From the NCBI RefSeq assembly GCF_016406085.1, contig NZ_JAEHFJ010000001.1, forward strand, positions 1 to 64,000: a stretch of DNA of 64,000 nucleotides, read 5' to 3'. Shown here piece by piece: positions 1-64,000 of the stretch. The first letter of the stretch is position 1. The number at the start of each line of letters is the position of its first letter. This DNA is from Aureibaculum flavum. GTDB taxonomy: Bacteria > Bacteroidota > Bacteroidia > Flavobacteriales > Flavobacteriaceae. The position numbers and the translations under genes were made by a program. The notes below the pieces were generated by a model. It was not told where the DNA came from and did not search any database. It saw only the letters and a list, made by a program, of their open reading frames with translations.

Positions 1-107
1 CTATTAAGTTGGCCAGATTCAATTTCTTCAACCAATTGAAGCTTGAAAGAAAGCGAATAATCTTTTTGGCTACGCTTGACGTAACCCGTCTTTGCTATTG
101 TTTTCAT
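1..107 (-). CDS. IS3-family transposase OrfA, N-terminal fragment
   Basis: Partial frame of 35 codons read from an ATG at 105-107 and cut by the window edge. It begins MKTIAKTGYVKRSQKDYS and continues with a KLQLVEEIESGQL-type segment. That matches the start of IS3/IS150-like OrfA proteins, whose N-terminal helix-turn-helix (HTH_Tnp_1) binds the element ends. It lies directly inside the presumed terminal repeat, as expected for orfA. Activity cannot be judged because the rest is missing. Confidence 0.65.
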   Translation of the reverse strand, partial: MKTIAKTGYVKRSQKDYSLSFKLQLVEEIESGQLN

Positions 108-148
108 TACACTATAGTTTTAGTGTATCGCTATTTCAGGACGGGACA
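1..148 (-). mobile_element. End of an IS3-family insertion sequence (truncated by window edge)
   Basis: The right edge at 148 fits an IS3-type terminus. Read on the minus strand, the outermost bases are TGTCCCGTCCTGAAATAGCG (129-148), starting with the TG typical of IS3-family ends. A transposase OrfA-like reading frame starts about 20 bases inside this end. The rest of the element, including the main transposase frame and the other inverted repeat, lies outside the window, so completeness and target duplication cannot be judged. Confidence 0.7.
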
Positions 149-160
149 AAAATATGAATA

Positions 161-190
161 AAAAAAGCGAGCTTAATAGCTCGCTTTTTT
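161..190. terminator. Bidirectional terminator-like hairpin after glyA
   Basis: Perfect inverted repeat AAAAAAGCGAGC (161-172) / GCTCGCTTTTTT (179-190) with a 6-nt loop. It is flanked by A and T tracts so it can work in both directions. It lies just downstream of the glyA stop (minus strand) and separates glyA from the insertion sequence. Confidence 0.85.
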
Positions 191-208
191 TATATAATAA
201 GATTTAAC

Positions 209-1483
209 TTAAGAATTAAACAATGGTCTATGACTCATCATTTCATTTACTTTTATTGCTACTGCTTCTAAGGCATCCTCATTTTGATGGTTAGTAATTA
301 CTTCATCTATAAACTCAACAATAATAGGCATATCATTTTCTTTAAGTCCACGTGTAGTAATTGCGGCAGCTCCTATTCTAATTCCTGAGGTTACAAAAGG
401 TGATTGCGTATCAAATGGAACCATATTTTTATTCACAGTAATATCAGCCTTTACCAAAGCATTTTCAGCTTCTTTTCCCGTAATATCTTTATTACGTAGA
501 TCAATCAACATCATATGATTATCTGTTCCTCCTGAAATTAAATGATAGCCTTTTGCTACAAACGCTTTTGCTAATGCAGCTGCATTCTTTTTAACCTGTA
601 ATTGATAAAACAAAAACTCATCAGTTAATGCCTCACCAAAAGCAATCGCTTTAGCTGCAATTATATGTTCTAAGGGTCCACCTTGATTTCCAGGAAATAC
701 AGCAGAATTTAAATAAGAAGACATCATTTTTGGCTTACCGTTTTTTAAAGTAACGCCCCACGGATTTTCAAAATCTTTCCCCATCATAATCATTCCTCCT
801 CTTGGACCACGCAATGTTTTATGTGTAGTTGTAGTAACCACGTGACAATGTGGTAAAGGGTCATTTAAAATACCTTTTGCTATTAATCCAGCAGGATGTG
901 ATATATCTGCAACTAATAAAGCACCAACACTATCAGCAATTTCTCTAAACTTTTTAAAATCAATATCTCTAGAGTACGCCGAAGCACCAGCTATTATTAA
1001 CTTTGGTTTTTCCTTATTAGCAGTTTCTTGAATTTTATCATAATTTAAAATTCCGGTTTCTTTATCAACGCCATAAAAAGAGGTTTCATAAAGAACACCT
1101 GAAAAATTTACAGGTGAACCATGTGTTAAATGTCCACCATGAGACAAATCAAAACCTAAAATTTTATCTTCTGGTTTTAATAATGCGAAAAATACTGCAG
1201 AATTTGCTTGAGAACCTGAGTGCGGCTGTACATTCACATACGCAGCTCCAAATAAAGCTTTAGCTCTATCTATAGCTATTTGCTCAACAACATCTACGAC
1301 TTCACACCCCCCGTAATAGCGTTTACCAGGATATCCTTCGGCATATTTATTTGTTAGTACAGAACCTGCAGCTTCCATTACCTGTTCACTTACAAAATTT
1401 TCTGAAGCAATCAATTCAAGGCCATTGAGTTGTCGCTGTTTCTCTTCTTCTATTAAATCAAAAATTTCTTGATCACGTTGCAT
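209..1483 (-). CDS. glyA: Serine hydroxymethyltransferase
   Basis: PLP enzyme that interconverts serine plus tetrahydrofolate with glycine plus 5,10-methylene-THF, the main cytosolic source of one-carbon units. The 424-residue length is normal for bacterial GlyA. Diagnostic segments are seen throughout: ASENF near residue 27, YPGKRYYGG (51-59), the [10 protein letters not shown] segment (191-200) with the PLP-contacting Asp and His, and the PLP Schiff-base motif [14 protein letters not shown] (217-230) with Lys222. The gene is monocistronic in this view, divergent from fahA, and followed by a strong hairpin. The call is secure. Confidence 0.98.
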
Positions 1484-1693
1484 TGTAATTGTTTTATAAA
1501 AAACTTATTTTATACTTTCAAATGATTAGGAGTAACATTCTTTTAAAACCCTTTTGAACTTTTAAAAATTTAAGTTTTTCAACTATGCATTAAAAAAGTC
1601 TCCAAATTGCCATAAAATTGCTATTTTTCAAATCGATTTAAAAAGTACAAATCAGTTCTATGTTAAAGTGATGCCAAAAATACTAATTTCATT

Positions 1694-1722
1694 TTGCAAA
1701 AACATATAAACTTATATATTTG
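1694..1722 (+). promoter_or_regulatory. Bacteroidetes-type promoter for fahA
   Basis: TTG at 1694-1696 and TATATTTG at 1715-1722 are separated by 18 nt. This matches the flavobacterial -33/-7 pattern TTG-N17-23-TAnnTTTG. The fahA start codon follows 23 nt downstream. Confidence 0.7.
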
Positions 1723-1745
1723 AATAAAATTTATACAATTAAAAG

Positions 1746-3026
1746 ATGGTAATAAAAGCAAATGATCCGAATAGAAAGTCTTGGTTGAATGTTGAAAAGG
1801 ATTCTGACTTCCCAATACAAAATATCCCTTTTGGTGTTTTTTTAACAAGAGATGATATTATAACAATAGGGACAAGGATAGGCAACTACGCTATTGATTT
1901 AGGAGCATTGCATCAATTAGGCTATTTTAGTGAAATTCCATTAACTGATGATATATTTTTACAAGACACTTTAAACGATTTTATAGCGGATGGCAGAATA
2001 ACGTGGAGATTGGTAAGAAATAGAATTGCTGAAATTTTTGATAGTAATAATTCTATTTTAAAAGACAATGAAGAACACAAAGACCGTATTATCTTTACAA
2101 TGGATGAAGTTGAAATGCAATTACCAGTAACTATAGGTGATTATACTGATTTTTATGCAAGCAAAGAACACGCTACCAATGTAGGAAGTATTTTTAGAGA
2201 TCCTGAAAATGCATTGATGCCCAACTGGTTGCATATTCCTATTGGATATCACGGTAGAAGTTCTTCAATTATTCCTTCAGGAACACCAATAAAAAGACCA
2301 AACGGACAAACAAAGCCTAAAGGTTCTGATACTCCAATTTTTGGTCCATCAAAATTGGTTGATTTTGAATTGGAAATGGCTTTTATTACGACAGATGTTA
2401 ATAAATTAGGTGAAACCATAAAGCTTGAAGAAGCTGAAGATTTTATTTTTGGATTAATTTTATTTAATGATTGGAGTGCTAGAGACATACAAGGCTGGGA
2501 ATACGCTCCGCTAGGTCCATTCTTGGGGAAAAGTTTTGCATCAACCATTTCACCTTGGATAGTAACTTTAGATGCTTTAGAGCCTTTTAGAACGGCTAGT
2601 CCTCAACAAAACCCTATACCACTACCCTATTTACAACAATCGGGCAATAGAAGTTTAGATATAAAATTACAAGCTTCAATATTACCAGAAAATGGAAAAG
2701 AAACTAAAGTTTCTGAATCTAACTTTAAATATATGTATTGGACCATGGCTCAACAATTAACACATCATACAAGTAATGGTTGTAATGTAAGAGCTGGTGA
2801 CATGATGGGCTCAGGGACTATATCTGGTCCAACAAAAGAAAGTTATGGGTCAATGCTTGAATTGACTTGGGCTGGGAAAAACCCTATTACTTTAAATGAT
2901 GGCTCTGAACGTAAATTTATCAATGATAATGATACCGTTATTTTGAGAGGCTATTGTAAAAATGATACGGTTAGAATTGGGTTTGGTGATTGTAGCGGAA
3001 AGATGCTTCCTGCATCAATTAAATAG
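1746..3026 (+). CDS. fahA: Fumarylacetoacetase
   Basis: Hydrolyses fumarylacetoacetate to fumarate and acetoacetate, the last step of tyrosine and phenylalanine catabolism. The 426-residue length fits the eukaryote/Bacteroidetes-type FAH. It has an N-terminal SH3-like domain and the C-terminal FAH fold. GDYTDFYASKEHATNVG (131-147) carries the metal ligand Asp135 and the catalytic His142, equivalent to Asp126 and His133 of the mouse enzyme. DWSARDIQGWEY and GDMMGSGTISGP are family signatures. A good promoter lies immediately upstream. The other tyrosine-degradation genes are not in the window. Confidence 0.97.
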   Translation: MVIKANDPNRKSWLNVEKDSDFPIQNIPFGVFLTRDDIITIGTRIGNYAIDLGALHQLGYFSEIPLTDDIFLQDTLNDFIADGRITWRLVRNRIAEIFDSNNSILKDNEEHKDRIIFTMDEVEMQLPVTIGDYTDFYASKEHATNVGSIFRDPENALMPNWLHIPIGYHGRSSSIIPSGTPIKRPNGQTKPKGSDTPIFGPSKLVDFELEMAFITTDVNKLGETIKLEEAEDFIFGLILFNDWSARDIQGWEYAPLGPFLGKSFASTISPWIVTLDALEPFRTASPQQNPIPLPYLQQSGNRSLDIKLQASILPENGKETKVSESNFKYMYWTMAQQLTHHTSNGCNVRAGDMMGSGTISGPTKESYGSMLELTWAGKNPITLNDGSERKFINDNDTVILRGYCKNDTVRIGFGDCSGKMLPASIK

Positions 3027-3826
3027 ATATTTTATTTTTAGCTGAATCTTGTTCAGAACAAGGATTAATTATTCAACCCATTCAACTAATTTATAATAAT
3101 CTTTATCTTTCGAAGTGTAAAAAATGTTATTGCATGTTTAAAAATAGTTATTTTGGGTCTATGTAGCACTTAAATTAATAAAATAGACCACATTACATGC
3201 CTCATTTCAAAAAATTAAAAGCAAAGAGATTCGTTTTTTCCTATCAACTAAATCACCAAAAACAAAATATAATTAACTTTATTTATCTTATTAATGATAG
3301 CTGAATCTAATTATCCTAATATAAAACCTTCACTATCCTTGAAAGATTTTTGACGATGGCACAAGAAATAATTTATCGTTTTATTTGTTGAATTTACTTC
3401 TTATAAAGTTTAAATTAATAGGATCTATACCTAACATTAAATTAAACACGGATCTGTCAACTATCCCAGTCCAATATTCTAATATTATTAGGAACCATAA
3501 TGTCTTTATTATAGAAATAAAAAAGACATTATCAACAGGAAATATCCCTATTTTTAATAGGTTTTTCCCTGTGTCATTTAGGGTATTTTTCCTCTTTTTA
3601 GTAATCCATAATAACTTTAATTTTATTGATTCAGTTTTGACTTGGATAAGGATTTTTTGATTAAGTCAATACTTAATTAATTATGATACAATTATAACGG
3701 AAGTAATGAAAAGTTTTATAACTTGTTAAGTGATTATTATTTCTAATTCAAATTTATGATATATTGTTATTATTTAACAATAAAAATATTAAAGTATACA
3801 AAGCCCCATACGAATAATCAATTATT
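3027..3826. other. Long intergenic region with tandem hairpins, no convincing gene
   Basis: About 800 nt between fahA and the dlt-like operon. A 91-codon frame at 3385-3660 starts with TTG and overlaps two inverted repeats, so it is not accepted as a gene. Structures seen are a near-loopless palindrome CTTGTTC-A-GAACAAG around 3045-3060, hairpins at 3499-3530 and 3536-3571, and the inverted repeat ATTGTTA-N5-TAACAAT at 3763-3781, 45 nt before the first operon gene. It probably contains the operon promoter, but no clear TTG/TAnnTTTG pair was found. Confidence 0.5.
3499..3571 (+). other. Two tandem hairpins, possible structured RNA or terminator
   Basis: The first stem is AATGTCTTT (3499-3507) with AAAGACATT (3522-3530). 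The second runs from 3536 to 3571, with CCCTATT...AATAGG at its apex and CAGG...CCCTG at its base. CCCT...AGGG just downstream could pair as an alternative. There is no coding support. It might be a small RNA, a leader of the downstream operon, or a chance feature of AT-rich DNA. Confidence 0.3.
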
Positions 3827-5320
3827 ATGTTTAACAAAGAAGTAATACTGCCTTTTCTGAAATCAATTGAAACTTTCGAAAATCATAACGCTTTTTGTAT
3901 TAATGAACACTTTTATACATATAAAGAACTTAGTAATTCTGTTACCAAAGTTCGTTTCGCACTTCAAAAAGAGAAAATTATAAATAAAAATATTGGACTT
4001 GTAGCAAATGATGATATTGAAACTTACGCATCAATTTTTGCGATTTGGTTAGAAGGCTGTGCATACGTGACTTTACATCCAAAACAACCAATGGATAGAA
4101 TTATGGAAATAATTGACCAAGCTGAAATCTCCTTAATTTTAAATTCAAGTACAGATTTGTTATTTCCTTCGATTAAAACCATTGAAAGTAAAAACCTAAA
4201 ATCAGGCATAATTGACAATCTACCAAAGTTAACTGATGAAAATTCCCTTGCCTACATACTTTTCACTTCAGGAAGTACAGGAAAGCCAAAAGGAGTGCAA
4301 ATTAGTCGAAAAAATATCGGAGCTTTCATGAATTCCTTTTGGAAAACAGAAATTCACATTAATGAAAATGATCGATGCTTACAGTGTTTTGATTTAACTT
4401 TCGATGTTTCCGTTCAATCTTATTTGGTTCCACTTACAAAAGGAGCATGCATATACACAATTCCACATGACCAGATAAAATATAGTTATGTATTTGGATT
4501 ATTAGAAGATTACAAACTGACTTTTGCGACCATGGCTCCATCAATTATAAGATATTTACAGCCATATTTTGACGAGATTAATGCTCCAAATCTTCGATAC
4601 AACATACTTACTGCTGAAGCATCTTCTCTTGATTTGGTAGAAGAATGGGCAACTTGTATTCCAAATGCAGAAATATTAGATTTTTATGGACCAACAGAGG
4701 CAACTATATATTGTACATATAATAAATTCAATCGTTTCGGTGTTAATAAACAATTAAATGGAATGATGTCAATTGGAAAAGCAATGCATGGGGTAAAAGC
4801 AATTATTATTGATGAGAAGGGTAAAACGCTTGGTGCAAATAAAAAAGGGGAATTATGTGTAAGTGGTGATCAGTTAACGCCTGGATATTGGAAGAATCAT
4901 GAAAAAAATAGCTCATCTTTTTTTACCGTTGAAATTGATGGTAGTAATACTAGGTTTTATAAAACTGGAGATTTATGTTATATTGATAATGAAGGAGATA
5001 TTTTACTTTCAGGTCGCTTAGATTATCAAGTAAAGATTCAAGGATATCGTATAGAATTAGGAGAAATAGAGTTTCATGCACGTTATTTTTTAAAAAAAAT
5101 TAATGTTGTGGTATTACCTTTTATAAACAAAACTAAAAATACGGAATTGGCTTTATTTATAGAAAATGAAGTTCAAAATACAGATTTGTTAATAGATTAT
5201 TTAAAATCAAAGTTACCTTCTTATATGATACCTACAAAAACAATAGGTGTTTCAGAATTTCCAATTAATACTAATGGAAAAATTGATAAGAATTTGTTGA
5301 AACTAAAAATAGGAAAATAA
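3827..5320 (+). CDS. Amino-acid adenylating enzyme, DltA/NRPS A-domain-like
   Basis: Stand-alone adenylation domain (497 residues, the size of DltA). It should activate a carboxylic acid with ATP and load it on the acyl carrier protein encoded at 5992. Core motifs are in order: FTSGSTGKPKG (146-156), FDVSV with Asp193 at the position that holds the alpha-amino group in amino-acid-specific A domains, FYGPTEAT, YKTGDLC (378-384), GRLDYQVKIQGYRIELGEIE (396-415) and NGKIDK with the catalytic Lys485. An amino acid is therefore a more likely substrate than a fatty acid. Which amino acid (D-Ala as in DltA, or another) cannot be read with certainty. First gene of a five-gene operon, 3 nt before the next gene. 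Confidence 0.9.
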   Translation: MFNKEVILPFLKSIETFENHNAFCINEHFYTYKELSNSVTKVRFALQKEKIINKNIGLVANDDIETYASIFAIWLEGCAYVTLHPKQPMDRIMEIIDQAEISLILNSSTDLLFPSIKTIESKNLKSGIIDNLPKLTDENSLAYILFTSGSTGKPKGVQISRKNIGAFMNSFWKTEIHINENDRCLQCFDLTFDVSVQSYLVPLTKGACIYTIPHDQIKYSYVFGLLEDYKLTFATMAPSIIRYLQPYFDEINAPNLRYNILTAEASSLDLVEEWATCIPNAEILDFYGPTEATIYCTYNKFNRFGVNKQLNGMMSIGKAMHGVKAIIIDEKGKTLGANKKGELCVSGDQLTPGYWKNHEKNSSSFFTVEIDGSNTRFYKTGDLCYIDNEGDILLSGRLDYQVKIQGYRIELGEIEFHARYFLKKINVVVLPFINKTKNTELALFIENEVQNTDLLIDYLKSKLPSYMIPTKTIGVSEFPINTNGKIDKNLLKLKIGK

Positions 5321-5323
5321 AGT

Positions 5324-5983
5324 ATGAAAGATTTATTTTTAAGAAAAGCAACAATTCATGATATTCCATTTTTGATAGAAACAATTATAGAAGCTGAAAA
5401 AGCCGGAACGGACACTTTATCTTATGCAACAATTTTTGAATTGAAAGAAGCAGAAATAAAAACTTATTTGGAAGCAATACTTAAGGAAGAAATTGATGGT
5501 TGTGAGCTTTCAATTTCAAGTTTTTTAGTTGCTGAGAAAAATAAGAATTTAATTGCAGCCTCCTGTGCTTGGGTAGAAGGCACTGAAGGTGTCCCTTCAA
5601 GAATTTTAAAAGGGAATCTACTAAATTATTTCATACCAAAGAAAAACATTGAAAAGGCAAAGGTTTTGAGTAAAATGTTAAATGAATTACAATTTGAGTC
5701 TATGCCAAATAGTATTCATTTTGGTGTTGGATATGTTACAAAAAAAAATAGAGGAAATAATTTATTGGGAATTCTTAAAAAAGAACAAATAGTTATATTA
5801 TCAAAAATCAATAAAAATATTAATGAAGCCTATGTGGATATTTTTGAGAATAATATCCCCGCAATTAAAATCAATAAAAAATTAGATTTTAAAATTATTT
5901 CAAGAAAAGATACCTCGAATAAAGATATTTTTAATTATCTACCCTCGAATAAGAAAATTTTAATGAAAAAAGAATTAAAATAA
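5324..5983 (+). CDS. GNAT-family N-acyltransferase in the dlt-like operon
   Basis: 219 residues. The FLRKATIHDIPFL start and the segment HFGVGYVTKKNRGNNLLG (132-149), an RGxxLG-type motif A for acetyl-CoA, identify a GNAT fold. VDIFENNIPAIKINKKLDF fits the usual C-terminal N-A-x-x-x-Y/F-x-K-x-G-F-like segment. It sits between the adenylating enzyme and the carrier protein with gaps of only 3 and 8 nt, so they were probably co-selected. The classical dlt operon has no GNAT. Inference: it may acylate the amino group of the carrier-bound amino acid, or modify the sugar acceptor. The substrate is unknown. Confidence 0.75.
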   Translation: MKDLFLRKATIHDIPFLIETIIEAEKAGTDTLSYATIFELKEAEIKTYLEAILKEEIDGCELSISSFLVAEKNKNLIAASCAWVEGTEGVPSRILKGNLLNYFIPKKNIEKAKVLSKMLNELQFESMPNSIHFGVGYVTKKNRGNNLLGILKKEQIVILSKINKNINEAYVDIFENNIPAIKINKKLDFKIISRKDTSNKDIFNYLPSNKKILMKKELK

Positions 5984-5991
5984 AAAACATT

Positions 5992-6234
5992 ATGGAAAAA
6001 TCACAAATAAAAGATGAATTAGACAATATTTTTAAAAAAATATTTAACAATGAAACGTTAGAAATTTCAGAAAATATGTCTGCAAATGATGTAGATAATT
6101 GGGACTCCTTATCGCACATGCTATTAATAACTGAAATTGAGGACCATTTTTCAATTAAATTTAAGCTTCGTGAACTTAATAAAATGAAAAATGTAGGTGT
6201 TTTAATAGACATCTTAAGTTCGAAGCTAAATTAA
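5992..6234 (+). CDS. Acyl carrier protein, DltC-like
   Basis: 80-residue carrier protein of ACP/PCP size. The phosphopantetheine site is in DNWDSLSHM, with Ser39 as the attachment residue, followed by the acidic helix II ITEIEDHF. It lies directly after the adenylating enzyme and GNAT and 12 nt before the MBOAT gene. This gives the DltA-DltC-DltB-DltD gene complement. It most likely carries the activated amino acid as a thioester in the cytoplasm and presents it to the membrane acyltransferase. Confidence 0.9.
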   Translation: MEKSQIKDELDNIFKKIFNNETLEISENMSANDVDNWDSLSHMLLITEIEDHFSIKFKLRELNKMKNVGVLIDILSSKLN

Positions 6235-6246
6235 CCATTATTTACT

Positions 6247-7686
6247 ATGGTTTTTACTTCTTTTAATTTTTTAATCTTTTTTCCAATTGTAATAGTCCTT
6301 TATTACTTAATTCCTAGTCGAATTAGGTGGTGTTTTCTTTTGTTAACAAGCATTTTTTTTTACGCAAATGTCCTTCCTTTATATGTAATATTGCTTTTAT
6401 TTGTTTCTCTAATAACCTACCTATTTGGCATAATTATAGAGAGAGAAAAAAGTGATAGTAAAAAAGAAAAGTTTCTTATTATTGGTATAATCTTAGTCTT
6501 TCTGCCATTGTTCATTTTCAAATATTATGATTTTTTAAATGAAATGATATTTAACTTTATGGACTATTTTTCGATACGTTTTCCATTACCAAAATTAAAT
6601 TTATTACTTCCTGTAGGTATTTCATTTTACACCTTTATGGCAATAGGTTATTTATTCGATATATATAATGAAGAAATTAAGGCTGAAAAGAATATCGGTC
6701 TAATTACTTTATTTTTATCCTTCTTCCCTCTAGTTCTTTCAGGCCCTATCGAAAGGGCTCCTAGCATGTTACCACAATTTAAAAGTGAGTTAACATTCAA
6801 TTATGAAAAAGCTGTTCAAGGTTTTAAATTTATTATTTGGGGATACTTTATGAAGTTAGTGGTTGCTGATCGAATTGGGATTTATACAGATGTGGTTCTA
6901 AGCAATATGGAGTATCATTCTGGCAAAACCTTACTATTTACCGTTTTAATTTATCCACTACAGTTGTATGCTGATTTAGGTGGGTATTCATTAATTGCTA
7001 TAGGTGTTGCTGGAGTTTTAGGTATAAAAGTACGACGAAATTTTAACCGACCTTTTTTTGCTACAACACTTTCAGAATTTTGGCGTAGATGGCACATGTC
7101 TCTAATTTCGTGGATTTTAGATTACGTTTACACCCCTTTGTCGTTTGCTTTTAGAAGATATAAAATGAAAGGTGTACTGTTAACCGTAATCTTAACATTA
7201 TTTATTATGGGCATGTGGCACGGTGCAACATTAACTTATTTAATGTGGGCTTTGTTTCAGGGGGTTGTGCTCAGTTTTGAGGCAATAACAAAAAATAAAA
7301 AATTCGCTTTTGAAAAAAAATATAATCTTTCTAAGAAATGGTGGTACATTGCATTTGGAATTTCTATAACATATATATTATTTGCATTTTCATTTTTAAC
7401 AGGAGGAAATAGACATACATTTTCAGAAGGAATCATGGCCTTTGAAAAAATAATAAACTTCTCAGGTTCTATCTTTATTGATAGTCCATCAAATTTAATT
7501 TTTATTATTTTAGGTGCTTTTATTTTATTATTAAAAGACTTTAAGGAAGAATTTTTTTCTTCACGATTATTATTTTTTAATAATAAACTGAAAATTATTC
7601 GAATTTTATCTTATAGTTTTATTATTATATTAATCCTTTTAATAGGGGTTTTTGATGCAGGACAATTCATTTATTTTAAATTTTAA
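6247..7686 (+). CDS. MBOAT-family membrane O-acyltransferase (DltB/AlgI-like)
   Basis: 479 residues with about ten or more hydrophobic segments. Signatures of the DltB/AlgI/PatA branch are present: LPVGISFYTFMAIGYLFDIY (121-140), SEFWRRWHMSLISWILDYVY (276-295) with His283, and the invariant catalytic His325 in MGMWHGATLTYLMWALFQG. These proteins pass an acyl group across the inner membrane to an extracytoplasmic acceptor or partner protein. The adjacent carrier protein suggests the donor is acyl-S-ACP. The 3' end overlaps the SGNH gene, typical of translational coupling. Confidence 0.93.
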   Translation: MVFTSFNFLIFFPIVIVLYYLIPSRIRWCFLLLTSIFFYANVLPLYVILLLFVSLITYLFGIIIEREKSDSKKEKFLIIGIILVFLPLFIFKYYDFLNEMIFNFMDYFSIRFPLPKLNLLLPVGISFYTFMAIGYLFDIYNEEIKAEKNIGLITLFLSFFPLVLSGPIERAPSMLPQFKSELTFNYEKAVQGFKFIIWGYFMKLVVADRIGIYTDVVLSNMEYHSGKTLLFTVLIYPLQLYADLGGYSLIAIGVAGVLGIKVRRNFNRPFFATTLSEFWRRWHMSLISWILDYVYTPLSFAFRRYKMKGVLLTVILTLFIMGMWHGATLTYLMWALFQGVVLSFEAITKNKKFAFEKKYNLSKKWWYIAFGISITYILFAFSFLTGGNRHTFSEGIMAFEKIINFSGSIFIDSPSNLIFIILGAFILLLKDFKEEFFSSRLLFFNNKLKIIRILSYSFIIILILLIGVFDAGQFIYFKF

Positions 7687-8593
7687 TATCATTAAAAAAA
7701 TAGTTTTAAACATATCTTTAGTATTTATAGTAGTTGGTATATTTGATTTTTTAATTGGAAATACATTACGTTTTTTCTATTTTAAAGAATCCTCTGGCCT
7801 TCATTATAGAACAACCTATGCCATAGATTCAACTCAAGCTGATGTACTAATTTTTGGTGCTTCTACCGCTAACCATCATTATGTTCCCCAGGTATTTGAA
7901 AACTCTTTAAACATGACTTATTACAACACAGGCAGGGATGGTCAAGGTATTTTATACCAATTAGCAGTTTTAAAATCTATTCTTAAAAGATATAAGCCAT
8001 CTGTCATTATCTTAGATCATACTGCGAGATTTAATAATAGCGAAAAAGATTTTGAGCGATTATCTGCACTTTTACCATATTATAAAGATCATAAAGAAAT
8101 TCGAGCGATTATTGAAAAAAAAAGTTCTTTTGAACAAATAAAATTATTATCAAACATTTACCCATATAATTCAAATATGCTAACCATTGCGTTAGGTAAT
8201 TTAGAATTTAATAAAAAAAGAAAACCTGATATTAAAGGGTATGTAGAATTAAATGGTATTTGGGAAGGGGCATTAGATTCTATAAATAATAAAGGAGATA
8301 TTAATAATGATATAATAAAAATACGTGCATTGGAAGAATTTATAGAATTGTCAAAGAATTCAGGAGCGAATCTTTTCATCATAAAGTCACCTGTTTTTAA
8401 AATTTCACCGAATAACATTGATAGTTTATTAACTACAATAAGTTTAAAACATAAAATTCCATTCTATAATTTCAAACAAGATTCAATTTTTCTGAATAAT
8501 CCATTTTTATTTAAAGATTTAGTTCACCTGAACAAAGAAGGAGCAACCGTTATTTCAAATATTATATGTGATAGTATTAAGCAGCATTTATAA
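7655..8593 (+). CDS. Membrane-anchored SGNH-hydrolase-like protein, DltD/AlgX-like
   Basis: 312 residues from the ATG at 7655. A TTG one codon upstream is possible but the ATG is preferred. One N-terminal membrane segment (about residues 15-37) is followed by an extracytoplasmic domain. FGASTANHHY carries a candidate nucleophile Ser70, and DLVHLNKEG near the C terminus supplies the Asp288/His291 pair of SGNH enzymes. This matches the partner role of DltD or AlgX/AlgJ, which complete acyl transfer to the glycan outside the membrane. It overlaps the MBOAT gene by 32 nt. Family assignment rests on motifs and context; overall similarity to DltD itself is not obvious. Confidence 0.75.
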   Translation: MQDNSFILNFNIIKKIVLNISLVFIVVGIFDFLIGNTLRFFYFKESSGLHYRTTYAIDSTQADVLIFGASTANHHYVPQVFENSLNMTYYNTGRDGQGILYQLAVLKSILKRYKPSVIILDHTARFNNSEKDFERLSALLPYYKDHKEIRAIIEKKSSFEQIKLLSNIYPYNSNMLTIALGNLEFNKKRKPDIKGYVELNGIWEGALDSINNKGDINNDIIKIRALEEFIELSKNSGANLFIIKSPVFKISPNNIDSLLTTISLKHKIPFYNFKQDSIFLNNPFLFKDLVHLNKEGATVISNIICDSIKQHL

Positions 8594-9121
8594 ACTATGA
8601 ACATAAATAATAATAATAATAATAATAAGTAACATTTTAGTAAAAAGTATAGAACCTATAATACCTACGATTTTAATCAAAACTCATTTGATTTTTTTTT
8701 AAAGTAGGCCTCTAAATAGTTCATAATACTTTATATAATTATATTCTTGCCTATGTGTTATAAGAAAAGAATTAATACCATCCTCAAAATTATTAAATAA
8801 TATATATCATTATTTCACATTGTTAACGCTATTTTAAATTTATTTAAAGTAAACTTATAATTCAAAAGATATTATAAAAGTGTATATACAGTAAAATAAT
8901 GATAGTTTGATTTTATAACTTCACATTCTTAATGCAAGGTTTTTTTTTATTAATCACCTTAATCATATATAGATTTATTAACTTAAAATATATTATTTTG
9001 ATACTATTTATTGAATTTTAATTTAGCTTTCAAACACTTTTTCTTAAAAGAAATATAACCCAATAAAAAACCATCTTAAAATAAGATGGTTTTTAATTAT
9101 TGCTATTTTATATTAATACAA
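8594..9121. other. AT-rich intergenic region with triplet repeat
   Basis: About 530 nt between the convergent dlt-like operon and the polysaccharide locus. It holds (AAT)7 at 8606-8626 just after the operon and a clear hairpin at 9066-9094. No coding frame of substance was seen. Confidence 0.6.
9066..9094. terminator. Terminator hairpin at the end of the polysaccharide locus
   Basis: Stem AAAAACCATCTTA (9066-9078) / TAAGATGGTTTTT (9082-9094) with a 3-nt loop and flanking A/T tracts. It lies just downstream of the minus-strand sugar-transferase stop at 9122 and could also stop plus-strand transcripts. Confidence 0.85.
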
Positions 9122-10522
9122 TTAGGCACTTCTCTTGTTCTTAAATACAATATTATACATTGCTTTAAAGAAATACTTAGTATCCGTTGTATATGGATTT
9201 CTTAACTTTTCTTCAAGATATTCTTTTTCAGATTGTAACACACTTTCTACCGCACCTTTTCTATCTAAGGCTACGTAAGGAGGAACACAACCAGGTTTCT
9301 GAGCTAAACGTAATTTCTGTAAATCTTCAGGTATATCTTGAAAATAGCGTTGAGATACCGGTCTAGCACCAACTAATTTCAATTCTCCTTTAAAAACATT
9401 TATCAACTGAGGTAACTCATCAATCCAATATCTTCGTAACACTTTACCCCAAGGTACCAATCTAAAATCATCAGCAGGCTTACCTGTTTCGGCATATCCA
9501 TTTTGCTTTAAAACATAATCTTGTAAGTATTCTGAGTATGGGTGCATCGTTCTTAATTTATAAACACCTATTATTTTACCATTTTTCCCGACTCTTCTCA
9601 TTTTAAATAATGGTCCATAGCTAGGGTTCATATCATAAACAGGTTCTTTTATTTTTTTTGCAGAAAAATAATGAATACCATCTATAACCTTTAGATCTTG
9701 AATTTCAAAACCACAAGAAACCAATCTACCTAATGCCTCGGCCTTAGAAAGTAATCTGTTTTTACCTTTTGTTGTGAAAAAATATAATTTCTTCAATATT
9801 GGCATTTTAGGAAATACTCTCTTAAATAAGAATTCAAATCCAAAATATACACGACTAAAATAAGGAATTTTATTTATTGGATGTCTCTCAGCTCTAGAAG
9901 CGAAAGTTTCAAAATTACCCAATAATACACCATTTAACGGCAACTTACCATTAACCTCCTCAAATTGTTTATTTATCTGCCTGAAATTATTTACTCTATC
10001 AAGTAATACAATATTCTCAACACCATCAAATTCACTATAACTAGATAAAACTTTGTTTTTTGAAATAATTAAATTTCTAACAGATGATATATTAATAAAT
10101 TCCTTATAAAAATCATAAGCGTTCTCTCCTATTTCATCAATAATAAGTCCCTTATTATTAGAATTCAAAGCCCTTTGAAGTGTTTCAATTTCAGAATATT
10201 TATTAAAAGCTTCTAAAAATTCACTTTTCCATTCTGAAAATACCTTTACTGAAATCCCCTCCTTTTTACAAACATCTTTTTCGCTAATATCATCAATTAA
10301 GCTATCCACAACAATTCGTATTCTTTCCAAAGAAGAAAAATCTGCGGCCTTTTTATTTCTAACAAGTTTTTTTGTTAATAATCGAAGTTTTGAAGTATCC
10401 TCATTGTTTGAGTTCAAACCTGACTTAAAAGAATCATTTAAAATTATATTCCTCTTTAAGTGAATATAATCATCAAGAAACTTTTCAGAATCAAGTTTTT
10501 GGGTTGGGTAATTTTCAATCAT
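9122..10522 (-). CDS. Priming sugar-1-phosphate transferase, soluble-looking three-part architecture
   Basis: 466 residues. The C-terminal part (about 300-460) is a bacterial sugar transferase (PF02397) domain with KLRTM, the catalytic pair in WIDELPQLINVFKGE (Asp368, Glu369) and LVGARPVS. It should transfer a sugar-1-phosphate to undecaprenyl phosphate and prime repeat-unit synthesis. The hydrophobic hairpin normally preceding this domain is not seen; NPSYGPLFKMRRVGKNG follows polar sequence. Residues 65-105 resemble a transposase-type helix-turn-helix, and 150-290 resemble a degenerate methyltransferase-like fold ending in LSKAEALGRLVSCGFE. Last gene of the minus-strand locus, with its own -7 element upstream. 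Confidence 0.85.
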   Translation of the reverse strand: MIENYPTQKLDSEKFLDDYIHLKRNIILNDSFKSGLNSNNEDTSKLRLLTKKLVRNKKAADFSSLERIRIVVDSLIDDISEKDVCKKEGISVKVFSEWKSEFLEAFNKYSEIETLQRALNSNNKGLIIDEIGENAYDFYKEFINISSVRNLIISKNKVLSSYSEFDGVENIVLLDRVNNFRQINKQFEEVNGKLPLNGVLLGNFETFASRAERHPINKIPYFSRVYFGFEFLFKRVFPKMPILKKLYFFTTKGKNRLLSKAEALGRLVSCGFEIQDLKVIDGIHYFSAKKIKEPVYDMNPSYGPLFKMRRVGKNGKIIGVYKLRTMHPYSEYLQDYVLKQNGYAETGKPADDFRLVPWGKVLRRYWIDELPQLINVFKGELKLVGARPVSQRYFQDIPEDLQKLRLAQKPGCVPPYVALDRKGAVESVLQSEKEYLEEKLRNPYTTDTKYFFKAMYNIVFKNKRSA

Positions 10523-10876
10523 AGCAATATAGTTTTTTAATTAAACTGTAATCTTTAAAATATTAATAGGATGATTCCTATCTGACATACCAAAATGCAT
10601 GCCATAAAATACTTTAGTTAAAGAAAAATAGTTGAAAGAAAAATTAACTATATAAAAAAAATTCACAGTTGCAACGTCAATGTTTCTTTTAATAAAAAAA
10701 CACATCATTTCACACCGATTATCCACATACTTATAAGTTGTAAGTATCATTTTTTTAGGGGTATTCTTTTTAATAGCTCCTGCAAATGTACACAAAAAAA
10801 ATTAATTGACCTAAAAAATAAAGCAAAAAACAAACCTCCCTTAAAGTGTTCTTTATTAAATGTTTAACTTTAAATA
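10523..10876. other. Leader region of the sugar-transferase gene
   Basis: Gap of about 350 nt inside the minus-strand locus. A TACATTTG element at 10783-10790 (minus) would give a transcript leader of roughly 250 nt. An 84-codon frame here starts across that element and looks non-protein-like. No clear riboswitch or antiterminator site was recognised. Confidence 0.4.
10783..10790 (-). promoter_or_regulatory. Flavobacterial -7 element (TACATTTG)
   Basis: TACATTTG on the minus strand followed by GCAGGAGC, the usual appearance of a Bacteroidetes -7 box. No TTG is found at the standard distance, so this is a partial match. It would allow separate expression of the priming transferase gene. Confidence 0.4.
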
Positions 10877-11635
10877 TTACTTTCTATTTACGTAAAAAGC
10901 CTTTTTAATTATATTTTTTATATGCTGCATGATATACTCCTTGGTCCAATTTAACATTCCATCATTCCATCTTTGAGGATGAAATGTAAACATAATACGA
11001 TTTGGTAAATCATTACTTTGTAAAAATTCAATTATATCTTTTGTTGAGTGAAAAGTAATATTATAACTACTATTCACTCTATCTCTGACACTGACTTTAT
11101 GACCATCCCACATTCTACCAGTATCAGTCATATAAAAAACATCTTTGAAATCAACATCGAAATAAGGCTCACCAATTATCTCATAATCACGATAATTATT
11201 CTCTTTCCAAAGGTCTTTTGAATCATATTTAGAGGCTGGGCTACCATGCATGCAAATTGTTGAGACAGGTGCTAACTTTCTTAAGTCTGCAAGATTTTTT
11301 TCAAAATCAGACATCCCTTTCTCCATATCACCATTACAAGTAGTTAAACACTCATAATGATACCCTATTTCATGCCCTAAATCCGCTATTTTTTGTATGA
11401 CGATTTCATCCCAACTTTCTGGTACTGCCCTGAAATAATAAACTCCCTTAACTCCATTTTCTGCTTGTATTTCAGCAAATTTCAAAGAATTATAAGGTAA
11501 GAGATCTACATCATGTCTGAGCACTATGCTCTTTATTGATGGAGATTTAATAAACTCATCAAAAGTTTGAAAGGTATACCCTTTTTTTATTAATATCTGT
11601 AGTAATTCTTTATATATTTTTACTGTGAAGTCCAT
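10877..11635 (-). CDS. Polysaccharide deacetylase-like protein (NodB/CE4 fold)
   Basis: 252 residues. VLRHDVDLLPYNS (38-50) gives the NodB-type Asp/Asp pair, and GHEIGYHYE supplies the metal-binding H-x4-H (His88, His93). TFHPQRW near the C terminus is a further conserved His segment. No signal peptide is seen, so a cytoplasmic role on a lipid-linked or nucleotide-linked sugar is likely. Related proteins occur in exopolysaccharide clusters together with FemAB and amidotransferase genes, as here. The start overlaps the DUF354 gene end by 26 nt. The substrate is unknown. Confidence 0.75.
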   Translation of the reverse strand: MDFTVKIYKELLQILIKKGYTFQTFDEFIKSPSIKSIVLRHDVDLLPYNSLKFAEIQAENGVKGVYYFRAVPESWDEIVIQKIADLGHEIGYHYECLTTCNGDMEKGMSDFEKNLADLRKLAPVSTICMHGSPASKYDSKDLWKENNYRDYEIIGEPYFDVDFKDVFYMTDTGRMWDGHKVSVRDRVNSSYNITFHSTKDIIEFLQSNDLPNRIMFTFHPQRWNDGMLNWTKEYIMQHIKNIIKKAFYVNRK

Positions 11636-12707
11636 TATTTATTTTAAAATTGAATTGATATTTTGGATTTTTCTTTAGTTCTAAATAACTTTCAGGATAA
11701 TTCTTTACAAACCAAAGTAAAAAATCTGTTACATCAATTTTATTTGAAAGCATTATTTCTTTACGATTGTTTAATTCTTCTTTTCCCATATTTTCCTTTA
11801 CAATTTCCTTAACCTTATCTAGTACTCCTAGACCCGATTTAAAATTGTAGACCAATTCATACTTTTCCTGATCTCGATTATTACATGCTTCAATAGAATT
11901 TACATAAATAGCTGTCGTTCCCAAAACACCTGCTTCTGATGCCATTGTAGCACCCTCACTTATCACCAAATCGGCATAATATAATGCATGATGAATGTGC
12001 TCAGGTGGAATTTTTATTTTGTATTTTTTTAATTCTTCAGGCAACTCAGATTCAGATGAAATAAATACTTTATATTTTGTCGCTAAAAAGGAAATAATAT
12101 CATTTTTATCTTTATCATTTATTCCATTTTGTCCCACATCATGTGTGGCATTCCATGAAACAAACCTAATAATAACATAACTATCTTTTGACTCTATACC
12201 TAAGAATTTATAAATAGAATTGTCTGGTGAAAAATAATTCGGACTCAAATAAGCTAATTCATGATATGATGGATATCTTAATTGTTTTTCACCCAAATCT
12301 CTTTTTAATACATCAGGTGTAAATACCATTTTAGTAAAGGGAAGATATAACCTTATTTGTTCAAGATTTCCAGTATCTTCAAATGTGAAATGAGGTTTCC
12401 TTAACATGAAAGCCACTTGAGCCGCATACATAGATCCGACGCTTAAGAAAATATCAGGCTTAAACTTTATAGCAGTTTTTAACATTTTTAAATCAAAAAC
12501 TAACAAACCAAAAATTTTACCAGCTATTGATTTATATTTTTTACCGAATGAGACATATTTAAAGCCATTTGCTTCTAATAATTCAATCTCAAATTCCTTT
12601 TCTCTACATGTAAACAAAGCTATGTGCCCTTGCTTTTGCATTTCAATTGTAAAATTTTTAAACAAATGCACATGAGCTGGATGACCTATATCAATTAGTA
12701 TTCTCAC
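11610..12707 (-). CDS. DUF354-family glycosyltransferase-like protein
   Basis: 365 residues starting MRILIDIGHPAHVHLFKNF, the diagnostic start of DUF354 (COG1817). These proteins have a GT-B fold akin to UDP-GlcNAc 2-epimerase and MurG. EGATMASEAGVLGTTAIYVN is the conserved donor-binding region. They are common in archaeal and bacterial surface-polysaccharide loci, but the reaction has not been fixed for most. It overlaps the upstream GT4 gene by 4 nt and the downstream deacetylase gene by 26 nt, implying co-translation. Confidence 0.8.
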   Translation of the reverse strand: MRILIDIGHPAHVHLFKNFTIEMQKQGHIALFTCREKEFEIELLEANGFKYVSFGKKYKSIAGKIFGLLVFDLKMLKTAIKFKPDIFLSVGSMYAAQVAFMLRKPHFTFEDTGNLEQIRLYLPFTKMVFTPDVLKRDLGEKQLRYPSYHELAYLSPNYFSPDNSIYKFLGIESKDSYVIIRFVSWNATHDVGQNGINDKDKNDIISFLATKYKVFISSESELPEELKKYKIKIPPEHIHHALYYADLVISEGATMASEAGVLGTTAIYVNSIEACNNRDQEKYELVYNFKSGLGVLDKVKEIVKENMGKEELNNRKEIMLSNKIDVTDFLLWFVKNYPESYLELKKNPKYQFNFKINNGLHSKNI

Positions 12708-13615
12708 TTTATTATAGTTTTATATAGCTCAATAAGTTGATTAGCTATTGTTTCATTGTTAAAATGTAATATCTTTTCTCTACCATCAGTTTTTGCCGAA
12801 TCTTTTAATATTACTTTAATTTTACTCGAAATTTCCTCAACATCATATGAAGTAATATAACAATGCTTTGTACCCCTAATAACATTTTTCACATCACCTA
12901 CATCTACCGAAACTACTGGTAAGTTACTAGCCATCGCCTCCTTAACAAATTGTGGTGATCCTTCAGTAAAAGATGTCATCAAAGCAAGGTCAACGGCATT
13001 CATTAGTAAAGCAACCTGTTTCCGGTCAAAACCTTTTAATTCTAATACTTCAATATTATTACCTTTAATCTTTTCTATTGCTTTTTTTGCCAATGGAAAA
13101 TTTTTTACTTGATTATTAAAAGCAGATGAAAATAAAATATATTTTTTTTGTAAATCTAAATTTAGTTTTTTTCTTGCTACCAATTTATCTATCGGATAAA
13201 AAACACTAAAATTGACACCACACGGAATCACTGATTCATTTTTATACTTTGCAATGTCGGCTAATTTTTTCGAAACAAAAATTGATTTCTTAGCCCATCT
13301 ATGAGCTATTAAAGAAAATGGCCTTACCTTTTTATCATTTAAATCTGAACCATGAAAAGTGATGACAGTTGGTACTATTCTTTGAAAAACACTTAATAAA
13401 CCACTTAATCCATAGTGAGCGTGTATAGCATCTGGCTTTACTTCAGAAATTTTCTTTCGTAACTTAAAATAATTACCAAAATATCCTCTCAAGCCTTTCC
13501 CTTCTATAAGAAAATAATTAATGATAATTCCTTTTTCTTCTAAGGCATCTGTTTGATCCTTTACAAATGGGCTTATTTTGTCAGCGTTGCCACTAGCAAC
13601 AATTAAAATATTCAT
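12704..13615 (-). CDS. GT4-family glycosyltransferase
   Basis: 303 residues from the ATG at 13615. An upstream in-frame ATG at 13657 would overlap the preceding gene and add 14 residues without family resemblance, so the inner start beginning MNILIVASGNADK is preferred. GT-B fold with a HYGLSG segment, ITFHGSDLN, and the GT4 donor-binding region FTEGSPQFVKEAMASNLPVV. It probably adds one sugar of the repeat unit on the cytoplasmic face of the membrane. Donor and acceptor cannot be read from sequence. Confidence 0.85.
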   Translation of the reverse strand: MNILIVASGNADKISPFVKDQTDALEEKGIIINYFLIEGKGLRGYFGNYFKLRKKISEVKPDAIHAHYGLSGLLSVFQRIVPTVITFHGSDLNDKKVRPFSLIAHRWAKKSIFVSKKLADIAKYKNESVIPCGVNFSVFYPIDKLVARKKLNLDLQKKYILFSSAFNNQVKNFPLAKKAIEKIKGNNIEVLELKGFDRKQVALLMNAVDLALMTSFTEGSPQFVKEAMASNLPVVSVDVGDVKNVIRGTKHCYITSYDVEEISSKIKVILKDSAKTDGREKILHFNNETIANQLIELYKTIIK

Positions 13616-13625
13616 AATCTCAGTC

Positions 13626-14702
13626 TTAGTTTTCAAACTCTCTATAAACGTCAGCATAACTTTCCATCATTTTGTCAATACTAAACTTTTCCTTTATAAT
13701 TTGCTTGGATCTTTCTCCTTGCCTCATCATCAATTTAGGCTCTTTTAATAAATTATGTATTGCTGCAGATAAATTTTCCTTATCTGATGCTTCAAAAAGA
13801 TAACCATTTTGACCATGTTCTACTAACTCAACACATCCACCCCCTCCAGTAATTACTACCGGTTTGCCAAGTGCCATAAATTCTAGTAATGCATTAGATA
13901 TTCCTTCAGTATAGGTACACAACACCCCAATATCAGCTGTATTCATTATGTTTTCTACATTAGCATGACGTCCTAATAACATAATTCGATCTTCAAACCC
14001 GCTAATATCTTTTTTATATATCTCATTATTACCACCACCTACTGCAACAAAAGTCACATCGTTTCTTGATTTCAAAACTTCTTTCGCAACTTCAATATAC
14101 GTCTTGTAGTCTTTATTTGCCGAATATGAAGCAACCATTACAACTATTTTATCTGTAGTTATATTAAGTCTTTTTTTTACTTCTAAAGAATCTTCTAATT
14201 TATTAATACGATTAAAATCAAAACCATTATATATCACTTTTGATTTCTCTTGAGGTGCACCATAGGCTTCCATCCCAGCGAAAGAGTTGGCTAAAATCAA
14301 ATCAGAGTATTTAAAAGATGTTCTTGGTCCCATCAAAGAATTTGATTTATGATTAGGTACATTAGCAATTTGATTATTTATCAAAGGTATATTTAATAAA
14401 ACTTTTGCGGGAATGGCATAAATTGCCACCAAATTACCCCATACATGAATTACATCTGGTTTAAACTTTTTTGCTATTTTATAAAATTTATAAAATAACC
14501 TTGGGTCTTTCTTAAACCTTTTTCTAATAATGCAATGAACCTTAACATTACAATCTAAAATTTCTTTATAATGTAAAGTATTGTTAGTTAATACAATTTC
14601 CATTATATATTTTGAATTTTTAGAAAGGTTCTTAATTAATTCAACCAAACGTCTTTCTTTACCTCCTGGACCTAAGCTCTCTATAAAAAAAAGTATTTTC
14701 AT
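13626..14702 (-). CDS. GT4-family glycosyltransferase
   Basis: 358 residues. The N terminus FFIESLGPGGKERRLVELI has the glycine-rich loop of GT4 retaining enzymes. The C-terminal domain carries CTYTEGISNALLEFMALGKP, an EX7E-type donor site, and GYLFEASDKENL. It lies 10 nt upstream of the next GT4 gene, so both probably act in the same repeat-unit pathway. Linkage specificity is unknown. Confidence 0.87.
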   Translation of the reverse strand: MKILFFIESLGPGGKERRLVELIKNLSKNSKYIMEIVLTNNTLHYKEILDCNVKVHCIIRKRFKKDPRLFYKFYKIAKKFKPDVIHVWGNLVAIYAIPAKVLLNIPLINNQIANVPNHKSNSLMGPRTSFKYSDLILANSFAGMEAYGAPQEKSKVIYNGFDFNRINKLEDSLEVKKRLNITTDKIVVMVASYSANKDYKTYIEVAKEVLKSRNDVTFVAVGGGNNEIYKKDISGFEDRIMLLGRHANVENIMNTADIGVLCTYTEGISNALLEFMALGKPVVITGGGGCVELVEHGQNGYLFEASDKENLSAAIHNLLKEPKLMMRQGERSKQIIKEKFSIDKMMESYADVYREFEN

Positions 14703-14719
14703 ATTTTAAAATATTAAAA

Positions 14720-14902
14720 TTATATAATACTTCTTTTATTTATAACAAGTATTCCATTAATAATAGATAGAAATTCAATATTCAAATAATTATGAAATAA
14801 TCCTTTCGCTTTTATTAGAAACGATGTTAATCCATTATAGAATAATTTTTGAATCATTATAACCATTCGATAAGAAAGTAATTTAAAAATTCGCTTATTC
14901 AT
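14720..14902 (-). pseudogene. Probable remnant of a polysaccharide acyltransferase (60 codons)
   Basis: 60 codons beginning MNKRIFKLLSYRMV and continuing with an LNIEFLSIINGILVINKRS segment. This resembles the N-terminal lead-in of hexapeptide-repeat (left-handed beta-helix) acyltransferases of surface-polysaccharide loci. The frame then stops before any hexapeptide repeats, and the next gene starts 17 nt after its stop. The family guess is from memory of similar N termini. A genuine short membrane-associated peptide is the alternative. It starts 8 nt after the FemAB-like gene. Confidence 0.35.
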
Positions 14903-14910
14903 TTTATCAT

Positions 14911-15918
14911 TTATCTAATTTTACTTAAAATACTTAAACCAAGTTTAGCTATCTTAAATTTAAGAGGACTTAAAACTTTTTGATATCTACCATGTTCTAC
15001 CAATTCTCCACCATACTGTGCTTTAAAATTACGAACACCATAATCTTCTCCTTTTATACCAGCTCCCATAAAATCAAATGTGGATAGTTGTTTGTCTAAA
15101 CCAAATTTTATAACTGCCCAAGCTGCCAAAGTACTAGGATATTGATGTTTGAAATCTCGATCTAAACCACCTCTATACCAATCATAAACACATTTATTAT
15201 CAAATACCAAAAATCCACCTCCTATAACTTTTCCTTGATATATTAGAGCAAATATATTTCCTAATTTTTGCTTCGCTAAATCATTAAAAAATTCAAGCTT
15301 AGGTAATGGTTTTTTTACTTTTTCTAAATAGATCCCTTTTATAATATTATAAACACCTTTAATGTTAAAATCGGTATTTTCATAGGAAATTTCCACACCT
15401 TCTTTAATACTTCTTCTAATTTGTCTTCTTTTTTCGGAAGTTAAGTTATTAAAAACCTCTTCTTCATTTGTTAGTGAAATTTTAAAATTTTGATAAGGAA
15501 GATATTCATAATTATTTTCTTTAAAAATTTTATCAAACTCCTTATATAAAAAAGCATGACGAAACTCACTATAAATAGCCTTAGATTTTAAGAGTTTATT
15601 CATGTTCTTAATCAAGCTAGTAAGAACTTCATCTTTTTCACAAGTATCAGATATAACTGCACCTCCATAAATAATTGCTCGTTTAGAGAAATTCTTTTTG
15701 AGTCCGGTACCATTGTATTGCACAACAACCTGACAAACAGCTAATAAATTATTATTTTCTTCAATACCAAAAACAAACGGATCGCACTCGTCTTGTTTTT
15801 CCCAAAATTCATACATTTCTGAATGTTGAAATACCGACCCATATTGTGATTTTTTAATTAAATCATCCCATGCGTTCTTATCAATATCTTCAAATTTTGA
15901 AACAAATTTATAATCCAA
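14911..15918 (-). CDS. FemAB/GNAT-like aminoacyl or acyl transferase
   Basis: 335 residues of the FemAB-related Acetyltransf_6 type. It has KRRQIRRSIKEGVEISYEN mid-protein, IYQGKVIGGGFLVF, and the C-terminal VYDWYRGGLDR / STLAAWAVIKFGLDK signature. Enzymes of this type transfer an aminoacyl or acyl group to a sugar or peptide amino group. Homologous proteins recur in exopolysaccharide clusters, including exosortase-linked ones, next to amidotransferase and deacetylase genes, and the same neighbours are seen here. The acceptor is unknown. Confidence 0.8.
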   Translation of the reverse strand: MDYKFVSKFEDIDKNAWDDLIKKSQYGSVFQHSEMYEFWEKQDECDPFVFGIEENNNLLAVCQVVVQYNGTGLKKNFSKRAIIYGGAVISDTCEKDEVLTSLIKNMNKLLKSKAIYSEFRHAFLYKEFDKIFKENNYEYLPYQNFKISLTNEEEVFNNLTSEKRRQIRRSIKEGVEISYENTDFNIKGVYNIIKGIYLEKVKKPLPKLEFFNDLAKQKLGNIFALIYQGKVIGGGFLVFDNKCVYDWYRGGLDRDFKHQYPSTLAAWAVIKFGLDKQLSTFDFMGAGIKGEDYGVRNFKAQYGGELVEHGRYQKVLSPLKFKIAKLGLSILSKIR

Positions 15919-16062
15919 ATTATATTTATTTATAAAATTATACTAATTAAATTTTTAATCTATTCTAGCCCAACTTATACTGCTAAATTGGTATTCATTT
16001 ATTTTAAATTGAATACTATGTTTAAACTCTGAGCTTACTATTAAATTACTAAAAAACATTAA

Positions 16063-17913
16063 TTATATTTTATTTTGTTTCAACCATTCGTTTAAAAAAA
16101 GTAAATTCCAAATTTTTGCACTATAATCTCGCTTTCCTTTTTGATGATTATTTAAAATTTTATTAACCATGGGTTTCTCTAAATAATTATATAAATATTT
16201 ACTATTAGTTAATTCATCGAACGCATAATCCTTTAAACTATCTTTAAACCAATTATTTAATGGTATTGCAAATCCTTGTTTCTTATGTGAAATAATCCCT
16301 GGAGGTAATATTTTAGAAAATGTCTCTTTTAGTATATGTTTCTTTATACCTCCTTTCAATTTCAATTCAGAAGGTATCTTAAAACTTAATTCTGCAAACT
16401 TGTGATCCAATAAAGGAACTCTGGCCTCCAAAGAATTCATCATTGATGCTCGATCAACTTTAGTTAAGATGTCATCCACCATATAAGTTTTCATATCTAG
16501 TTGTTGCATTTTTGTTAAAAAATCGGCCTTTGAAGAATTAATTATGTCTATTTTCAAACCTTCAGAGTAATTCTTTTCCAATTTATTTTTAATATCAGCA
16601 CGGAATAAATTTTCTCTTTCGTAATCTTTCCATAAGTTAAAATATGCTGCAATATTATTTTTATCCTTAGACAAATAATAGGCCATACCTTTACCAAACA
16701 TGTGATCAGGTATTAATTTGTTAACCATATTAAAAAAAGCCTTTGGATAGTGCTTTTTCTTATGAAGCATAATCATTTTATCATATTCAACATAACCAGC
16801 AAAAAGCTCATCACCACCATCTCCAGAGAGTGCTACGGTTACGTGCTCACGAGTATACTTTGATACGTAATATGTAGGTATGGCAGAACTATCAGCAAAA
16901 GGTTCGTCATATGCCCTTACGAGGTCTGGTAATAATTCTACGGATTCAGGCTCAATAATGAACTCATGATGATCCGTTTTATACCTATCAGCAACAAGTT
17001 GTGCATATTTTAATTCATTGTATTTCTCCTCTTTAAATCCTATTGAAAATGTTTTTATTGGATCCTTCGAGTTTAATGCCATCATAGAAACTACGATGCT
17101 TGAATCTACACCTCCACTTAAAAACGCCCCAAGTGGTACATCACTAATCATACGCATTTTTACTGCTTTATTTAATTCTTCATATAAAGCTTCTTTCCAA
17201 TAGGCTTCCGATTTAGTATAATCAGGAGTATATGAAATTTCCCAGTATTTCTTAATTATAAGTTTTTCTTTTTCATATGGTCTCAATGTAAAACTAGAAC
17301 CAGGTTCTAATTTTTGAATCTCGTTATAAATTGATTGATTTCTAGGGGTGTAACCATAAGCAAAGTAATGATCAAGAGATTCTAATCGTAAACTACTTTT
17401 AACGTTTTCTGCAGCCACAATTGATTTAATTTCGGAACCCCACAAGAATTTTTCATTATCTATATAATAATGAAAGGGTTTAATTCCAAACCGATCTCTA
17501 GCACCGAAAAGCTGTTTTTTACGATCATCCCATATAACAAAAGCGAACATCCCTCGTAAATGATCAACACAATTTTCACCATACTCTTCATAAAGGTTAA
17601 CAATAACCTCTGTATCCGTGTTGGTTCTAAATTTATATCCTTTTTTTTCTAAAGCAAGACGACTTTCCTTGAAATTATAAACCTCTCCGTTAAATGTTAT
17701 CCATAATGAACCATCAAAATTAGACAAAGGTTGGTGCCCCGTATGTAAATCTATAATACTTAGTCTTCTAAAAGCTAAACCTACATTACTATTGTTATAA
17801 TGACCTTCATCATCCGGACCACGATGTTTTATAACATCTGACATTTTCTTTAATTCATTTAAAGAAACTGTTCTGTTTTGATCGAAAAATATTTTACCGG
17901 CTATTCCGCACAT
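16063..17913 (-). CDS. Asparagine-synthase-type glutamine amidotransferase
   Basis: 616 residues. MCGIAGKIF gives the N-terminal nucleophile Cys2 of class II glutaminases, RHRGPDDEG-type sequence and FNGEVYN follow, and the synthetase domain has the PP-loop SGGVDS (266-271). Both half-reactions therefore appear intact. In a polysaccharide locus it may amidate a uronic acid or other carboxylated intermediate instead of making free asparagine. Its length and segments such as YFAYGYTPRNQSIY recall the amidotransferases of exosortase/EPS clusters. It ends 144 nt before the FemAB-like gene and starts 5 nt after the adjacent glycosyltransferase. Confidence 0.88.
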   Translation of the reverse strand: MCGIAGKIFFDQNRTVSLNELKKMSDVIKHRGPDDEGHYNNSNVGLAFRRLSIIDLHTGHQPLSNFDGSLWITFNGEVYNFKESRLALEKKGYKFRTNTDTEVIVNLYEEYGENCVDHLRGMFAFVIWDDRKKQLFGARDRFGIKPFHYYIDNEKFLWGSEIKSIVAAENVKSSLRLESLDHYFAYGYTPRNQSIYNEIQKLEPGSSFTLRPYEKEKLIIKKYWEISYTPDYTKSEAYWKEALYEELNKAVKMRMISDVPLGAFLSGGVDSSIVVSMMALNSKDPIKTFSIGFKEEKYNELKYAQLVADRYKTDHHEFIIEPESVELLPDLVRAYDEPFADSSAIPTYYVSKYTREHVTVALSGDGGDELFAGYVEYDKMIMLHKKKHYPKAFFNMVNKLIPDHMFGKGMAYYLSKDKNNIAAYFNLWKDYERENLFRADIKNKLEKNYSEGLKIDIINSSKADFLTKMQQLDMKTYMVDDILTKVDRASMMNSLEARVPLLDHKFAELSFKIPSELKLKGGIKKHILKETFSKILPPGIISHKKQGFAIPLNNWFKDSLKDYAFDELTNSKYLYNYLEKPMVNKILNNHQKGKRDYSAKIWNLLFLNEWLKQNKI

Positions 17914-17918
17914 AAAAT

Positions 17919-19121
17919 TTATTTATTTAATAGTTCTTTAAAATTACTTGAGTAAGATTTAAAATTAAATACTCTTTGACCTAATTCATTTCCGTTAAAA
18001 CCTACTTTATTAGAAAGTGCAGGTTGATCAATGACTAAATTAAGTTTATTCGTCAGACTACTACAATCATCTGTTTTCGCAATAAATGCATTTTCTCCAT
18101 CTATAAAATACTCTGTAATCGCCCCAGAGTCAGAAGTTATAATAGGCCTTTTAGATGCTGTATATTCACATATTTTAAACGGAAACCTTGCGTTATCCTG
18201 TACATTATTACTTACAGGAATTAATAAAGCTCTTGCCGACTTATAGTATGAGATAAGATCGTCGTAAGGTAATTTAGTTAATACTTCTATATTATCTTGA
18301 CACTTTTTCTCTGTTATAAATTCTCTTAGATTATTTAATTGTTCGTGACTCCCATTTATTACCAATTTTAAATGATAATCATTATCTTGCGATTTTGAAT
18401 GAATAAATGCATCAATAATAAAATTAACAACATCCATATAAACGGCTGATCCACAAAATAAAAAATATGAAACATCTTCATATTTTGGCTTTATATCACC
18501 GAAATATGAAAAATCGATAATAGGTGGGATTTTAATCATTTCTTTATTTGGATCTATACTTTTTACATGATTTTCTAAATAATTACTAATAGCAATAATC
18601 TTATCTGAATAGTTTAAAAATTGATAGTCAAAATCATGTTTAACTTCCTCTAATTCTTTCTTATCTCTATTTCCTAATGATCCTATAATTTCAACATAAT
18701 CATAAACTAGTTCCATCTTAAAAATTTTGGACAGCGTATAATAGTATTTTAATGTTTTTAAATTAATAGAATTATTAAATATATGAGTGGCGTTTTTAAA
18801 TATTCTGTAATAGAAAATCGTAAAAAACTCAATGATACTACCTATTTTTTTTACCAAGTTTCTTACAATAAAATTATCTGGACGATACGATAACAATGAG
18901 CAATAAATATAATCTATTCCATGATAATTACCTTGTACAACAATATTTTCTCTCTCAGCAATATTTTTAGAATGACTCCCGTTTTTATTAATTACTAATA
19001 TCTTAAAATCTGCGTTCATTAATGCCTTAGCCATTTGAATCTGCCGTTGTATAACCGCAGAACCAAATGGAAATCCATTCGCTCCTGTAAAAAGCACTCT
19101 TTTTTTTATATTTTTATTCAA
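17919..19121 (-). CDS. GT4-like glycosyltransferase
   Basis: 400 residues with a GT-B organisation. The N-terminal loop is FTGANGFPFGSAVIQRQI. The C-terminal domain contains YFLFCGSAVYMDVVNF, LIPVSNNVQDNARFPFKICE and SDSGAITEYFIDGENAFIAK, the last two forming the usual GT4 donor pocket. It lies between GDP-fucose synthesis and the amidotransferase gene. It could be the fucosyltransferase, but that is only proximity. Confidence 0.8.
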   Translation of the reverse strand: MNKNIKKRVLFTGANGFPFGSAVIQRQIQMAKALMNADFKILVINKNGSHSKNIAERENIVVQGNYHGIDYIYCSLLSYRPDNFIVRNLVKKIGSIIEFFTIFYYRIFKNATHIFNNSINLKTLKYYYTLSKIFKMELVYDYVEIIGSLGNRDKKELEEVKHDFDYQFLNYSDKIIAISNYLENHVKSIDPNKEMIKIPPIIDFSYFGDIKPKYEDVSYFLFCGSAVYMDVVNFIIDAFIHSKSQDNDYHLKLVINGSHEQLNNLREFITEKKCQDNIEVLTKLPYDDLISYYKSARALLIPVSNNVQDNARFPFKICEYTASKRPIITSDSGAITEYFIDGENAFIAKTDDCSSLTNKLNLVIDQPALSNKVGFNGNELGQRVFNFKSYSSNFKELLNK

Positions 19122-19187
19122 GTCGTTTTATAAATATAGATTATCTCATTAAGCTTGTCTCTACTCTATTTAATATTAGTAGTACTT

Positions 19188-20273
19188 TTAGTTTAAATAA
19201 TTATTATACACCAATTTAATACCATTATCTAAGAGTATATTGTACTTCCAACCTAAATTGTTAATTTTAGAGACATCTAGAAGTTTTCGATAAGTGCCAT
19301 CCGGCATTTCAGTATTCCATTCAATTTTACCAGAAAAACCAATTGTATCTTTAACTTTTATAGCCAAGTCTTTTATACTTATATCAACACCTGACCCTAT
19401 ATTAATATGCGTGTTTTTTATTTCTTTATAATTAGCTTTTAATTCACTAAAGTTAATTTGTTCAATTATAAAACAACATGCTTCCGCCATATCATCTGCA
19501 TGTAAAAATTCCCGAAGAGGCTCTCCTGACCCCCATAATTCAATACTTACTTTTTTTGATTTACCATCAAATTTAATCCCATATTTCTCCAATACGTTTA
19601 GAATAACTGTCTTGTTCTCATTGCCATTTACACCTTCAATTGGAAGTTTATTAAAATCAGTTTTTATGGATTTCCAGTCATTATTTTCTAAACACTTTCC
19701 TAAGTGCATTTTTCTAATCAAAGCTGGTAACACATGTGACTTTTCAAGGTCATAATTGTCATTTGGTCCATAAAGGTTCGTCGGCATCACTGAAATAAAA
19801 TTGGTGTCATACTGAATATTATAAGATTCACACATTTTTATTCCAGCTATTTTAGCAATCGCATATGGTTCATTTGTATATTCTAATTCAGAAGTTAATA
19901 AATATTCCTCTTTTAAGGGCTGTAGTGCATTTTTTGGATAAATACACGAACTTCCTAAAAAAAGCAACTTTTTAACTTTATATTTATAAGAATTATGGAT
20001 TACATTATTTTGAATTTGAATATTTTCATAAATAAAATCAGCTCTATAAATATTATTGGCAACAATACCGCCCACTTTTGCTGCTGCAAGAATTACATAT
20101 TCAGGTTTCTCTTTTGAAAAAAACTCTTCTACCGCTTTTTGATTGATTAGATTTAATTCAGAAGAATTCCTACCTAATAAATTAGTAAATCCTTTATTTG
20201 TTAGATTTCTCCAAATGGCTGAACCTACCATACCATTATGGCCGGCAATATATATCTTAGATGTCTTATCCAT
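19188..20273 (-). CDS. fcl: GDP-L-fucose synthase
   Basis: Converts GDP-4-keto-6-deoxy-D-mannose to GDP-L-fucose by 3,5-epimerisation and NADPH reduction. SDR fold with the AGHNGMVGSAIWR dinucleotide loop, SSCIYP and the YxxxK active site in EPYAIAKIAG. At 361 residues it is longer than the roughly 310-320-residue enterobacterial enzyme, because of an insertion after HLGKCLENNDWK (about residues 200-240) that is common in Bacteroidetes homologues. It follows gmd by 4 nt, completing the GDP-L-fucose pathway. Confidence 0.95.
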   Translation of the reverse strand: MDKTSKIYIAGHNGMVGSAIWRNLTNKGFTNLLGRNSSELNLINQKAVEEFFSKEKPEYVILAAAKVGGIVANNIYRADFIYENIQIQNNVIHNSYKYKVKKLLFLGSSCIYPKNALQPLKEEYLLTSELEYTNEPYAIAKIAGIKMCESYNIQYDTNFISVMPTNLYGPNDNYDLEKSHVLPALIRKMHLGKCLENNDWKSIKTDFNKLPIEGVNGNENKTVILNVLEKYGIKFDGKSKKVSIELWGSGEPLREFLHADDMAEACCFIIEQINFSELKANYKEIKNTHINIGSGVDISIKDLAIKVKDTIGFSGKIEWNTEMPDGTYRKLLDVSKINNLGWKYNILLDNGIKLVYNNYLN

Positions 20274-20277
20274 TTAT

Positions 20278-21396
20278 TTATTCAAAATAATTATTTGTAT
20301 AATATCCTCCTTCTTTTAGATATTGATCTTTCTGCATTAATTTTATGTCAGATTGCATCATATCTTTAACTAATGAGGCTAAATCATGTTCAGGAATCCA
20401 GCCTAGTTTAGTATTTGCCTTTGTTGGATCTCCAATTAACAAATCAACCTCTGTTGGGCGAAAATATTTTGGATCTACCGCCAATACTTCCTTACCAATT
20501 TCAATTTGGTATTCTTTATGATTACATGATACCACATAAGCTTTTTCATTAACACCTTCTCCTTTGAATTCTAATTCAATACCAACTTCGGCAAAGCTCA
20601 TACGTACAAACTCTCTCACTGGAGTTGTAATTCCCGTTGCAATTACCCAGTCTTCAGCTTCGTCAGCTTGCAAAATCATCCACATCATGCGTACATAATC
20701 TTTCGCATGCCCCCAATCTCGTTTTGCATCCAGATTCCCTAAATACAATTTATCTTGCAGACCTAAAGCAATTCTAGAAGTTGCCCTTGTAATTTTTCGT
20801 GTAACAAAAGTCTCTCCTCTAAGAGGTGATTCATGATTAAATAATATACCATTACAGGTATACATTCCGTAAGCTTCTCTATAATTTACGGTAATCCAAT
20901 AGGCATACATTTTAGCAACTGCATATGGAGAACGAGGGTAAAATGGCGTGTTTTCAGATTGTGGTACTTCTTGTACCTTACCATACAATTCAGAGGTTGA
21001 AGCTTGGTAAATTCTAGTTTTCTTTTCCATACCTAATAAACGTACAGCATCTAAAATACGAAGTGTTCCTAGTCCATCTGCATTCCCTGTATATTCTGGT
21101 GTTTCAAAAGAAACAGCTACATGACTCATAGCCGCTAAATTGTAAATTTCATCTGGTTGTATTTCTTTAATCAAACGAGTAATATTGGTACTATCTGTCA
21201 TATCACCATAATGTAGAAAAAAATTACGATTATCCACATGTGGGTCTTGATATAGGTGATCTATTCTATCTGTATTAAAAAGTGAAGACCTTCTCTTCAT
21301 GCCGTGTACTTCATACCCTTTTTTTAATAAAAATTCGCTTAAATACGCTCCGTCCTGTCCTGTTACTCCCGTAATTAGGGCTGTTTTTTTTGTCAT
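20278..21396 (-). CDS. gmd: GDP-mannose 4,6-dehydratase
   Basis: First step from GDP-D-mannose toward GDP-L-fucose. 372 residues, a normal length. Extended SDR with [19 protein letters not shown], the [17 protein letters not shown] segment, [14 protein letters not shown] (catalytic Thr/Ser-Glu region), the active-site Tyr-Lys in [12 protein letters not shown], and [15 protein letters not shown]. It is directly followed by fcl. The 120-nt gap upstream to the acetyltransferase gene may hold an internal promoter. Confidence 0.97.
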
Positions 21397-21519
21397 TATA
21401 ATATTTAATTTATAAAGTTATACAACTTCTTACCTAAAAGGTATAACGAGATTTAAAGTTTTATATTTTTATGAAACGATCGAAATTATAATAATTTATT
21501 TTCAAACAATTAAGTTATC

Positions 21520-22212
21520 TTAATTTCTATTTTTGAAATAATTTATAAATTTTTCATTATCTAAAAAAATCTTATAATTATCTTTAAAAAAATCTTCATC
21601 ATTATTCCACCATTCGGTTTTTTCAATTAAGTTAATCATATCATGAGTAAATCTATATTTAATATGCCTAGCAGGTACCCCTCCCACAACCTCATAAGGC
21701 TTTACATCTTTAGTTACGACTGCTCCAGCAGCAATAATTGCTCCATTACCTATGTTAACCCCATCCATTATAATGCTATTATAACCAATCCAAACATCAT
21801 TACCTATTTTAATATTTTCATACTCTTTAAAATAAACTTTATCAGCAAACGTTTTAAATGATTTGTTATTAGAGTAAAAAGCAGGATGTGTCGAAATAAT
21901 AGTTGTGGGATGTTTTCCTAATCCAAAAACGACATTAGATCCAATAGAACAAAATTTCCCAATAGAAGTTCTATTCACACTTGTTTTCGAATTTACATAA
22001 CTATGATTTCCGATTTTCGAATTAGTCAATTCTACATTATTTCCAAGAAATACATTTTCTCCTATTTTTGAATTAGATATACTTACATATATACCTAATC
22101 TTAATTTTTTATTTTTATAGATTTTTAAGTGTTTTTTTCTTTTATACGAAGCATATAATTCACTAGGTTTAAATATAAGTAATAAAGATTTTTTATTTAT
22201 TCCAAATACCAT
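21520..22212 (-). CDS. Hexapeptide-repeat O-acetyltransferase
   Basis: 230 residues of the left-handed beta-helix family (CatB/LacA-like). Repeating hexapeptides begin near residue 45 (ISNSKIGENVFLG...). The loop FGLGKHPTTIISTHPAF holds the catalytic His, and IGNDVWIGYNSIIMDGVNIG and VGGVPARHIKYRF form the C-terminal coils. It probably O-acetylates a sugar of the glycan with acetyl-CoA. It overlaps the flippase gene by 20 nt. Confidence 0.88.
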   Translation of the reverse strand: MVFGINKKSLLLIFKPSELYASYKRKKHLKIYKNKKLRLGIYVSISNSKIGENVFLGNNVELTNSKIGNHSYVNSKTSVNRTSIGKFCSIGSNVVFGLGKHPTTIISTHPAFYSNNKSFKTFADKVYFKEYENIKIGNDVWIGYNSIIMDGVNIGNGAIIAAGAVVTKDVKPYEVVGGVPARHIKYRFTHDMINLIEKTEWWNNDEDFFKDNYKIFLDNEKFINYFKNRN

Positions 22213-23566
22213 GAGCTTTATTTAAAATTATTTTTCTATATTGAATAGGTGCTATTAAAGGGGAGTAAAAGTTTGCTATTATAGATGCTATCACTACACT
22301 TTCTATACCCCATCCTAAATATTGAATAAAAAAAATAGACATTGGTATAAACAATATTGCTCCTATAAGTAATGAATACATTTGAACCGCCAATTTCCCA
22401 ACGCCATTGATAAACATATTATAAATACCACCAAAAGTAAAAAGTAAAAAGTAAAACAATAACGAAAGTTTTAATTTGTAAGAAATGTGAATGCTTTCCA
22501 TTTCTTTTTTAGATAACCAGAGTTCAAAAAAAGTATCAGATATTATAAATAAAAAAATACCTAACGCAACTAGTCCCAGCCATACTCTGAATAAAGTTTT
22601 GGTTGAGTTTTTAATCCATTTAACATCTTTTAAAGTCCATGCTTCTGTGTATGCTGCCCAAAAAGGACTAACAACAATTGAAAAAATCATCAAAAGAACA
22701 GAAAATAATTTATATGCAATTTGAAAAGGTGTTACTTCTGCAGGTCCAAAAAAATGTGCAATAATAAAATTAGAGGATTGGAACATAATTAATGTTGATA
22801 TCTGAATAACAAAAAATTTAAGACCTAAATTAAACAAATCTCCTGCATACTTAAAATTTACCCATTTTATAGAAGGTGCAATTTTTTTATAATCACTATT
22901 ATAAAAATAAATAGTAGCTGATAGTAAAACTAAAACAGGAACCACACTAAGTATCCATGCTAAATAAAACAGAGAACCATCAGTTGTTAATGTTAAAACA
23001 TAAATCAGGATCAAACTTATCAAATTACCCACTGGACCAAAAGTATTTCCAACAGCTGGTCGTTGATCAGCTACTAATACCGTAGAGATCAATTTGAGAA
23101 CAAAATTAAAAAGGAAAGATCCAAACACTATAAGTGAAACAAGAGATAACTCATTCATCAATGATTTATCTGTATTTAGAATTATTGTCCAATCGAGAAA
23201 AGAATTAAATATAAAAAAAATAATTCCAATTATAGAAGAAATGATAAAGAGTATTGCATAAGTGGTACTAACATAAATCTTTGCCAATTTATATTGTTTC
23301 TTTGCCAATGCCTCTGCTAACCTATTTTTTAAACCATTACCTAGGCCTATTTCGAAAAAAGAGAACCAACTGATAAATGAAGTTAACGTTAACCAAACAC
23401 CATAAGTAGTCTTATCTAAATAATGAAGTGTTATTCTAATCATTAAAAATCCAATAATAATACTAACACCTTTTATTCCAAAAGATACTATTATATTTTT
23501 TTTGGCTTTAACTGTACGTTCATGCCCTTTAAAAAAAGATGAAATAAACTTAAACATGTATTTCAT
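22193..23566 (-). CDS. Wzx-type polysaccharide flippase (MOP superfamily)
   Basis: 457 residues with about 12 hydrophobic segments. The N-terminal part, including VSFGIKGVSIIIGFLMIRI and LGNGLKNRLAEALAKK, is typical of oligosaccharide flippases of the MATE-like Wzx group. It would move the undecaprenyl-diphosphate-linked repeat unit to the periplasmic face. It overlaps the polymerase gene by 17 nt, giving the usual wzx-wzy pairing. No gene symbol is assigned because Wzx proteins are too divergent. Confidence 0.9.
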   Translation of the reverse strand: MKYMFKFISSFFKGHERTVKAKKNIIVSFGIKGVSIIIGFLMIRITLHYLDKTTYGVWLTLTSFISWFSFFEIGLGNGLKNRLAEALAKKQYKLAKIYVSTTYAILFIISSIIGIIFFIFNSFLDWTIILNTDKSLMNELSLVSLIVFGSFLFNFVLKLISTVLVADQRPAVGNTFGPVGNLISLILIYVLTLTTDGSLFYLAWILSVVPVLVLLSATIYFYNSDYKKIAPSIKWVNFKYAGDLFNLGLKFFVIQISTLIMFQSSNFIIAHFFGPAEVTPFQIAYKLFSVLLMIFSIVVSPFWAAYTEAWTLKDVKWIKNSTKTLFRVWLGLVALGIFLFIISDTFFELWLSKKEMESIHISYKLKLSLLFYFLLFTFGGIYNMFINGVGKLAVQMYSLLIGAILFIPMSIFFIQYLGWGIESVVIASIIANFYSPLIAPIQYRKIILNKAHGIWNK

Positions 23567-24845
23567 TTGTTTGTTTATTATTCATAGACATATAGTATTT
23601 ATCAAATATTAATGCTAATAATAATCCAGTTTCAAAAATTGAGAATGTAACCAAAGTTAAATTAGCTACGGCAAAACCTAAAAAAGCAACAAAAGGTCCA
23701 AAATATCCAGTTATTTTGGCATTCATGTATAAATGCCTTAAAATTGTAATTAGAAAAAATAAGAATAAAAGACCTCCAACTAACCCATATATATAAAATA
23801 GAGATAAGTAACCAACATGAATTTGGGAAGATCTTCCTGCTAAATATTTTTTTAATTTATAGTCTTGTTCACCAGTTCCGGCCATTCCGTACTTAATATT
23901 TCCTTTACCTAAAATCGGATTATCCCAATAAACTTTACCAAAAGTAGCAATAGCCAATAGTCTTGTCCCTGCTGAACCCTTAGTTACTCCACCACTTTCT
24001 TTATCTAAAATCCTATCTTCAACAATACCTATAGTTTCCAAACCATAAGCATCAAGCAACACTAGGCTTGAAACAAATATAATTGGTATTAAAATCAGGT
24101 ATTTATAAAATTGAGAAAGGTTTTTTCTGTTGTTCATAAATAATAATAAAAAAACCAATAATCCATTTAAAAGTATCCATCTCGCTTTTGTGAGAAAAAC
24201 AAACATAACGCCACATAGAATGTAAAGTAACATTTTCTTCTGCTTATTTTGTTTCCCTAATACCTCAACAATTATTATAAATATTGGGACAAATCCTAAA
24301 CCAGTTGAAATAGCATCACCAATATAAGAATAAATGGAAACTAACCTACTTTCAGTAACATCCCCACCTCCCCATGATTTCATATAGTCAGGATTAGTTA
24401 AAAATTCCTGACCCAAAATCTGTTGCAATAGAATCACGATAAATGCAACTATAAATATAACATTAGATGTTTTTAATAAAACATTCATATATTTTGTACG
24501 TATATGAATATTTTCGATTATTATTAAAGCTAGAAGCGACGCAGCTATCGGATTTGATACCAGGTACAACAATTTAAATTCTCTATCTAAAAGATAAAAC
24601 TCAGAAATATAAGTATAAAGAGTAAATAATAGGTAAAAAATGACATATTTTGGAAATTTAACGGGTGTTCCTTTTTTAGCATAAAAAAAAATTAAGATCA
24701 CCCCCAAATACATTAAAACAGTAATATTTTTCCCATAGTCAGTTTTCAATAAACCCAACAGAACATAGGCCACAAATGGAGCTAAGGTTATCAATAAAAT
24801 TATAAAACGATTAAATTTATTGGGTATAGAATAATAATTTGCCAA
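23550..24845 (-). CDS. O-antigen/capsule polymerase-like membrane protein (Wzy-type)
   Basis: 431 residues, about 10-12 membrane segments and one large periplasmic loop (roughly 275-335) between late segments, the layout of Wzy polymerases and WaaL-type ligases. The segment TRLLAIATFGKVYWDNPILG with GKGNIKYG is characteristic of the O-antigen ligase/polymerase superfamily loop. Position next to the flippase favours polymerase over ligase. Sequence alone does not separate the two. Confidence 0.82.
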   Translation of the reverse strand: MANYYSIPNKFNRFIILLITLAPFVAYVLLGLLKTDYGKNITVLMYLGVILIFFYAKKGTPVKFPKYVIFYLLFTLYTYISEFYLLDREFKLLYLVSNPIAASLLALIIIENIHIRTKYMNVLLKTSNVIFIVAFIVILLQQILGQEFLTNPDYMKSWGGGDVTESRLVSIYSYIGDAISTGLGFVPIFIIIVEVLGKQNKQKKMLLYILCGVMFVFLTKARWILLNGLLVFLLLFMNNRKNLSQFYKYLILIPIIFVSSLVLLDAYGLETIGIVEDRILDKESGGVTKGSAGTRLLAIATFGKVYWDNPILGKGNIKYGMAGTGEQDYKLKKYLAGRSSQIHVGYLSLFYIYGLVGGLLFLFFLITILRHLYMNAKITGYFGPFVAFLGFAVANLTLVTFSIFETGLLLALIFDKYYMSMNNKQTNEIHV

Positions 24846-24862
24846 TGTACAGTTTATCTATT

Positions 24863-26149
24863 TTAGTTAAATAATTCATCCTGTTCTAATTTAAGAACAT
24901 CTCCCAATCTATTTTCCGGTATAATAACATCATCATAACTAATTACACCGTCTTTTTCTATATCCTTTTTTAGGATACATCCATTAGCCAAACCTATAGG
25001 TAGTAAGTTTTCTTTTTTTGAAACATCGTGATTCTCACAGACTCCATAAGTTCTAAATCCACCCAATTCATCTAATGTTTCACCTTTCTTCAAATCTGTT
25101 TTTGCTATAGTTATTACATCAACCATAGGACCTCCTTTGGCAGCAATAATAGTATCATCAAAATCTACCATACGTGCAATTGAAATTGGTATTTCAAAAA
25201 ATAGTAGGTGATAAGGTATATAAAAACTATATAAAGGCCCATCACCTAATTTACCATATTTCAAATATTTTTCAGTAAAGGGATCACCATCGGAACATGC
25301 ATAAACAAAAACGCCAGGTCCTGGCTTTGCTCCGACTGTAAAATCTACAATACCACCCAATTCTTTTAATTGTTCTACATCATATAGACCAGTTAAATTA
25401 TCAATATGATCCGTAGATTTAAAACCCAACATTCCTCTTTTCGCAACTTTCATCCCTGTGGCATTCGCAATACATGCTTGCTCCAAACTCACTTTTGTTC
25501 CATCTGCAAAATTGGTAGCCTTATAGGCTGACATATCCCAAGAGGCAGCAAATTCTTTTTGAGTTTCAGGAGTTCTGTATTCATCTAACATACCTTTTAT
25601 GTTACCACAAACTAATGGAATTAAACCCATTTGTTTTACAAAACGATATAAGTTCATCGTACATCCTGGCTGATCACCTTCTGCTACACTGTATTTTACG
25701 CCAGCCTTATCTGCTTTATATTTTAAAATTGGCCCCAACGTAGCATCTAACTCTGCATTAAATGATAAAATGTCCTTTTTATTGTTGATGCAATCTAAAG
25801 TAAGTTGAGCGGAAAATTCTATCGACCCAGTCATATCAACAATAATATCGATAAATTTAGATTGAATTAACAAGTCTAAATCTTGAGTAACCCCAATAAT
25901 ACCGTTTTTGTAACATTGGGTAAAGTCACTTTCTTTTTGAACAATTTTATAATCAAAATTCAAATCCTTAAAGACCCTTTGTGGTCTTTCTAATGAACGA
26001 TTGTATAGTGCAACCACTTTCATACCTGGAGTAAATTTTTCGATTTGATTCAATAGCCCCTTTGCCATTTCTCCAGATCCAACAACTCCTACTCTAATAG
26101 GATTATTTTCTTTTTCTCTCTTATTTAATGCATTGTCTACTATTACCAT
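24863..26149 (-). CDS. COG4091-like NAD(P)-dependent oxidoreductase with SAF domain
   Basis: 428 residues. The N-terminal Rossmann fold is RVGVVGSGEMAKGLLNQI (about 19-36), followed by a homoserine-dehydrogenase-like middle with EGDQPGCTMNLYRFVKQMG. The C-terminal part, from about 355 (AKTDLKKGETLDELGG), is SAF-like. The family resembles predicted homoserine dehydrogenases of COG4091. It lies in tight succession (9 nt) after rfbF, rfbG and the epimerase. Inference: it acts on the CDP-4-keto-6-deoxyhexose branch, possibly as the terminal reductase or in a carbon-skeleton change. The real substrate is unknown. Confidence 0.7.
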   Translation of the reverse strand: MVIVDNALNKREKENNPIRVGVVGSGEMAKGLLNQIEKFTPGMKVVALYNRSLERPQRVFKDLNFDYKIVQKESDFTQCYKNGIIGVTQDLDLLIQSKFIDIIVDMTGSIEFSAQLTLDCINNKKDILSFNAELDATLGPILKYKADKAGVKYSVAEGDQPGCTMNLYRFVKQMGLIPLVCGNIKGMLDEYRTPETQKEFAASWDMSAYKATNFADGTKVSLEQACIANATGMKVAKRGMLGFKSTDHIDNLTGLYDVEQLKELGGIVDFTVGAKPGPGVFVYACSDGDPFTEKYLKYGKLGDGPLYSFYIPYHLLFFEIPISIARMVDFDDTIIAAKGGPMVDVITIAKTDLKKGETLDELGGFRTYGVCENHDVSKKENLLPIGLANGCILKKDIEKDGVISYDDVIIPENRLGDVLKLEQDELFN

Positions 26150-26158
26150 AATATCTAT

Positions 26159-26689
26159 TTAACCCTCGTAATCAGGGCGATTCTTATCTTTATCTGAAAT
26201 TTCTGTAATGGCAATTGGCCATTCTATATTAAATGATTTATCATTATATCTAATTCCACCTTCTGCATCCGACTTGTAAAATTGAGTAACAAAATAAGTT
26301 ACCTCTGTATGGTCTTCCAACGCCAAATAACCATGGGCACATCCCTTTGGAACATAAAGCATACTAGCATTTTCTTCACTAAGTTCCACTCCTAACCATT
26401 GTTTATAGGTAGGTGAATCTGGTCTTAAATCAACTACAACATCGTACATAGCACCTTTTGTACAACGTACATATTTGGTTTCTTCATAAGGAGCCTTTTG
26501 ATAATGCAATCCTCTTAAGGTACCTTTCTTTTTATTGTATGAGATATTAGATTGAACAACATTCGCATTCAAATTCATTGCTTCTAATTCTTTTTTACAC
26601 CACAACCTGCTAAAAAACCCTCTTTCATCTTCTATTTTCTCTAAATTCAGCAAAAATACTCCTTTTAATTTTGTTTCCTCAAATAACAT
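26159..26689 (-). CDS. RfbC-like nucleotide-sugar 3,5-epimerase
   Basis: 176-residue cupin of the dTDP-4-dehydrorhamnose 3,5-epimerase family. GTLRGLHYQKAPYEETKYVR contains the catalytic-base His, and VPKGCAHGYLALED and YFVTQFY (catalytic Tyr region) are also conserved. No rmlA, rmlB or rmlD is nearby. Context with rfbF and rfbG indicates a CDP-4-keto-6-deoxyglucose substrate. It could be a 3-, 5- or 3,5-epimerase. Confidence 0.85.
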   Translation of the reverse strand: MLFEETKLKGVFLLNLEKIEDERGFFSRLWCKKELEAMNLNANVVQSNISYNKKKGTLRGLHYQKAPYEETKYVRCTKGAMYDVVVDLRPDSPTYKQWLGVELSEENASMLYVPKGCAHGYLALEDHTEVTYFVTQFYKSDAEGGIRYNDKSFNIEWPIAITEISDKDKNRPDYEG

Positions 26690-26690
26690 A

Positions 26691-27788
26691 TTAATTCATC
26701 ATTTTATTTAAAAAATCTTTTTGATAACTCTTAATTTGGTTTATAGTAATTTCTTTAACATTGTTACTGTTATACTGATTGTAATACCAATCAACTGTAT
26801 TTTTAACAGTAGCATCAAACCCCCAAACAGGTTGCCAGTTTAAAATTTGTACTGCTTTATCTATATTTAAGTTGAGAAGAAATGCCTCATGTACAGCTTC
26901 TGATTCATTATACTTCCATTTACCAGGCCAATTTTCTAAAACTGCAGTTACTAAACTTTCTACATTCTTATTTGAAGTGGTAAACGGTCCAAAATTAAAA
27001 CCTGAACAAAAAACATCTAAGTTATTATCGTCGTTAGACAATAAAGTTGAACCCAATGTTAAATATCCCCCTAACGATTCTAAAACGTGCTGCCAAGGTC
27101 TAGTTGCATATGGATTTCTAACAATAATTTCCTCTCCTTTTTGCAAAGCCCTCATACAGTCTGGTATAATTCTATCTTTCGCCCAATCTCCCCCACCAAT
27201 TACATTACCTGCTCTTGCCGATGCCAATTTAACACCATGCTTCTTATATTCCATTGGATTAAAAAAGGAACGTCTGTAAGAAGACACTACTAATTCAGCA
27301 GCCCCCTTACTCATTGAATAAGGATCATAACCACCCATAGCGTCATTTTCGCGATAACCATGTATCCATTCCTTATTCTCATAACATTTATCTGATGTTA
27401 TAACTATAATGGTTGTGGAAATATCTAATTGGCGTACAGCCTCCAAAACATTTACTGTACCATTTATATTCGTTTCAATAGTGTTAATAGGGTCTTCATA
27501 AGAGTCTCTGACTAAAGATTGAGCGGCTAAATGAAAAATAATATCTGGTTTCACCTCGTCTATACATGATTTCAGAGCTTTTAAATCTCTTACATCATTT
27601 AAATAGGAATCCATTTCTTCCGATAACTTTAGTTGATCGAATAGTGAAGGATTTGTTGGTGCCTCTAATGCATAACCATATACTCTAGCTTGTAATAGCA
27701 ACAACCATTGTGATAACCAACTACCTTTAAAACCTGTGTGACCAGTTATTAAAACTTTTTTATTTTTATAAACATCTAATTTATTCAT
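26691..27788 (-). CDS. rfbG: CDP-glucose 4,6-dehydratase
   Basis: 365 residues. Extended SDR with ITGHTGFKGSWLSQWL (14-29), HLAAQSLVRDSYEDP, SDKCYENKEW and the Tyr/Lys pair in GYDPYSMSKGAAELV. It converts CDP-D-glucose to CDP-4-keto-6-deoxy-D-glucose. The SDKCYEN segment and the pairing with a glucose-1-phosphate cytidylyltransferase set it apart from the dTDP- and GDP-specific dehydratases. It is separated by 6 nt from rfbF and 1 nt from the epimerase gene. Confidence 0.95.
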   Translation of the reverse strand: MNKLDVYKNKKVLITGHTGFKGSWLSQWLLLLQARVYGYALEAPTNPSLFDQLKLSEEMDSYLNDVRDLKALKSCIDEVKPDIIFHLAAQSLVRDSYEDPINTIETNINGTVNVLEAVRQLDISTTIIVITSDKCYENKEWIHGYRENDAMGGYDPYSMSKGAAELVVSSYRRSFFNPMEYKKHGVKLASARAGNVIGGGDWAKDRIIPDCMRALQKGEEIIVRNPYATRPWQHVLESLGGYLTLGSTLLSNDDNNLDVFCSGFNFGPFTTSNKNVESLVTAVLENWPGKWKYNESEAVHEAFLLNLNIDKAVQILNWQPVWGFDATVKNTVDWYYNQYNSNNVKEITINQIKSYQKDFLNKMMN

Positions 27789-27794
27789 GAGTAA

Positions 27795-28577
27795 TTACCA
27801 TTTTTTCCAAGCTGCATTACCTTCTTGCCATATTTCTTCCAAAACTGTTTTATCTCTCAAAGAATCCATACTTTGCCAATATCCTTCATGTTTAAATGCT
27901 GATAACTGTCCTTCATTTGCTAACTTTTCCATAGGCTCTCTTTCCCAGACAGTACTATCTTCTTGTATGTAATCAAAAATTTCAGGTTCTAATACAAAGA
28001 AACCTCCATTTATCCATGCAGTTTCTCGCGTACCTCCTTTAGGTTTTTCTCTAAAGTTATCAATTTTATTATTGTCTTGCTCTAAATTAAATGCTCCATA
28101 TCGACCTGGTTGTTGAACCGCGGATAATGTTGCTAATGTATTCTGTGAATTATGAAACTTCAACAATTCATTAAAGTTTACATCACTGACGCCATCACCA
28201 TACGTTAAAAAGAAGGGTTCATCACCTACATACTCTTTTACTCTTTTTATTCGTCCTCCTGTCATTGTATTTTCACCTGTATCTATTAAAGTTACTTTCC
28301 ACGGTTCAATACTATTGTTTATAATTTGTGTTTCATTATTTTTTAAATCAAAAACCACATCTGATGAATGTAAATAATAATTTGAAAAAAATTCTTTAAT
28401 CATATGCCCTTTATAACCACAACAAATTATAAAATCATTATGACCATATGATGAATACATTTTCATTATATGCCATAAAATAGGTTTTCCTCCAATTTCC
28501 ACTAGAGGTTTAGGCCTTACACCTGTTTCTTCACTTAATCTGGTACCAAAACCACCAGCCAATATTACTGTTTTCAT
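27795..28577 (-). CDS. rfbF: Glucose-1-phosphate cytidylyltransferase
   Basis: 260 residues, the normal length. LAGGFGTRLSEETGVRPKP is the nucleotidyltransferase signature in its cytidylyltransferase version, followed by IGGKPILWHIMKMYSSYG, TYGDGVSDVN with the metal-binding Asp, and a C-terminal YWQSMDSLRDK. It makes CDP-glucose from glucose-1-phosphate and CTP and opens the CDP-sugar branch. It lies 45 nt after a GT4 gene in the minus-strand operon. Confidence 0.96.
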   Translation of the reverse strand: MKTVILAGGFGTRLSEETGVRPKPLVEIGGKPILWHIMKMYSSYGHNDFIICCGYKGHMIKEFFSNYYLHSSDVVFDLKNNETQIINNSIEPWKVTLIDTGENTMTGGRIKRVKEYVGDEPFFLTYGDGVSDVNFNELLKFHNSQNTLATLSAVQQPGRYGAFNLEQDNNKIDNFREKPKGGTRETAWINGGFFVLEPEIFDYIQEDSTVWEREPMEKLANEGQLSAFKHEGYWQSMDSLRDKTVLEEIWQEGNAAWKKW

Positions 28578-28622
28578 GATGTTTTTTAATTTAAATATTC
28601 TTATTTTCTTCTTCTTATTTTT

Positions 28623-29696
28623 TTATGCTAAACAAAAATCAAGTACTTCCTTAGATATAGTTTCTATATTCAATTGTTGCATTTTCAACATCGCATTATC
28701 TCCTATTTTCTTTCTTAGTGATTCGTCATTCATTAGTTTTTCAATTTTTAATGATAATTCCTCAACATCATTAAGAGGTACTAGAAACCCATTTTTTGTA
28801 TCATCTATTATTTCTTTCGGACCTACATCACAATTAAAACTCACTACTGGTAATCCAACAGCCATAGCTTCACATATCGCATTTCCCCAAGCTTCAGACA
28901 CTGAGGTTGAAACAAATATCATAGATTTATTTAACCACACATCGACATTCTTAACTGCACCAGGCATCGTAACTCTATTTTCTATACCTAAAGAAGTGAT
29001 CTTCTTATTCAAATCTTCTCTTAACTCTCCTTCCCCAAGAATTACAAACTTCCAATCAGGTCTATTTACTTTAGCACAAGCTTCTAAAAAAAAATGTTGT
29101 GATTTAACCGATGTTAATCTTCCTACAGTTATAACAATTTTTTCTTTTTTTATATTATCAAACTTATTGACGTGAGATACTGGGTTATGAATAACTTTGA
29201 CATTAGTCACTCCAGTTTCAGCTTCTACAAATTCTTTTGCTATTTTTGTCATTAATATTACACCATCAGCTTTTTTGTAAAGTAACTTTCTTAAATATCT
29301 TTCTGTTCTACTTCTTTTTCTAAATGGGCTCATTGCATCTCTAACAAATACTCTCACATTTAAAAAACGTGTTGATATTAACGTAAAAATGTTAGTAGAA
29401 CTTAAAATACTTAATACAAAATTCGGATTTTCATCTTTAAGAATTCTTCTGAGTTTTATACAGGCTATTAAACCCGTAAAAATTCTATTTATTGTGTTTT
29501 TATTACAATAATTTAATTCTTTAACTTCTATTTTATCTGAAAGTGTAAAAAATGATTCACCTGACCTTAGAAGTATTATTGTAACAGTGTAGTCTAATGA
29601 AACCCAATAGTTAGATAAATTAGCAATATATCGTTGTCCTCCACCGTGGTCTAATAGCGGAGTGATAAGTACAATATGCTTATTAATCGATTTCAT
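28623..29696 (-). CDS. GT4-family glycosyltransferase, paralogue of 33250-34305
   Basis: 357 residues. The N-terminal loop is LITPLLDHGGGQRYIANLSN. The C-terminal domain has VITVGRLTSVKSQHFFLEA, SEAWGNAICEAMAVGLPVVS and NGFLVPLNDVEEL, all GT4 hallmarks. The middle, from SILSSTNIFTLISTRFLNVR through the HNPVSHV segment, is nearly the same as in the protein at 33250-34305, while the N-terminal acceptor-binding portions differ more. The two may use the same donor with different acceptors. It precedes rfbF in the operon. Confidence 0.88.
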   Translation of the reverse strand: MKSINKHIVLITPLLDHGGGQRYIANLSNYWVSLDYTVTIILLRSGESFFTLSDKIEVKELNYCNKNTINRIFTGLIACIKLRRILKDENPNFVLSILSSTNIFTLISTRFLNVRVFVRDAMSPFRKRSRTERYLRKLLYKKADGVILMTKIAKEFVEAETGVTNVKVIHNPVSHVNKFDNIKKEKIVITVGRLTSVKSQHFFLEACAKVNRPDWKFVILGEGELREDLNKKITSLGIENRVTMPGAVKNVDVWLNKSMIFVSTSVSEAWGNAICEAMAVGLPVVSFNCDVGPKEIIDDTKNGFLVPLNDVEELSLKIEKLMNDESLRKKIGDNAMLKMQQLNIETISKEVLDFCLA

Positions 29697-29719
29697 AAAA
29701 ACAATTTTAGCGAAGATAA

Positions 29720-30550
29720 TTATTCTAATTTAACGAATAATGATTTTATATATAAACCAATAATATTTAAAAAGGATTTAGAAGAAGTAAAAGGTGATTT
29801 AATAATCGCTATTTTCGAGGTTACTCGAGTTTTTTTAGCACCCTCATTATCAATCGATCCTCTTATTGAATAATCAATATTTAAGTTTTCCGATTCTAAA
29901 CTTTCAATACACCAAACAGGCCACTTACCTTTAAATATAAAACCACTATTCCAAGTATCATAAAGTTGACCATACTCATTTACGTATTCTTCTGATATGG
30001 CATAAAATTCATCTTTATAAATCCAAGAACGTATACCATTTATTTTTTCTGACATATAAATATTTTCATAATCCTTAATATATTTTGAAATTGTCTTTTT
30101 TTTCCAAAGCCCTGGAATGAGTAAGAATCTATGTTTACAAGTGGGTTCAATCTTGTTTAAGAAATTATATTTGGAAGGTTTATCACTCCATCTCACACTA
30201 TATCTAAGCATTCGTATAAAATCTACATCATCATTTTTTTGCATTAATTCAACAAAATGTTTAAACATTTTAAAATTCATAGGAGAACGCAAAAAATAAT
30301 CTTCAGATAATGGGAAAACAATATCATACTTTGCAACTTTTAAACTATCCAGAAGACGTTTACCCCAAGGGGCATCATTTCCATGTTTTAAAACTGTAAT
30401 ATTTAAACCTTCAAAATGATAATCTTTAGTAGTTGTACTTAAAATAATATCAAAATCTTTTGCCTGCGGAAAATATTTAACAAGCATTTTAAAATAAGGG
30501 TCCCAACAGTCTGAATAACCATCATAAGAACATACTATAAGAGAAATCAT
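29720..30550 (-). CDS. Putative glycosyltransferase (GT-A-like)
   Basis: 276 residues starting MISLIVCSYDGYSDCWDPY, with IVFPLSEDYFLRSP in the middle where a GT-A protein would carry its donor/metal-binding acidic pair. A GWLW-like catalytic helix is not obvious. WCIESLESENLNIDYS and a basic, partly amphipathic C terminus follow. There is no signal peptide. Position as first gene of the long minus-strand operon supports a role in repeat-unit assembly. The family is uncertain. Confidence 0.6.
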   Translation of the reverse strand: MISLIVCSYDGYSDCWDPYFKMLVKYFPQAKDFDIILSTTTKDYHFEGLNITVLKHGNDAPWGKRLLDSLKVAKYDIVFPLSEDYFLRSPMNFKMFKHFVELMQKNDDVDFIRMLRYSVRWSDKPSKYNFLNKIEPTCKHRFLLIPGLWKKKTISKYIKDYENIYMSEKINGIRSWIYKDEFYAISEEYVNEYGQLYDTWNSGFIFKGKWPVWCIESLESENLNIDYSIRGSIDNEGAKKTRVTSKIAIIKSPFTSSKSFLNIIGLYIKSLFVKLE

Positions 30551-30802
30551 GATTTTTTTATATTTTTTTATAGCTTTAAATAATGTATATATTGTTAAAA
30601 CAACTTGTCACAATACTTTCATCTATTTATAACTTTGTTTTCTTTAACAAACATAATATTTTTCTTTAAAAAATTTAACAACTTTTTAATAAAGGTTGAA
30701 AACTTATTTTAATTTTCCTTTATAGATTATTAATTATGTATAAATTTATCATCACTTAAAATAAGTCGCCTATTTACCTTTTATAATTATTAAAAAAAAT
30801 AA

Positions 30803-31894
30803 ATGGTGAAATTTACGCCTGTGAAAAAGAGAATAAGCATTGTTATACCTATGTATAACGCAGAAAATTATATTGAACAATGTCTAGCAAGTATTCTAAA
30901 TCAACCGCTCACTAAAAATGATTATGAGATAATAATTATAAACGATGGTTCAAAAGATGGAAGTTTAATTAAAGCCACTGAAATTTCTAAAGAAGATGAA
31001 AATATTACTGTATTTACTCAAGAGAATAAAGGAGTAAGTGCTGCTAGAAACAAAGGAATTGACCTGGCTAATGGTAAATACATCTGGTTTATTGATGCTG
31101 ATGATTATATTATTTCAGATACCGCTAATCATTTATTATCTTTCGCTGAAAAACATGATTTAGATATACTTCAATTCAATAAAATCAGAACTGAATCTAG
31201 AGCTTTAAACAAAACTGCTACAAAACATATTGATATTTCAAAAATTGAAATTTTTAATGGCAAAGAATATGCTTCAAAGGTTGATTTAAATGATAGTTGC
31301 TGCACAAATTTATACAAAAAAGAATTTGTATTGTCTACCAAAATTAGATTCATAGAAGGTAAAGTGATGGAAGATATGACTTTCAATGCCGAACTTTTTC
31401 CTTTGGCTGAAAAAATTACTCATTTTCCAATAGATACATACCGCTATGTTATTAACCCAAATTCAATATGGACAAACAAGGAATCTAACGCGTTTAAGAA
31501 ATCAATCAAAGATTTCATTTTTATGGCAAAAAAATTTTCCGAGTTTATAGAATATTATAATGTTAATAATATCGGAACTAATATTATAAAACATAAACAA
31601 CAAGAAATGCTTTATAATGTTTCTAAACGGTTACTAATGTCTAATTTTAATATTTCTGAAATTAGCACTATTATGGATGATTTATCTAAGAACAATCTAC
31701 ACCCTATTTCACCATTTAATGGAAAAAGTTTTTTACGAAAAGTTGAAACCTTTTCGTTCAATAATAAATATCTGTTTATCTCAACTATTTTTATCTATCG
31801 AATGTTTAAAAGACCAATCAATTATTTTATAATAAAAAAACATCAGCGTAAAAGAGAAAGGTTAATTAAAAAAACAATTGTTAAATTTGACTAG
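30803..31894 (+). CDS. GT2-family glycosyltransferase
   Basis: 363 residues. GT-A fold with SIVIPMYNAENYIEQCLASI, INDGSKDGSL (nucleotide-binding), GVSAARNKGIDLANGKYIWF and the DADDY metal-binding motif. The C-terminal part is basic and probably membrane-associated. One of two tandem plus-strand paralogues within an otherwise minus-strand locus, with similarity across the full length of 32109-33173. Probably transfers a hexose or hexosamine; specificity is unknown. Confidence 0.9.
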   Translation: MVKFTPVKKRISIVIPMYNAENYIEQCLASILNQPLTKNDYEIIIINDGSKDGSLIKATEISKEDENITVFTQENKGVSAARNKGIDLANGKYIWFIDADDYIISDTANHLLSFAEKHDLDILQFNKIRTESRALNKTATKHIDISKIEIFNGKEYASKVDLNDSCCTNLYKKEFVLSTKIRFIEGKVMEDMTFNAELFPLAEKITHFPIDTYRYVINPNSIWTNKESNAFKKSIKDFIFMAKKFSEFIEYYNVNNIGTNIIKHKQQEMLYNVSKRLLMSNFNISEISTIMDDLSKNNLHPISPFNGKSFLRKVETFSFNNKYLFISTIFIYRMFKRPINYFIIKKHQRKRERLIKKTIVKFD

Positions 31895-32108
31895 AAATAT
31901 TTTGAGTTTTATATTAAAACTTAAATTTATAATAATAAAGTAATCTCAATCCATAAAAAATAGGGTCTATGTCTTTTAAAAAGTATTAATCGTTTACAAC
32001 TTGTATGACAGCATATAAAAGTGAAAATTCAATAAAAAATAGGTTTTAAAATTTAAGTATATATGATGAAGTTCGCTATAGTAACTTGATAAATTAAATG
32101 ATATTAAA

Positions 32109-33173
32109 ATGATATTAAGTTTTATTATACCAATGTATAATGCTGAAGAGTATATAGAACAATGCTTATATAGTATAATTGACCAGCCTGTAAACAAAAA
32201 TATTTTTGAAATAATCCTCATAAATGATGGCTCAACAGATAATAGTTTATCTAAAGCAAATGAAATTTCTAAGAAGCATAAAAGCATAACAGTTTATAGT
32301 CAGAAAAACAAAGGGTTAAGTGCTACTAGAAATAGAGGCATTGAATTAGCAAGAGGTGCATACATATGGTTTATAGACGCCGATGATTATATAATCCCTA
32401 ATACCGTTAATACACTTCTTAGTTGTTTAAAAAAACATAATTTAGATATTTTAGAATTTCAGTATATTAGAACAGAGTCTAGAGTATTAAACGTTTCAAT
32501 AAATAATAATCCTTCATTAGCTGATGTAAAAGTACAAAATGGAAAAAAATATGTCGCTAGGCGTGGTTATAATGAAAGCTGTTGTATTTCTATTTATAGA
32601 AGAGAATTAATAATACAAATAGGCGTAAGGTTTATTGAGGGTAAAATAATGGAAGATATGGTATTTAATGCCGAAATTGTACCCAAAGCCAATAGAATTG
32701 CCTACTACCCTTTAGATGCCTATCGCTACGTCATCAATCCTAATTCTATCTGGATGAACGAAGAGTCTGCCGCCTACCGAAAATCAATTACGGATTTTAT
32801 TTTCATGACAAAAAAAATTTCCTTTTTTATAAAAGATTATAAACAAAATGATATTGGAACTAAAATTATTGAAAGTAAACAACAAGAAATGCTTTTCAAT
32901 ATTTCTAAACGTCTACTTACTAGTGACTTTACTATTTCAGAAATAAATACAATAATTAAGGATTTACGCAAGCATAAACTATATCCACTATCAAAATATA
33001 ATGGAATTAGTAAATTTAGAAAATTTGAAAATTATATGTTTAATAAAAAATTACTTTTTTTATTATCTATAAGAATCTATCGTTTCTTTAAAAAACCTAT
33101 TGATCATTTTATTATTAAAAAGTATAGGCAAAGAAGAGAGAAACTTATAAAAGAAACCATAGTTAATCCTTAG
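32109..33173 (+). CDS. GT2-family glycosyltransferase, tandem paralogue
   Basis: 354 residues. SFIIPMYNAEEYIEQCLYSI, INDGSTDNSL, GLSATRNRGIELARGAYIWF and DADDYI mirror the preceding gene. The distal halves also match (for example RYVINPNSIWMNEES against RYVINPNSIWTNKES). The pair is clearly a tandem duplication that has since diverged, about half to two thirds identical by eye. A 214-nt AT-rich gap separates the two, so each may have its own promoter. Confidence 0.9.
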   Translation: MILSFIIPMYNAEEYIEQCLYSIIDQPVNKNIFEIILINDGSTDNSLSKANEISKKHKSITVYSQKNKGLSATRNRGIELARGAYIWFIDADDYIIPNTVNTLLSCLKKHNLDILEFQYIRTESRVLNVSINNNPSLADVKVQNGKKYVARRGYNESCCISIYRRELIIQIGVRFIEGKIMEDMVFNAEIVPKANRIAYYPLDAYRYVINPNSIWMNEESAAYRKSITDFIFMTKKISFFIKDYKQNDIGTKIIESKQQEMLFNISKRLLTSDFTISEINTIIKDLRKHKLYPLSKYNGISKFRKFENYMFNKKLLFLLSIRIYRFFKKPIDHFIIKKYRQRREKLIKETIVNP

Positions 33174-33249
33174 CTATTAATTTCAAAATTTATAAATAGG
33201 CGATTACCAAAACCTATTAATTGTTTCCTTTTTTGTGAAAAGATGTTAT

Positions 33250-34305
33250 TTACGAGCAAAATTCAAGAATTTCCTTAGAAATTTTATCAATTGAAAATTT
33301 ATCTTGTATTTCACTGGCGTTTAAGGAAAACTTGTTCCGTAGATTTTCATCATTCATCAATTGTACTATTTTCTTAGAAAATTGGTCAACATCACCCACA
33401 GGGACTAAAAATCCATTCTCACCATCCTCAATCATTTCCGAAGGACCAACATCACAATTAAAACTCACCACTGGCAATCCAACTGCCATAGCTTCACTAA
33501 TAGCATTTCCCCATGCCTCTGAGACAGATGTTGATGCGAAAATCATCGATTTATTTAACCAAGAATCTACATCTTGAACTGCCCCAGGCATAATCACTTT
33601 ATTATTTAATTCTAGAGATACTATTTGATTATTTAGCTCTTCTCTTAATTCCCCTTCTCCAAGTATTACAAACTTCCAATCAGATCTATTTATTTTAGCA
33701 CAAGTTTCTAAAAAATAGTGTTGTGCTTTTATCGAAGTTAATCTTCCAACAGTAATTACCATTTTTTCTTTTTTAATATTATCAAACTTATGTACATGGG
33801 ATACCGGATTATGTATTACCCTGGCATTTGTAACTCCAGTTTCAGCTTCTACAAAATCTTTAGCAATTTTTGTCAATAATATAACACCATCAGCTTTTTT
33901 GTAGAGTAATTTCCTTAAATACATCTCTTTTTTACTTCTTTCTCTATATGGACTCATTGCATCTCTAACAAATACTCTCACATTTAAAAAACGTGTTGAA
34001 ATTAAAGTAAAAATGTTAGTAGAACTTAAAATACTTAAAACAAAATTTGGATGAATTTCTTTAATTTTTTTCCTTAATTTTATAAAGGTTTTTACTATAC
34101 CAACAGCTTTTTTAAATGTATTTCCTTGGCACATACATAATTTAATAATTCTAACTTCGCTGTTTATACTATAAAATGGCTCACCACTTCTTAAACAAAT
34201 AATACTAACAGAATGACCTTGTGTAGACCAATAATTTGCTAATTCAGAAACATAACGCTGTCCGCCACCTAAATCAAGTAATGGAGTTACTAGGACTATT
34301 TTCAT
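33250..34305 (-). CDS. GT4-family glycosyltransferase, paralogue of 28623-29696
   Basis: 351 residues with VLVTPLLDLGGGQRYVSELA, VITVGRLTSIKAQHYFLE, SEAWGNAISEAMAVGLPVVS and NGFLVPVGDVDQF, all GT4 features. The core is close to the protein at 28623-29696 at both protein and DNA level. For example 33960-34045 and 29335-29420 differ at only a few bases. Convergent with the GT2 gene upstream in coordinates. It starts a minus-strand unit of its own, with a 770-nt gap behind it. Confidence 0.88.
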   Translation of the reverse strand: MKIVLVTPLLDLGGGQRYVSELANYWSTQGHSVSIICLRSGEPFYSINSEVRIIKLCMCQGNTFKKAVGIVKTFIKLRKKIKEIHPNFVLSILSSTNIFTLISTRFLNVRVFVRDAMSPYRERSKKEMYLRKLLYKKADGVILLTKIAKDFVEAETGVTNARVIHNPVSHVHKFDNIKKEKMVITVGRLTSIKAQHYFLETCAKINRSDWKFVILGEGELREELNNQIVSLELNNKVIMPGAVQDVDSWLNKSMIFASTSVSEAWGNAISEAMAVGLPVVSFNCDVGPSEMIEDGENGFLVPVGDVDQFSKKIVQLMNDENLRNKFSLNASEIQDKFSIDKISKEILEFCS

Positions 34306-34594
34306 AATAAATATTTTAGTTAAGAAAATATTGCAATCTATAAATCCCCAATAATTACAATATATATTCTATAAATTGAATACACTTTAAATTGTAAGCA
34401 GTAAATTAAATTTACAAGACAAAACATTAGTCTAGTTACTTTCTTTGCAAGAAAAGAATTATAATTTATTATAGCTTTCACTTGTAATTCTTTTTTACAG
34501 CAGGTAAAAAAAATAAACTATATTAATAAATTAACCTTTTTCCAGTGTACCTAAAGTTGTATTGAAGTTATTTAAAAAAAATGAAGAAAATAAT

Positions 34595-34666
34595 ATGAAG
34601 ATTACTTTTTCCGTTTTATTAGTGGTAGTCTTGATATTCCTTTTCATAGCGTATAAGAATAAATAA
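34595..34666 (+). CDS. Possible 23-residue membrane peptide
   Basis: Frame MKITFSVLLVVVLIFLFIAY followed by KNK and a stop. A basic residue, about 16 hydrophobic residues and a basic tail give a textbook single-span membrane peptide. A preceding five-codon frame, MKKII with stop, overlaps its start as ATGA. A terminator-like hairpin follows 47 nt later. No family is recognised. Chance is possible in AT-rich DNA, where hydrophobic codons are common. Confidence 0.35.
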   Translation: MKITFSVLLVVVLIFLFIAYKNK

Positions 34667-34712
34667 CACAACGAATGTAACAATGTATTTAACAATAAAA
34701 AAAAATTTACTG

Positions 34713-34758
34713 AAAAAGGGGGAAAATCCTATAAATCAAAGGGGTTTTTCCCCTTTTA
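34713..34758 (+). terminator. Terminator-like hairpin
   Basis: AAAAAGGGGGAAAA (from 34713) pairs with TTTTTCCCCTTTT (ending 34758), with TCC/GGG extending toward the loop. It is one of the few G/C-rich elements in this gap and ends in a T-rich run. Confidence 0.7.
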
Positions 34759-35076
34759 TTTAATTTGTATTTAAGAAGTTAAAAGTTACCTATGATACTC
34801 TCTAAATATTAACGGACTACTTATTATTTAAACTATAAAGTAAAGTATTAACTAATTTAAAATTTGTGCTGTCAATTTGGACCAGTTGTTTTAATTTATA
34901 AATAATTTTCATATTAAAATTATTTTAAAAATCTATAAAAATTATCTTCTCAAATTCGTGTAATTAGACATTTTACTAACCAAAACATAGGAGATATCAG
35001 AAATTCATAAAATTTTTGATTATGCAAATGGAAAAGAAAATTAAATTTATAATAATTCTTTGTTTTGAATCCTGTA

Positions 35077-36723
35077 TTATTTTTTCCGTGTCACAATAGC
35101 ATCTATAATTGTAAGTTCTTTGTGATGATTTAAAGTATGGGTAGCAGAAACATCTTTACTCCATTCAGGATAAATTGCTTGGACTTCCCTTTCTTCATAA
35201 TTCTTTTTATTAAGTATAGTAATTTCTCGAATATGCATAGCATAGCCATATCGTTTAGAACAATCTTGTGCAGGTCTGTAAATTTTATCATTTTTCACAA
35301 ATAAATTGCCAGCAGGTCTAGAAAATTGGACATCCGTTACTATTGGATTTTGTGGATGAGATTGCCATGTTCCATTAAATAAATCTTCCGTATAAAAAAG
35401 GTAAAGTTCGTCATGAGTACTTGCCCCCATTTCTTCTCCAACATTAGTAAATAACCAATACAAGTTATCATATTTAAAAGGCGTAGCGTCTGTAGCATTA
35501 ATGTTTTCCATTAATACTTTTGATAATTTCCATTTATAGGGAAAATCTAAACATTCATACAATTCAATAGTTCTATTTTCCGAGGTTTCAGGTAACATAT
35601 ATAATTTTTTGTTTTCTTCAAAAAGCAAGGGATAAGACAAATGATAGGGTTTCTCTAAGACAACTTTTGGTTCTGAAACCTGCCCGTCTTTAGATAACTC
35701 AAGAACTGAAATTTTCCCTTTATTTTCTGTATAAATTAACTCTTCAAAAAACACAAAATATTTTCCATTGATTTCATGTATAAAAGGATCTGCCCAAAAC
35801 CGGTCCTTTGGTGGTAATATTCTTTTAAAATTATAAAATGAATTTGAAAAATTATTAGAATTATTAAAATTATATAATAATATATACTGGTCAAAATAAA
35901 ATTTTGATTTAACAATATTTTTTAAAAGTTTCGCATAATTCCTAACAATTCCTTTAAAAGTTTCATAGGTAGTTGGTATTTCGTAATAAGGTTTTGAATA
36001 AAAATTCGGTAAACTATTTCTTTCTTCTAATCCCTTAAAGTACATTTCGTAACCATCCTGGAATAAGAGATTTAATTGCCTGGGAATTAACGTTTTTAGT
36101 TTGAAATATAAATGATTTCTATTCTTACTAATATTGAATTTATGAGTAGCATAATTAGCAGATGTTATGACGAACTCCTCTTGTTCAGATTTAGAATTAA
36201 ATAAATTCATGTTCAGGGTAATTCCAGTAATAAAAGATTTGTTCAATATTTCAGAAACACCTGGTACATTACTTTGAATATTTTTACCATCACCGCCTGA
36301 AAAAAACCACACTCCATATTTTGTTAATTGTACAATATCCTCAGATAATTTATTTTGGCATAAGTTGATTATAACATCTAAATGAAAATTGTCAATAACC
36401 GAAAGTGTTTCTTTTGCAAAATAATCACTTTGGTTTTGAGAAGTACTATTAACACTTATAGACTCACAGCCTAAAAGGGAATTAATTTTCATACTTTTAA
36501 AAGCACTTGGGTTGCTTTTAAATAATTTATTTTCTACTTTTTCATAAGTCCTATATATGAAGTTATTTACTGTTTTAACATTCTCCTTTTTGCTATTATT
36601 CTCTATAATTAAAATAATTTCAGCATAATCCCCTTCATTAATAATTTCGATCATCTTATAAACCCAAAAAGGAATGCTTTTAGACATTACACATAATGCT
36701 ATTCTTAATAATGGTTGTTTCAT
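35077..36723 (-). CDS. Formyltransferase-like domain fused to a five-bladed beta-propeller-like domain
   Basis: 548 residues. The first about 270 resemble a formyltransferase/hydrolase-type Rossmann domain: LRIALCVMSKSIPFWVYKMI, then DVIINLCQNKLSEDIVQLTK and GVWFFSGGDGKNIQSNVPGV, where formyltransferases carry their substrate loop. Residues about 295-545 look like a beta-propeller of the glycosidase/GINT1-N type, with repeated FWADPFIH, TDATPFKYDNLYWLF and FSRPAGNLF blades. The classical formyltransferase N-H-D triad is not evident, so the first domain may be altered in function. No signal peptide. A role in adding or modifying a sugar N-formyl group is a guess. Confidence 0.6.
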   Translation of the reverse strand: MKQPLLRIALCVMSKSIPFWVYKMIEIINEGDYAEIILIIENNSKKENVKTVNNFIYRTYEKVENKLFKSNPSAFKSMKINSLLGCESISVNSTSQNQSDYFAKETLSVIDNFHLDVIINLCQNKLSEDIVQLTKYGVWFFSGGDGKNIQSNVPGVSEILNKSFITGITLNMNLFNSKSEQEEFVITSANYATHKFNISKNRNHLYFKLKTLIPRQLNLLFQDGYEMYFKGLEERNSLPNFYSKPYYEIPTTYETFKGIVRNYAKLLKNIVKSKFYFDQYILLYNFNNSNNFSNSFYNFKRILPPKDRFWADPFIHEINGKYFVFFEELIYTENKGKISVLELSKDGQVSEPKVVLEKPYHLSYPLLFEENKKLYMLPETSENRTIELYECLDFPYKWKLSKVLMENINATDATPFKYDNLYWLFTNVGEEMGASTHDELYLFYTEDLFNGTWQSHPQNPIVTDVQFSRPAGNLFVKNDKIYRPAQDCSKRYGYAMHIREITILNKKNYEEREVQAIYPEWSKDVSATHTLNHHKELTIIDAIVTRKK

Positions 36724-36947
36724 TGGATATACATATTTTATATTAATTTATAGCAACATCTAAAATTAAATCGAATATGATGTTAAGAATATTACTCGAA
36801 TCTATCATAAAATCAATAAAATATATTTGTTATATCCCAAAAGGAATTTTCGTTATGTTTAAATTCCAACATTATAGCAAAGAATCTTTAATAAACATTT
36901 TATTATTTACAGCTCAATTAATCAAAATAAAGTATAAATGGTGTAAA

Positions 36948-37928
36948 TTAATATGCATTTCCATTTCTAAAAGGGTGTTTTGCATTTTCTTTTTTTGCAA
37001 AAGGATGGTAATCTCCTGTTAGCGGTGAAATTTCAGAATTTCTTATTTTTTGAACAATTTCAATTGATTGTCTGGCGTCCTGTAAGCCAAATCCATTACC
37101 ATTAAGTATATCTTCGTAACTTTTAGTATGTAATTCTGTAAACCCTCCACTAAACTCAATCTCTTCGCCATCAACTGTAATCGAACGATACGTACGTTGA
37201 CCTGTTTCTTTAACTTCATCGGGAATAACATTATAATCTATTGACAAGAACCAACGAACTCTAGCTTTTTCAAATTCTAAATAACCAGAAGCTCTATCAT
37301 GATTATGTAGATGGACTTTATTCTCTTTTACATCACCAAAAACCCAAGATAGCATATCATAAAAATGAACTCCTATATTAGATGCTATTCCTCCAGATTT
37401 AGAATCATCTCCTTTCCAAGAAGTGTAATACCAATGACCTCTTGAGGTTAAATATGTTAAATCTACATCATAAACTTTATCTTTAGGTCCATTCTCTATT
37501 TTAGATTTTAAAGCTATGATGCTTTCATGTAATCTTAATTGCAAAATAGAATACACTTTTTTTTGCGTAGCCTTTTCGATATCAGAAAGAGCATCTATGT
37601 TCCAAGGATTTAATACCAATGGTTTTTCACAGATGGCATGGGCATCACGTCTCAATGCCATCCTTATATGAGCATCATGCAAATAATTAGGTGTACAAAT
37701 ACTAACATAATCCAGATTAACATCTTTTTGCCGTTTTAGTTTCTCGATATGACGATCAAACCTCTCAAACTCAACAAAAAAGTCTGCATTAGGAAAATAG
37801 CTGTCCATGATTCCAACAGAATCAAACTTATCGTATGCCGCAATTAGATTATTTTTAGTATCTTTTATAGCTTTCAAATGTCTCGGAGCAATATATCCTG
37901 CTGCTCCTATAAGGGCAAAATTTTTCAT
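36948..37928 (-). CDS. Gfo/Idh/MocA oxidoreductase, WlbA/WbpB-like
   Basis: 326 residues from the ATG at 37928. A start nine codons upstream adds MLEIDTFKY without family resemblance. NFALIGAAGYIAPRHLKAI is the WlbA-type NAD-binding start, SICTPNYLHDAHIRMAL and ICEKPLVLNPWN contain the conserved Lys, and GGIASNIGVHFYDMLSWVFG the catalytic-domain His. WlbA/WbpB oxidise UDP-GlcNAcA at C3 in the pathway to diacetamido-mannuronic acid. The partner aminotransferase, acetyltransferase and epimerase are not in the window. Confidence 0.85.
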   Translation of the reverse strand: MKNFALIGAAGYIAPRHLKAIKDTKNNLIAAYDKFDSVGIMDSYFPNADFFVEFERFDRHIEKLKRQKDVNLDYVSICTPNYLHDAHIRMALRRDAHAICEKPLVLNPWNIDALSDIEKATQKKVYSILQLRLHESIIALKSKIENGPKDKVYDVDLTYLTSRGHWYYTSWKGDDSKSGGIASNIGVHFYDMLSWVFGDVKENKVHLHNHDRASGYLEFEKARVRWFLSIDYNVIPDEVKETGQRTYRSITVDGEEIEFSGGFTELHTKSYEDILNGNGFGLQDARQSIEIVQKIRNSEISPLTGDYHPFAKKENAKHPFRNGNAY

Positions 37929-38034
37929 ATATTTAAATGTATCAATTTCTAACAAATGTTAATCAAACAATGTTCAAAAGTAAAAATAATTTATATCAAA
38001 AACGAGTTTAATATAGACTATCTCTTATTTTGAT

Positions 38035-38042
38035 TACTTTTG
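38035..38042 (+). promoter_or_regulatory. Flavobacterial -7 element (TACTTTTG)
   Basis: TACTTTTG about 50 nt before the start of the PIG-L-like gene. No TTG is present at the standard spacing, so this is a partial match to the flavobacterial promoter. Confidence 0.35.
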
Positions 38043-38091
38043 TTTAAACGTATTTATTATAGTATTATTTTGATTAAAAAATTATTTATTA

Positions 38092-39450
38092 ATGAAAAAA
38101 AAATATTTTATTCTATCTATATTTGGTTTAATTGGTATTGCCCTAATTTTATATTACTCACATAATAAAAGAAAATCAATATATAATTACAATACTACTT
38201 TAGACTATAATTATAATTTTGACAATGGAAATGCACAAATATATAAGTTGAAAGTAAAACATGATTCTATTCAAATACCTTTTATTAAAAATAAAAATCT
38301 TACAACCTTTTTAAAAGTCAATTTAAAATCAACCTTTTTAGGTAAATTTTATCAGCCAAAAATAAATATTTATTTTAATGATAAACTAATTTCAGAACAC
38401 TTTGAAATTGGTTCTAATGGGGTGCGTTATTTAAATATAAGTGATGTTTTAAATTCTAATACAAATAAAATAAAAATAATCACACAAAATAGTGTGCTAA
38501 TAGATGATGAGGTCTCATTATATGTCTTTAAAAATAGCACTTTAAAAGATAAAAATATTTTGGTCCTCGCTCCACATCCTGATGATGCTGAAATTGCTGC
38601 TTATGGATTGTACACTACTTATCAAAAAAACACGTACATAGTTACAGTAACCGCTGGTGATGCGGGCGAATTTAAATACGATGAAATCTACAAAGACAGT
38701 CTAACGCATTATTTACAAAAAGGTAAAATACGTACTTGGAATAGCTTAACTGTACCATTGTTAGGTAATATTAAATCTGAAAACATTTTAAATCTTGGAT
38801 ATTTCAACGAAGCTTTGGCCGCAATGCACGCAAATGATACTGCTTTAGTAAAAACACATTTCACTAAGACTTATGACATAAATTCTTTTCGAAAACAAAA
38901 TATTAGCAAATTGCTAGATAGTGTTAAAGGAACTTCTCGCTGGATCTCTTTAGTGAATGATTTAACCTTCTTATTAGATACAATTAAGCCTGAAATAATT
39001 GTCACACCATCCCCAAATTTAGATAGTCATTTAGATCATCAATTTACAACCATAGCGTTATTCGATGCTATAAAAAAAACAGGTTTGAATCAAGGTCAAT
39101 TATTTTTATATACAAACCATTTACCTAAAAGTGAATCTTATCCATACGGCAACATGGGCGAACCTATAACTTTACCACCAAATTTCGACACTTCTTTTTA
39201 TTTTGAAAGTATTTACTCTTTACCGATGCCTTTAAGCTTGCAGAAAGAGAAGATATTTGCTTTAGATGCGATGAACGATATTAGATTGGATACTGATTAC
39301 CTTGATTCTAAAAAAGCATTTGTTTATGCCTTAAAGATATTGAAAAGAAATACAATAGGACCTCAAAACGATTATTTTAGAAGGTCTGTACGTTCTAATG
39401 AATTATTTTTTGTAATACCAATAAACAAAATTTCTAAAATAAAGTTTTAA
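38092..39450 (+). CDS. Membrane-anchored PIG-L/LmbE-family deacetylase
   Basis: 452 residues. A basic start and a hydrophobic segment (about 5-22) form an N-terminal anchor or signal, followed by a beta-rich region to about 150. The LmbE fold follows: NILVLAPHPDDAEIAAYGLY (155-174) with the zinc ligands in AHPDD-like PHPDDAE (His162, Asp165), and DSHLDHQF (311-318) supplying the distal His. It probably removes N-acetyl or other acyl groups from a sugar outside the cytoplasm. The family is otherwise known for GlcNAc-PI and mycothiol deacetylases. It is convergent with the large secreted protein gene. Confidence 0.8.
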   Translation: MKKKYFILSIFGLIGIALILYYSHNKRKSIYNYNTTLDYNYNFDNGNAQIYKLKVKHDSIQIPFIKNKNLTTFLKVNLKSTFLGKFYQPKINIYFNDKLISEHFEIGSNGVRYLNISDVLNSNTNKIKIITQNSVLIDDEVSLYVFKNSTLKDKNILVLAPHPDDAEIAAYGLYTTYQKNTYIVTVTAGDAGEFKYDEIYKDSLTHYLQKGKIRTWNSLTVPLLGNIKSENILNLGYFNEALAAMHANDTALVKTHFTKTYDINSFRKQNISKLLDSVKGTSRWISLVNDLTFLLDTIKPEIIVTPSPNLDSHLDHQFTTIALFDAIKKTGLNQGQLFLYTNHLPKSESYPYGNMGEPITLPPNFDTSFYFESIYSLPMPLSLQKEKIFALDAMNDIRLDTDYLDSKKAFVYALKILKRNTIGPQNDYFRRSVRSNELFFVIPINKISKIKF

Positions 39451-39460
39451 TACATTAGTA

Positions 39461-39506
39461 AAGCTAAAATAATACGTTTTCTAATAAGTTCGTTCTATTT
39501 TAGCTT
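39461..39506. terminator. Hairpin between convergent genes
   Basis: AAGCTAAAATA (39461-39471) pairs with TATTTTAGCTT (39496-39506) across a 24-nt loop. It sits midway between the PIG-L-like gene and the convergent 1430-residue gene and could terminate either. The long loop makes it weaker than other hairpins here. Confidence 0.55.
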
Positions 39507-39520
39507 AACTTAATGATAAT

Positions 39521-42500
39521 TTATAAAAGGATAATTTTTTTCGTTTGATTAAAACTATCACTAACCATTTTTACTAGATAAATTCCATTAGATAAATGTG
39601 ATAAATTAATTTGGGTGAAAATTCCATTTTTATCTGATTTCACTTCACTTCTAAATACAATTTTACCATTTATTGCAGAAACAATTAATTCCACACCTTC
39701 TTTTTGCGATGGAATATTAATATTAACCAATCCATCTGTTGGATTCGGATAAATGCTATAGTCTACAGATCTTTTGGATGAACAATCCTCAACAGTAACA
39801 ACAACATCAACGGTCTCTAAATTTCCGTTTTTTTGAGCTGAAACCGTATACGTTGTGGTCGTATTAGGATTAACAGTAATAGCTGTTCCAACCTCTCCTG
39901 TATTCCATAAATAGTTACTACTCCCTCTTGCATTTAAGATCAATTCATCTCCTTTGCATATTATAATATCTTCACCTTCATTGATAGTTAATGGTATTTC
40001 TTCAACACTAACTTTTACTTCATCAGTACCGCTACAGCTTGTTCCATTACCAACTTCAACTGAATAAACTTTTGTAGACTCAGGTTGTACTATTATACTT
40101 GCCGTAGTTTCACCAGTGCTCCATAAATAAGAACTACCTCCACTTGCCGTTAATGTATAGCTATCACCTGGTTCAATACTAACATCATTACCTGCATCAG
40201 CCATAACACTTTCATTTACATAAATTGTTATTTCATCTACAGCATCCGCAGTACAAGCATTACTGCTAGCACTTATAGAATACGTCGTTGTTTCCATCGG
40301 TTGTACAGAGATACTTGAGGTTGTAGCTCCAGTATTCCAAAGATAATCTCCGTGGCCTGTAGCTATTAAAGTTACTTCTTCACCACTACAAATAGTAAAA
40401 TCTTCAACCAAACTAACCGAAGCAGCTTTCTGTACATCCACAAAAACCTCATCCGATACAGAGCAATCTCCTTCTGAATTACTTACCCAATAAGTATCAG
40501 GTTTAGTAGGACTAACCGTTATAATTTTGGTCGTTTCTCCTGTACTCCATAAATAATTTCCATTTCCATTTGCCGTTAGTGTTACTGTTTCTCCAACACA
40601 AATTGATTTATCATCACCAGCATCAACAATTAATTCTTTATTAACGTTAATTACTATTTCATCCATTACCGTATCCCCACAAGCTGAAGTCGCACTAACA
40701 GAATAGATTGTTGTTTCTAGTGGATTAACTTTAATAGTTGCTGAAGTTTCTCCTGTACTCCATAGAATATCGCCATTTCCGTATGCAGTTAAACTTACTT
40801 CCTCATCATAACATATTGTAATATCTTCGCCCAAAGAAACACTTGCCGTCTCTATTACAGTTATTATAATTTCTTCTGTTTTACCACAAATTCCATTACC
40901 CGCAGTTACAGAATAGGTTTGAGTTTCTGAAGGACTTACAGTTATGCTACTCGTAGTTTCTCCTGTACTCCATAAAACATCAGAATTACTTTCTGCTGTT
41001 AAAACAATATCAGAGCCATTACAAATTTGCATATCCTCTGTCGTGGTTAAGTTTACAATTTCATTTACCTTAACCACTATCGTGTCAGATACGGAAACAG
41101 AAGTATCACCACAATTAATTGTTGATACTACTGAATATTCTGTTGTTACTAGCGGACTTACCGAAATACTTTTTGTGGTTTCACCTGTATTCCATAAAAC
41201 AATTCCACTTCCTTGGGCATATAGTGTAACCTCATCTCCCTCGCATATAATTTTATCATCACCTAGTGATATTTCTGGATTCTTAACAATTGAAACAATC
41301 ACTTCATCAGTAACAGAACAATCACCTAAAGTCGCGGTAACATAAAATGTTGTTGTTTCCGTTGGTGAAACCGTAATACTTTGAGTCGTTTCTCCCGTGC
41401 TCCATAATAAACTACCATTCCCTTGAGCGGTTAATGTTACTTCATTACCTGAACAAACGCCAATATCTTCACCTACATTTAAATTTAATTTCTCATTTAC
41501 ATTTATTACTATAGAATCTGAAACCATAGTATCACAAGCTGTAGATGCCGTGACAGTATAGGTTGTAGTCTCTGTTGGACTTACAATAATACTTTCGGTA
41601 GTTTCTCCTGTACTCCATAAAAAATCACCTACTCCAGTAGCTGTTAATGTTACTTCTGAACCATTACAAATTGTTTTATCTTCTTCTAAACTTACCGTTG
41701 GAGCTCCATTAACCGTTACTAATACATCATCTGTTCCTACATTGTCACCATTGGTTATGGTAACCGAATACGATGTTGTTTCTTCAGGACTCACCGAAAT
41801 GCTATTTGAAGTCTCTCCTGTATTCCATAATATAGTCCCCTCTCCTATTGCTGTTAAAATTGTTGAATTTCCTTCACAAATCTCGACATCAACACCTGCG
41901 TTTACTTCAATATAACCTGTAGTATCTTCACTATATTGGTATGCACCTATGGTGTTATAATTATAACGTACTTTCTTTTCAAAATCCAGTTTCACTTCGG
42001 GTATTATCAAACCACCTTCTGTAATTGTTTTAGGGCTTGATAATGTTGGTTTTAAATTATTATCCAATTGTGGATCAACGCTTATATTACCCACTCCTGA
42101 AGGTATTTTCCAACTATTATGAAAATTGTTGTGTTGAAAAGTAAAGCCTGTAAAATTGGAATCTGATGTTACATAGCTCTTATCAATATTTAAAATCTGA
42201 TTATTAATAATATTCATACCGCTAACAATTACATTGGATGTTGAACCTCTCCAAAACCAATCCATATTATCAAATGTATTGTTGTAGATAAATGTATTTG
42301 TCAGATTAGATGCTTTTGTCCCCCAAGCTCTTATAGCGTACTTACTATTCTTGAAAACACTATTTCTTATAATATTGTCATGGCCGATATCATTATTATT
42401 TATATTACCTTCTTCAGTATTATCAAAAAAACATAGAGCATGGTCTTGGTTTTCCACGAAAACCCTCTCTATAATATTATAATTAGAACCACCCCATATA

Positions 42501-43813
42501 AATATGCCACCTCTATCTTCATAACTTGAATTACCATTGTTACCTGCATACACATCTTTTATGACATTATATTCGCAACCATAATTTCTAATGTAAAAGC
42601 ATTCCTCAAAATTTATTGCAGTACTTTTTTCAATTAAGTTATAAGTGTTATCTAAATTAGATGAACCACGAATACCGATACCGTGAGTACTTCCACTTGT
42701 TTCTGTATTGTTAAATTGCTCTATGTAGCAATCTGTAATAATATTGTTATGACCATTTACACTAATTTGATAGTCTTGTCTTTCGTGAATTCCTATTCTA
42801 TCATTATAACTTTTGGTACCTTTAATTAAATTAGATCCCTCTCCAAATAAGGTAAATCCCCCCATAGAAGCGTTTACGCTTCTACAATTTAAAACTTTCA
42901 TTTTATTATTAGATGTAAAAGGTCTATCACCTGAACCATTAACATACGTAATTAACGCCATAAAGGAGGCATTTAAATCATTCCCAGTATTCAAGTCCAA
43001 ACCAAAAGTCTTACCATTTATTCTGTCAAACACTAAATTACTATTATGAGAGTTATTGGCTCTAATACCAAATTGATAGTTAGTTATCTGTAAATTTCTA
43101 AATACAACATAATTTATTCCCCTTAATTGTATTGCATGTCCATTCGAAGCTGATTTACCAGTTAGTGTGGGCATTTCACTCGTACTCCATTTTTTACCAT
43201 AGTCATAATAGTTTTTAGAAATGTCTCCAGGAGTGTTTTTATAACCAATAAATTTTAATGGGCTAACTGAAGTGCCATCGTTGTATATTGATAAATTTTG
43301 ATTCCCATAATTACCAGCCTTTATCCATACTGTAATACCTGCATTTGCCTTATCAAATGCTTCCTCCAAAGTCCAAGCTGAGTTTTCCGATTTCCCATCT
43401 CCACCACCAGACGCTGAGGTGGTAACATACCTATCATTATTTGCTTCTGGTTCAGGGATATTATTATTTATATATGATAGGGTAAATTCAATCAGACCAT
43501 TATTATTAGTATCAGATATATCGCTACCCCCTTCGTATCTAATCGTATTGTTATCCCAATAAGTGAATTTATTGGAAACCGTTATATAATGATTAGACAA
43601 TTGACCTTCGTTAATGATGATTCCAGAAATTGATTTATTACTGATTGTAAATCCAACAATATTGCTACCTTTAATAGGTTTATCACTATCAAAATAGACC
43701 CTATCAGGTTGAGAAGACTCTATCCTGAAGTTAAAAATTGTGGGAGGCGTACTAGCAAATAAAATATTAGTAAAGAATACAATACTAATACATAAAAGTA
43801 ATTTTTTTGTCAT
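39521..43813 (-). CDS. Secreted beta-helix protein with ten Ig-like repeats and T9SS sorting domain
   Basis: 1430 residues. Signal peptide (about 1-20, ending ILFAS). A short beta domain follows, then from about 130 a right-handed parallel beta-helix (ASGGGDGKSENSAWTLEEAF, then many N- and G-rich coils such as NIITDCYIEQFNNTE) to about 600. Residues about 636-1344 are ten tandem repeats of about 70 residues, each with an ICxGxxVTLTAxGxG-type strand and an LWSTGETT-type motif. The end, from YPNPTDGLVNINIPS, is a type IX secretion C-terminal sorting domain. It is probably surface-attached or released, perhaps binding or modifying the glycan. No lyase catalytic residues were identified. Confidence 0.88.
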   Translation of the reverse strand: MTKKLLLCISIVFFTNILFASTPPTIFNFRIESSQPDRVYFDSDKPIKGSNIVGFTISNKSISGIIINEGQLSNHYITVSNKFTYWDNNTIRYEGGSDISDTNNNGLIEFTLSYINNNIPEPEANNDRYVTTSASGGGDGKSENSAWTLEEAFDKANAGITVWIKAGNYGNQNLSIYNDGTSVSPLKFIGYKNTPGDISKNYYDYGKKWSTSEMPTLTGKSASNGHAIQLRGINYVVFRNLQITNYQFGIRANNSHNSNLVFDRINGKTFGLDLNTGNDLNASFMALITYVNGSGDRPFTSNNKMKVLNCRSVNASMGGFTLFGEGSNLIKGTKSYNDRIGIHERQDYQISVNGHNNIITDCYIEQFNNTETSGSTHGIGIRGSSNLDNTYNLIEKSTAINFEECFYIRNYGCEYNVIKDVYAGNNGNSSYEDRGGIFIWGGSNYNIIERVFVENQDHALCFFDNTEEGNINNNDIGHDNIIRNSVFKNSKYAIRAWGTKASNLTNTFIYNNTFDNMDWFWRGSTSNVIVSGMNIINNQILNIDKSYVTSDSNFTGFTFQHNNFHNSWKIPSGVGNISVDPQLDNNLKPTLSSPKTITEGGLIIPEVKLDFEKKVRYNYNTIGAYQYSEDTTGYIEVNAGVDVEICEGNSTILTAIGEGTILWNTGETSNSISVSPEETTSYSVTITNGDNVGTDDVLVTVNGAPTVSLEEDKTICNGSEVTLTATGVGDFLWSTGETTESIIVSPTETTTYTVTASTACDTMVSDSIVINVNEKLNLNVGEDIGVCSGNEVTLTAQGNGSLLWSTGETTQSITVSPTETTTFYVTATLGDCSVTDEVIVSIVKNPEISLGDDKIICEGDEVTLYAQGSGIVLWNTGETTKSISVSPLVTTEYSVVSTINCGDTSVSVSDTIVVKVNEIVNLTTTEDMQICNGSDIVLTAESNSDVLWSTGETTSSITVSPSETQTYSVTAGNGICGKTEEIIITVIETASVSLGEDITICYDEEVSLTAYGNGDILWSTGETSATIKVNPLETTIYSVSATSACGDTVMDEIVINVNKELIVDAGDDKSICVGETVTLTANGNGNYLWSTGETTKIITVSPTKPDTYWVSNSEGDCSVSDEVFVDVQKAASVSLVEDFTICSGEEVTLIATGHGDYLWNTGATTSSISVQPMETTTYSISASSNACTADAVDEITIYVNESVMADAGNDVSIEPGDSYTLTASGGSSYLWSTGETTASIIVQPESTKVYSVEVGNGTSCSGTDEVKVSVEEIPLTINEGEDIIICKGDELILNARGSSNYLWNTGEVGTAITVNPNTTTTYTVSAQKNGNLETVDVVVTVEDCSSKRSVDYSIYPNPTDGLVNINIPSQKEGVELIVSAINGKIVFRSEVKSDKNGIFTQINLSHLSNGIYLVKMVSDSFNQTKKIILL
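39780..41905 (-). repeat. Ten tandem about 210-bp coding repeats
   Basis: The repeats encode the about 70-residue Ig-like modules of the secreted protein. Each contains a WSTGETT- or WNTGETT-type motif and an S/T-rich VSPxETTTYSV-type strand. DNA copies are diverged but share recurrent blocks around the CTCCATAA / GTTTCTCCTG segments. Such arrays can change copy number by recombination. Confidence 0.85.
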
Positions 43814-44021
43814 AGTTATTTGTTACAGATTAATTATTGTTAAATAATTATCAGCAATATTTCTTTTTCAATAAGACATAATTTTTCTAATTCATTGAAT
43901 TAAAAATTCAAATCACAGGGAGGGTATAGAATAAATAATTTTCTTAATTCTTTTCTTAGCAGAAATTACTTAACGCAACATTTTTAATTAAATTGTATTC
44001 AGTTTGAAAAACTTCTTAACC

Positions 44022-44066
44022 CCTTTAAAATTGAACTGCCGCGAACGTAGTTTTCAATTCTAAAGG
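44022..44066. promoter_or_regulatory. Inverted repeat, operator or attenuator candidate
   Basis: CCTTTAAAATTGAA (44022-44035) and TTCAATTCTAAAGG (44053-44066) match at 13 of 14 positions when folded. The loop is 17 nt and comparatively GC-rich (CTGCCGCGAACGTAG). There is no following T tract, so a simple terminator is less likely. Confidence 0.4.
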
Positions 44067-44163
44067 AATTCTAAAGTTGTGTTTGAAATAGTCCGTATTG
44101 TTTAAAAAGGTTCTTTTTTGTTGATAAGTTCGATTGAATTTAGATTACTTAAATTTAGAATAG

Positions 44164-44171
44164 TATTTTTG
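44164..44171 (+). promoter_or_regulatory. Flavobacterial -7 element (TATTTTTG)
   Basis: TATTTTTG, 30 nt before the lipoprotein start codon, followed by TG. The nearest upstream TTG is about 27 nt away, longer than usual. Confidence 0.35.
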
Positions 44172-44201
44172 TGTTAAATTATAAATTGTATAAAGTTACT
44201 C

Positions 44202-44927
44202 ATGAAGTATTTGATATTAATTATCACTTTAATGTGTTCATTTATCTCATGTGATAAAAATGAGCCGAAAAAAAATGATAATAGTTTTTTCATACTTGGT
44301 CAGTTTGATTCTATTTCTGACAATACTAGGGTATTTTTAAAATTTCAAGCGTCAAATAATATTATACCTTTAGATACTGTTTATACGTTAAATAATACTT
44401 TTCAATTTAGCGGTAAAATAACTAAACCAGAAGTTTTTGGTATTTATATAGATAGTATAAAAGGTTCTATTGGCTTATTTATTCAAAATGATAGCGTTTT
44501 TATTGAGGTTGATAAAAATTGGCTAAGTAACTCCATTATAAAGGGTTCTCAACTAAATGATAAATACCTGAATTTTACAACAAAATCAAATGAAATTATT
44601 TCTAAAACCAATTATTTATTCCCGCTCTTCCAAAAAGCGAGAACAGAAAATGATGTTGATAAACTTAAAGAAATCAATAAAAAAATAGATGCTATCTATA
44701 AAGAAAACGAGACATTTACATTAAATTTTGCAAAAGAAAACTCAAATTCATATATTGCTGCTTTTGCTTTACAAACTGTTCTTAAAAGTAATTCTGTTAA
44801 AAAAGATAGTATAGCCATAATTTATAATAATTTTTCTAATAGTGTAAAAAAAGGTGATTTTGCTCTTCAAATTCTAATCTATTTAGATAGCGTTAAAGCC
44901 ATTTCTAATTTGAGTGATTCAAATTAA
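44202..44927 (+). CDS. DUF4369-like lipoprotein without thioredoxin domain
   Basis: 241 residues. Lipoprotein signal with FISC lipobox (Cys17) followed by charged residues. The N-terminal beta domain, with FSGKITKPEVFGIYIDS and GSIGLFIQNDSVFIEVD, looks like the DUF4369 domain that normally precedes a TlpA/ResA thioredoxin module in Bacteroidetes. A helical stretch follows (about 120-235) but no C-x-x-C. It may be an independent lipoprotein or a shortened member of the family. It is convergent with the asparagine-synthetase-like gene. Confidence 0.65.
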   Translation: MKYLILIITLMCSFISCDKNEPKKNDNSFFILGQFDSISDNTRVFLKFQASNNIIPLDTVYTLNNTFQFSGKITKPEVFGIYIDSIKGSIGLFIQNDSVFIEVDKNWLSNSIIKGSQLNDKYLNFTTKSNEIISKTNYLFPLFQKARTENDVDKLKEINKKIDAIYKENETFTLNFAKENSNSYIAAFALQTVLKSNSVKKDSIAIIYNNFSNSVKKGDFALQILIYLDSVKAISNLSDSN

Positions 44928-44970
44928 ATCTAAATTTTATTCACTTTAATAATAACAATGAGAAAAATAA

Positions 44971-46695
44971 TTATATTTTTTTTAATAAATATTCTATTGT
45001 TAAAGCTCTTGATAACCTTCCTGCGTCTGATAATTTATTAATATCAACAAACTTTGATATTACCATATTGTCTAAATCTATAACCTTAGAGGTATATTCT
45101 TTTTCTAAATAATAAGGTAATTCACTATTTTTTGTTTTAGAAAAAGTCCATCTAAGATATGGCTTAACTAAAAGAGGAATATTTCTCATGAAAAAACTTT
45201 TCATTCTATCTTTAAACGGAGGCCTAACATTAAAATTGTGGCCATAGTTTGATTCATATTCTGCCATTTTAGCATCTATACTTTTTATTAAAGCAGCTTC
45301 AAACACCCCATTAAACTTAAATTTCATAGGTAAGTCATATGATAGGTATAATAAACTTGGGTCAATTAATGGAGTAAGCGTATTTGAAAAACGTAAATTA
45401 TTGGAATTATTAATTGCCTGCCAATATTTAATTCTAAATAATGGGTAACACATCTCCATTTGTTTTCTTGTTAAACTATTAGAATTAGCACCAGCTGACC
45501 TAACCATTTTGGTAGCGAAATTATTAAAATATTCCTTTTTATTGAACAGCAAAGAATAGGGTTCATAATTAAATAAATCATATTTATGACGAACGAAATC
45601 TAATGATTTCTTACCAAATGAATTAAGATTCCAATAATTTCTAAAAATCTCACCACCACCGCCATTGACCTGAAGTTGACCATCTTGGGATCTATTTATT
45701 CGTGTATCCAAATCTGAACCATTATCAAAAATGCCGACATTCCCTAAACCATCAAAATAATAATAATTTTTTTCTATTAAATCACTAAAGTTATTTAATT
45801 TAACTTTAGTGTATTTACTTCTATCAATATGTTTTAGAACTAAATTTTCTCTTTCTGCGATGTTTTTAGCATTTACAACATCGCTATCATTTTCCTTTCC
45901 ATAAACGTATAAATGATAGGGGATTTTTTTAATTTTTCTAAGAGATGCTAAATTAAGTCTTGAATCGTATCCACCTGTAAGTGCTAACGTAATGTTAGTA
46001 TCATATTTTTTCACAATTACATCAAAAATAGCCAATAATTTATCACTTACATGACTCACCATCTTATCAAAATCTTCATAAAAAATAGGTCTTTCGTAAA
46101 TATATTTTAATTCTTCCATTTTTTGTTCTCCATTAATACAAATAATAGTTGAACTTGGCAAAAGTTTTATTTCACTAAATATAGTGTTATCACCATACAT
46201 TCCCCCTCTTATAATGTATTCATAAATCTCTTGATTCGAAAGGGTTCTATTTTTGATAGCTTTTGAAATTGCTAAAAATGAGGTTGACAATATTGCTAAA
46301 TTTTCTGAATAATAAACTCTTAGTAAACCTAAATAATCATTAAATATGGAAAGTTCACCATTCAAATAAACAATCACGCAATAGTTTCCAATTAAATTGT
46401 TTGAAATATATTTATCTCTCTCTGCAAAATCTCTAAAAAGATTATCCAAACAATCTTCTCCAAACTCACTTTTATAAAACAATGTACCTAAAACAATTAT
46501 AAAATCACCATTTTTATATTCTTTAAAAAAACATTTGGAATTTTTACTATTATATAATGATAAATAAAAATCATCTTTATCAAATTCGGCAATTTTAACT
46601 TGTTCTCTTTTTGAAAAAACATCAAAAGAGGATGAATATTCTTCAATTAAGGAATTACGAGTCTCATACTTTTTGTTTATCAATAAAAAATCCAT
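44971..46695 (-). CDS. Asparagine-synthetase-like ATP-dependent ligase lacking the glutaminase Cys
   Basis: 574 residues. The N-terminal part is Ntn-like (FIIVLGTLFYKSEFG, IGNYCVIVY, FNDYLGLLRVYYS) but starts MDFLLINKKYE, with no Cys2, so it should not hydrolyse glutamine. The synthetase part has a PP-loop variant, LALTGGYDSRLNLA (TGGYDSR, 240-246), so AMP-forming activation is plausible. Such proteins are found near polysaccharide loci and among peptide-cyclising or beta-lactam-forming relatives. The substrate is unknown. A (TTA)5 tract lies 5 nt upstream of the start codon. Confidence 0.75.
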   Translation of the reverse strand: MDFLLINKKYETRNSLIEEYSSSFDVFSKREQVKIAEFDKDDFYLSLYNSKNSKCFFKEYKNGDFIIVLGTLFYKSEFGEDCLDNLFRDFAERDKYISNNLIGNYCVIVYLNGELSIFNDYLGLLRVYYSENLAILSTSFLAISKAIKNRTLSNQEIYEYIIRGGMYGDNTIFSEIKLLPSSTIICINGEQKMEELKYIYERPIFYEDFDKMVSHVSDKLLAIFDVIVKKYDTNITLALTGGYDSRLNLASLRKIKKIPYHLYVYGKENDSDVVNAKNIAERENLVLKHIDRSKYTKVKLNNFSDLIEKNYYYFDGLGNVGIFDNGSDLDTRINRSQDGQLQVNGGGGEIFRNYWNLNSFGKKSLDFVRHKYDLFNYEPYSLLFNKKEYFNNFATKMVRSAGANSNSLTRKQMEMCYPLFRIKYWQAINNSNNLRFSNTLTPLIDPSLLYLSYDLPMKFKFNGVFEAALIKSIDAKMAEYESNYGHNFNVRPPFKDRMKSFFMRNIPLLVKPYLRWTFSKTKNSELPYYLEKEYTSKVIDLDNMVISKFVDINKLSDAGRLSRALTIEYLLKKI

Positions 46696-46949
46696 ATCTA
46701 TTATTATTATTATTATAAATTACTAGTAATTATATCCTTTTATTATTGATTTTAATTAGTTTAAGTTTTTTTTCGAAAATTTACTTTAAAACATAACTTA
46801 AGTGAACAAACCAAAAAAAAATAGCTCTAACATAAGAATCTTGTGGAATAACCTTCTATCTTATTATTTATTGTATTAAGTTAACTGTTTTTTATAAATA
46901 ACTAACCATTATCTTAATAACAACTTTTCTTACCTATTTATACATTAAT

Positions 46950-47660
46950 TTACAAATTATAGCTAAATAGTATTTGATTCGTTTCAATCTCTATTGGTTC
47001 TTTATCTTTTACAAACCATCTCGCAGTTAATTCTCCCTTTAGTACAACTTTATCTCCGCTAATGTGTAACCAACTCCCCTCTCGTAAGCCAATCACAGGA
47101 ATTTTATTATAGGTATGAAATTCTTTTATTCTTGTTTCTCTAGTTTCACCTTTGTGCTTTGAAACTGGATCTGGATCTAAGTAGTGAGCATTGATGTTTA
47201 TAGGAATACATCCTAATGTGTAATAACTTGGCGGATATACTATTGGCATATCATTTGTCGTTTGCATCGTTAAACCTGCAATATTACTACCCGCACTCGT
47301 TCCCAAATAGGGTGTTCCATTAGCTATAGTGTGTTTTAAAACTTCAATTAGATCTTGGTTGTACAATTCATTTACCAATACAAAAGTATTGCCACCACCT
47401 ACAAAAATACCTTCAGCTTTTTCAATGGCTTGATGTTTATCACTATAAGTATGTAAACCAAAAACGTTAATATCAATCTTTTTAAAAGCTTCTGAAACTA
47501 TTTTAGTATATGCATCATAGCTAATGCCACTGGGTCTTGCATAAGGAACGAATAAAAGATTTTTATAACCTTTAAAAAAGGATTTCAATGTTGGTAATAA
47601 ATATTCAAGATACCCACTACCATAAATTGTTGAGGTACTTGCTAAGATTAGTTTTTTCAT
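46950..47660 (-). CDS. pepE: Dipeptidase E (peptidase S51)
   Basis: 236 residues, as in Salmonella PepE. It cleaves dipeptides with N-terminal Asp. VGGGNTFVLVNEL and the nucleophile elbow GTSAGSNIAGL with Ser122 are present. Asp137 (NDMPIV) and His159 (NINAHYLDP) complete a triad with the same spacing as S120/D135/H157 of the Salmonella enzyme. Cytoplasmic. A promoter with an adjoining palindrome lies upstream. Confidence 0.92.
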   Translation of the reverse strand: MKKLILASTSTIYGSGYLEYLLPTLKSFFKGYKNLLFVPYARPSGISYDAYTKIVSEAFKKIDINVFGLHTYSDKHQAIEKAEGIFVGGGNTFVLVNELYNQDLIEVLKHTIANGTPYLGTSAGSNIAGLTMQTTNDMPIVYPPSYYTLGCIPININAHYLDPDPVSKHKGETRETRIKEFHTYNKIPVIGLREGSWLHISGDKVVLKGELTARWFVKDKEPIEIETNQILFSYNL

Positions 47661-47720
47661 AAAATAAAATTTCAGCTACCTTCATCACAAAACTTCTGAA
47701 GCATGAGTCGTAAATAAAAT

Positions 47721-47765
47721 GCCGATTATCGGCCAAAAATAGGAATCTTTAACAAAATTTTACAA
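47721..47765 (-). promoter_or_regulatory. pepE promoter with palindrome at the start region
   Basis: On the minus strand, TTG (47765-47763), 21 nt, then TATTTTTG (47741-47734). Immediately downstream is the palindrome GCCGAT-N-ATCGGC (47721-47733), placed about where transcription would start. A repressor or activator site is a reasonable inference; it stands out as GC-rich in AT-rich DNA. Confidence 0.5.
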
Positions 47766-47810
47766 TTGATTTAATATTTATTTGGCAATTCATAGATTTA
47801 ATTTGTAGAA

Positions 47811-48590
47811 ATGAAAAAATCAACCTACCTAATTCTTTTTTTACTCTATTCCATAAGTGTTTCTGCTCAGGAAGATCGTACGCTTCTTTATGGTACTATT
47901 AAAAGTGACGAAAAAGATTTAACAAATCTTCATGTCATAAATAAAACTTCTCAAAAAGGTACCATTACAAATTCAGAAGGTCAATTTTCTATTTTTGCAA
48001 AACCATCTGACACTTTATTTTTTAGAGGAATTCAATTCATTAGTAAAGAAGTAGTAATTACCGAGACAAACATTGACAATAAATCGATTCTAGTAGAATT
48101 GACGATTAAAACAAACGAACTAAAAGAAGTATACCTTAGAAAACGAGAGAATATGGCAAAGGCATTAAATTTGCCCAATGCTGATAAAGAACCACTTACA
48201 GGAATTGACAGAAAATTGGCATATTACAGTCAAGATAAAACTCATGTTGTTATCTTAAAAACATTATTGGGTCAAGCCGGTGGAATTGATAATATTTATA
48301 ATATCATTTCTGGTAATAGAAAAAAGCATCGTAAACTCAAAAAACTTATTGAAGATGATAAGTTATTAGAACGTAACAAGCTATTATATAAAAAAATAAG
48401 AACTCACTTTAAAGATGATTTTTTCATTTATTCGTTAAAAATCCCAAGTAATAAAATTGATGATTTTATTAAATTCTGTGTGCCAAAAAACATTATAAAT
48501 TTATTTCATAAAAAAAGTTACCTACAGGTCATTGATATCTTTTTTAAACAAAGTAAACTGTATTTAAAAAAATTGCAACATGAAGAATAA
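47811..48590 (+). CDS. Secreted CarboxypepD_reg-like domain protein
   Basis: 259 residues. Signal peptide (to about SVSAQ, residue 20), then a beta-sandwich of the carboxypeptidase-regulatory-like type with LLYGTIKSDEKDLTNLHVIN, GTITNSEGQFSIFAKPSDTL and an ELKEVYL segment as in the N-terminal domains of TonB-dependent receptors. The C-terminal half is helical and basic without known motifs. There is no receptor barrel. Overlaps its paralogue by 11 nt. Function unknown, probably periplasmic. Confidence 0.75.
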   Translation: MKKSTYLILFLLYSISVSAQEDRTLLYGTIKSDEKDLTNLHVINKTSQKGTITNSEGQFSIFAKPSDTLFFRGIQFISKEVVITETNIDNKSILVELTIKTNELKEVYLRKRENMAKALNLPNADKEPLTGIDRKLAYYSQDKTHVVILKTLLGQAGGIDNIYNIISGNRKKHRKLKKLIEDDKLLERNKLLYKKIRTHFKDDFFIYSLKIPSNKIDDFIKFCVPKNIINLFHKKSYLQVIDIFFKQSKLYLKKLQHEE

Positions 48591-49413
48591 TGCTTTTCTC
48601 TACATTATATTTTTTTTAAGTAGTATTGGCTTTGCTCAGCAAGAAAGAATTATCATTTATGGTAACATTAAAAGTGATGGTGCAGAACTTGAAAATATAC
48701 ATATACTTAATAAAAATTCTAAAAAAGGAAGCATAACCAATTCTAAAGGGGAATTTACTATTGAAATCAAAGAAAAGGACACCTTAGTTATTACTGGTAT
48801 TCAATTTTATTATTTAGAGATCCCAATTACAAATAATCATATTAGCAATAAAATACTGAGTGTAGATTTATTTCAGAAAACCAATGAATTGGATGAAGTC
48901 GAAATTAAACATAACCTTACAGGAAATATGACTGTTGATTCCGATGAAATCAAAATTGCAAAAAATGTGAAAGATGGAGTTCTTGATTTTTCAAAAATAG
49001 ACCTAAATATGGTCGATGTTAAAATGGACGCATCCTCCAGAAGTAGAACTTCAAGTGATGATCAATTAATGCCTAACATGAACCCAGATCTTATCGCGAT
49101 AGCGACTTTATTATTTAAACCAATTGTAAAGGAGCTCTCAAAAATTGGTGCAACAAAAAGGAATATTAAAAAATTAGATAGACGTTATACTGATAAGGTG
49201 TTGGCCGCCTCAGAAAATATTAGAATTGATTTTGGAGATATTTTCTTTACAGAAACGCTGAAGGTTCCACCAAATCACATAGAAGAATTTATTGCTACTT
49301 GTTTACCAAAAGGCATAGCAAGATTATATGCTGATGATAAAAAAATTGAAATTATTGATATACTAATATCGGAAAGTAAAATTTATCTCGAAAAAATTAA
49401 AACTCAGAATTAA
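48580..49413 (+). CDS. Secreted CarboxypepD_reg-like domain protein, paralogue
   Basis: 277 residues. Signal peptide ending near GFAQQ, then IIYGNIKSDGAELENIHILN, GSITNSKGEFTIEIKEKDTL and ELDEVEIKHNL, which align closely with the preceding gene. The C-terminal half differs in detail but ends with a similar FGDIFFTETLKVPPNHIEEF pattern. It is translationally coupled to the first copy, so they likely work together. Function unknown. Confidence 0.75.
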   Translation: MKNNAFLYIIFFLSSIGFAQQERIIIYGNIKSDGAELENIHILNKNSKKGSITNSKGEFTIEIKEKDTLVITGIQFYYLEIPITNNHISNKILSVDLFQKTNELDEVEIKHNLTGNMTVDSDEIKIAKNVKDGVLDFSKIDLNMVDVKMDASSRSRTSSDDQLMPNMNPDLIAIATLLFKPIVKELSKIGATKRNIKKLDRRYTDKVLAASENIRIDFGDIFFTETLKVPPNHIEEFIATCLPKGIARLYADDKKIEIIDILISESKIYLEKIKTQN

Positions 49414-49437
49414 TTTAATAAAACTGCTATTTTTAAA

Positions 49438-49445
49438 TAGATTTG
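49438..49445 (+). promoter_or_regulatory. Flavobacterial -7 element (TAGATTTG)
   Basis: TAGATTTG, 32 nt before the start codon of the DUF6702-like gene. No TTG at the normal distance. Confidence 0.4.
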
Positions 49446-49477
49446 TACCTTATTCAACCTAGTACTTAATCACTCTT

Positions 49478-49972
49478 ATGAACAAATCAAAAGTTTTTCT
49501 ATTATTCCTACTCCCACTTTTAGCTTTTTCTGTACATAAATATTATATCAGTCTGATTAAAGTAGATTTTAAACCACAAAACGAAAGTGTTCAAATTACC
49601 ATGAGAATTTTTATTGATGATCTTCAAGAAGTTCTCAATAAAACAAACAACATTTCTATAGAATTAGGAGTAAAAGATGAATCTAAAGAATATAATAGTC
49701 TTATTTCTAAATATATAAAAGATAATTTTAAAATTAAAATTGATTCTAAACTTTATCCCTTTCAATATCTGGGTAAAGAATATGAAAATGACATTGTTTA
49801 TATATATTTAGAACTCTCAAGTATTAAATCAATTCATAGCATAGAAATATCTGATACCATGCTAATGAAATATTTTCCTTCTCAAAAAAATATAATTAAA
49901 CTAAATATTAATGATGTTAAAAAGACTTTTTTCCTAACAGAAGAGGCTCCAAAGGATATTCTCAATTTTTAA
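49478..49972 (+). CDS. DUF6702-like secreted protein
   Basis: 164 residues. An N-terminal hydrophobic segment (about 5-19) is followed directly by HKYYISLIKVDFKPQNESVQ and ITMRIFIDDLQEVLN, the conserved start of a flavobacterial family usually encoded near M1 peptidases (DUF6702 from memory). A single beta-rich domain follows. Probably periplasmic or outer-membrane associated; biochemical role unknown. The M1 peptidase gene lies downstream after one intervening gene. Confidence 0.7.
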   Translation: MNKSKVFLLFLLPLLAFSVHKYYISLIKVDFKPQNESVQITMRIFIDDLQEVLNKTNNISIELGVKDESKEYNSLISKYIKDNFKIKIDSKLYPFQYLGKEYENDIVYIYLELSSIKSIHSIEISDTMLMKYFPSQKNIIKLNINDVKKTFFLTEEAPKDILNF

Positions 49973-49989
49973 ATGGCACAATCTTTAGT

Positions 49990-49997
49990 TATATTTG
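49990..49997 (+). promoter_or_regulatory. Flavobacterial -7 element (TATATTTG)
   Basis: TATATTTG, 28 nt before the start of the repeat-protein gene and 17 nt after the preceding stop. No TTG at the standard distance. It suggests the repeat protein can be transcribed separately. Confidence 0.45.
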
Positions 49998-50025
49998 TAA
50001 AAAGAAAAATTGCTATAAAAAATCT

Positions 50026-51627
50026 ATGAAGAAACTTTACGCTGTACTCTTACTTTTTAATATTTATTTTGGTTACTGCCAAAACGATACCATATACGAT
50101 TCAAAATCTGAATTAAAAATAAAATTGGCAAAAATTGAATCTGATAAAGAGTCGAGGATTAAAGCCAAATTATACACTGCCGACTCATTAAGAACTGCAT
50201 TAAAAAAAGAGAGACAGCTAGCCAAAGAAAATGCAATTTTAACTCGGAGAGAGCGAAAAGATAAAAGAAAATTAGATAAAGCAGAAGAAATAGCAATATT
50301 AGAATTACGAGCTGATTCAATTTTAGTTGAAAAAAACAAAAAAACGTTGACATTACAGCAACGAGCTGTTGATATACAAAAAGAAAAAACAAATAATCTT
50401 ATTACAAGGTTAGAAGATAAAAACATTTTAATATCAAAAAATAAAGAGATATTGGCTAGAAATGAACAAGAAAGAGAAGTAGCTTATTCAAACCAGATAG
50501 AAAGAAAAGAGCAAATAGCAGCTGATCACTCGACACTAATCTCTAGTAAATTGAATCGAAATGAGGAGCTTTTAATTGATAATATTCGAAACAAAGAATT
50601 ATCTAAAAATAAAATTCAACTCAATGTTATAAAAAATATAGAAGATAAAGAACTATCTATAAAAGCACAAATTGATCAAAAGGAAAAGTCTAAGGAGAAA
50701 AACTTAGCAATAGTATCTAATATGTTACAAGAAAATGAAGAATTATTGAATCTTAATATCCAAAATAAGGAATTTAAAAAAGAATCAAACCAACTCCATG
50801 TTTTAAACAAGCTAGAAGACAGAGAACAATTAATAAAAATGCAGCTTGACTTAAAAAAACAAATTCAATTTGAAAATAATATAGTACTTACTCAAAAGGA
50901 AATTGAAGATAAACAAGAGGTTAGTGATCGTATTGATTTTAAAGAGCAATCAAAAGCAAGAAACTCAGTGATTATAAATGATAAAATTAGCCAGAATGAA
51001 CAATTGGCTCATGAAATTTTTGAAATCAAAAAGAAAATTAGCGACCATAACAAAGGAGCTGTTTTAAATAAATTAGAGAAAAGAGAAAAAGAAATAATAC
51101 AGCAGGTTAAACAAAAAGACGAAAGAGCTCTTTATAATGATAAAATATTGGCGGAAAAGGAAGCGAAAGAGCAACAAGCTATTATGGACCGTATTGATTT
51201 CAAAGAGCATTCAAAAGCTATGAATTCGGCCATTATTTCTGATAAAATTAAAGAGAATGAACAATTAGCTCATGAGATTCTTGAAATTAAAGAAAAAATA
51301 AAAATAGCAAATCAATTAGCTATTTTAGATAAATCAGAACAAAACGAACAGGAACTAGCAGCTCTTTACATTCAAAAAAATAAAAACAGAGTACGTCAGC
51401 AACAATTATATATGTCTGATTTAAAACTTGAACAAAAGACAAAAAGAGATGAATATATTGCAAAAAAATTAGAAACATCTTTTAGACAGAAAGAAATACA
51501 ATCTATAAAAAATTCACGAATAATTAAATCTATTGCAGATAGAGAAAAAAGAAGGGAAGCTGAAAGTAAAAAGGATTTAAACAATGCTGAAAAATTTCAA
51601 GGACAAGTTAAAAAAGTTACCAATTAA
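50026..51627 (+). CDS. Exported protein made of 29-residue helical repeats
   Basis: 533 residues. Signal peptide (1-18, FGYC at 16-18 could also be a weak lipobox). The mature part is almost wholly charged helix without Pro. From Arg128 to the last residue, the sequence divides without gaps into 14 units of 29 residues, e.g. units starting at 186, 215, 244, 302, 331 and 389. Each has an aliphatic at position 2, often K-E at 5-6, and an N/D-[EQRK]-E segment near 22-24. Units 302-330 and 389-417 are about 80% identical. Units 12-14 fit least well. No family is recognised; a long periplasmic rod or filament is a guess. Confidence 0.7.
   Translation: MKKLYAVLLLFNIYFGYCQNDTIYDSKSELKIKLAKIESDKESRIKAKLYTADSLRTALKKERQLAKENAILTRRERKDKRKLDKAEEIAILELRADSILVEKNKKTLTLQQRAVDIQKEKTNNLITRLEDKNILISKNKEILARNEQEREVAYSNQIERKEQIAADHSTLISSKLNRNEELLIDNIRNKELSKNKIQLNVIKNIEDKELSIKAQIDQKEKSKEKNLAIVSNMLQENEELLNLNIQNKEFKKESNQLHVLNKLEDREQLIKMQLDLKKQIQFENNIVLTQKEIEDKQEVSDRIDFKEQSKARNSVIINDKISQNEQLAHEIFEIKKKISDHNKGAVLNKLEKREKEIIQQVKQKDERALYNDKILAEKEAKEQQAIMDRIDFKEHSKAMNSAIISDKIKENEQLAHEILEIKEKIKIANQLAILDKSEQNEQELAALYIQKNKNRVRQQQLYMSDLKLEQKTKRDEYIAKKLETSFRQKEIQSIKNSRIIKSIADREKRREAESKKDLNNAEKFQGQVKKVTN
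50407..51624 (+). repeat. Fourteen in-phase 87-bp coding repeats
   Basis: DNA encoding the 29-residue units. Copies starting at 50929 and 51190 are most alike and lie exactly three units (261 bp) apart, suggesting duplication of three-unit blocks. Others have diverged but keep the exact 87-bp phase. Confidence 0.7.
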
Positions 51628-51787
51628 AGTCTTTTATTAGTTGCCAAACACGTCCAACTTAAATATTTCCTACCATTTAAAAAATTTGATTTTATAAAAA
51701 TTTGTTAAAATTTAACAATTGAACCAACAATAAAATCAAATGAATTAAATTGCTCCATATTTTTAAAACAACTAACCCATTTATTTA

Positions 51788-54049
51788 ATGAAAAAAATTA
51801 CATTATCAATTCTTTCTCTTTTATTTATTGTGACAACTGCTATCAGTCAAGAAAAACAAACCGATAAAAAAGAAAGAAAACCTGGCCACGTAGATATAAG
51901 TAAATTTAGACAACTTAAGGAAGAATTACCAACACCAAATGACCAGCATACAGCTTCTGGGGCACCTGGGCACGCTTATACACAACAGCAGGTAGATTAT
52001 GTAATGAATATTACTATTGATGATGAAACTCAAAAACTATATGGAGATGAAGCAATCACCTATCACAATAATTCTAAAGATGCTTTAGAATATCTTTGGA
52101 TTCAATTAGATCAGAACATGAGGGCTCCTGATTCTAAGACTCCTGATGTTCAAGAAACGAGTATGCGTAATACTTTTGCGTCTGCCCAAAAATTCACCAA
52201 AGATAATTTAGAACAATCATTTCCTGGAGGGTTCCATTTAGAATATGTAAAAGACAATAACAATAAAGATTTGTCTTATATGGTAAATAGTACAATGATG
52301 CGTATAAATTTACCTAAACCTTTAGCCTCAGGTGAAACTTTTGAATTCAAAATAAAGTGGTGGTATCAAATAAATAATTATTTTATAGATGGTGGTAGGT
52401 CTGGTTATGAGCATTTTGAGAAAGATGATAATAATTTATATGTTATTGCTCAATTTTTTCCACGTTTAGCAGTTTATAACAATGTTGAAGGATGGCAAAA
52501 TATGCAGTTTTGGGGACGTAGTGAATTTGCCTTAGAATTTGGAAATTATACGGTAAACATTACAGTACCTGAAGATCATATTGTCGCATCAACTGGAGTG
52601 CTTCAGAATCCAAAAGATGTACTTACTAAAGAGCAACAAAAACGTTTAGACAACGCCAAAAAATCCTTTGACAACCCTGTTATTATTGCTACACAGAAAG
52701 AAGCGGAAAAAGCTGAGAAAAAGAAAGCTAAAAAAACAAAAACTTGGAAATTTTATGCGGAAAATGTAAGAGATTTTGGTATTTCAACTTCTCGTAAATT
52801 CATCTGGGATGCTATGGCGGTTGATATAAATGGAAAAACGGTTATGGCATATTCTTATTACCCAAAAGAAGGAAACCCATTATGGGAGAAACATTCAACC
52901 AGAGTGGTAGCAAATACATTAAAAGAATATTCTAAATATACATTTGATTATCCGTATCATAAAGCTATTTCAATAAGTGCTGCACGTCAAGGAATGGAGT
53001 ATCCACAAATTTGTTGGAATTATGGTCGTCCAAAAGAAGATGGTACTTATTCGGACAGAACTAGAGATGGAATGATTGGAGTTATTACTCACGAAGTGGG
53101 ACATAACTTTTTCCCAATGATTGTTAATTCAGATGAACGTCAATGGACATGGATGGATGAAGGCATTAATTCTTTTGTAGAAATTCTAGCTGAATATAAA
53201 TATGACCCAAACTTCAAAACACGCAGTTTACCAAAAGATCTTGTTAGGTATATGAGTATTGATCAAGATCGTTTATCTCCGATAATGAGTCAAGGAGATC
53301 ATGTTTATAATTTCGGTCCAAATGCATATGCGAAACCTGCCGCTGGTTTATGGATGCTGAGAAGTACTATAATGGGTCCTGAATTATTTGACTATGCTTT
53401 TAAAACCTATTCAAAACGATGGATGTTTAAACACCCTACACCTGCCGATTTCTTTAGAACAATGGAAGATGCTTCTGCCATGGACTTAGATTGGTTTTGG
53501 AGAGGATGGTTTTATACTACTGATTATAATGATGTAGGAATTAAAGAAGTTAAAAAATATTATTTATCAAATGAAGGAAGTGAAGCTGATAAAGCCAAAG
53601 CCACTAGATATGGTTTAAATCCTGACGAGTTGGTGTATTTTATAGCTGAAAATGATTTGAAGGATAAAAGTAAAGCTAAAAAAGCAACAGATATAACTGC
53701 TATTAATAGTTATTTAAAAAATCTTTCTAAGGAAGAAAAAAAGAATTTAAATACAGCTCCAAATTATTTTTATGAGGTTACTTTTGAAAAGCCCGGAGGC
53801 CTTGTATTACCTTTAATTGTTGAGCTTACATACGAAGATGGTAGCAAGTTGAGAAAGCAATTTCCTGCTGAAATATGGAGTAAAAAAGACAATGGAGTAA
53901 AAAGAATTTTTGCCAGTTCAAAACAAATCACTAATATTGTAGTCGATCCAGACTTAGAAACTGCAGATATAGATATAACCAACAATAGTTGGCCTAAAAA
54001 AATTGAAAATAACCAATTTGAACAATTCAAGGACAAATTGAAAAATTAG
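51788..54049 (+). CDS. Secreted M1-family metallopeptidase
   Basis: 753 residues. Signal peptide (1-20, ending AISQ), an N-terminal beta domain (YVMNITIDDETQKLYGDEAI), then the gluzincin site THEVGHNFF with zinc ligands His435 and His439, catalytic Glu436, and the third ligand Glu458 in WMDEGINSF. A C-terminal beta domain follows. The family comprises aminopeptidase-like enzymes, here exported to the periplasm or outside. The usual GxMEN exopeptidase motif is not typical; ARQGMEYP occupies that region, with its Met-Glu. A perfect terminator follows. Confidence 0.92.
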   Translation: MKKITLSILSLLFIVTTAISQEKQTDKKERKPGHVDISKFRQLKEELPTPNDQHTASGAPGHAYTQQQVDYVMNITIDDETQKLYGDEAITYHNNSKDALEYLWIQLDQNMRAPDSKTPDVQETSMRNTFASAQKFTKDNLEQSFPGGFHLEYVKDNNNKDLSYMVNSTMMRINLPKPLASGETFEFKIKWWYQINNYFIDGGRSGYEHFEKDDNNLYVIAQFFPRLAVYNNVEGWQNMQFWGRSEFALEFGNYTVNITVPEDHIVASTGVLQNPKDVLTKEQQKRLDNAKKSFDNPVIIATQKEAEKAEKKKAKKTKTWKFYAENVRDFGISTSRKFIWDAMAVDINGKTVMAYSYYPKEGNPLWEKHSTRVVANTLKEYSKYTFDYPYHKAISISAARQGMEYPQICWNYGRPKEDGTYSDRTRDGMIGVITHEVGHNFFPMIVNSDERQWTWMDEGINSFVEILAEYKYDPNFKTRSLPKDLVRYMSIDQDRLSPIMSQGDHVYNFGPNAYAKPAAGLWMLRSTIMGPELFDYAFKTYSKRWMFKHPTPADFFRTMEDASAMDLDWFWRGWFYTTDYNDVGIKEVKKYYLSNEGSEADKAKATRYGLNPDELVYFIAENDLKDKSKAKKATDITAINSYLKNLSKEEKKNLNTAPNYFYEVTFEKPGGLVLPLIVELTYEDGSKLRKQFPAEIWSKKDNGVKRIFASSKQITNIVVDPDLETADIDITNNSWPKKIENNQFEQFKDKLKN

Positions 54050-54075
54050 TGTTTTTAAATTTAGAGTTTTTTGTT

Positions 54076-54107
54076 AAATGCCCTAATCAGCAATGATTAG
54101 GGCATTT
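54076..54107. terminator. Bidirectional terminator between M1 peptidase and purC
   Basis: AAATGCCCTAATCA (54076-54089) / TGATTAGGGCATTT (54094-54107), a perfect 14-bp stem with a 4-nt loop, flanked by A and T runs, between convergent genes. Confidence 0.92.
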
Positions 54108-54119
54108 TAATTTTACTTA

Positions 54120-55064
54120 TTACTTTAAATAAGTATTAATATTTTGCTCAATTCTATTTAAAATATCAGAAGTATCAGATTTTTGAAAATTTTCACCTGT
54201 AATATTCTCGTAAAGTTCTATATAACGTTCAGAAATTTCTAACACCTTCTCATCTGACATTTCAGGTACAACCTGACCATCCAAACCTTGAAATTTATTT
54301 GCAATTAACCATTGTCTAACAAACTCCTTGGACAATTGTTTTTGATCTTCACCCCTATCTTGTCTTTTCTGATAACCATCAGCATAAAAATAACGCGAAG
54401 AGTCTGGTGTATGAATTTCGTCTATTAAAACAATTTTACCATCCATCGTTTTTCCAAATTCATATTTAGTATCTACTAAAATTAAACCACGTTTTGCAGC
54501 AATCTCAGTTCCCCTAGCAAAAAGTGCTTTTGTATATTTTTCTAATACCAAATAATCCGCTTCACTCACAATACCTTTAGCGATAATATCTTCTCTTGAA
54601 ATATCTTCATCATGATCTCCTTCTTCAGCCTTAGTAGCAGGTGTTATAATTGGTTCTGAAAATTTATCATTTTCTTGCATTCCATCTGTCATCGCTACAC
54701 CACAAAGTATTCTCTTACCAACCTTATACTCTCTTGCTGCATGACCAGACATATAACCTCTAATAACCATTTCTACTTTGAATGGTGTACATAAGTGACC
54801 AATAGCCACATTAGGATCAGGTGTTGCGATTAACCAATTAGGGACAATATCAGCCGTTGCTTCCATCATTTTAGTAGCAATCTGATTTAATATCTGACCT
54901 TTAAACGGTATTTGCTTAGGTAAGACCACGTCAAAGGCAGATAGTCTATCTGTGGCAACCATTATTAAAAGTTTATCATCAATATTATAAACTTCACGTA
55001 CTTTACCACGGTAAACCGCTTTTTGATTTGGAAAATTAAAATTTGTATGATTTATAGTATTCAT
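54120..55064 (-). CDS. purC: Phosphoribosylaminoimidazole-succinocarboxamide synthase (SAICAR synthetase)
   Basis: Joins CAIR and aspartate with ATP in purine synthesis. 314 residues, the longer form usual in Bacteroidetes. [20 protein letters not shown] is the N-terminal nucleotide-binding strand pair, [34 protein letters not shown] and [12 protein letters not shown]-type segments are all conserved, and [13 protein letters not shown] is the signature 2 region. It follows phoH by 31 nt, as in many flavobacteria. Confidence 0.97.
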
Positions 55065-55095
55065 TTTAAGTGTCTTTAATGCTGTAAAACAGGAT

Positions 55096-56043
55096 TTACT
55101 CTACTTCTATTCCTTTATATGCGGTTATTATTTCTTTTACTAATCGATGCCTTATTACATCTTTATCATCAAGATGTATTATACTTATCCCTTTTATGTC
55201 TTTTAAGGCTAATAACGATTCCTTTAAGCCAGATACTTGCCTTTTCGGTAAATCTATTTGTCCTGGATCACCAGTAATTATAAATTTGGCATTTTTACCC
55301 ATTCTTGTTAAGAACATTTTCATTTGAGCATGTGTAGTATTTTGTGCTTCATCTAATATTACAAAGGCATTATCTAATGTTCTACCACGCATAAAAGCTA
55401 AGGGTGCAATTTGAATTACACCTCCCAATATATAAGTCTCTAGTTTTTCATAAGGAATCATATCACGCAAAGCATCATAAAGAGGTTGCATATAAGGATC
55501 TAATTTTTCTTTTAAATCACCAGGTAAAAACCCTAAGTTTTCTCCCGACTCCACAGCTGGTCGGGTTAAAATAATACGTTTAACCTCCCTGTTCTTTAAG
55601 GCATTTACCGCCAAAGCCACAGCTGTATATGTTTTCCCTGTACCTGCCGGTCCAACCGCAAAAAGCATGTCATTCTTTTTCATATCAACGACCATTTTAC
55701 GTTGATTTTCAGTTTGAGGTTTTATTAATTTACCTCCGACACCATGTACTAATACTCCGTTGTCTTTCTCTGAACTTTTTTGAGTGTTACCATTTGAAGT
55801 AAGTAATTGCTCAATACTATTCTCATCGAGCTTATTATATTTATCAAAATATTTTATAAGCATTTCAAGACGTTTTTCAAACTCGTCTAATAATTCCTTT
55901 TCACCAAAAATTTTAATTTTATTACCTCTAGCAATTATCTTAAGTTTAGGAAAGTATTTTTTAAGTTGTTCTATATTGCTATTATGGGTACCAAAAAAAT
56001 CTTTTGGACTAATTTCTGTTAATTCAATTATTCTTTCGTTCAA
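55096..56043 (-). CDS. phoH: PhoH-family ATPase
   Basis: 315 residues. An N-terminal KH-like region (about 10-70) is followed by the P-loop ATPase with [16 protein letters not shown] (Walker A GPAGTGKT, 131-138), [19 protein letters not shown] and [20 protein letters not shown] (Walker B). PhoH/YbeZ-type proteins are cytoplasmic and linked to RNA metabolism and stress. The exact role is unsettled. It is divergent from the SAM hydrolase-type gene. Confidence 0.93.
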
Positions 56044-56109
56044 ATGAATATATTTTATAATTATAATAAAACTGCTTAAAAATTATGTGGTAATCAATTA
56101 GATATTGAT

Positions 56110-56130
56110 TAGCTTTGCAATACAAATTTA
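56110..56130. promoter_or_regulatory. Divergent -7 elements for phoH and the SAM hydrolase-type gene
   Basis: TAGCTTTG on the plus strand at 56110-56117 and TAAATTTG on the minus strand at 56130-56123. They face apart within 21 nt, so the two transcripts would start inside or next to each other's promoters. TTG boxes are not clearly placed for either. Confidence 0.45.
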
Positions 56131-56180
56131 ACAATTAAATAGGTTATTAATCACTCTCTTTTTCAATAAGTAATCAACAA

Positions 56181-56999
56181 ATGTCTTTGATAACATTAAC
56201 TACTGATTTTGGAACGAAAGATCACTTTATTGGTGCTATAAAAGGTGCTATTTACAATGAGCTAAGTGATGCTAGAGTTGTTGATATTTCTCATCAAATC
56301 ACCCCTTTCAACATAACAGAAACTGCCTATATTCTTAAAAATGCCTATAAGAATTTTCCGAAAGGGAGCATCCATATTATTGATGTTGACTCTGAACTTA
56401 GTGTTGAAAACAAGCACATTGCCATATTTTTAGATGATCATTATTTCATATGTGCCGATAATGGTATTATTTCGATGATTGCATCAGAAATTAACCCGGA
56501 TAAAATGGTCGAGATTACAATACACAACACGCTTACCAGCTATTCTGCATTTGTTAAAGTTGCTTGCCACATTGCTAGAGGTGGTACTTTGGAAGTAATT
56601 GGAAAACCTATTAATGAACTTAAGCAGTTAAACGAAGTTTATCCTTCTATTAGTAAAGAGAATAACAAAATTGTAGGTGCCATCATTTATATTGATAACT
56701 ATGGGAATGTTATTTCTAACATTACCAAAAAATTATTTAATGAAGTGGCTAAAGGCAGATCATTTGAAGTTAGTGCGAGACATTACAAATTTAAAAAGGT
56801 GTTTTTGAAATACAATGACTTAATAAATTTTGAATTACCACCCGAAAAGAGACAATATGACGGTGAAAAATTGGCCATATTTAATGCTGCTGGTTATTTA
56901 GAAATTGCTATTTACAAAAGTAATTTAAAATCTGTTGGAGGTGCCTCTACCCTTTTAGGCTTAGGTTATAGGGATTCCATTACTGTAAAGTTTTTGTAG
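56181..56999 (+). CDS. SAM hydroxide adenosyltransferase (DUF62 family)
   Basis: 272 residues. The start SLITLTTDFGTKDHFIGAIK is diagnostic of the DUF62 family, which hydrolyses S-adenosylmethionine to adenosine and methionine; chlorinases and fluorinases are specialised relatives. Further segments are DISHQITPFNITETAYIL, ADNGIISMI and IIYIDNYGNVISNIT. No halogenase-specific loop was recognised. The biological purpose is unclear, perhaps SAM homeostasis. Confidence 0.9.
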   Translation: MSLITLTTDFGTKDHFIGAIKGAIYNELSDARVVDISHQITPFNITETAYILKNAYKNFPKGSIHIIDVDSELSVENKHIAIFLDDHYFICADNGIISMIASEINPDKMVEITIHNTLTSYSAFVKVACHIARGGTLEVIGKPINELKQLNEVYPSISKENNKIVGAIIYIDNYGNVISNITKKLFNEVAKGRSFEVSARHYKFKKVFLKYNDLINFELPPEKRQYDGEKLAIFNAAGYLEIAIYKSNLKSVGGASTLLGLGYRDSITVKFL

Positions 57000-57108
57000 A
57001 ATTGGTATTTATTTTAATTTTATCGTAATCAAAACCATTGTATTTTGTCTTTACATTTCAAACAAAAATCACAATAAATCAAGGATATAAGTATCATTAA
57101 TTTCAATT

Positions 57109-57393
57109 ATGTTAATAAGAATAGTAAAACTGAGTTTTGAGGAAGAAAAAATTAGTAAATTCTTAAGTACTTTTAACGCCCATAAAGAACAAATTAAAAA
57201 ATTTAAGGGATGTACTCATTTAGAATTACTAAGAGATAAAAATAACAGCAATATTTTTTTTACATATAGTTATTGGAATAATGAGCAAGATTTAGAGAAT
57301 TATAGAAATTCTGATTTATTTAATAATGTTTGGGCACAAACTAAAGTTTTATTTAATAATAGACCGGAAGCGTGGAGTGTTGAAAGACAATAG
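57109..57393 (+). CDS. Antibiotic-biosynthesis-monooxygenase-like (ABM) protein
   Basis: 94 residues with the ferredoxin-like ABM pattern: MLIRIVKLSFEEEKISKFLS, FKGCTHLELLRDKNNSNIFF and the SYWNNEQDLENYRNSDLF helix. Members are small dimeric cytoplasmic proteins that act as cofactor-free oxygenases, or whose role is unknown. Lies 81 nt upstream of gldF; the same family is often near gldFG in flavobacteria. Confidence 0.8.
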   Translation: MLIRIVKLSFEEEKISKFLSTFNAHKEQIKKFKGCTHLELLRDKNNSNIFFTYSYWNNEQDLENYRNSDLFNNVWAQTKVLFNNRPEAWSVERQ

Positions 57394-57474
57394 ACGTTTT
57401 TCTATAACTTTTTAGAAAATTATACTAATTAGCAGAAAAAACGAACAAAAATTAAAGATCAAAAGATCACTGAA

Positions 57475-58188
57475 ATGATATCAATTTTTAAAAAAGAACT
57501 TAATTCATTTTTCGCCTCACCAATAGGATACTTGGTAATTGCGGTGTTTTTAATAATAAACGGTTTATACCTTTGGGTATTTAATGGCGATTTTAATATT
57601 CTTAATGCAGGGTTTGCCGACTTAAACAGTTTCTTTTTTATTGCCCCGTGGTTTTTCCTTTTTTTAATTCCTGCCATTACCATGAGAACTTTTTCAGATG
57701 AATTCAGATTAGGCACCATTGAAATATTGAAAACAAAACCAATCAGTAAATGGCAAATTGTATTGGGTAAATTTTCAGGTGCATTAGTATTAATAATTTT
57801 AGCTTTAATTCCGACTCTTATTTATGTTTTTAGTATTTTAAAATTAGGAAATCCTCCCAATAATTTAGATATCGGAAGTACTTTAGGATCCTATATAGGA
57901 TTGTTATTTATTGCAGGCACCTTTACTTCCATTGGGTTATTTACCTCTACCTTTTCAAACAATCAAATAGTTGCCTTTATAATTGCCATTCTTATTTCAT
58001 TTTTTATTTTCTATGGATTTGAAGCATTGGCCGATTTAAACATTTCTGAATCTTTAAGAAGTTTTGGTATGTTTGATCATTTTAAAAGTATTAGTCGCGG
58101 TGTTATTGATACAAAAGACATTGTTTATTTTGTGTCTGTAACCACTTTCTTTTTGTTTCTAACCCGATTAAAATTAGATGCCGAATGA
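57475..58188 (+). CDS. gldF: Gliding motility ABC transporter permease GldF
   Basis: 237 residues with six membrane segments, ABC-2 type permease. MISIFKKELNSFFASPIGYL and the acidic loop TMRTFSDEFRLGTIEILKTK are typical of GldF. With GldG and the ATPase GldA (not in the window), it forms a transporter linked to flavobacterial gliding. It overlaps gldG by 4 nt (ATGA). Confidence 0.94.
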   Translation: MISIFKKELNSFFASPIGYLVIAVFLIINGLYLWVFNGDFNILNAGFADLNSFFFIAPWFFLFLIPAITMRTFSDEFRLGTIEILKTKPISKWQIVLGKFSGALVLIILALIPTLIYVFSILKLGNPPNNLDIGSTLGSYIGLLFIAGTFTSIGLFTSTFSNNQIVAFIIAILISFFIFYGFEALADLNISESLRSFGMFDHFKSISRGVIDTKDIVYFVSVTTFFLFLTRLKLDAE

Positions 58189-59825
58189 AAAATAACATCT
58201 CCAAAATAGTCATTGCAATCATTGCTTTAATTGCAATAAATGTACTCGCTAAAAAATATTATAAACGTTTAGATCTTACACAAGACAAACGGTATACCTT
58301 ATCTGAAACTACCATCAATATAGTAGACAATTTAGAAGAAAATGCCATTATAAAAGTGTATTTGGAAGGTGATTTCCCTTCTGAATTTAAACGTTTACAA
58401 GGCGAAACCAAACAACATTTAGAAGAATTATACAGTATAAATGATGGTATAAAATATAAATTTATAGATCCGTTAGATACTGCAGAAGCACTAATAAAAC
58501 AAGGACTACAACCCAGTAGATTAACAGTTCAGGAAGATGGTAAATTATCAGAAGCTGTCATTTTTCCTTGGGCAACCATAACTTATAAAGGTAAAACTGA
58601 AAATATTAATTTACTTTCTGAAGGTTCTGTAAAGAATCAAGAAGAACAATTACAAAACTCGATAGAAAATTTAGAGTTTGCTTTTTCAGAAGCTATGTAT
58701 AAAGTATCTTCAGAATCACGTCAAACTATTGCTATTTTAAAAGGTAATGGAGAATTGAATGATATTAACTTAGTGAGCTTTTTAAGTCAATTGAATCAGT
58801 TTTACCAACTAGCTCCTTTTACGTTAGATTCTGTAGCAAAACAGCCTGAGAAAACACTAGAACAATTATCCAAATATGATTTAACAATTATTGCAAAACC
58901 TCAAGAAAAGTTCTCAGAACAGGAAAAATTTACATTAGATCAATATATAACAAATGGTGGTAAAACATTATGGTTAATAGATAATGTTACGGCAGAGTTA
59001 GATAGTTTAATGAATACCGGTGAAAGCTTAGCATTTAACAAAGACTTAAATCTAACAGATTTATTATTTAATTATGGAGTTAGAATTAATTATGATCTCA
59101 TTAAAGATGCCTACAGCTCCACCATTAAAGTGGAAGATGGCAACCTAGGTAACACCGCTCAATTAAAAGATTATATTTGGCATTACTACCCATTTATTAC
59201 TTCAAAAAATGATCATCCAATTACTCAAGGTGTAGATCCTGTTAATTTAAAATTTGCCAATACCATTGATACCTTAAAGAATTCAATCAAAAAAACAATT
59301 CTTTTACAAAGTTCTGAGTTTTCAAAATCAGTAGGTACTCCTATAATTATTTCATTGAATGATATTCAAAAAACTCCAGAGAAAAAAGATTACAATAAAG
59401 GTTATCAAACTTTAGGTGTTTTATTAGAAGGCGAATTTACTTCAGCATATGCTAGCCGAGTAAAACCTTTTGAATCTAAACTTTACAAGGAAGTAAGCAA
59501 TCACAATAAGATGGTAATCATTGCTGATGGTGATATTATTGCCAATGAAGTTGTTAAAGGTCAACCTATTGAATTAGGTGTAGATAAATATAATGGTGTT
59601 CGATATGGTAATGCTGAATTTTTAATGAATAGCATCAACTATTTATTAGATGATTCGGGTTTATTAGAACTCCGTAATAAGAAAATACAACTTCAGTTTT
59701 TAGATAAAGAAAAAGCTTATACAGAACGTACTTTCTGGCAAATGATTAATGTAATCCTGCCATTAGTAATTCTTGCTATTTTTGGATTCGTTTTCACTTT
59801 TCTTAGAAAGCGTCGATTTAGTTAA
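58185..59825 (+). CDS. gldG: Gliding motility-associated ABC transporter substrate-binding protein GldG
   Basis: 546 residues. N-terminal membrane segment (about 5-22), then the GldG start KKYYKRLDLTQDKRYTLSE, a periplasmic domain, and a C-terminal membrane segment (about 518-540) ending FTFLRKRRFS. DUF4350/ABC-type_uncharacterised architecture. It is translationally coupled to gldF. Confidence 0.94.
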   Translation: MKNNISKIVIAIIALIAINVLAKKYYKRLDLTQDKRYTLSETTINIVDNLEENAIIKVYLEGDFPSEFKRLQGETKQHLEELYSINDGIKYKFIDPLDTAEALIKQGLQPSRLTVQEDGKLSEAVIFPWATITYKGKTENINLLSEGSVKNQEEQLQNSIENLEFAFSEAMYKVSSESRQTIAILKGNGELNDINLVSFLSQLNQFYQLAPFTLDSVAKQPEKTLEQLSKYDLTIIAKPQEKFSEQEKFTLDQYITNGGKTLWLIDNVTAELDSLMNTGESLAFNKDLNLTDLLFNYGVRINYDLIKDAYSSTIKVEDGNLGNTAQLKDYIWHYYPFITSKNDHPITQGVDPVNLKFANTIDTLKNSIKKTILLQSSEFSKSVGTPIIISLNDIQKTPEKKDYNKGYQTLGVLLEGEFTSAYASRVKPFESKLYKEVSNHNKMVIIADGDIIANEVVKGQPIELGVDKYNGVRYGNAEFLMNSINYLLDDSGLLELRNKKIQLQFLDKEKAYTERTFWQMINVILPLVILAIFGFVFTFLRKRRFS

Positions 59826-59842
59826 AATTTTGTTAAAGAAAA

Positions 59843-59870
59843 TTGCCAATGTTAGGATTTAGTATCTTTA
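59843..59870 (+). promoter_or_regulatory. Bacteroidetes-type promoter for the DUF2911 genes
   Basis: TTG (59843-59845), 17 nt, TATCTTTA (59863-59870), one mismatch from TAnnTTTG. 36 nt before the start codon. Confidence 0.55.
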
Positions 59871-59906
59871 GCAACTAATTAACTTAAATAAATCTAAATA
59901 ATAATT

Positions 59907-60749
59907 ATGATGTACAAAAAACTTTTAATCTTATTTTTATGTTTGGGTACTTTGAGTATCACGGCTCAGATAAAAACCCCCGCTCCAAGTCCAGGTTCTA
60001 CATTAACGCAAACTGTTGGTTTAACAGATGTAGCACTAGAATATTCTAGACCTGCCATGCGAGGAAGAACCATTTTTGGTGATCTTGTTCCTTTTGACAA
60101 AATATGGAGAACAGGTGCTAACGCTAGAACAAAAATTACTTTTAGTGATGATGTAATTATTGATGGAGATACCCTAAAAAAAGGAACCTATGCCATATTT
60201 ACCAAACCAGCTGCATCAGCTTGGGATGTTTATTTCTACACAGAATATGCAGGTAGTGGAGCTCCACAGACATTAGATGATAGCAAAGTAGCTTTAAAAA
60301 CGTCTGTAAAAACACAAGAAATTCCAATGGATATTCAGTCATTTACAATCACTTTTGATGATTTAACTGATAATTCTGGAGTTTTGGGTATCATGTGGGA
60401 AAAAACCTATGTTGGCGTAAAATTTACCGTACCAACAGATGCTATTGCCGCAAAAAGTATTCAAAATGTAATGAGTGGTCCAAGTGCTAATGATTATCAT
60501 GGAGCAGCTAGTTACTATAGAAGTTCAGGTAAAGACTTAAAACAAGCTTTAGTTTGGTCTAATAAAGCAACGGAGATAAATAAAAATGCCTTTTGGATGA
60601 CAAGAGAAAAATCATTGATACAAGCAGCTTTAGGCGATAAAAAAGGAGCTATTGAATCAGCAAAAAAATCGTTGGAAGTAGCTGAAAAGGCTGGAAATGC
60701 TGACTATATAAAAATGAACAAAGCATCTATTGCAGAGTGGTCTAAGTAA
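59907..60749 (+). CDS. DUF2911-family secreted protein with TPR-like tail
   Basis: 280 residues. Signal peptide (to about SITAQ), then the DUF2911 domain (about 22-170) with VALEYSRPAMRGRTIFGDLV, WRTGANARTKITFSDDV and KKGTYAIFTKP. The C-terminal about 90 residues have a tetratricopeptide look (ALVWSNKATEINKNAFWM; IESAKKSLEVAEKAGNADY). The domain is widespread in Bacteroidetes, function unknown. It is followed by a shorter paralogue after 33 nt. Confidence 0.85.
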   Translation: MMYKKLLILFLCLGTLSITAQIKTPAPSPGSTLTQTVGLTDVALEYSRPAMRGRTIFGDLVPFDKIWRTGANARTKITFSDDVIIDGDTLKKGTYAIFTKPAASAWDVYFYTEYAGSGAPQTLDDSKVALKTSVKTQEIPMDIQSFTITFDDLTDNSGVLGIMWEKTYVGVKFTVPTDAIAAKSIQNVMSGPSANDYHGAASYYRSSGKDLKQALVWSNKATEINKNAFWMTREKSLIQAALGDKKGAIESAKKSLEVAEKAGNADYIKMNKASIAEWSK

Positions 60750-60782
60750 AAAAAAATAAGTCAAATAAATTAATTAAAAAAA

Positions 60783-61280
60783 ATGAAAAATTTAAAATTA
60801 TTATTAGTCTTTACATTAATAACCACATTGAGTTGTGCTCAAAAAAGTCCGAGACAACAAGCTGATGGTAAAATTGATGGTGTAAGTGTTGCTGTTGATT
60901 ATGGTGCTCCAAGTGTAAAAGAAAGAACCATATGGGGTGGCTTAGAAAAATATGGTAAAGTTTGGAGAGCTGGTGCTAATGAAAATACTACTGTTTCTTT
61001 TGATAAAGACGTAACCATTGGTGGTGAAGAATTAGCTGCCGGTAAGTATGGTTTTTTTATTATTCCTAATAAAAGTGGAAATTGGACAGTAATTTTTAAC
61101 ACCGTAAATGATTCTTGGGGTTCAAGTAAATACGATGAAAGTAAAGATGCTTTACGTATAGATATTACTCCTGAATTTGGTGATGAAAACCAAGAACAAT
61201 TGTTTTTTGGTGTAATGGACGATTCTATATTGTTTGCTTGGGAAAAAGTAAAATTGACAATTCCAGTAACTATTAAATAA
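60783..61280 (+). CDS. DUF2911-family lipoprotein
   Basis: 165 residues. Lipoprotein signal with TLSC (Cys18) lipobox. VSVAVDYGAPSVKERTIWGG, VWRAGANENTTVSFDKDVTI and AAGKYGFFIIP match the DUF2911 core of the preceding protein, but there is no TPR-like tail. Probably co-transcribed with it, since no promoter is evident in the 33-nt gap. A terminator follows. Confidence 0.88.
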   Translation: MKNLKLLLVFTLITTLSCAQKSPRQQADGKIDGVSVAVDYGAPSVKERTIWGGLEKYGKVWRAGANENTTVSFDKDVTIGGEELAAGKYGFFIIPNKSGNWTVIFNTVNDSWGSSKYDESKDALRIDITPEFGDENQEQLFFGVMDDSILFAWEKVKLTIPVTIK

Positions 61281-61300
61281 TTACAATTCAATATCATTTT

Positions 61301-61333
61301 AAAAGCCCAAAACTTAATAAATTTTGGGCTTTT
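61301..61333. terminator. Terminator between DUF2911 and esterase genes
   Basis: AAAAGCCCAAAA (61301-61312) / TTTTGGGCTTTT (61322-61333), a perfect 12-bp stem with 9-nt loop between convergent genes. Confidence 0.9.
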
Positions 61334-61370
61334 ATTTTGTATTTATAAATGTACTTCTCTCCTATTTAAC

Positions 61371-62189
61371 CTACTCGTTATTATAATTAAAGGCCCACTT
61401 TATAAAATCAGGAAACATCTTACCCCATGTTGCTAAATTATGTTTTCCATTTTCAACTTCTACATAGCGAATAGCATGTGGTTCAGAATACCCTTTTAAG
61501 GACAATTCCTTAATAACATCTTTGGTATCATCTATAGCATCAATTATTCCATTATTATTTCTATCTGCATTTTCATCTAAAGTTCCAACTTGCATCCAAA
61601 ATTTAAGATGAGGATGATAAGATCCATTTTTTATTACATCTAAAATAATTCGACTTCTATCCGCATAATCATGCTTTACATATGCCTTTTTACGCCACCA
61701 AAATGAACCACTAAAAACACCAACCTTACTAAAAGAATGTACATTATTATAAACAATATCAAAAGCAGTGAGACCACCTAAAGACATTCCTGCCAACACC
61801 CAATCTTTATGCTCATAAGAAACCTTAAACTCTCCTTTTAAAAAAGGAATAAACTCCTCAATAATAAATTTAGAATAATTTAATGCCTTTTTTCCTCTTC
61901 CTTTAAAATCGCCCGAAGATGCAGTACCGTATTCGTGAATTCTGTTTTCATTTGCCTCGACCCCAACATAAACAAATGGTTTACTATTTTTATTTAAATA
62001 AGATTCAGAAATTGTTTTCTCTAAACCCATTGCTCTAAAGTCTTGGCCGTCATTCATCAATAAAACAGGAAAACGATCTTCAGAGCTCCTATAATTACCA
62101 GGTGCCATCAAACGGAACTTAACCTTTCTGTCGAGATACTTAGAAAAAAAACTCCCATTCAAACTTATGTAATCTATACTAAAACCCAT
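61371..62189 (-). CDS. Putative esterase (alpha/beta hydrolase, PF00756-like)
   Basis: 272 residues, no signal peptide. LMNDGQDFRAMGLEKTISES near residue 45 and the nucleophile elbow AGMSLGGLTAFD with Ser136, plus GKHNLATW with His250, give the esterase D/IroE-like pattern. Intracellular ester hydrolysis is likely, substrate unknown. Divergent from a second esterase gene and the ATP-grasp gene, which may be a functional group. Confidence 0.82.
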   Translation of the reverse strand: MGFSIDYISLNGSFFSKYLDRKVKFRLMAPGNYRSSEDRFPVLLMNDGQDFRAMGLEKTISESYLNKNSKPFVYVGVEANENRIHEYGTASSGDFKGRGKKALNYSKFIIEEFIPFLKGEFKVSYEHKDWVLAGMSLGGLTAFDIVYNNVHSFSKVGVFSGSFWWRKKAYVKHDYADRSRIILDVIKNGSYHPHLKFWMQVGTLDENADRNNNGIIDAIDDTKDVIKELSLKGYSEPHAIRYVEVENGKHNLATWGKMFPDFIKWAFNYNNE

Positions 62190-62328
62190 TATTCATTTTA
62201 ATGTGTGCAATATTAACGATTAATTAAAAATTAAATGATAAAGAATCCTAAAATAAATTATTTAAATACTAAATAGTCATTGTTTAACATTTTTATTTAT
62301 ATTTAACAAACAAAGACTAAACCAACCT

Positions 62329-63048
62329 ATGGCTCAAGTACAACATACTCAATATTATTCAAACACATTAAATAGAAATATTAATCTTGAAGTAACGGGG
62401 CATTGGGGACATCCTATTTTGATGTTTCCATCCTCTGGAGGAAAGTATACGCAAAACAATGATTTTGGCTTAAACGAATCCGTTATGCGATTTGTTGAAG
62501 AAGGCAGAATAAAGCTTTATAATATAGAAACACTAGATATGTTAAGCTTTTATGCAGAAGATTTACCTACCGATGTAATCATTCATAATTATGAGTTATA
62601 CATGCAATTTCTAAAAAATGAAATGATTCCGTATATACAAAATGAATGTAATACGCATAGAATAGCAGTTGCTGGTTGTAGTTTTGGAGGCTATCATGCG
62701 GCAAACACAGCATTTCGATTTCCTGATTTAGTTTCTCATTTATTTTCGTTATCTGGTGTATTTAATATTAGAAATTTTACACCAAATTCAGACGACATGA
62801 GAATTTATTACAACTGTCCTAATGAATTTATGGTCGATGAAGAATCATGGAAATACAACCACATGCAAATTGTTTTGAGCACATCTGATTGGGATAGTTG
62901 CAAACCTAAAAACGAAAATATGGCAAGTGTTTTAGAGTCAAAAGGAATACCTTATTGGTATGATGAAAAAAAATGGATAGAACATGATTGGCCTTTGTGG
63001 AAAATGGTTTTTCCGGAATATGTAGAAAAGTATTTTCCACAATCTTAG
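62329..63048 (+). CDS. Putative esterase (PF00756-like)
   Basis: 239 residues, no signal peptide. GHPILMFPSSGGKYTQNNDF, the elbow VAGCSFGGYHAANTA with Ser118, and IEHDWPLWKMVFPEYVEKYF with His219. This compact esterase type is often found beside an ATP-grasp gene in Bacteroidetes (from memory), as here. Hydrolytic or acyl-transfer activity is possible. Confidence 0.82.
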   Translation: MAQVQHTQYYSNTLNRNINLEVTGHWGHPILMFPSSGGKYTQNNDFGLNESVMRFVEEGRIKLYNIETLDMLSFYAEDLPTDVIIHNYELYMQFLKNEMIPYIQNECNTHRIAVAGCSFGGYHAANTAFRFPDLVSHLFSLSGVFNIRNFTPNSDDMRIYYNCPNEFMVDEESWKYNHMQIVLSTSDWDSCKPKNENMASVLESKGIPYWYDEKKWIEHDWPLWKMVFPEYVEKYFPQS

Positions 63049-63108
63049 AAAGCTTGACAATAAATAATTAAATAAATAAGATTACGAAGACTATTTTTAA
63101 TTAGAATT

Positions 63109-63116
63109 TACATTTG
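63109..63116 (+). promoter_or_regulatory. Flavobacterial -7 element (TACATTTG)
   Basis: TACATTTG with T-rich DNA upstream but no TTG at standard distance. It lies 61 nt before the ATP-grasp start codon. Confidence 0.4.
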
Positions 63117-63177
63117 TAATACAGGTAAATTATGATTGAAAATTAATTAAATTATAAAATCAAAAAAATAAAATATT

Positions 63178-64000
63178 ATGGCAAAAAAAGTTGGAATATT
63201 ATTCGGAATGGAAGATACTTTTCCATGGGCATTCATTGACAGAGTTAATGAATTAGGAAAAGGTAAAGTAGTTGCTGAAGCAGTTATTATTGATAAAGTT
63301 CAGCAAGGTATAGATTATGGATATGATGTCATCATCGATAGAATATCGCAAGAAGTTCCTTTTTACCGTGCCTATTTAAAAAATGCATCATTAATGGGTA
63401 CAGCAGTAATAAACAATCCTTTTTGGTGGAGTGCTGATGAGAAATTCTTTAATAATTGTTTATCACTTCAAATTGGAGTACCTGTACCAAAGACTATTTT
63501 ATTACCCTCTAATGCTAGACCTGATGATACTACTGACAAGTCTTTTAGAAATTTAAAAGCTCCTTTAGATTGGGATTATATTTTTAATTATATTGGTTTC
63601 CCTGCCTATATGAAACCTCATTCTGGAGGTGGATGGAAAAGTGTTTATCGTGTTGAAAATGCAGATGATTTATTTGAAAAACATGGTGAGACGGAACAAT
63701 TGGTAATGATGCTTCAAGAAGAAATTGTATTTGAAGATTACTATCGCGTGTATTGTTTAGGGCAAAAACATGTGCATATTATGCCTTACGAGCCTAGAAA
63801 CGAACCTCATTTACGTTATGTTACCGAACCAAAAACAAAAGGTGAAGAGCACAAGAAGTTAATGAAAACTATTCATGATTATACCATTAAACTAAATGAA
63901 GCCTTAGGTTACGATTTCAATACTGTTGAGTTCGCCATTAGAAATGGAGTTCCTTATGCCATAGATTTTTGCAATCCTGCACCAGATGCAGATATTAATT
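63178..64000 (+). CDS. ATP-grasp ligase, N-terminal part (runs off the window)
   Basis: 274 codons from the ATG at 63178 to the window edge. The start AKKVGILFGMEDTFPWAFID and a preATP-grasp region are followed by PAYMKPHSGGGWKSVYRV (ATP-binding Lys and glycine-rich loop), QEEIVFEDYYRVYC, and EFAIRNGVPYAIDFCNPAPD, where the metal-binding Glu/Asn pair of ATP-grasp enzymes sits. It would ligate a carboxylate to an amine or thiol. The substrate is unknown. The two neighbouring esterases suggest a small shared pathway. Confidence 0.85.
   Translation, partial: MAKKVGILFGMEDTFPWAFIDRVNELGKGKVVAEAVIIDKVQQGIDYGYDVIIDRISQEVPFYRAYLKNASLMGTAVINNPFWWSADEKFFNNCLSLQIGVPVPKTILLPSNARPDDTTDKSFRNLKAPLDWDYIFNYIGFPAYMKPHSGGGWKSVYRVENADDLFEKHGETEQLVMMLQEEIVFEDYYRVYCLGQKHVHIMPYEPRNEPHLRYVTEPKTKGEEHKKLMKTIHDYTIKLNEALGYDFNTVEFAIRNGVPYAIDFCNPAPDADIN

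Follow-up and report, generated by a model that had tools for sequence, protein, structure and literature searches.

A predicted carrier-fed MBOAT/SGNH operon with a putative N-acyltransferase in Aureibaculum flavum, possibly placing N-acyl-aminoacyl groups on a surface glycan

Why should an operon built along the lines of teichoic-acid alanylation carry, in a flavobacterium, a GNAT-fold acyltransferase between its activating enzyme and its carrier protein, and what would such an operon make? The question arises in the stretch of DNA analysed here (the window), the first 64,000 nucleotides of contig NZ_JAEHFJ010000001.1 of Aureibaculum flavum, where five packed open reading frames on the + strand (3827-8593; Table 1) lie 3, 8 and 12 bp apart, the last two, the MBOAT and SGNH frames, overlapping by 35 bp. 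A sequence-only reading had assigned these five tightly packed genes to their families, and the reading frames, Pfam scores and folds bear that assignment out.

Table 1. Features of the five-gene operon and of the region beyond it (positions in the window)
Feature	Position	Strand	Basis
Stand-alone amino-acid adenylation enzyme (A domain), 497 aa	3827..5320	+	Pfam AMP-binding, NCBIfam AA-adenyl-dom, pocket code
GNAT-fold acyltransferase, 219 aa	5324..5983	+	predicted fold and family matches
Acyl/peptidyl carrier protein, 80 aa, phosphopantetheine site Ser39	5992..6234	+	PP-binding
MBOAT, 479 aa, His325, C-terminal hexapeptide FIYFKF	6247..7686	+	Pfam MBOAT
SGNH-fold protein, N-terminal membrane-type helix, Ser71/Asp289/His292	7652..8593	+	model
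Terminator-like hairpin between the operon and the convergent glycan locus	9067..9093		fold of 9055-9105

The adenylation enzyme matches Pfam AMP-binding at 194.9 bits (cut-off 29.9), falls slightly below the cut-off of NCBIfam AA-adenyl-dom (302.7 against 317.4 bits) and does not reach that of the DltA model TIGR01734 (262 bits against 559.85). Its pocket code, taken from 27 aligned A-domain sequences, reads D193 V194 Q197 T235 I260 T262 F286 I294 Y295 K485; the pocket Asp and Lys are each kept in all 27, and the code DVQxIT(F/L/Y)IYK recurs in 14. Because every aligned A domain has an equivalent of Asp193, the predicted substrate is an amino acid, and the fatty-acid preference that the sequence-only reading had set out as a counter-case appears unlikely. 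The opening DVQ is reminiscent of proline codes, and the bulky F286/Y295 resemble glycine-type pockets; with signals pointing both ways, we name no substrate amino acid. V194 and T262 stand where we take DltA to have L198 and C269, a correspondence drawn from alignment and spacing. No further Dlt-like set emerged from the rest of the genome: none of the nine matches to the DltA model lies above its cut-off (the window's own scores 261.6 bits), and L085 resembles, by eye, an acyl-CoA ligase with a hydrolase and a transporter as neighbours. The same model matches in 12 of 14 control genomes and exceeds its cut-off in two, so a bare match is uninformative.

The carrier just passes the PP-binding cut-off (21.6 against 20.8 bits), remains below that of the DltC model NF003464 (17.2 against 68) and has its Ser39 equivalent in 27/27 aligned carriers. 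The MBOAT scores 67.3 bits with Pfam MBOAT (cut-off 27) and 168.4 with the DltB model TIGR04091 (cut-off 375, not reached). Its alignment comprises 24 sequences, two of them cut by contig ends; the 22 that reach the region all keep the equivalent of His325, and all carry the acyl-shuttle motif FxYxx(F/Y) at their very C-terminus. A C-terminal FxYxxF motif is the shuttle of an acyl relay from MBOAT through Tyr to SGNH protein, as described in the portion of PMC12148441 consulted. Among 60 reading frames of 20-149 aa on both strands of 2900-9130, none is a separate DltX-like frame with F.Y..(F/Y). The SGNH protein has no Pfam match; its model combines a single N-terminal helix (residues 11-45) with an SGNH fold alignable to DltD and PatB as well, the Ser and His are conserved across the aligned family, and the window protein carries the Ser, Asp and His expected of a PatB-type partner. 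Thus the residues first singled out (Asp193, Ser39, His325) and the anchored SGNH-like protein hold up, as do amino-acid activation, carrier loading and MBOAT/SGNH export from the proposed Dlt-like logic; what does not stand is the MBOAT as a plain DltB, its C-terminal FIYFKF making the back end resemble PatA/PatB.

The GNAT has no Pfam match above cut-off and receives no name from the curated Pfam and NCBIfam models; its sole, sub-threshold Pfam match, to an allergen family, we took as chance. The predicted structure, at pLDDT 95.9, adopts a GNAT fold (structural alignments in this work are re-alignments of Foldseek's own matches). Of the 29 family members, all but the window protein and one other match Pfam Acetyltransf_1 at E<=0.01 (27 of 29), and fold and family together identify the window protein as a member of the GNAT superfamily. 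Candidate catalytic residues are Glu85, Trp83 and Lys96. In the pyrophosphate loop, (Q/R)xxGx(G/A), Arg143-Gly144 is found in 22/29 members and Gly or Ala at 146 in 16/29; the window loop reads RGNN, and the missing second Gly/Ala leaves the acyl-CoA donor uncertain. Weak matches in relatives (28-37% identity over partial length) were rejected as the same system; the two inspected, L002 and L003, each hold a lone GNAT among different neighbours and share the fold alone. No GNAT relative appeared among 200 pattern matches in the viral collection.

How constant a partner is this GNAT? In the window and 21 loci found through the GNAT, the order A-GNAT-ACP is kept in 19 of 22, counting as kept one inserted gene (L026), a 389-bp gap (L040) and an arrangement around a second GNAT copy (L046). 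The A-to-GNAT gap is at most 26 bp in 19 of 22 pairs, and the complete five-gene order, the synteny that the sequence-only reading had proposed to look for, occurs in 11 of 22. MBOATs are out of view in L035, L040 and L045, where A, GNAT and ACP are present, and the GNAT lies on the strand opposite to the ACP-MBOAT pair in L041, L042 and L046. The lone A-ACP-MBOAT-SGNH operon free of an ortholog has another probable GNAT: the second operon of L026 holds a non-orthologous one in the same slot (Acetyltransf_10, 22.2 against 23.6 bits). No otherwise conserved operon devoid of a GNAT was therefore seen, a weak test given that nearly all loci were found through the GNAT. Sampling led instead by the A domain gave six in 5 of 395 genomes of the phylum, the window's own counted; four (again with the window) are directly followed by an orthologous GNAT, for one a generic GNAT comes two genes downstream, past the carrier, and one (G274) has no recognised GNAT nearby. 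Distances among the A domains track those among the GNATs (r 0.81, 0 of 9999 permutations), also within the main group (n=15, r 0.63, 38 of 9999), which could be plain co-inheritance. Approached from the MBOAT, 122 of 249 family genomes have a match at 1e-60, and no convincing carrier lies within 1.5 kb at 29 loci besides the window, carriers being judged by reading-frame length and a short pattern only; at 1e-90 in 395 class genomes, 2 of 13 non-window MBOATs have a carrier within 1.5 kb and none has a window-type GNAT. None of those 13 exceeds 42% identity to the window's MBOAT, so they sample a neighbouring clade and not the operon itself. The five-gene operon is rare yet recurrent across Bacteroidota.

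Consider, then, the course of one amino acid through this machinery. The A domain would activate that particular amino acid as an adenylate and load it on the phosphopantetheine arm of the carrier; the GNAT would acylate its amino group there, most simply from acyl-CoA; the MBOAT would take over the carrier's acyl group and move it across the membrane to its own FIYFKF tyrosine, Tyr476; and the SGNH protein would pick the group up on its serine and esterify a hydroxyl of a surface glycan. We propose the loading, MBOAT and SGNH steps because of conserved catalytic residues, folds and the published DltABCD/DltX and PatAB mechanisms, and an aminoacyl-thioester-fed MBOAT/SGNH acylation route is, on these residues, models and analogies, very probable. 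Which amino acid, acyl group and acceptor are involved we infer, as we do the GNAT step itself. From gene order alone, a carrier-bound amino acid is the somewhat likelier acceptor for the GNAT; N-acylation on the carrier is, on balance, the reading we prefer; and that the operon makes and exports an N-acyl-aminoacyl group, as an ester on a surface glycan, seems to us rather probable. The glycan would probably be the product of the Wzx/Wzy-type locus adjoining the operon on the opposite strand. That locus is convergent, and the region between, at 9055-9105, folds into a strong hairpin (-15 kcal/mol, z -6.73, equalled by 0 of 200 shuffles), so adjacency is no proof that its product is the acceptor; at L027 the operon sits, by eye, outside any obvious glycan locus.

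Other roles for the GNAT have to be weighed against this one. Pat/AcuA-like GNATs control AMP-forming acyl-CoA synthetases, and by that precedent the GNAT might be a lysine acetyltransferase silencing the A domain at Lys485, with the free amino acid transferred in Dlt style. K485 is invariant, and the GNAT gene is closely coupled to, and co-varies with, that of the A domain. Yet GNAT number does not track A domains (one A domain, two GNATs and two carriers in L028; one A domain and four GNATs in L045), the GNATs of L041 and L042 lie beside ACP-MBOAT with no A domain within the stretch examined, a probable unrelated GNAT occupies the L026 slot, and the window operon has no sixth gene as a candidate deacetylase. 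We regard a regulatory GNAT as unlikely. We hold it equally improbable that the GNAT transfers the aminoacyl group from the carrier to a cytoplasmic amino sugar, in parallel to the MBOAT route, although the partly degenerate CoA loop would suit such an enzyme, and in L035 A, GNAT and ACP are followed by aminotransferase-like and hexapeptide-transferase-like frames (by eye). N-acyl-aminoacyl amides are, moreover, known on Qui3N and Qui4N, according to the portion of PMC3210612 consulted. Against this, no amino-sugar gene belongs to the window operon itself, and the GNAT is kept in five-gene operons whose sole evident outlet is MBOAT/SGNH. A bolder and doubtful idea makes the stand-alone GNATs condensation enzymes that would join aminoacyl or glyceryl thioesters into short carrier-bound peptidyl chains; bearing on it are two operons (L036, L038) that each hold A domain, carrier and GNAT in duplicate, and the FkbH enzyme that accompanies the four GNATs of L045. 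If true, this would be a mini-NRPS free of C domains, and a shuttle-type MBOAT would export its product for attachment to surface glycans. That the system is an ordinary Dlt-like aminoacyl ester pathway with a hitch-hiking GNAT of unrelated function is very improbable. In favour of it, the role is putative and the curated models do not name the window GNAT; against it, the order recurs across Bacteroidota and Ignavibacteria with start/stop coupling, and a probable non-orthologous replacement occupies the same slot.

Regardless of the precise role of the GNAT, is the system new, as had been suggested? No description of an A-GNAT-ACP-MBOAT-SGNH operon was found in the open-access literature, among the titles and abstract openings of the matches listed, and such silence is weak evidence of novelty. 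The chemical group itself has precedent: N-acetyl-alanyl and N-acetylglycyl groups are known on bacterial O-polysaccharides, as amides (PMC3210612, in the portion consulted). The group is thus less new than the route to it, and that route seems to be a novel variation on teichoic-acid alanylation. If the preferred reading is correct, enzymes would have a way to attach N-acylated amino acids through ester bonds to the surface glycans of Gram-negative bacteria, the GNAT family would gain a testable function, and a wider set of carrier-fed MBOATs would be indicated in Bacteroidota.

Compared with known systems, the operon resembles Gram-positive DltABCD-DltX in its predicted logic: an adenylation enzyme charges a carrier with an amino acid, an MBOAT draws from that carrier and an SGNH-fold protein forms the ester. 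It differs in fusing to the MBOAT the shuttle motif that Dlt keeps on a separate DltX, in its extra GNAT, and in lying far below the cut-offs of the DltA, DltB and DltC models. With PatA/PatB it shares an MBOAT bearing the catalytic His and C-terminal FxYxxF and an SGNH partner; unlike PatA, whose donor is acetyl-CoA, its MBOAT is preceded by an A domain and a carrier, and the carrier gene directly upstream argues against acyl-CoA as the MBOAT donor. In butirosin and vicenistatin synthesis, too, an amino acid attached to a carrier has its amino group capped ahead of transfer, as we propose here; there, in antibiotic synthesis, the cap is another amino acid, added by ligases and removed later, whereas here it would be an acyl group from the GNAT. 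The AlmF/AlmG end of AlmEFG uses a different, non-MBOAT acyltransferase and, to our knowledge, that system has no GNAT. Its AlmE, a stand-alone A domain for a small amino acid in V. cholerae lipid A glycylation (PMC11253843, in the portion consulted), is like the window's A domain in its predicted service to Gram-negative surface decoration. In the consulted portion of PMC12148441, MBOAT/SGNH pathways other than Dlt are said to be without a similar carrier protein, and carrier-protein donors (Dlt, DltX) and MBOATs with a built-in shuttle (PatA) are treated separately; this operon unites them and adds a dedicated, putative N-acyltransferase to MBOAT/SGNH chemistry. With the Dlt models below cut-off and the shuttle motif fused to the MBOAT, it is a hybrid of a Dlt-like thioester front end and a PatA-like MBOAT/SGNH back end.

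The five genes form a tightly packed operon, as the sequence-only reading had it: their intergenic gaps are 3, 8 and 12 bp, with one overlap of 35 bp, and by Pfam and curated-model search they encode an AMP-binding enzyme (A), a 219-aa protein (the GNAT), a carrier protein (ACP), an MBOAT and a 313-aa protein (SGNH). No curated model scored over cut-off for the 219-aa protein, whose sole match in its own genome is itself, and the Pfam search gave no match for the 313-aa protein. The adjoining minus-strand locus carries a sugar-phosphate transferase, glycosyltransferases, a MatE-type flippase, a Wzy-like polymerase and nucleotide-sugar genes, a gene content that marks it as a glycan locus of the Wzx/Wzy type. 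This locus and the operon run toward each other, with a hairpin (z -6.73) between them. Inspected by eye, the flanks of five of six other loci are glycan-locus-like and those of L027 are not. A FemAB/GNAT-fold protein within the glycan locus (FemAB 51.8 bits) is possibly another aminoacyl or acyl transferase.

Coordinates of the operon and of related features, in the window or within the named locus
Feature	Location	Coordinates	Strand	Content
Five-ORF operon	window	3827-8593	+	A-GNAT-ACP-MBOAT-SGNH
FemAB/GNAT-fold protein	window	14911-15918		
Tandem operons	L026	2790-13799		two, complete, each with a 4HBT-type thioesterase gene right before the carrier
Multi-GNAT cluster	L045 (also L024)	4312-10642		A-GNAT-GNAT-FkbH-ACP-GNAT-GNAT
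Double A-GNAT cluster	L025	174-9360		A-GNAT-A-GNAT-ACP
Cluster in the window's genus	L053	7564-11874		A-ACP-GNAT-Antibiotic_NAT-DUF4910
MBOAT and carrier gene	L100	1366-3997		
MBOAT and carrier gene	L103	1492-4173		

Synteny was compared across the window and 21 loci selected through the GNAT, a set whose counts tell the GNAT's company and not how often its slot is filled. A-GNAT-ACP occurs in order in 19 of the 22 loci, and the complete five-gene order in 11: the window, L026 (second operon, with the 4HBT gene between GNAT and ACP), L027, L029, L030, L032, L033, L034, L037, L039 and L043, the contig start truncating the A domain of the last. SGNH matches are weak in L034 (E 4e-4), L037 (0.016) and L043 (0.11), and in L044 an AlgX-like protein (sub-threshold match) takes the SGNH place. 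Contigs end within the MBOAT in L028 and L031; L036 and L038 read A-carrier-GNAT-A-GNAT-ACP with MBOATs farther along; L035 and L040 lack an MBOAT alongside A, GNAT and ACP; and in L041, L042 and L046 the GNAT faces an ACP-MBOAT pair from the opposite strand, L046 having an additional A-GNAT-ACP at its contig start. In L045 and L024 four GNATs and an FkbH enzyme surround one A domain and one carrier, and in L025 the genes after the carrier are, by eye, one resembling a reductase, a further ligase and a pair of LuxE/LuxC-like ORFs.

A less biased search, led by the A domain (395 phylum genomes, E<=1e-60), returned six A domains in five genomes, the window's among them. A GNAT of this family directly follows four of the six (the window, G778 and two in G695), and in G011 A-ACP is followed by a generic GNAT (Acetyltransf_1, 47.7 bits). 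The A-ACP neighbourhood of G274 holds no recognised GNAT, and its upstream 383-aa ORF has no Pfam match over cut-off. In the first operon of L026 (A-X-4HBT-ACP-MBOAT-SGNH) the slot is occupied by X, a non-orthologous 253-aa protein that escaped the profile of the window's GNAT family; its top Pfam matches are GNAT domain models, all sub-threshold (best 22.2 against 23.6 bits, E 1.4e-4). X is probably an unrelated GNAT, and no other observation points as strongly to an acyltransferase being required at this place. By eye, the L053 set lies in a different, glycan-type locus and is possibly a cytoplasmic cousin of the charging module.

The GNAT itself is rare. Within the window's family, strong relatives turned up in two of 397 genomes (the window's own and G409, whose contig agrees with that of L039 in length and scores), the six further matches being weak (E>1e-4); across the phylum they turned up in three of 395 genomes, the window's included. 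A GTDB scan with one genome per species gave 187 pattern matches, 21 of which encode a GNAT relative; as it relied on two short patterns, the count is at least 21. All 21 are, by record name, Bacteroidetes-type, Ignavibacteria or Chlorobiaceae.

The Asp that binds the amino group is present in all 27 aligned A domains, and so is the pocket Lys. The pocket code is DVQxIT(F/L/Y)IYK in 14 (DVQTITFIYK in the window) and DLMLLCVIFK in five, a split that makes two or more substrates probable across the operons. Matched by motif and spacing (AlmE D247-C316 equals window D193-T262, 69 residues), the second group has Leu and Cys at the positions of DltA L198/C269 and AlmE L248/C316, pocket residues named in excerpts of PMC11253843; the window's predicted pocket is not that of DltA. 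A-domain and GNAT distances correlate, both over 22 pairs (r 0.81, 0 of 9999 permutations) and when the main group is taken alone (r 0.63, 38 of 9999), which is accounted for equally by shared descent of whole operons and by direct matching.

The presence of Asp193 points to an amino acid that arrives with its amino group free, and with a GNAT placed between activation and carrier, the simplest reading is that this enzyme would N-acylate the carrier-bound amino acid. Excerpts of PMC3210612 describe N-acetyl-D-/L-alanyl, N-acetylglycyl and N-(3-hydroxybutyryl)-alanyl groups, as amides, on Qui3N and Qui4N of O-polysaccharides. Loci with A, GNAT and ACP and no MBOAT may supply such amides in the cytoplasm, and the five-gene operons would pass the same kind of group via MBOAT/SGNH onto a hydroxyl.

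Two other MBOATs also have a carrier gene nearby. In L100 and L103 the 1.5 kb examined held no A domain or GNAT of the window's family, and in L103 reductase- and dehydratase-like ORFs (by eye) lie between MBOAT and carrier gene, which suggests carrier-fed MBOATs with hydroxyacyl groups.

The proposed Dlt-like family logic holds for the front end, and the operon most likely operates like Dlt. At the same time, curated models place it outside the Dlt families, the DltA model finds nothing over cut-off in the whole genome, and the back end resembles PatA, of the peptidoglycan O-acetylation pair. With a front end like that of Dlt, a back end like that of PatA and an extra GNAT, the operon is a new form of MBOAT/SGNH acylation system.
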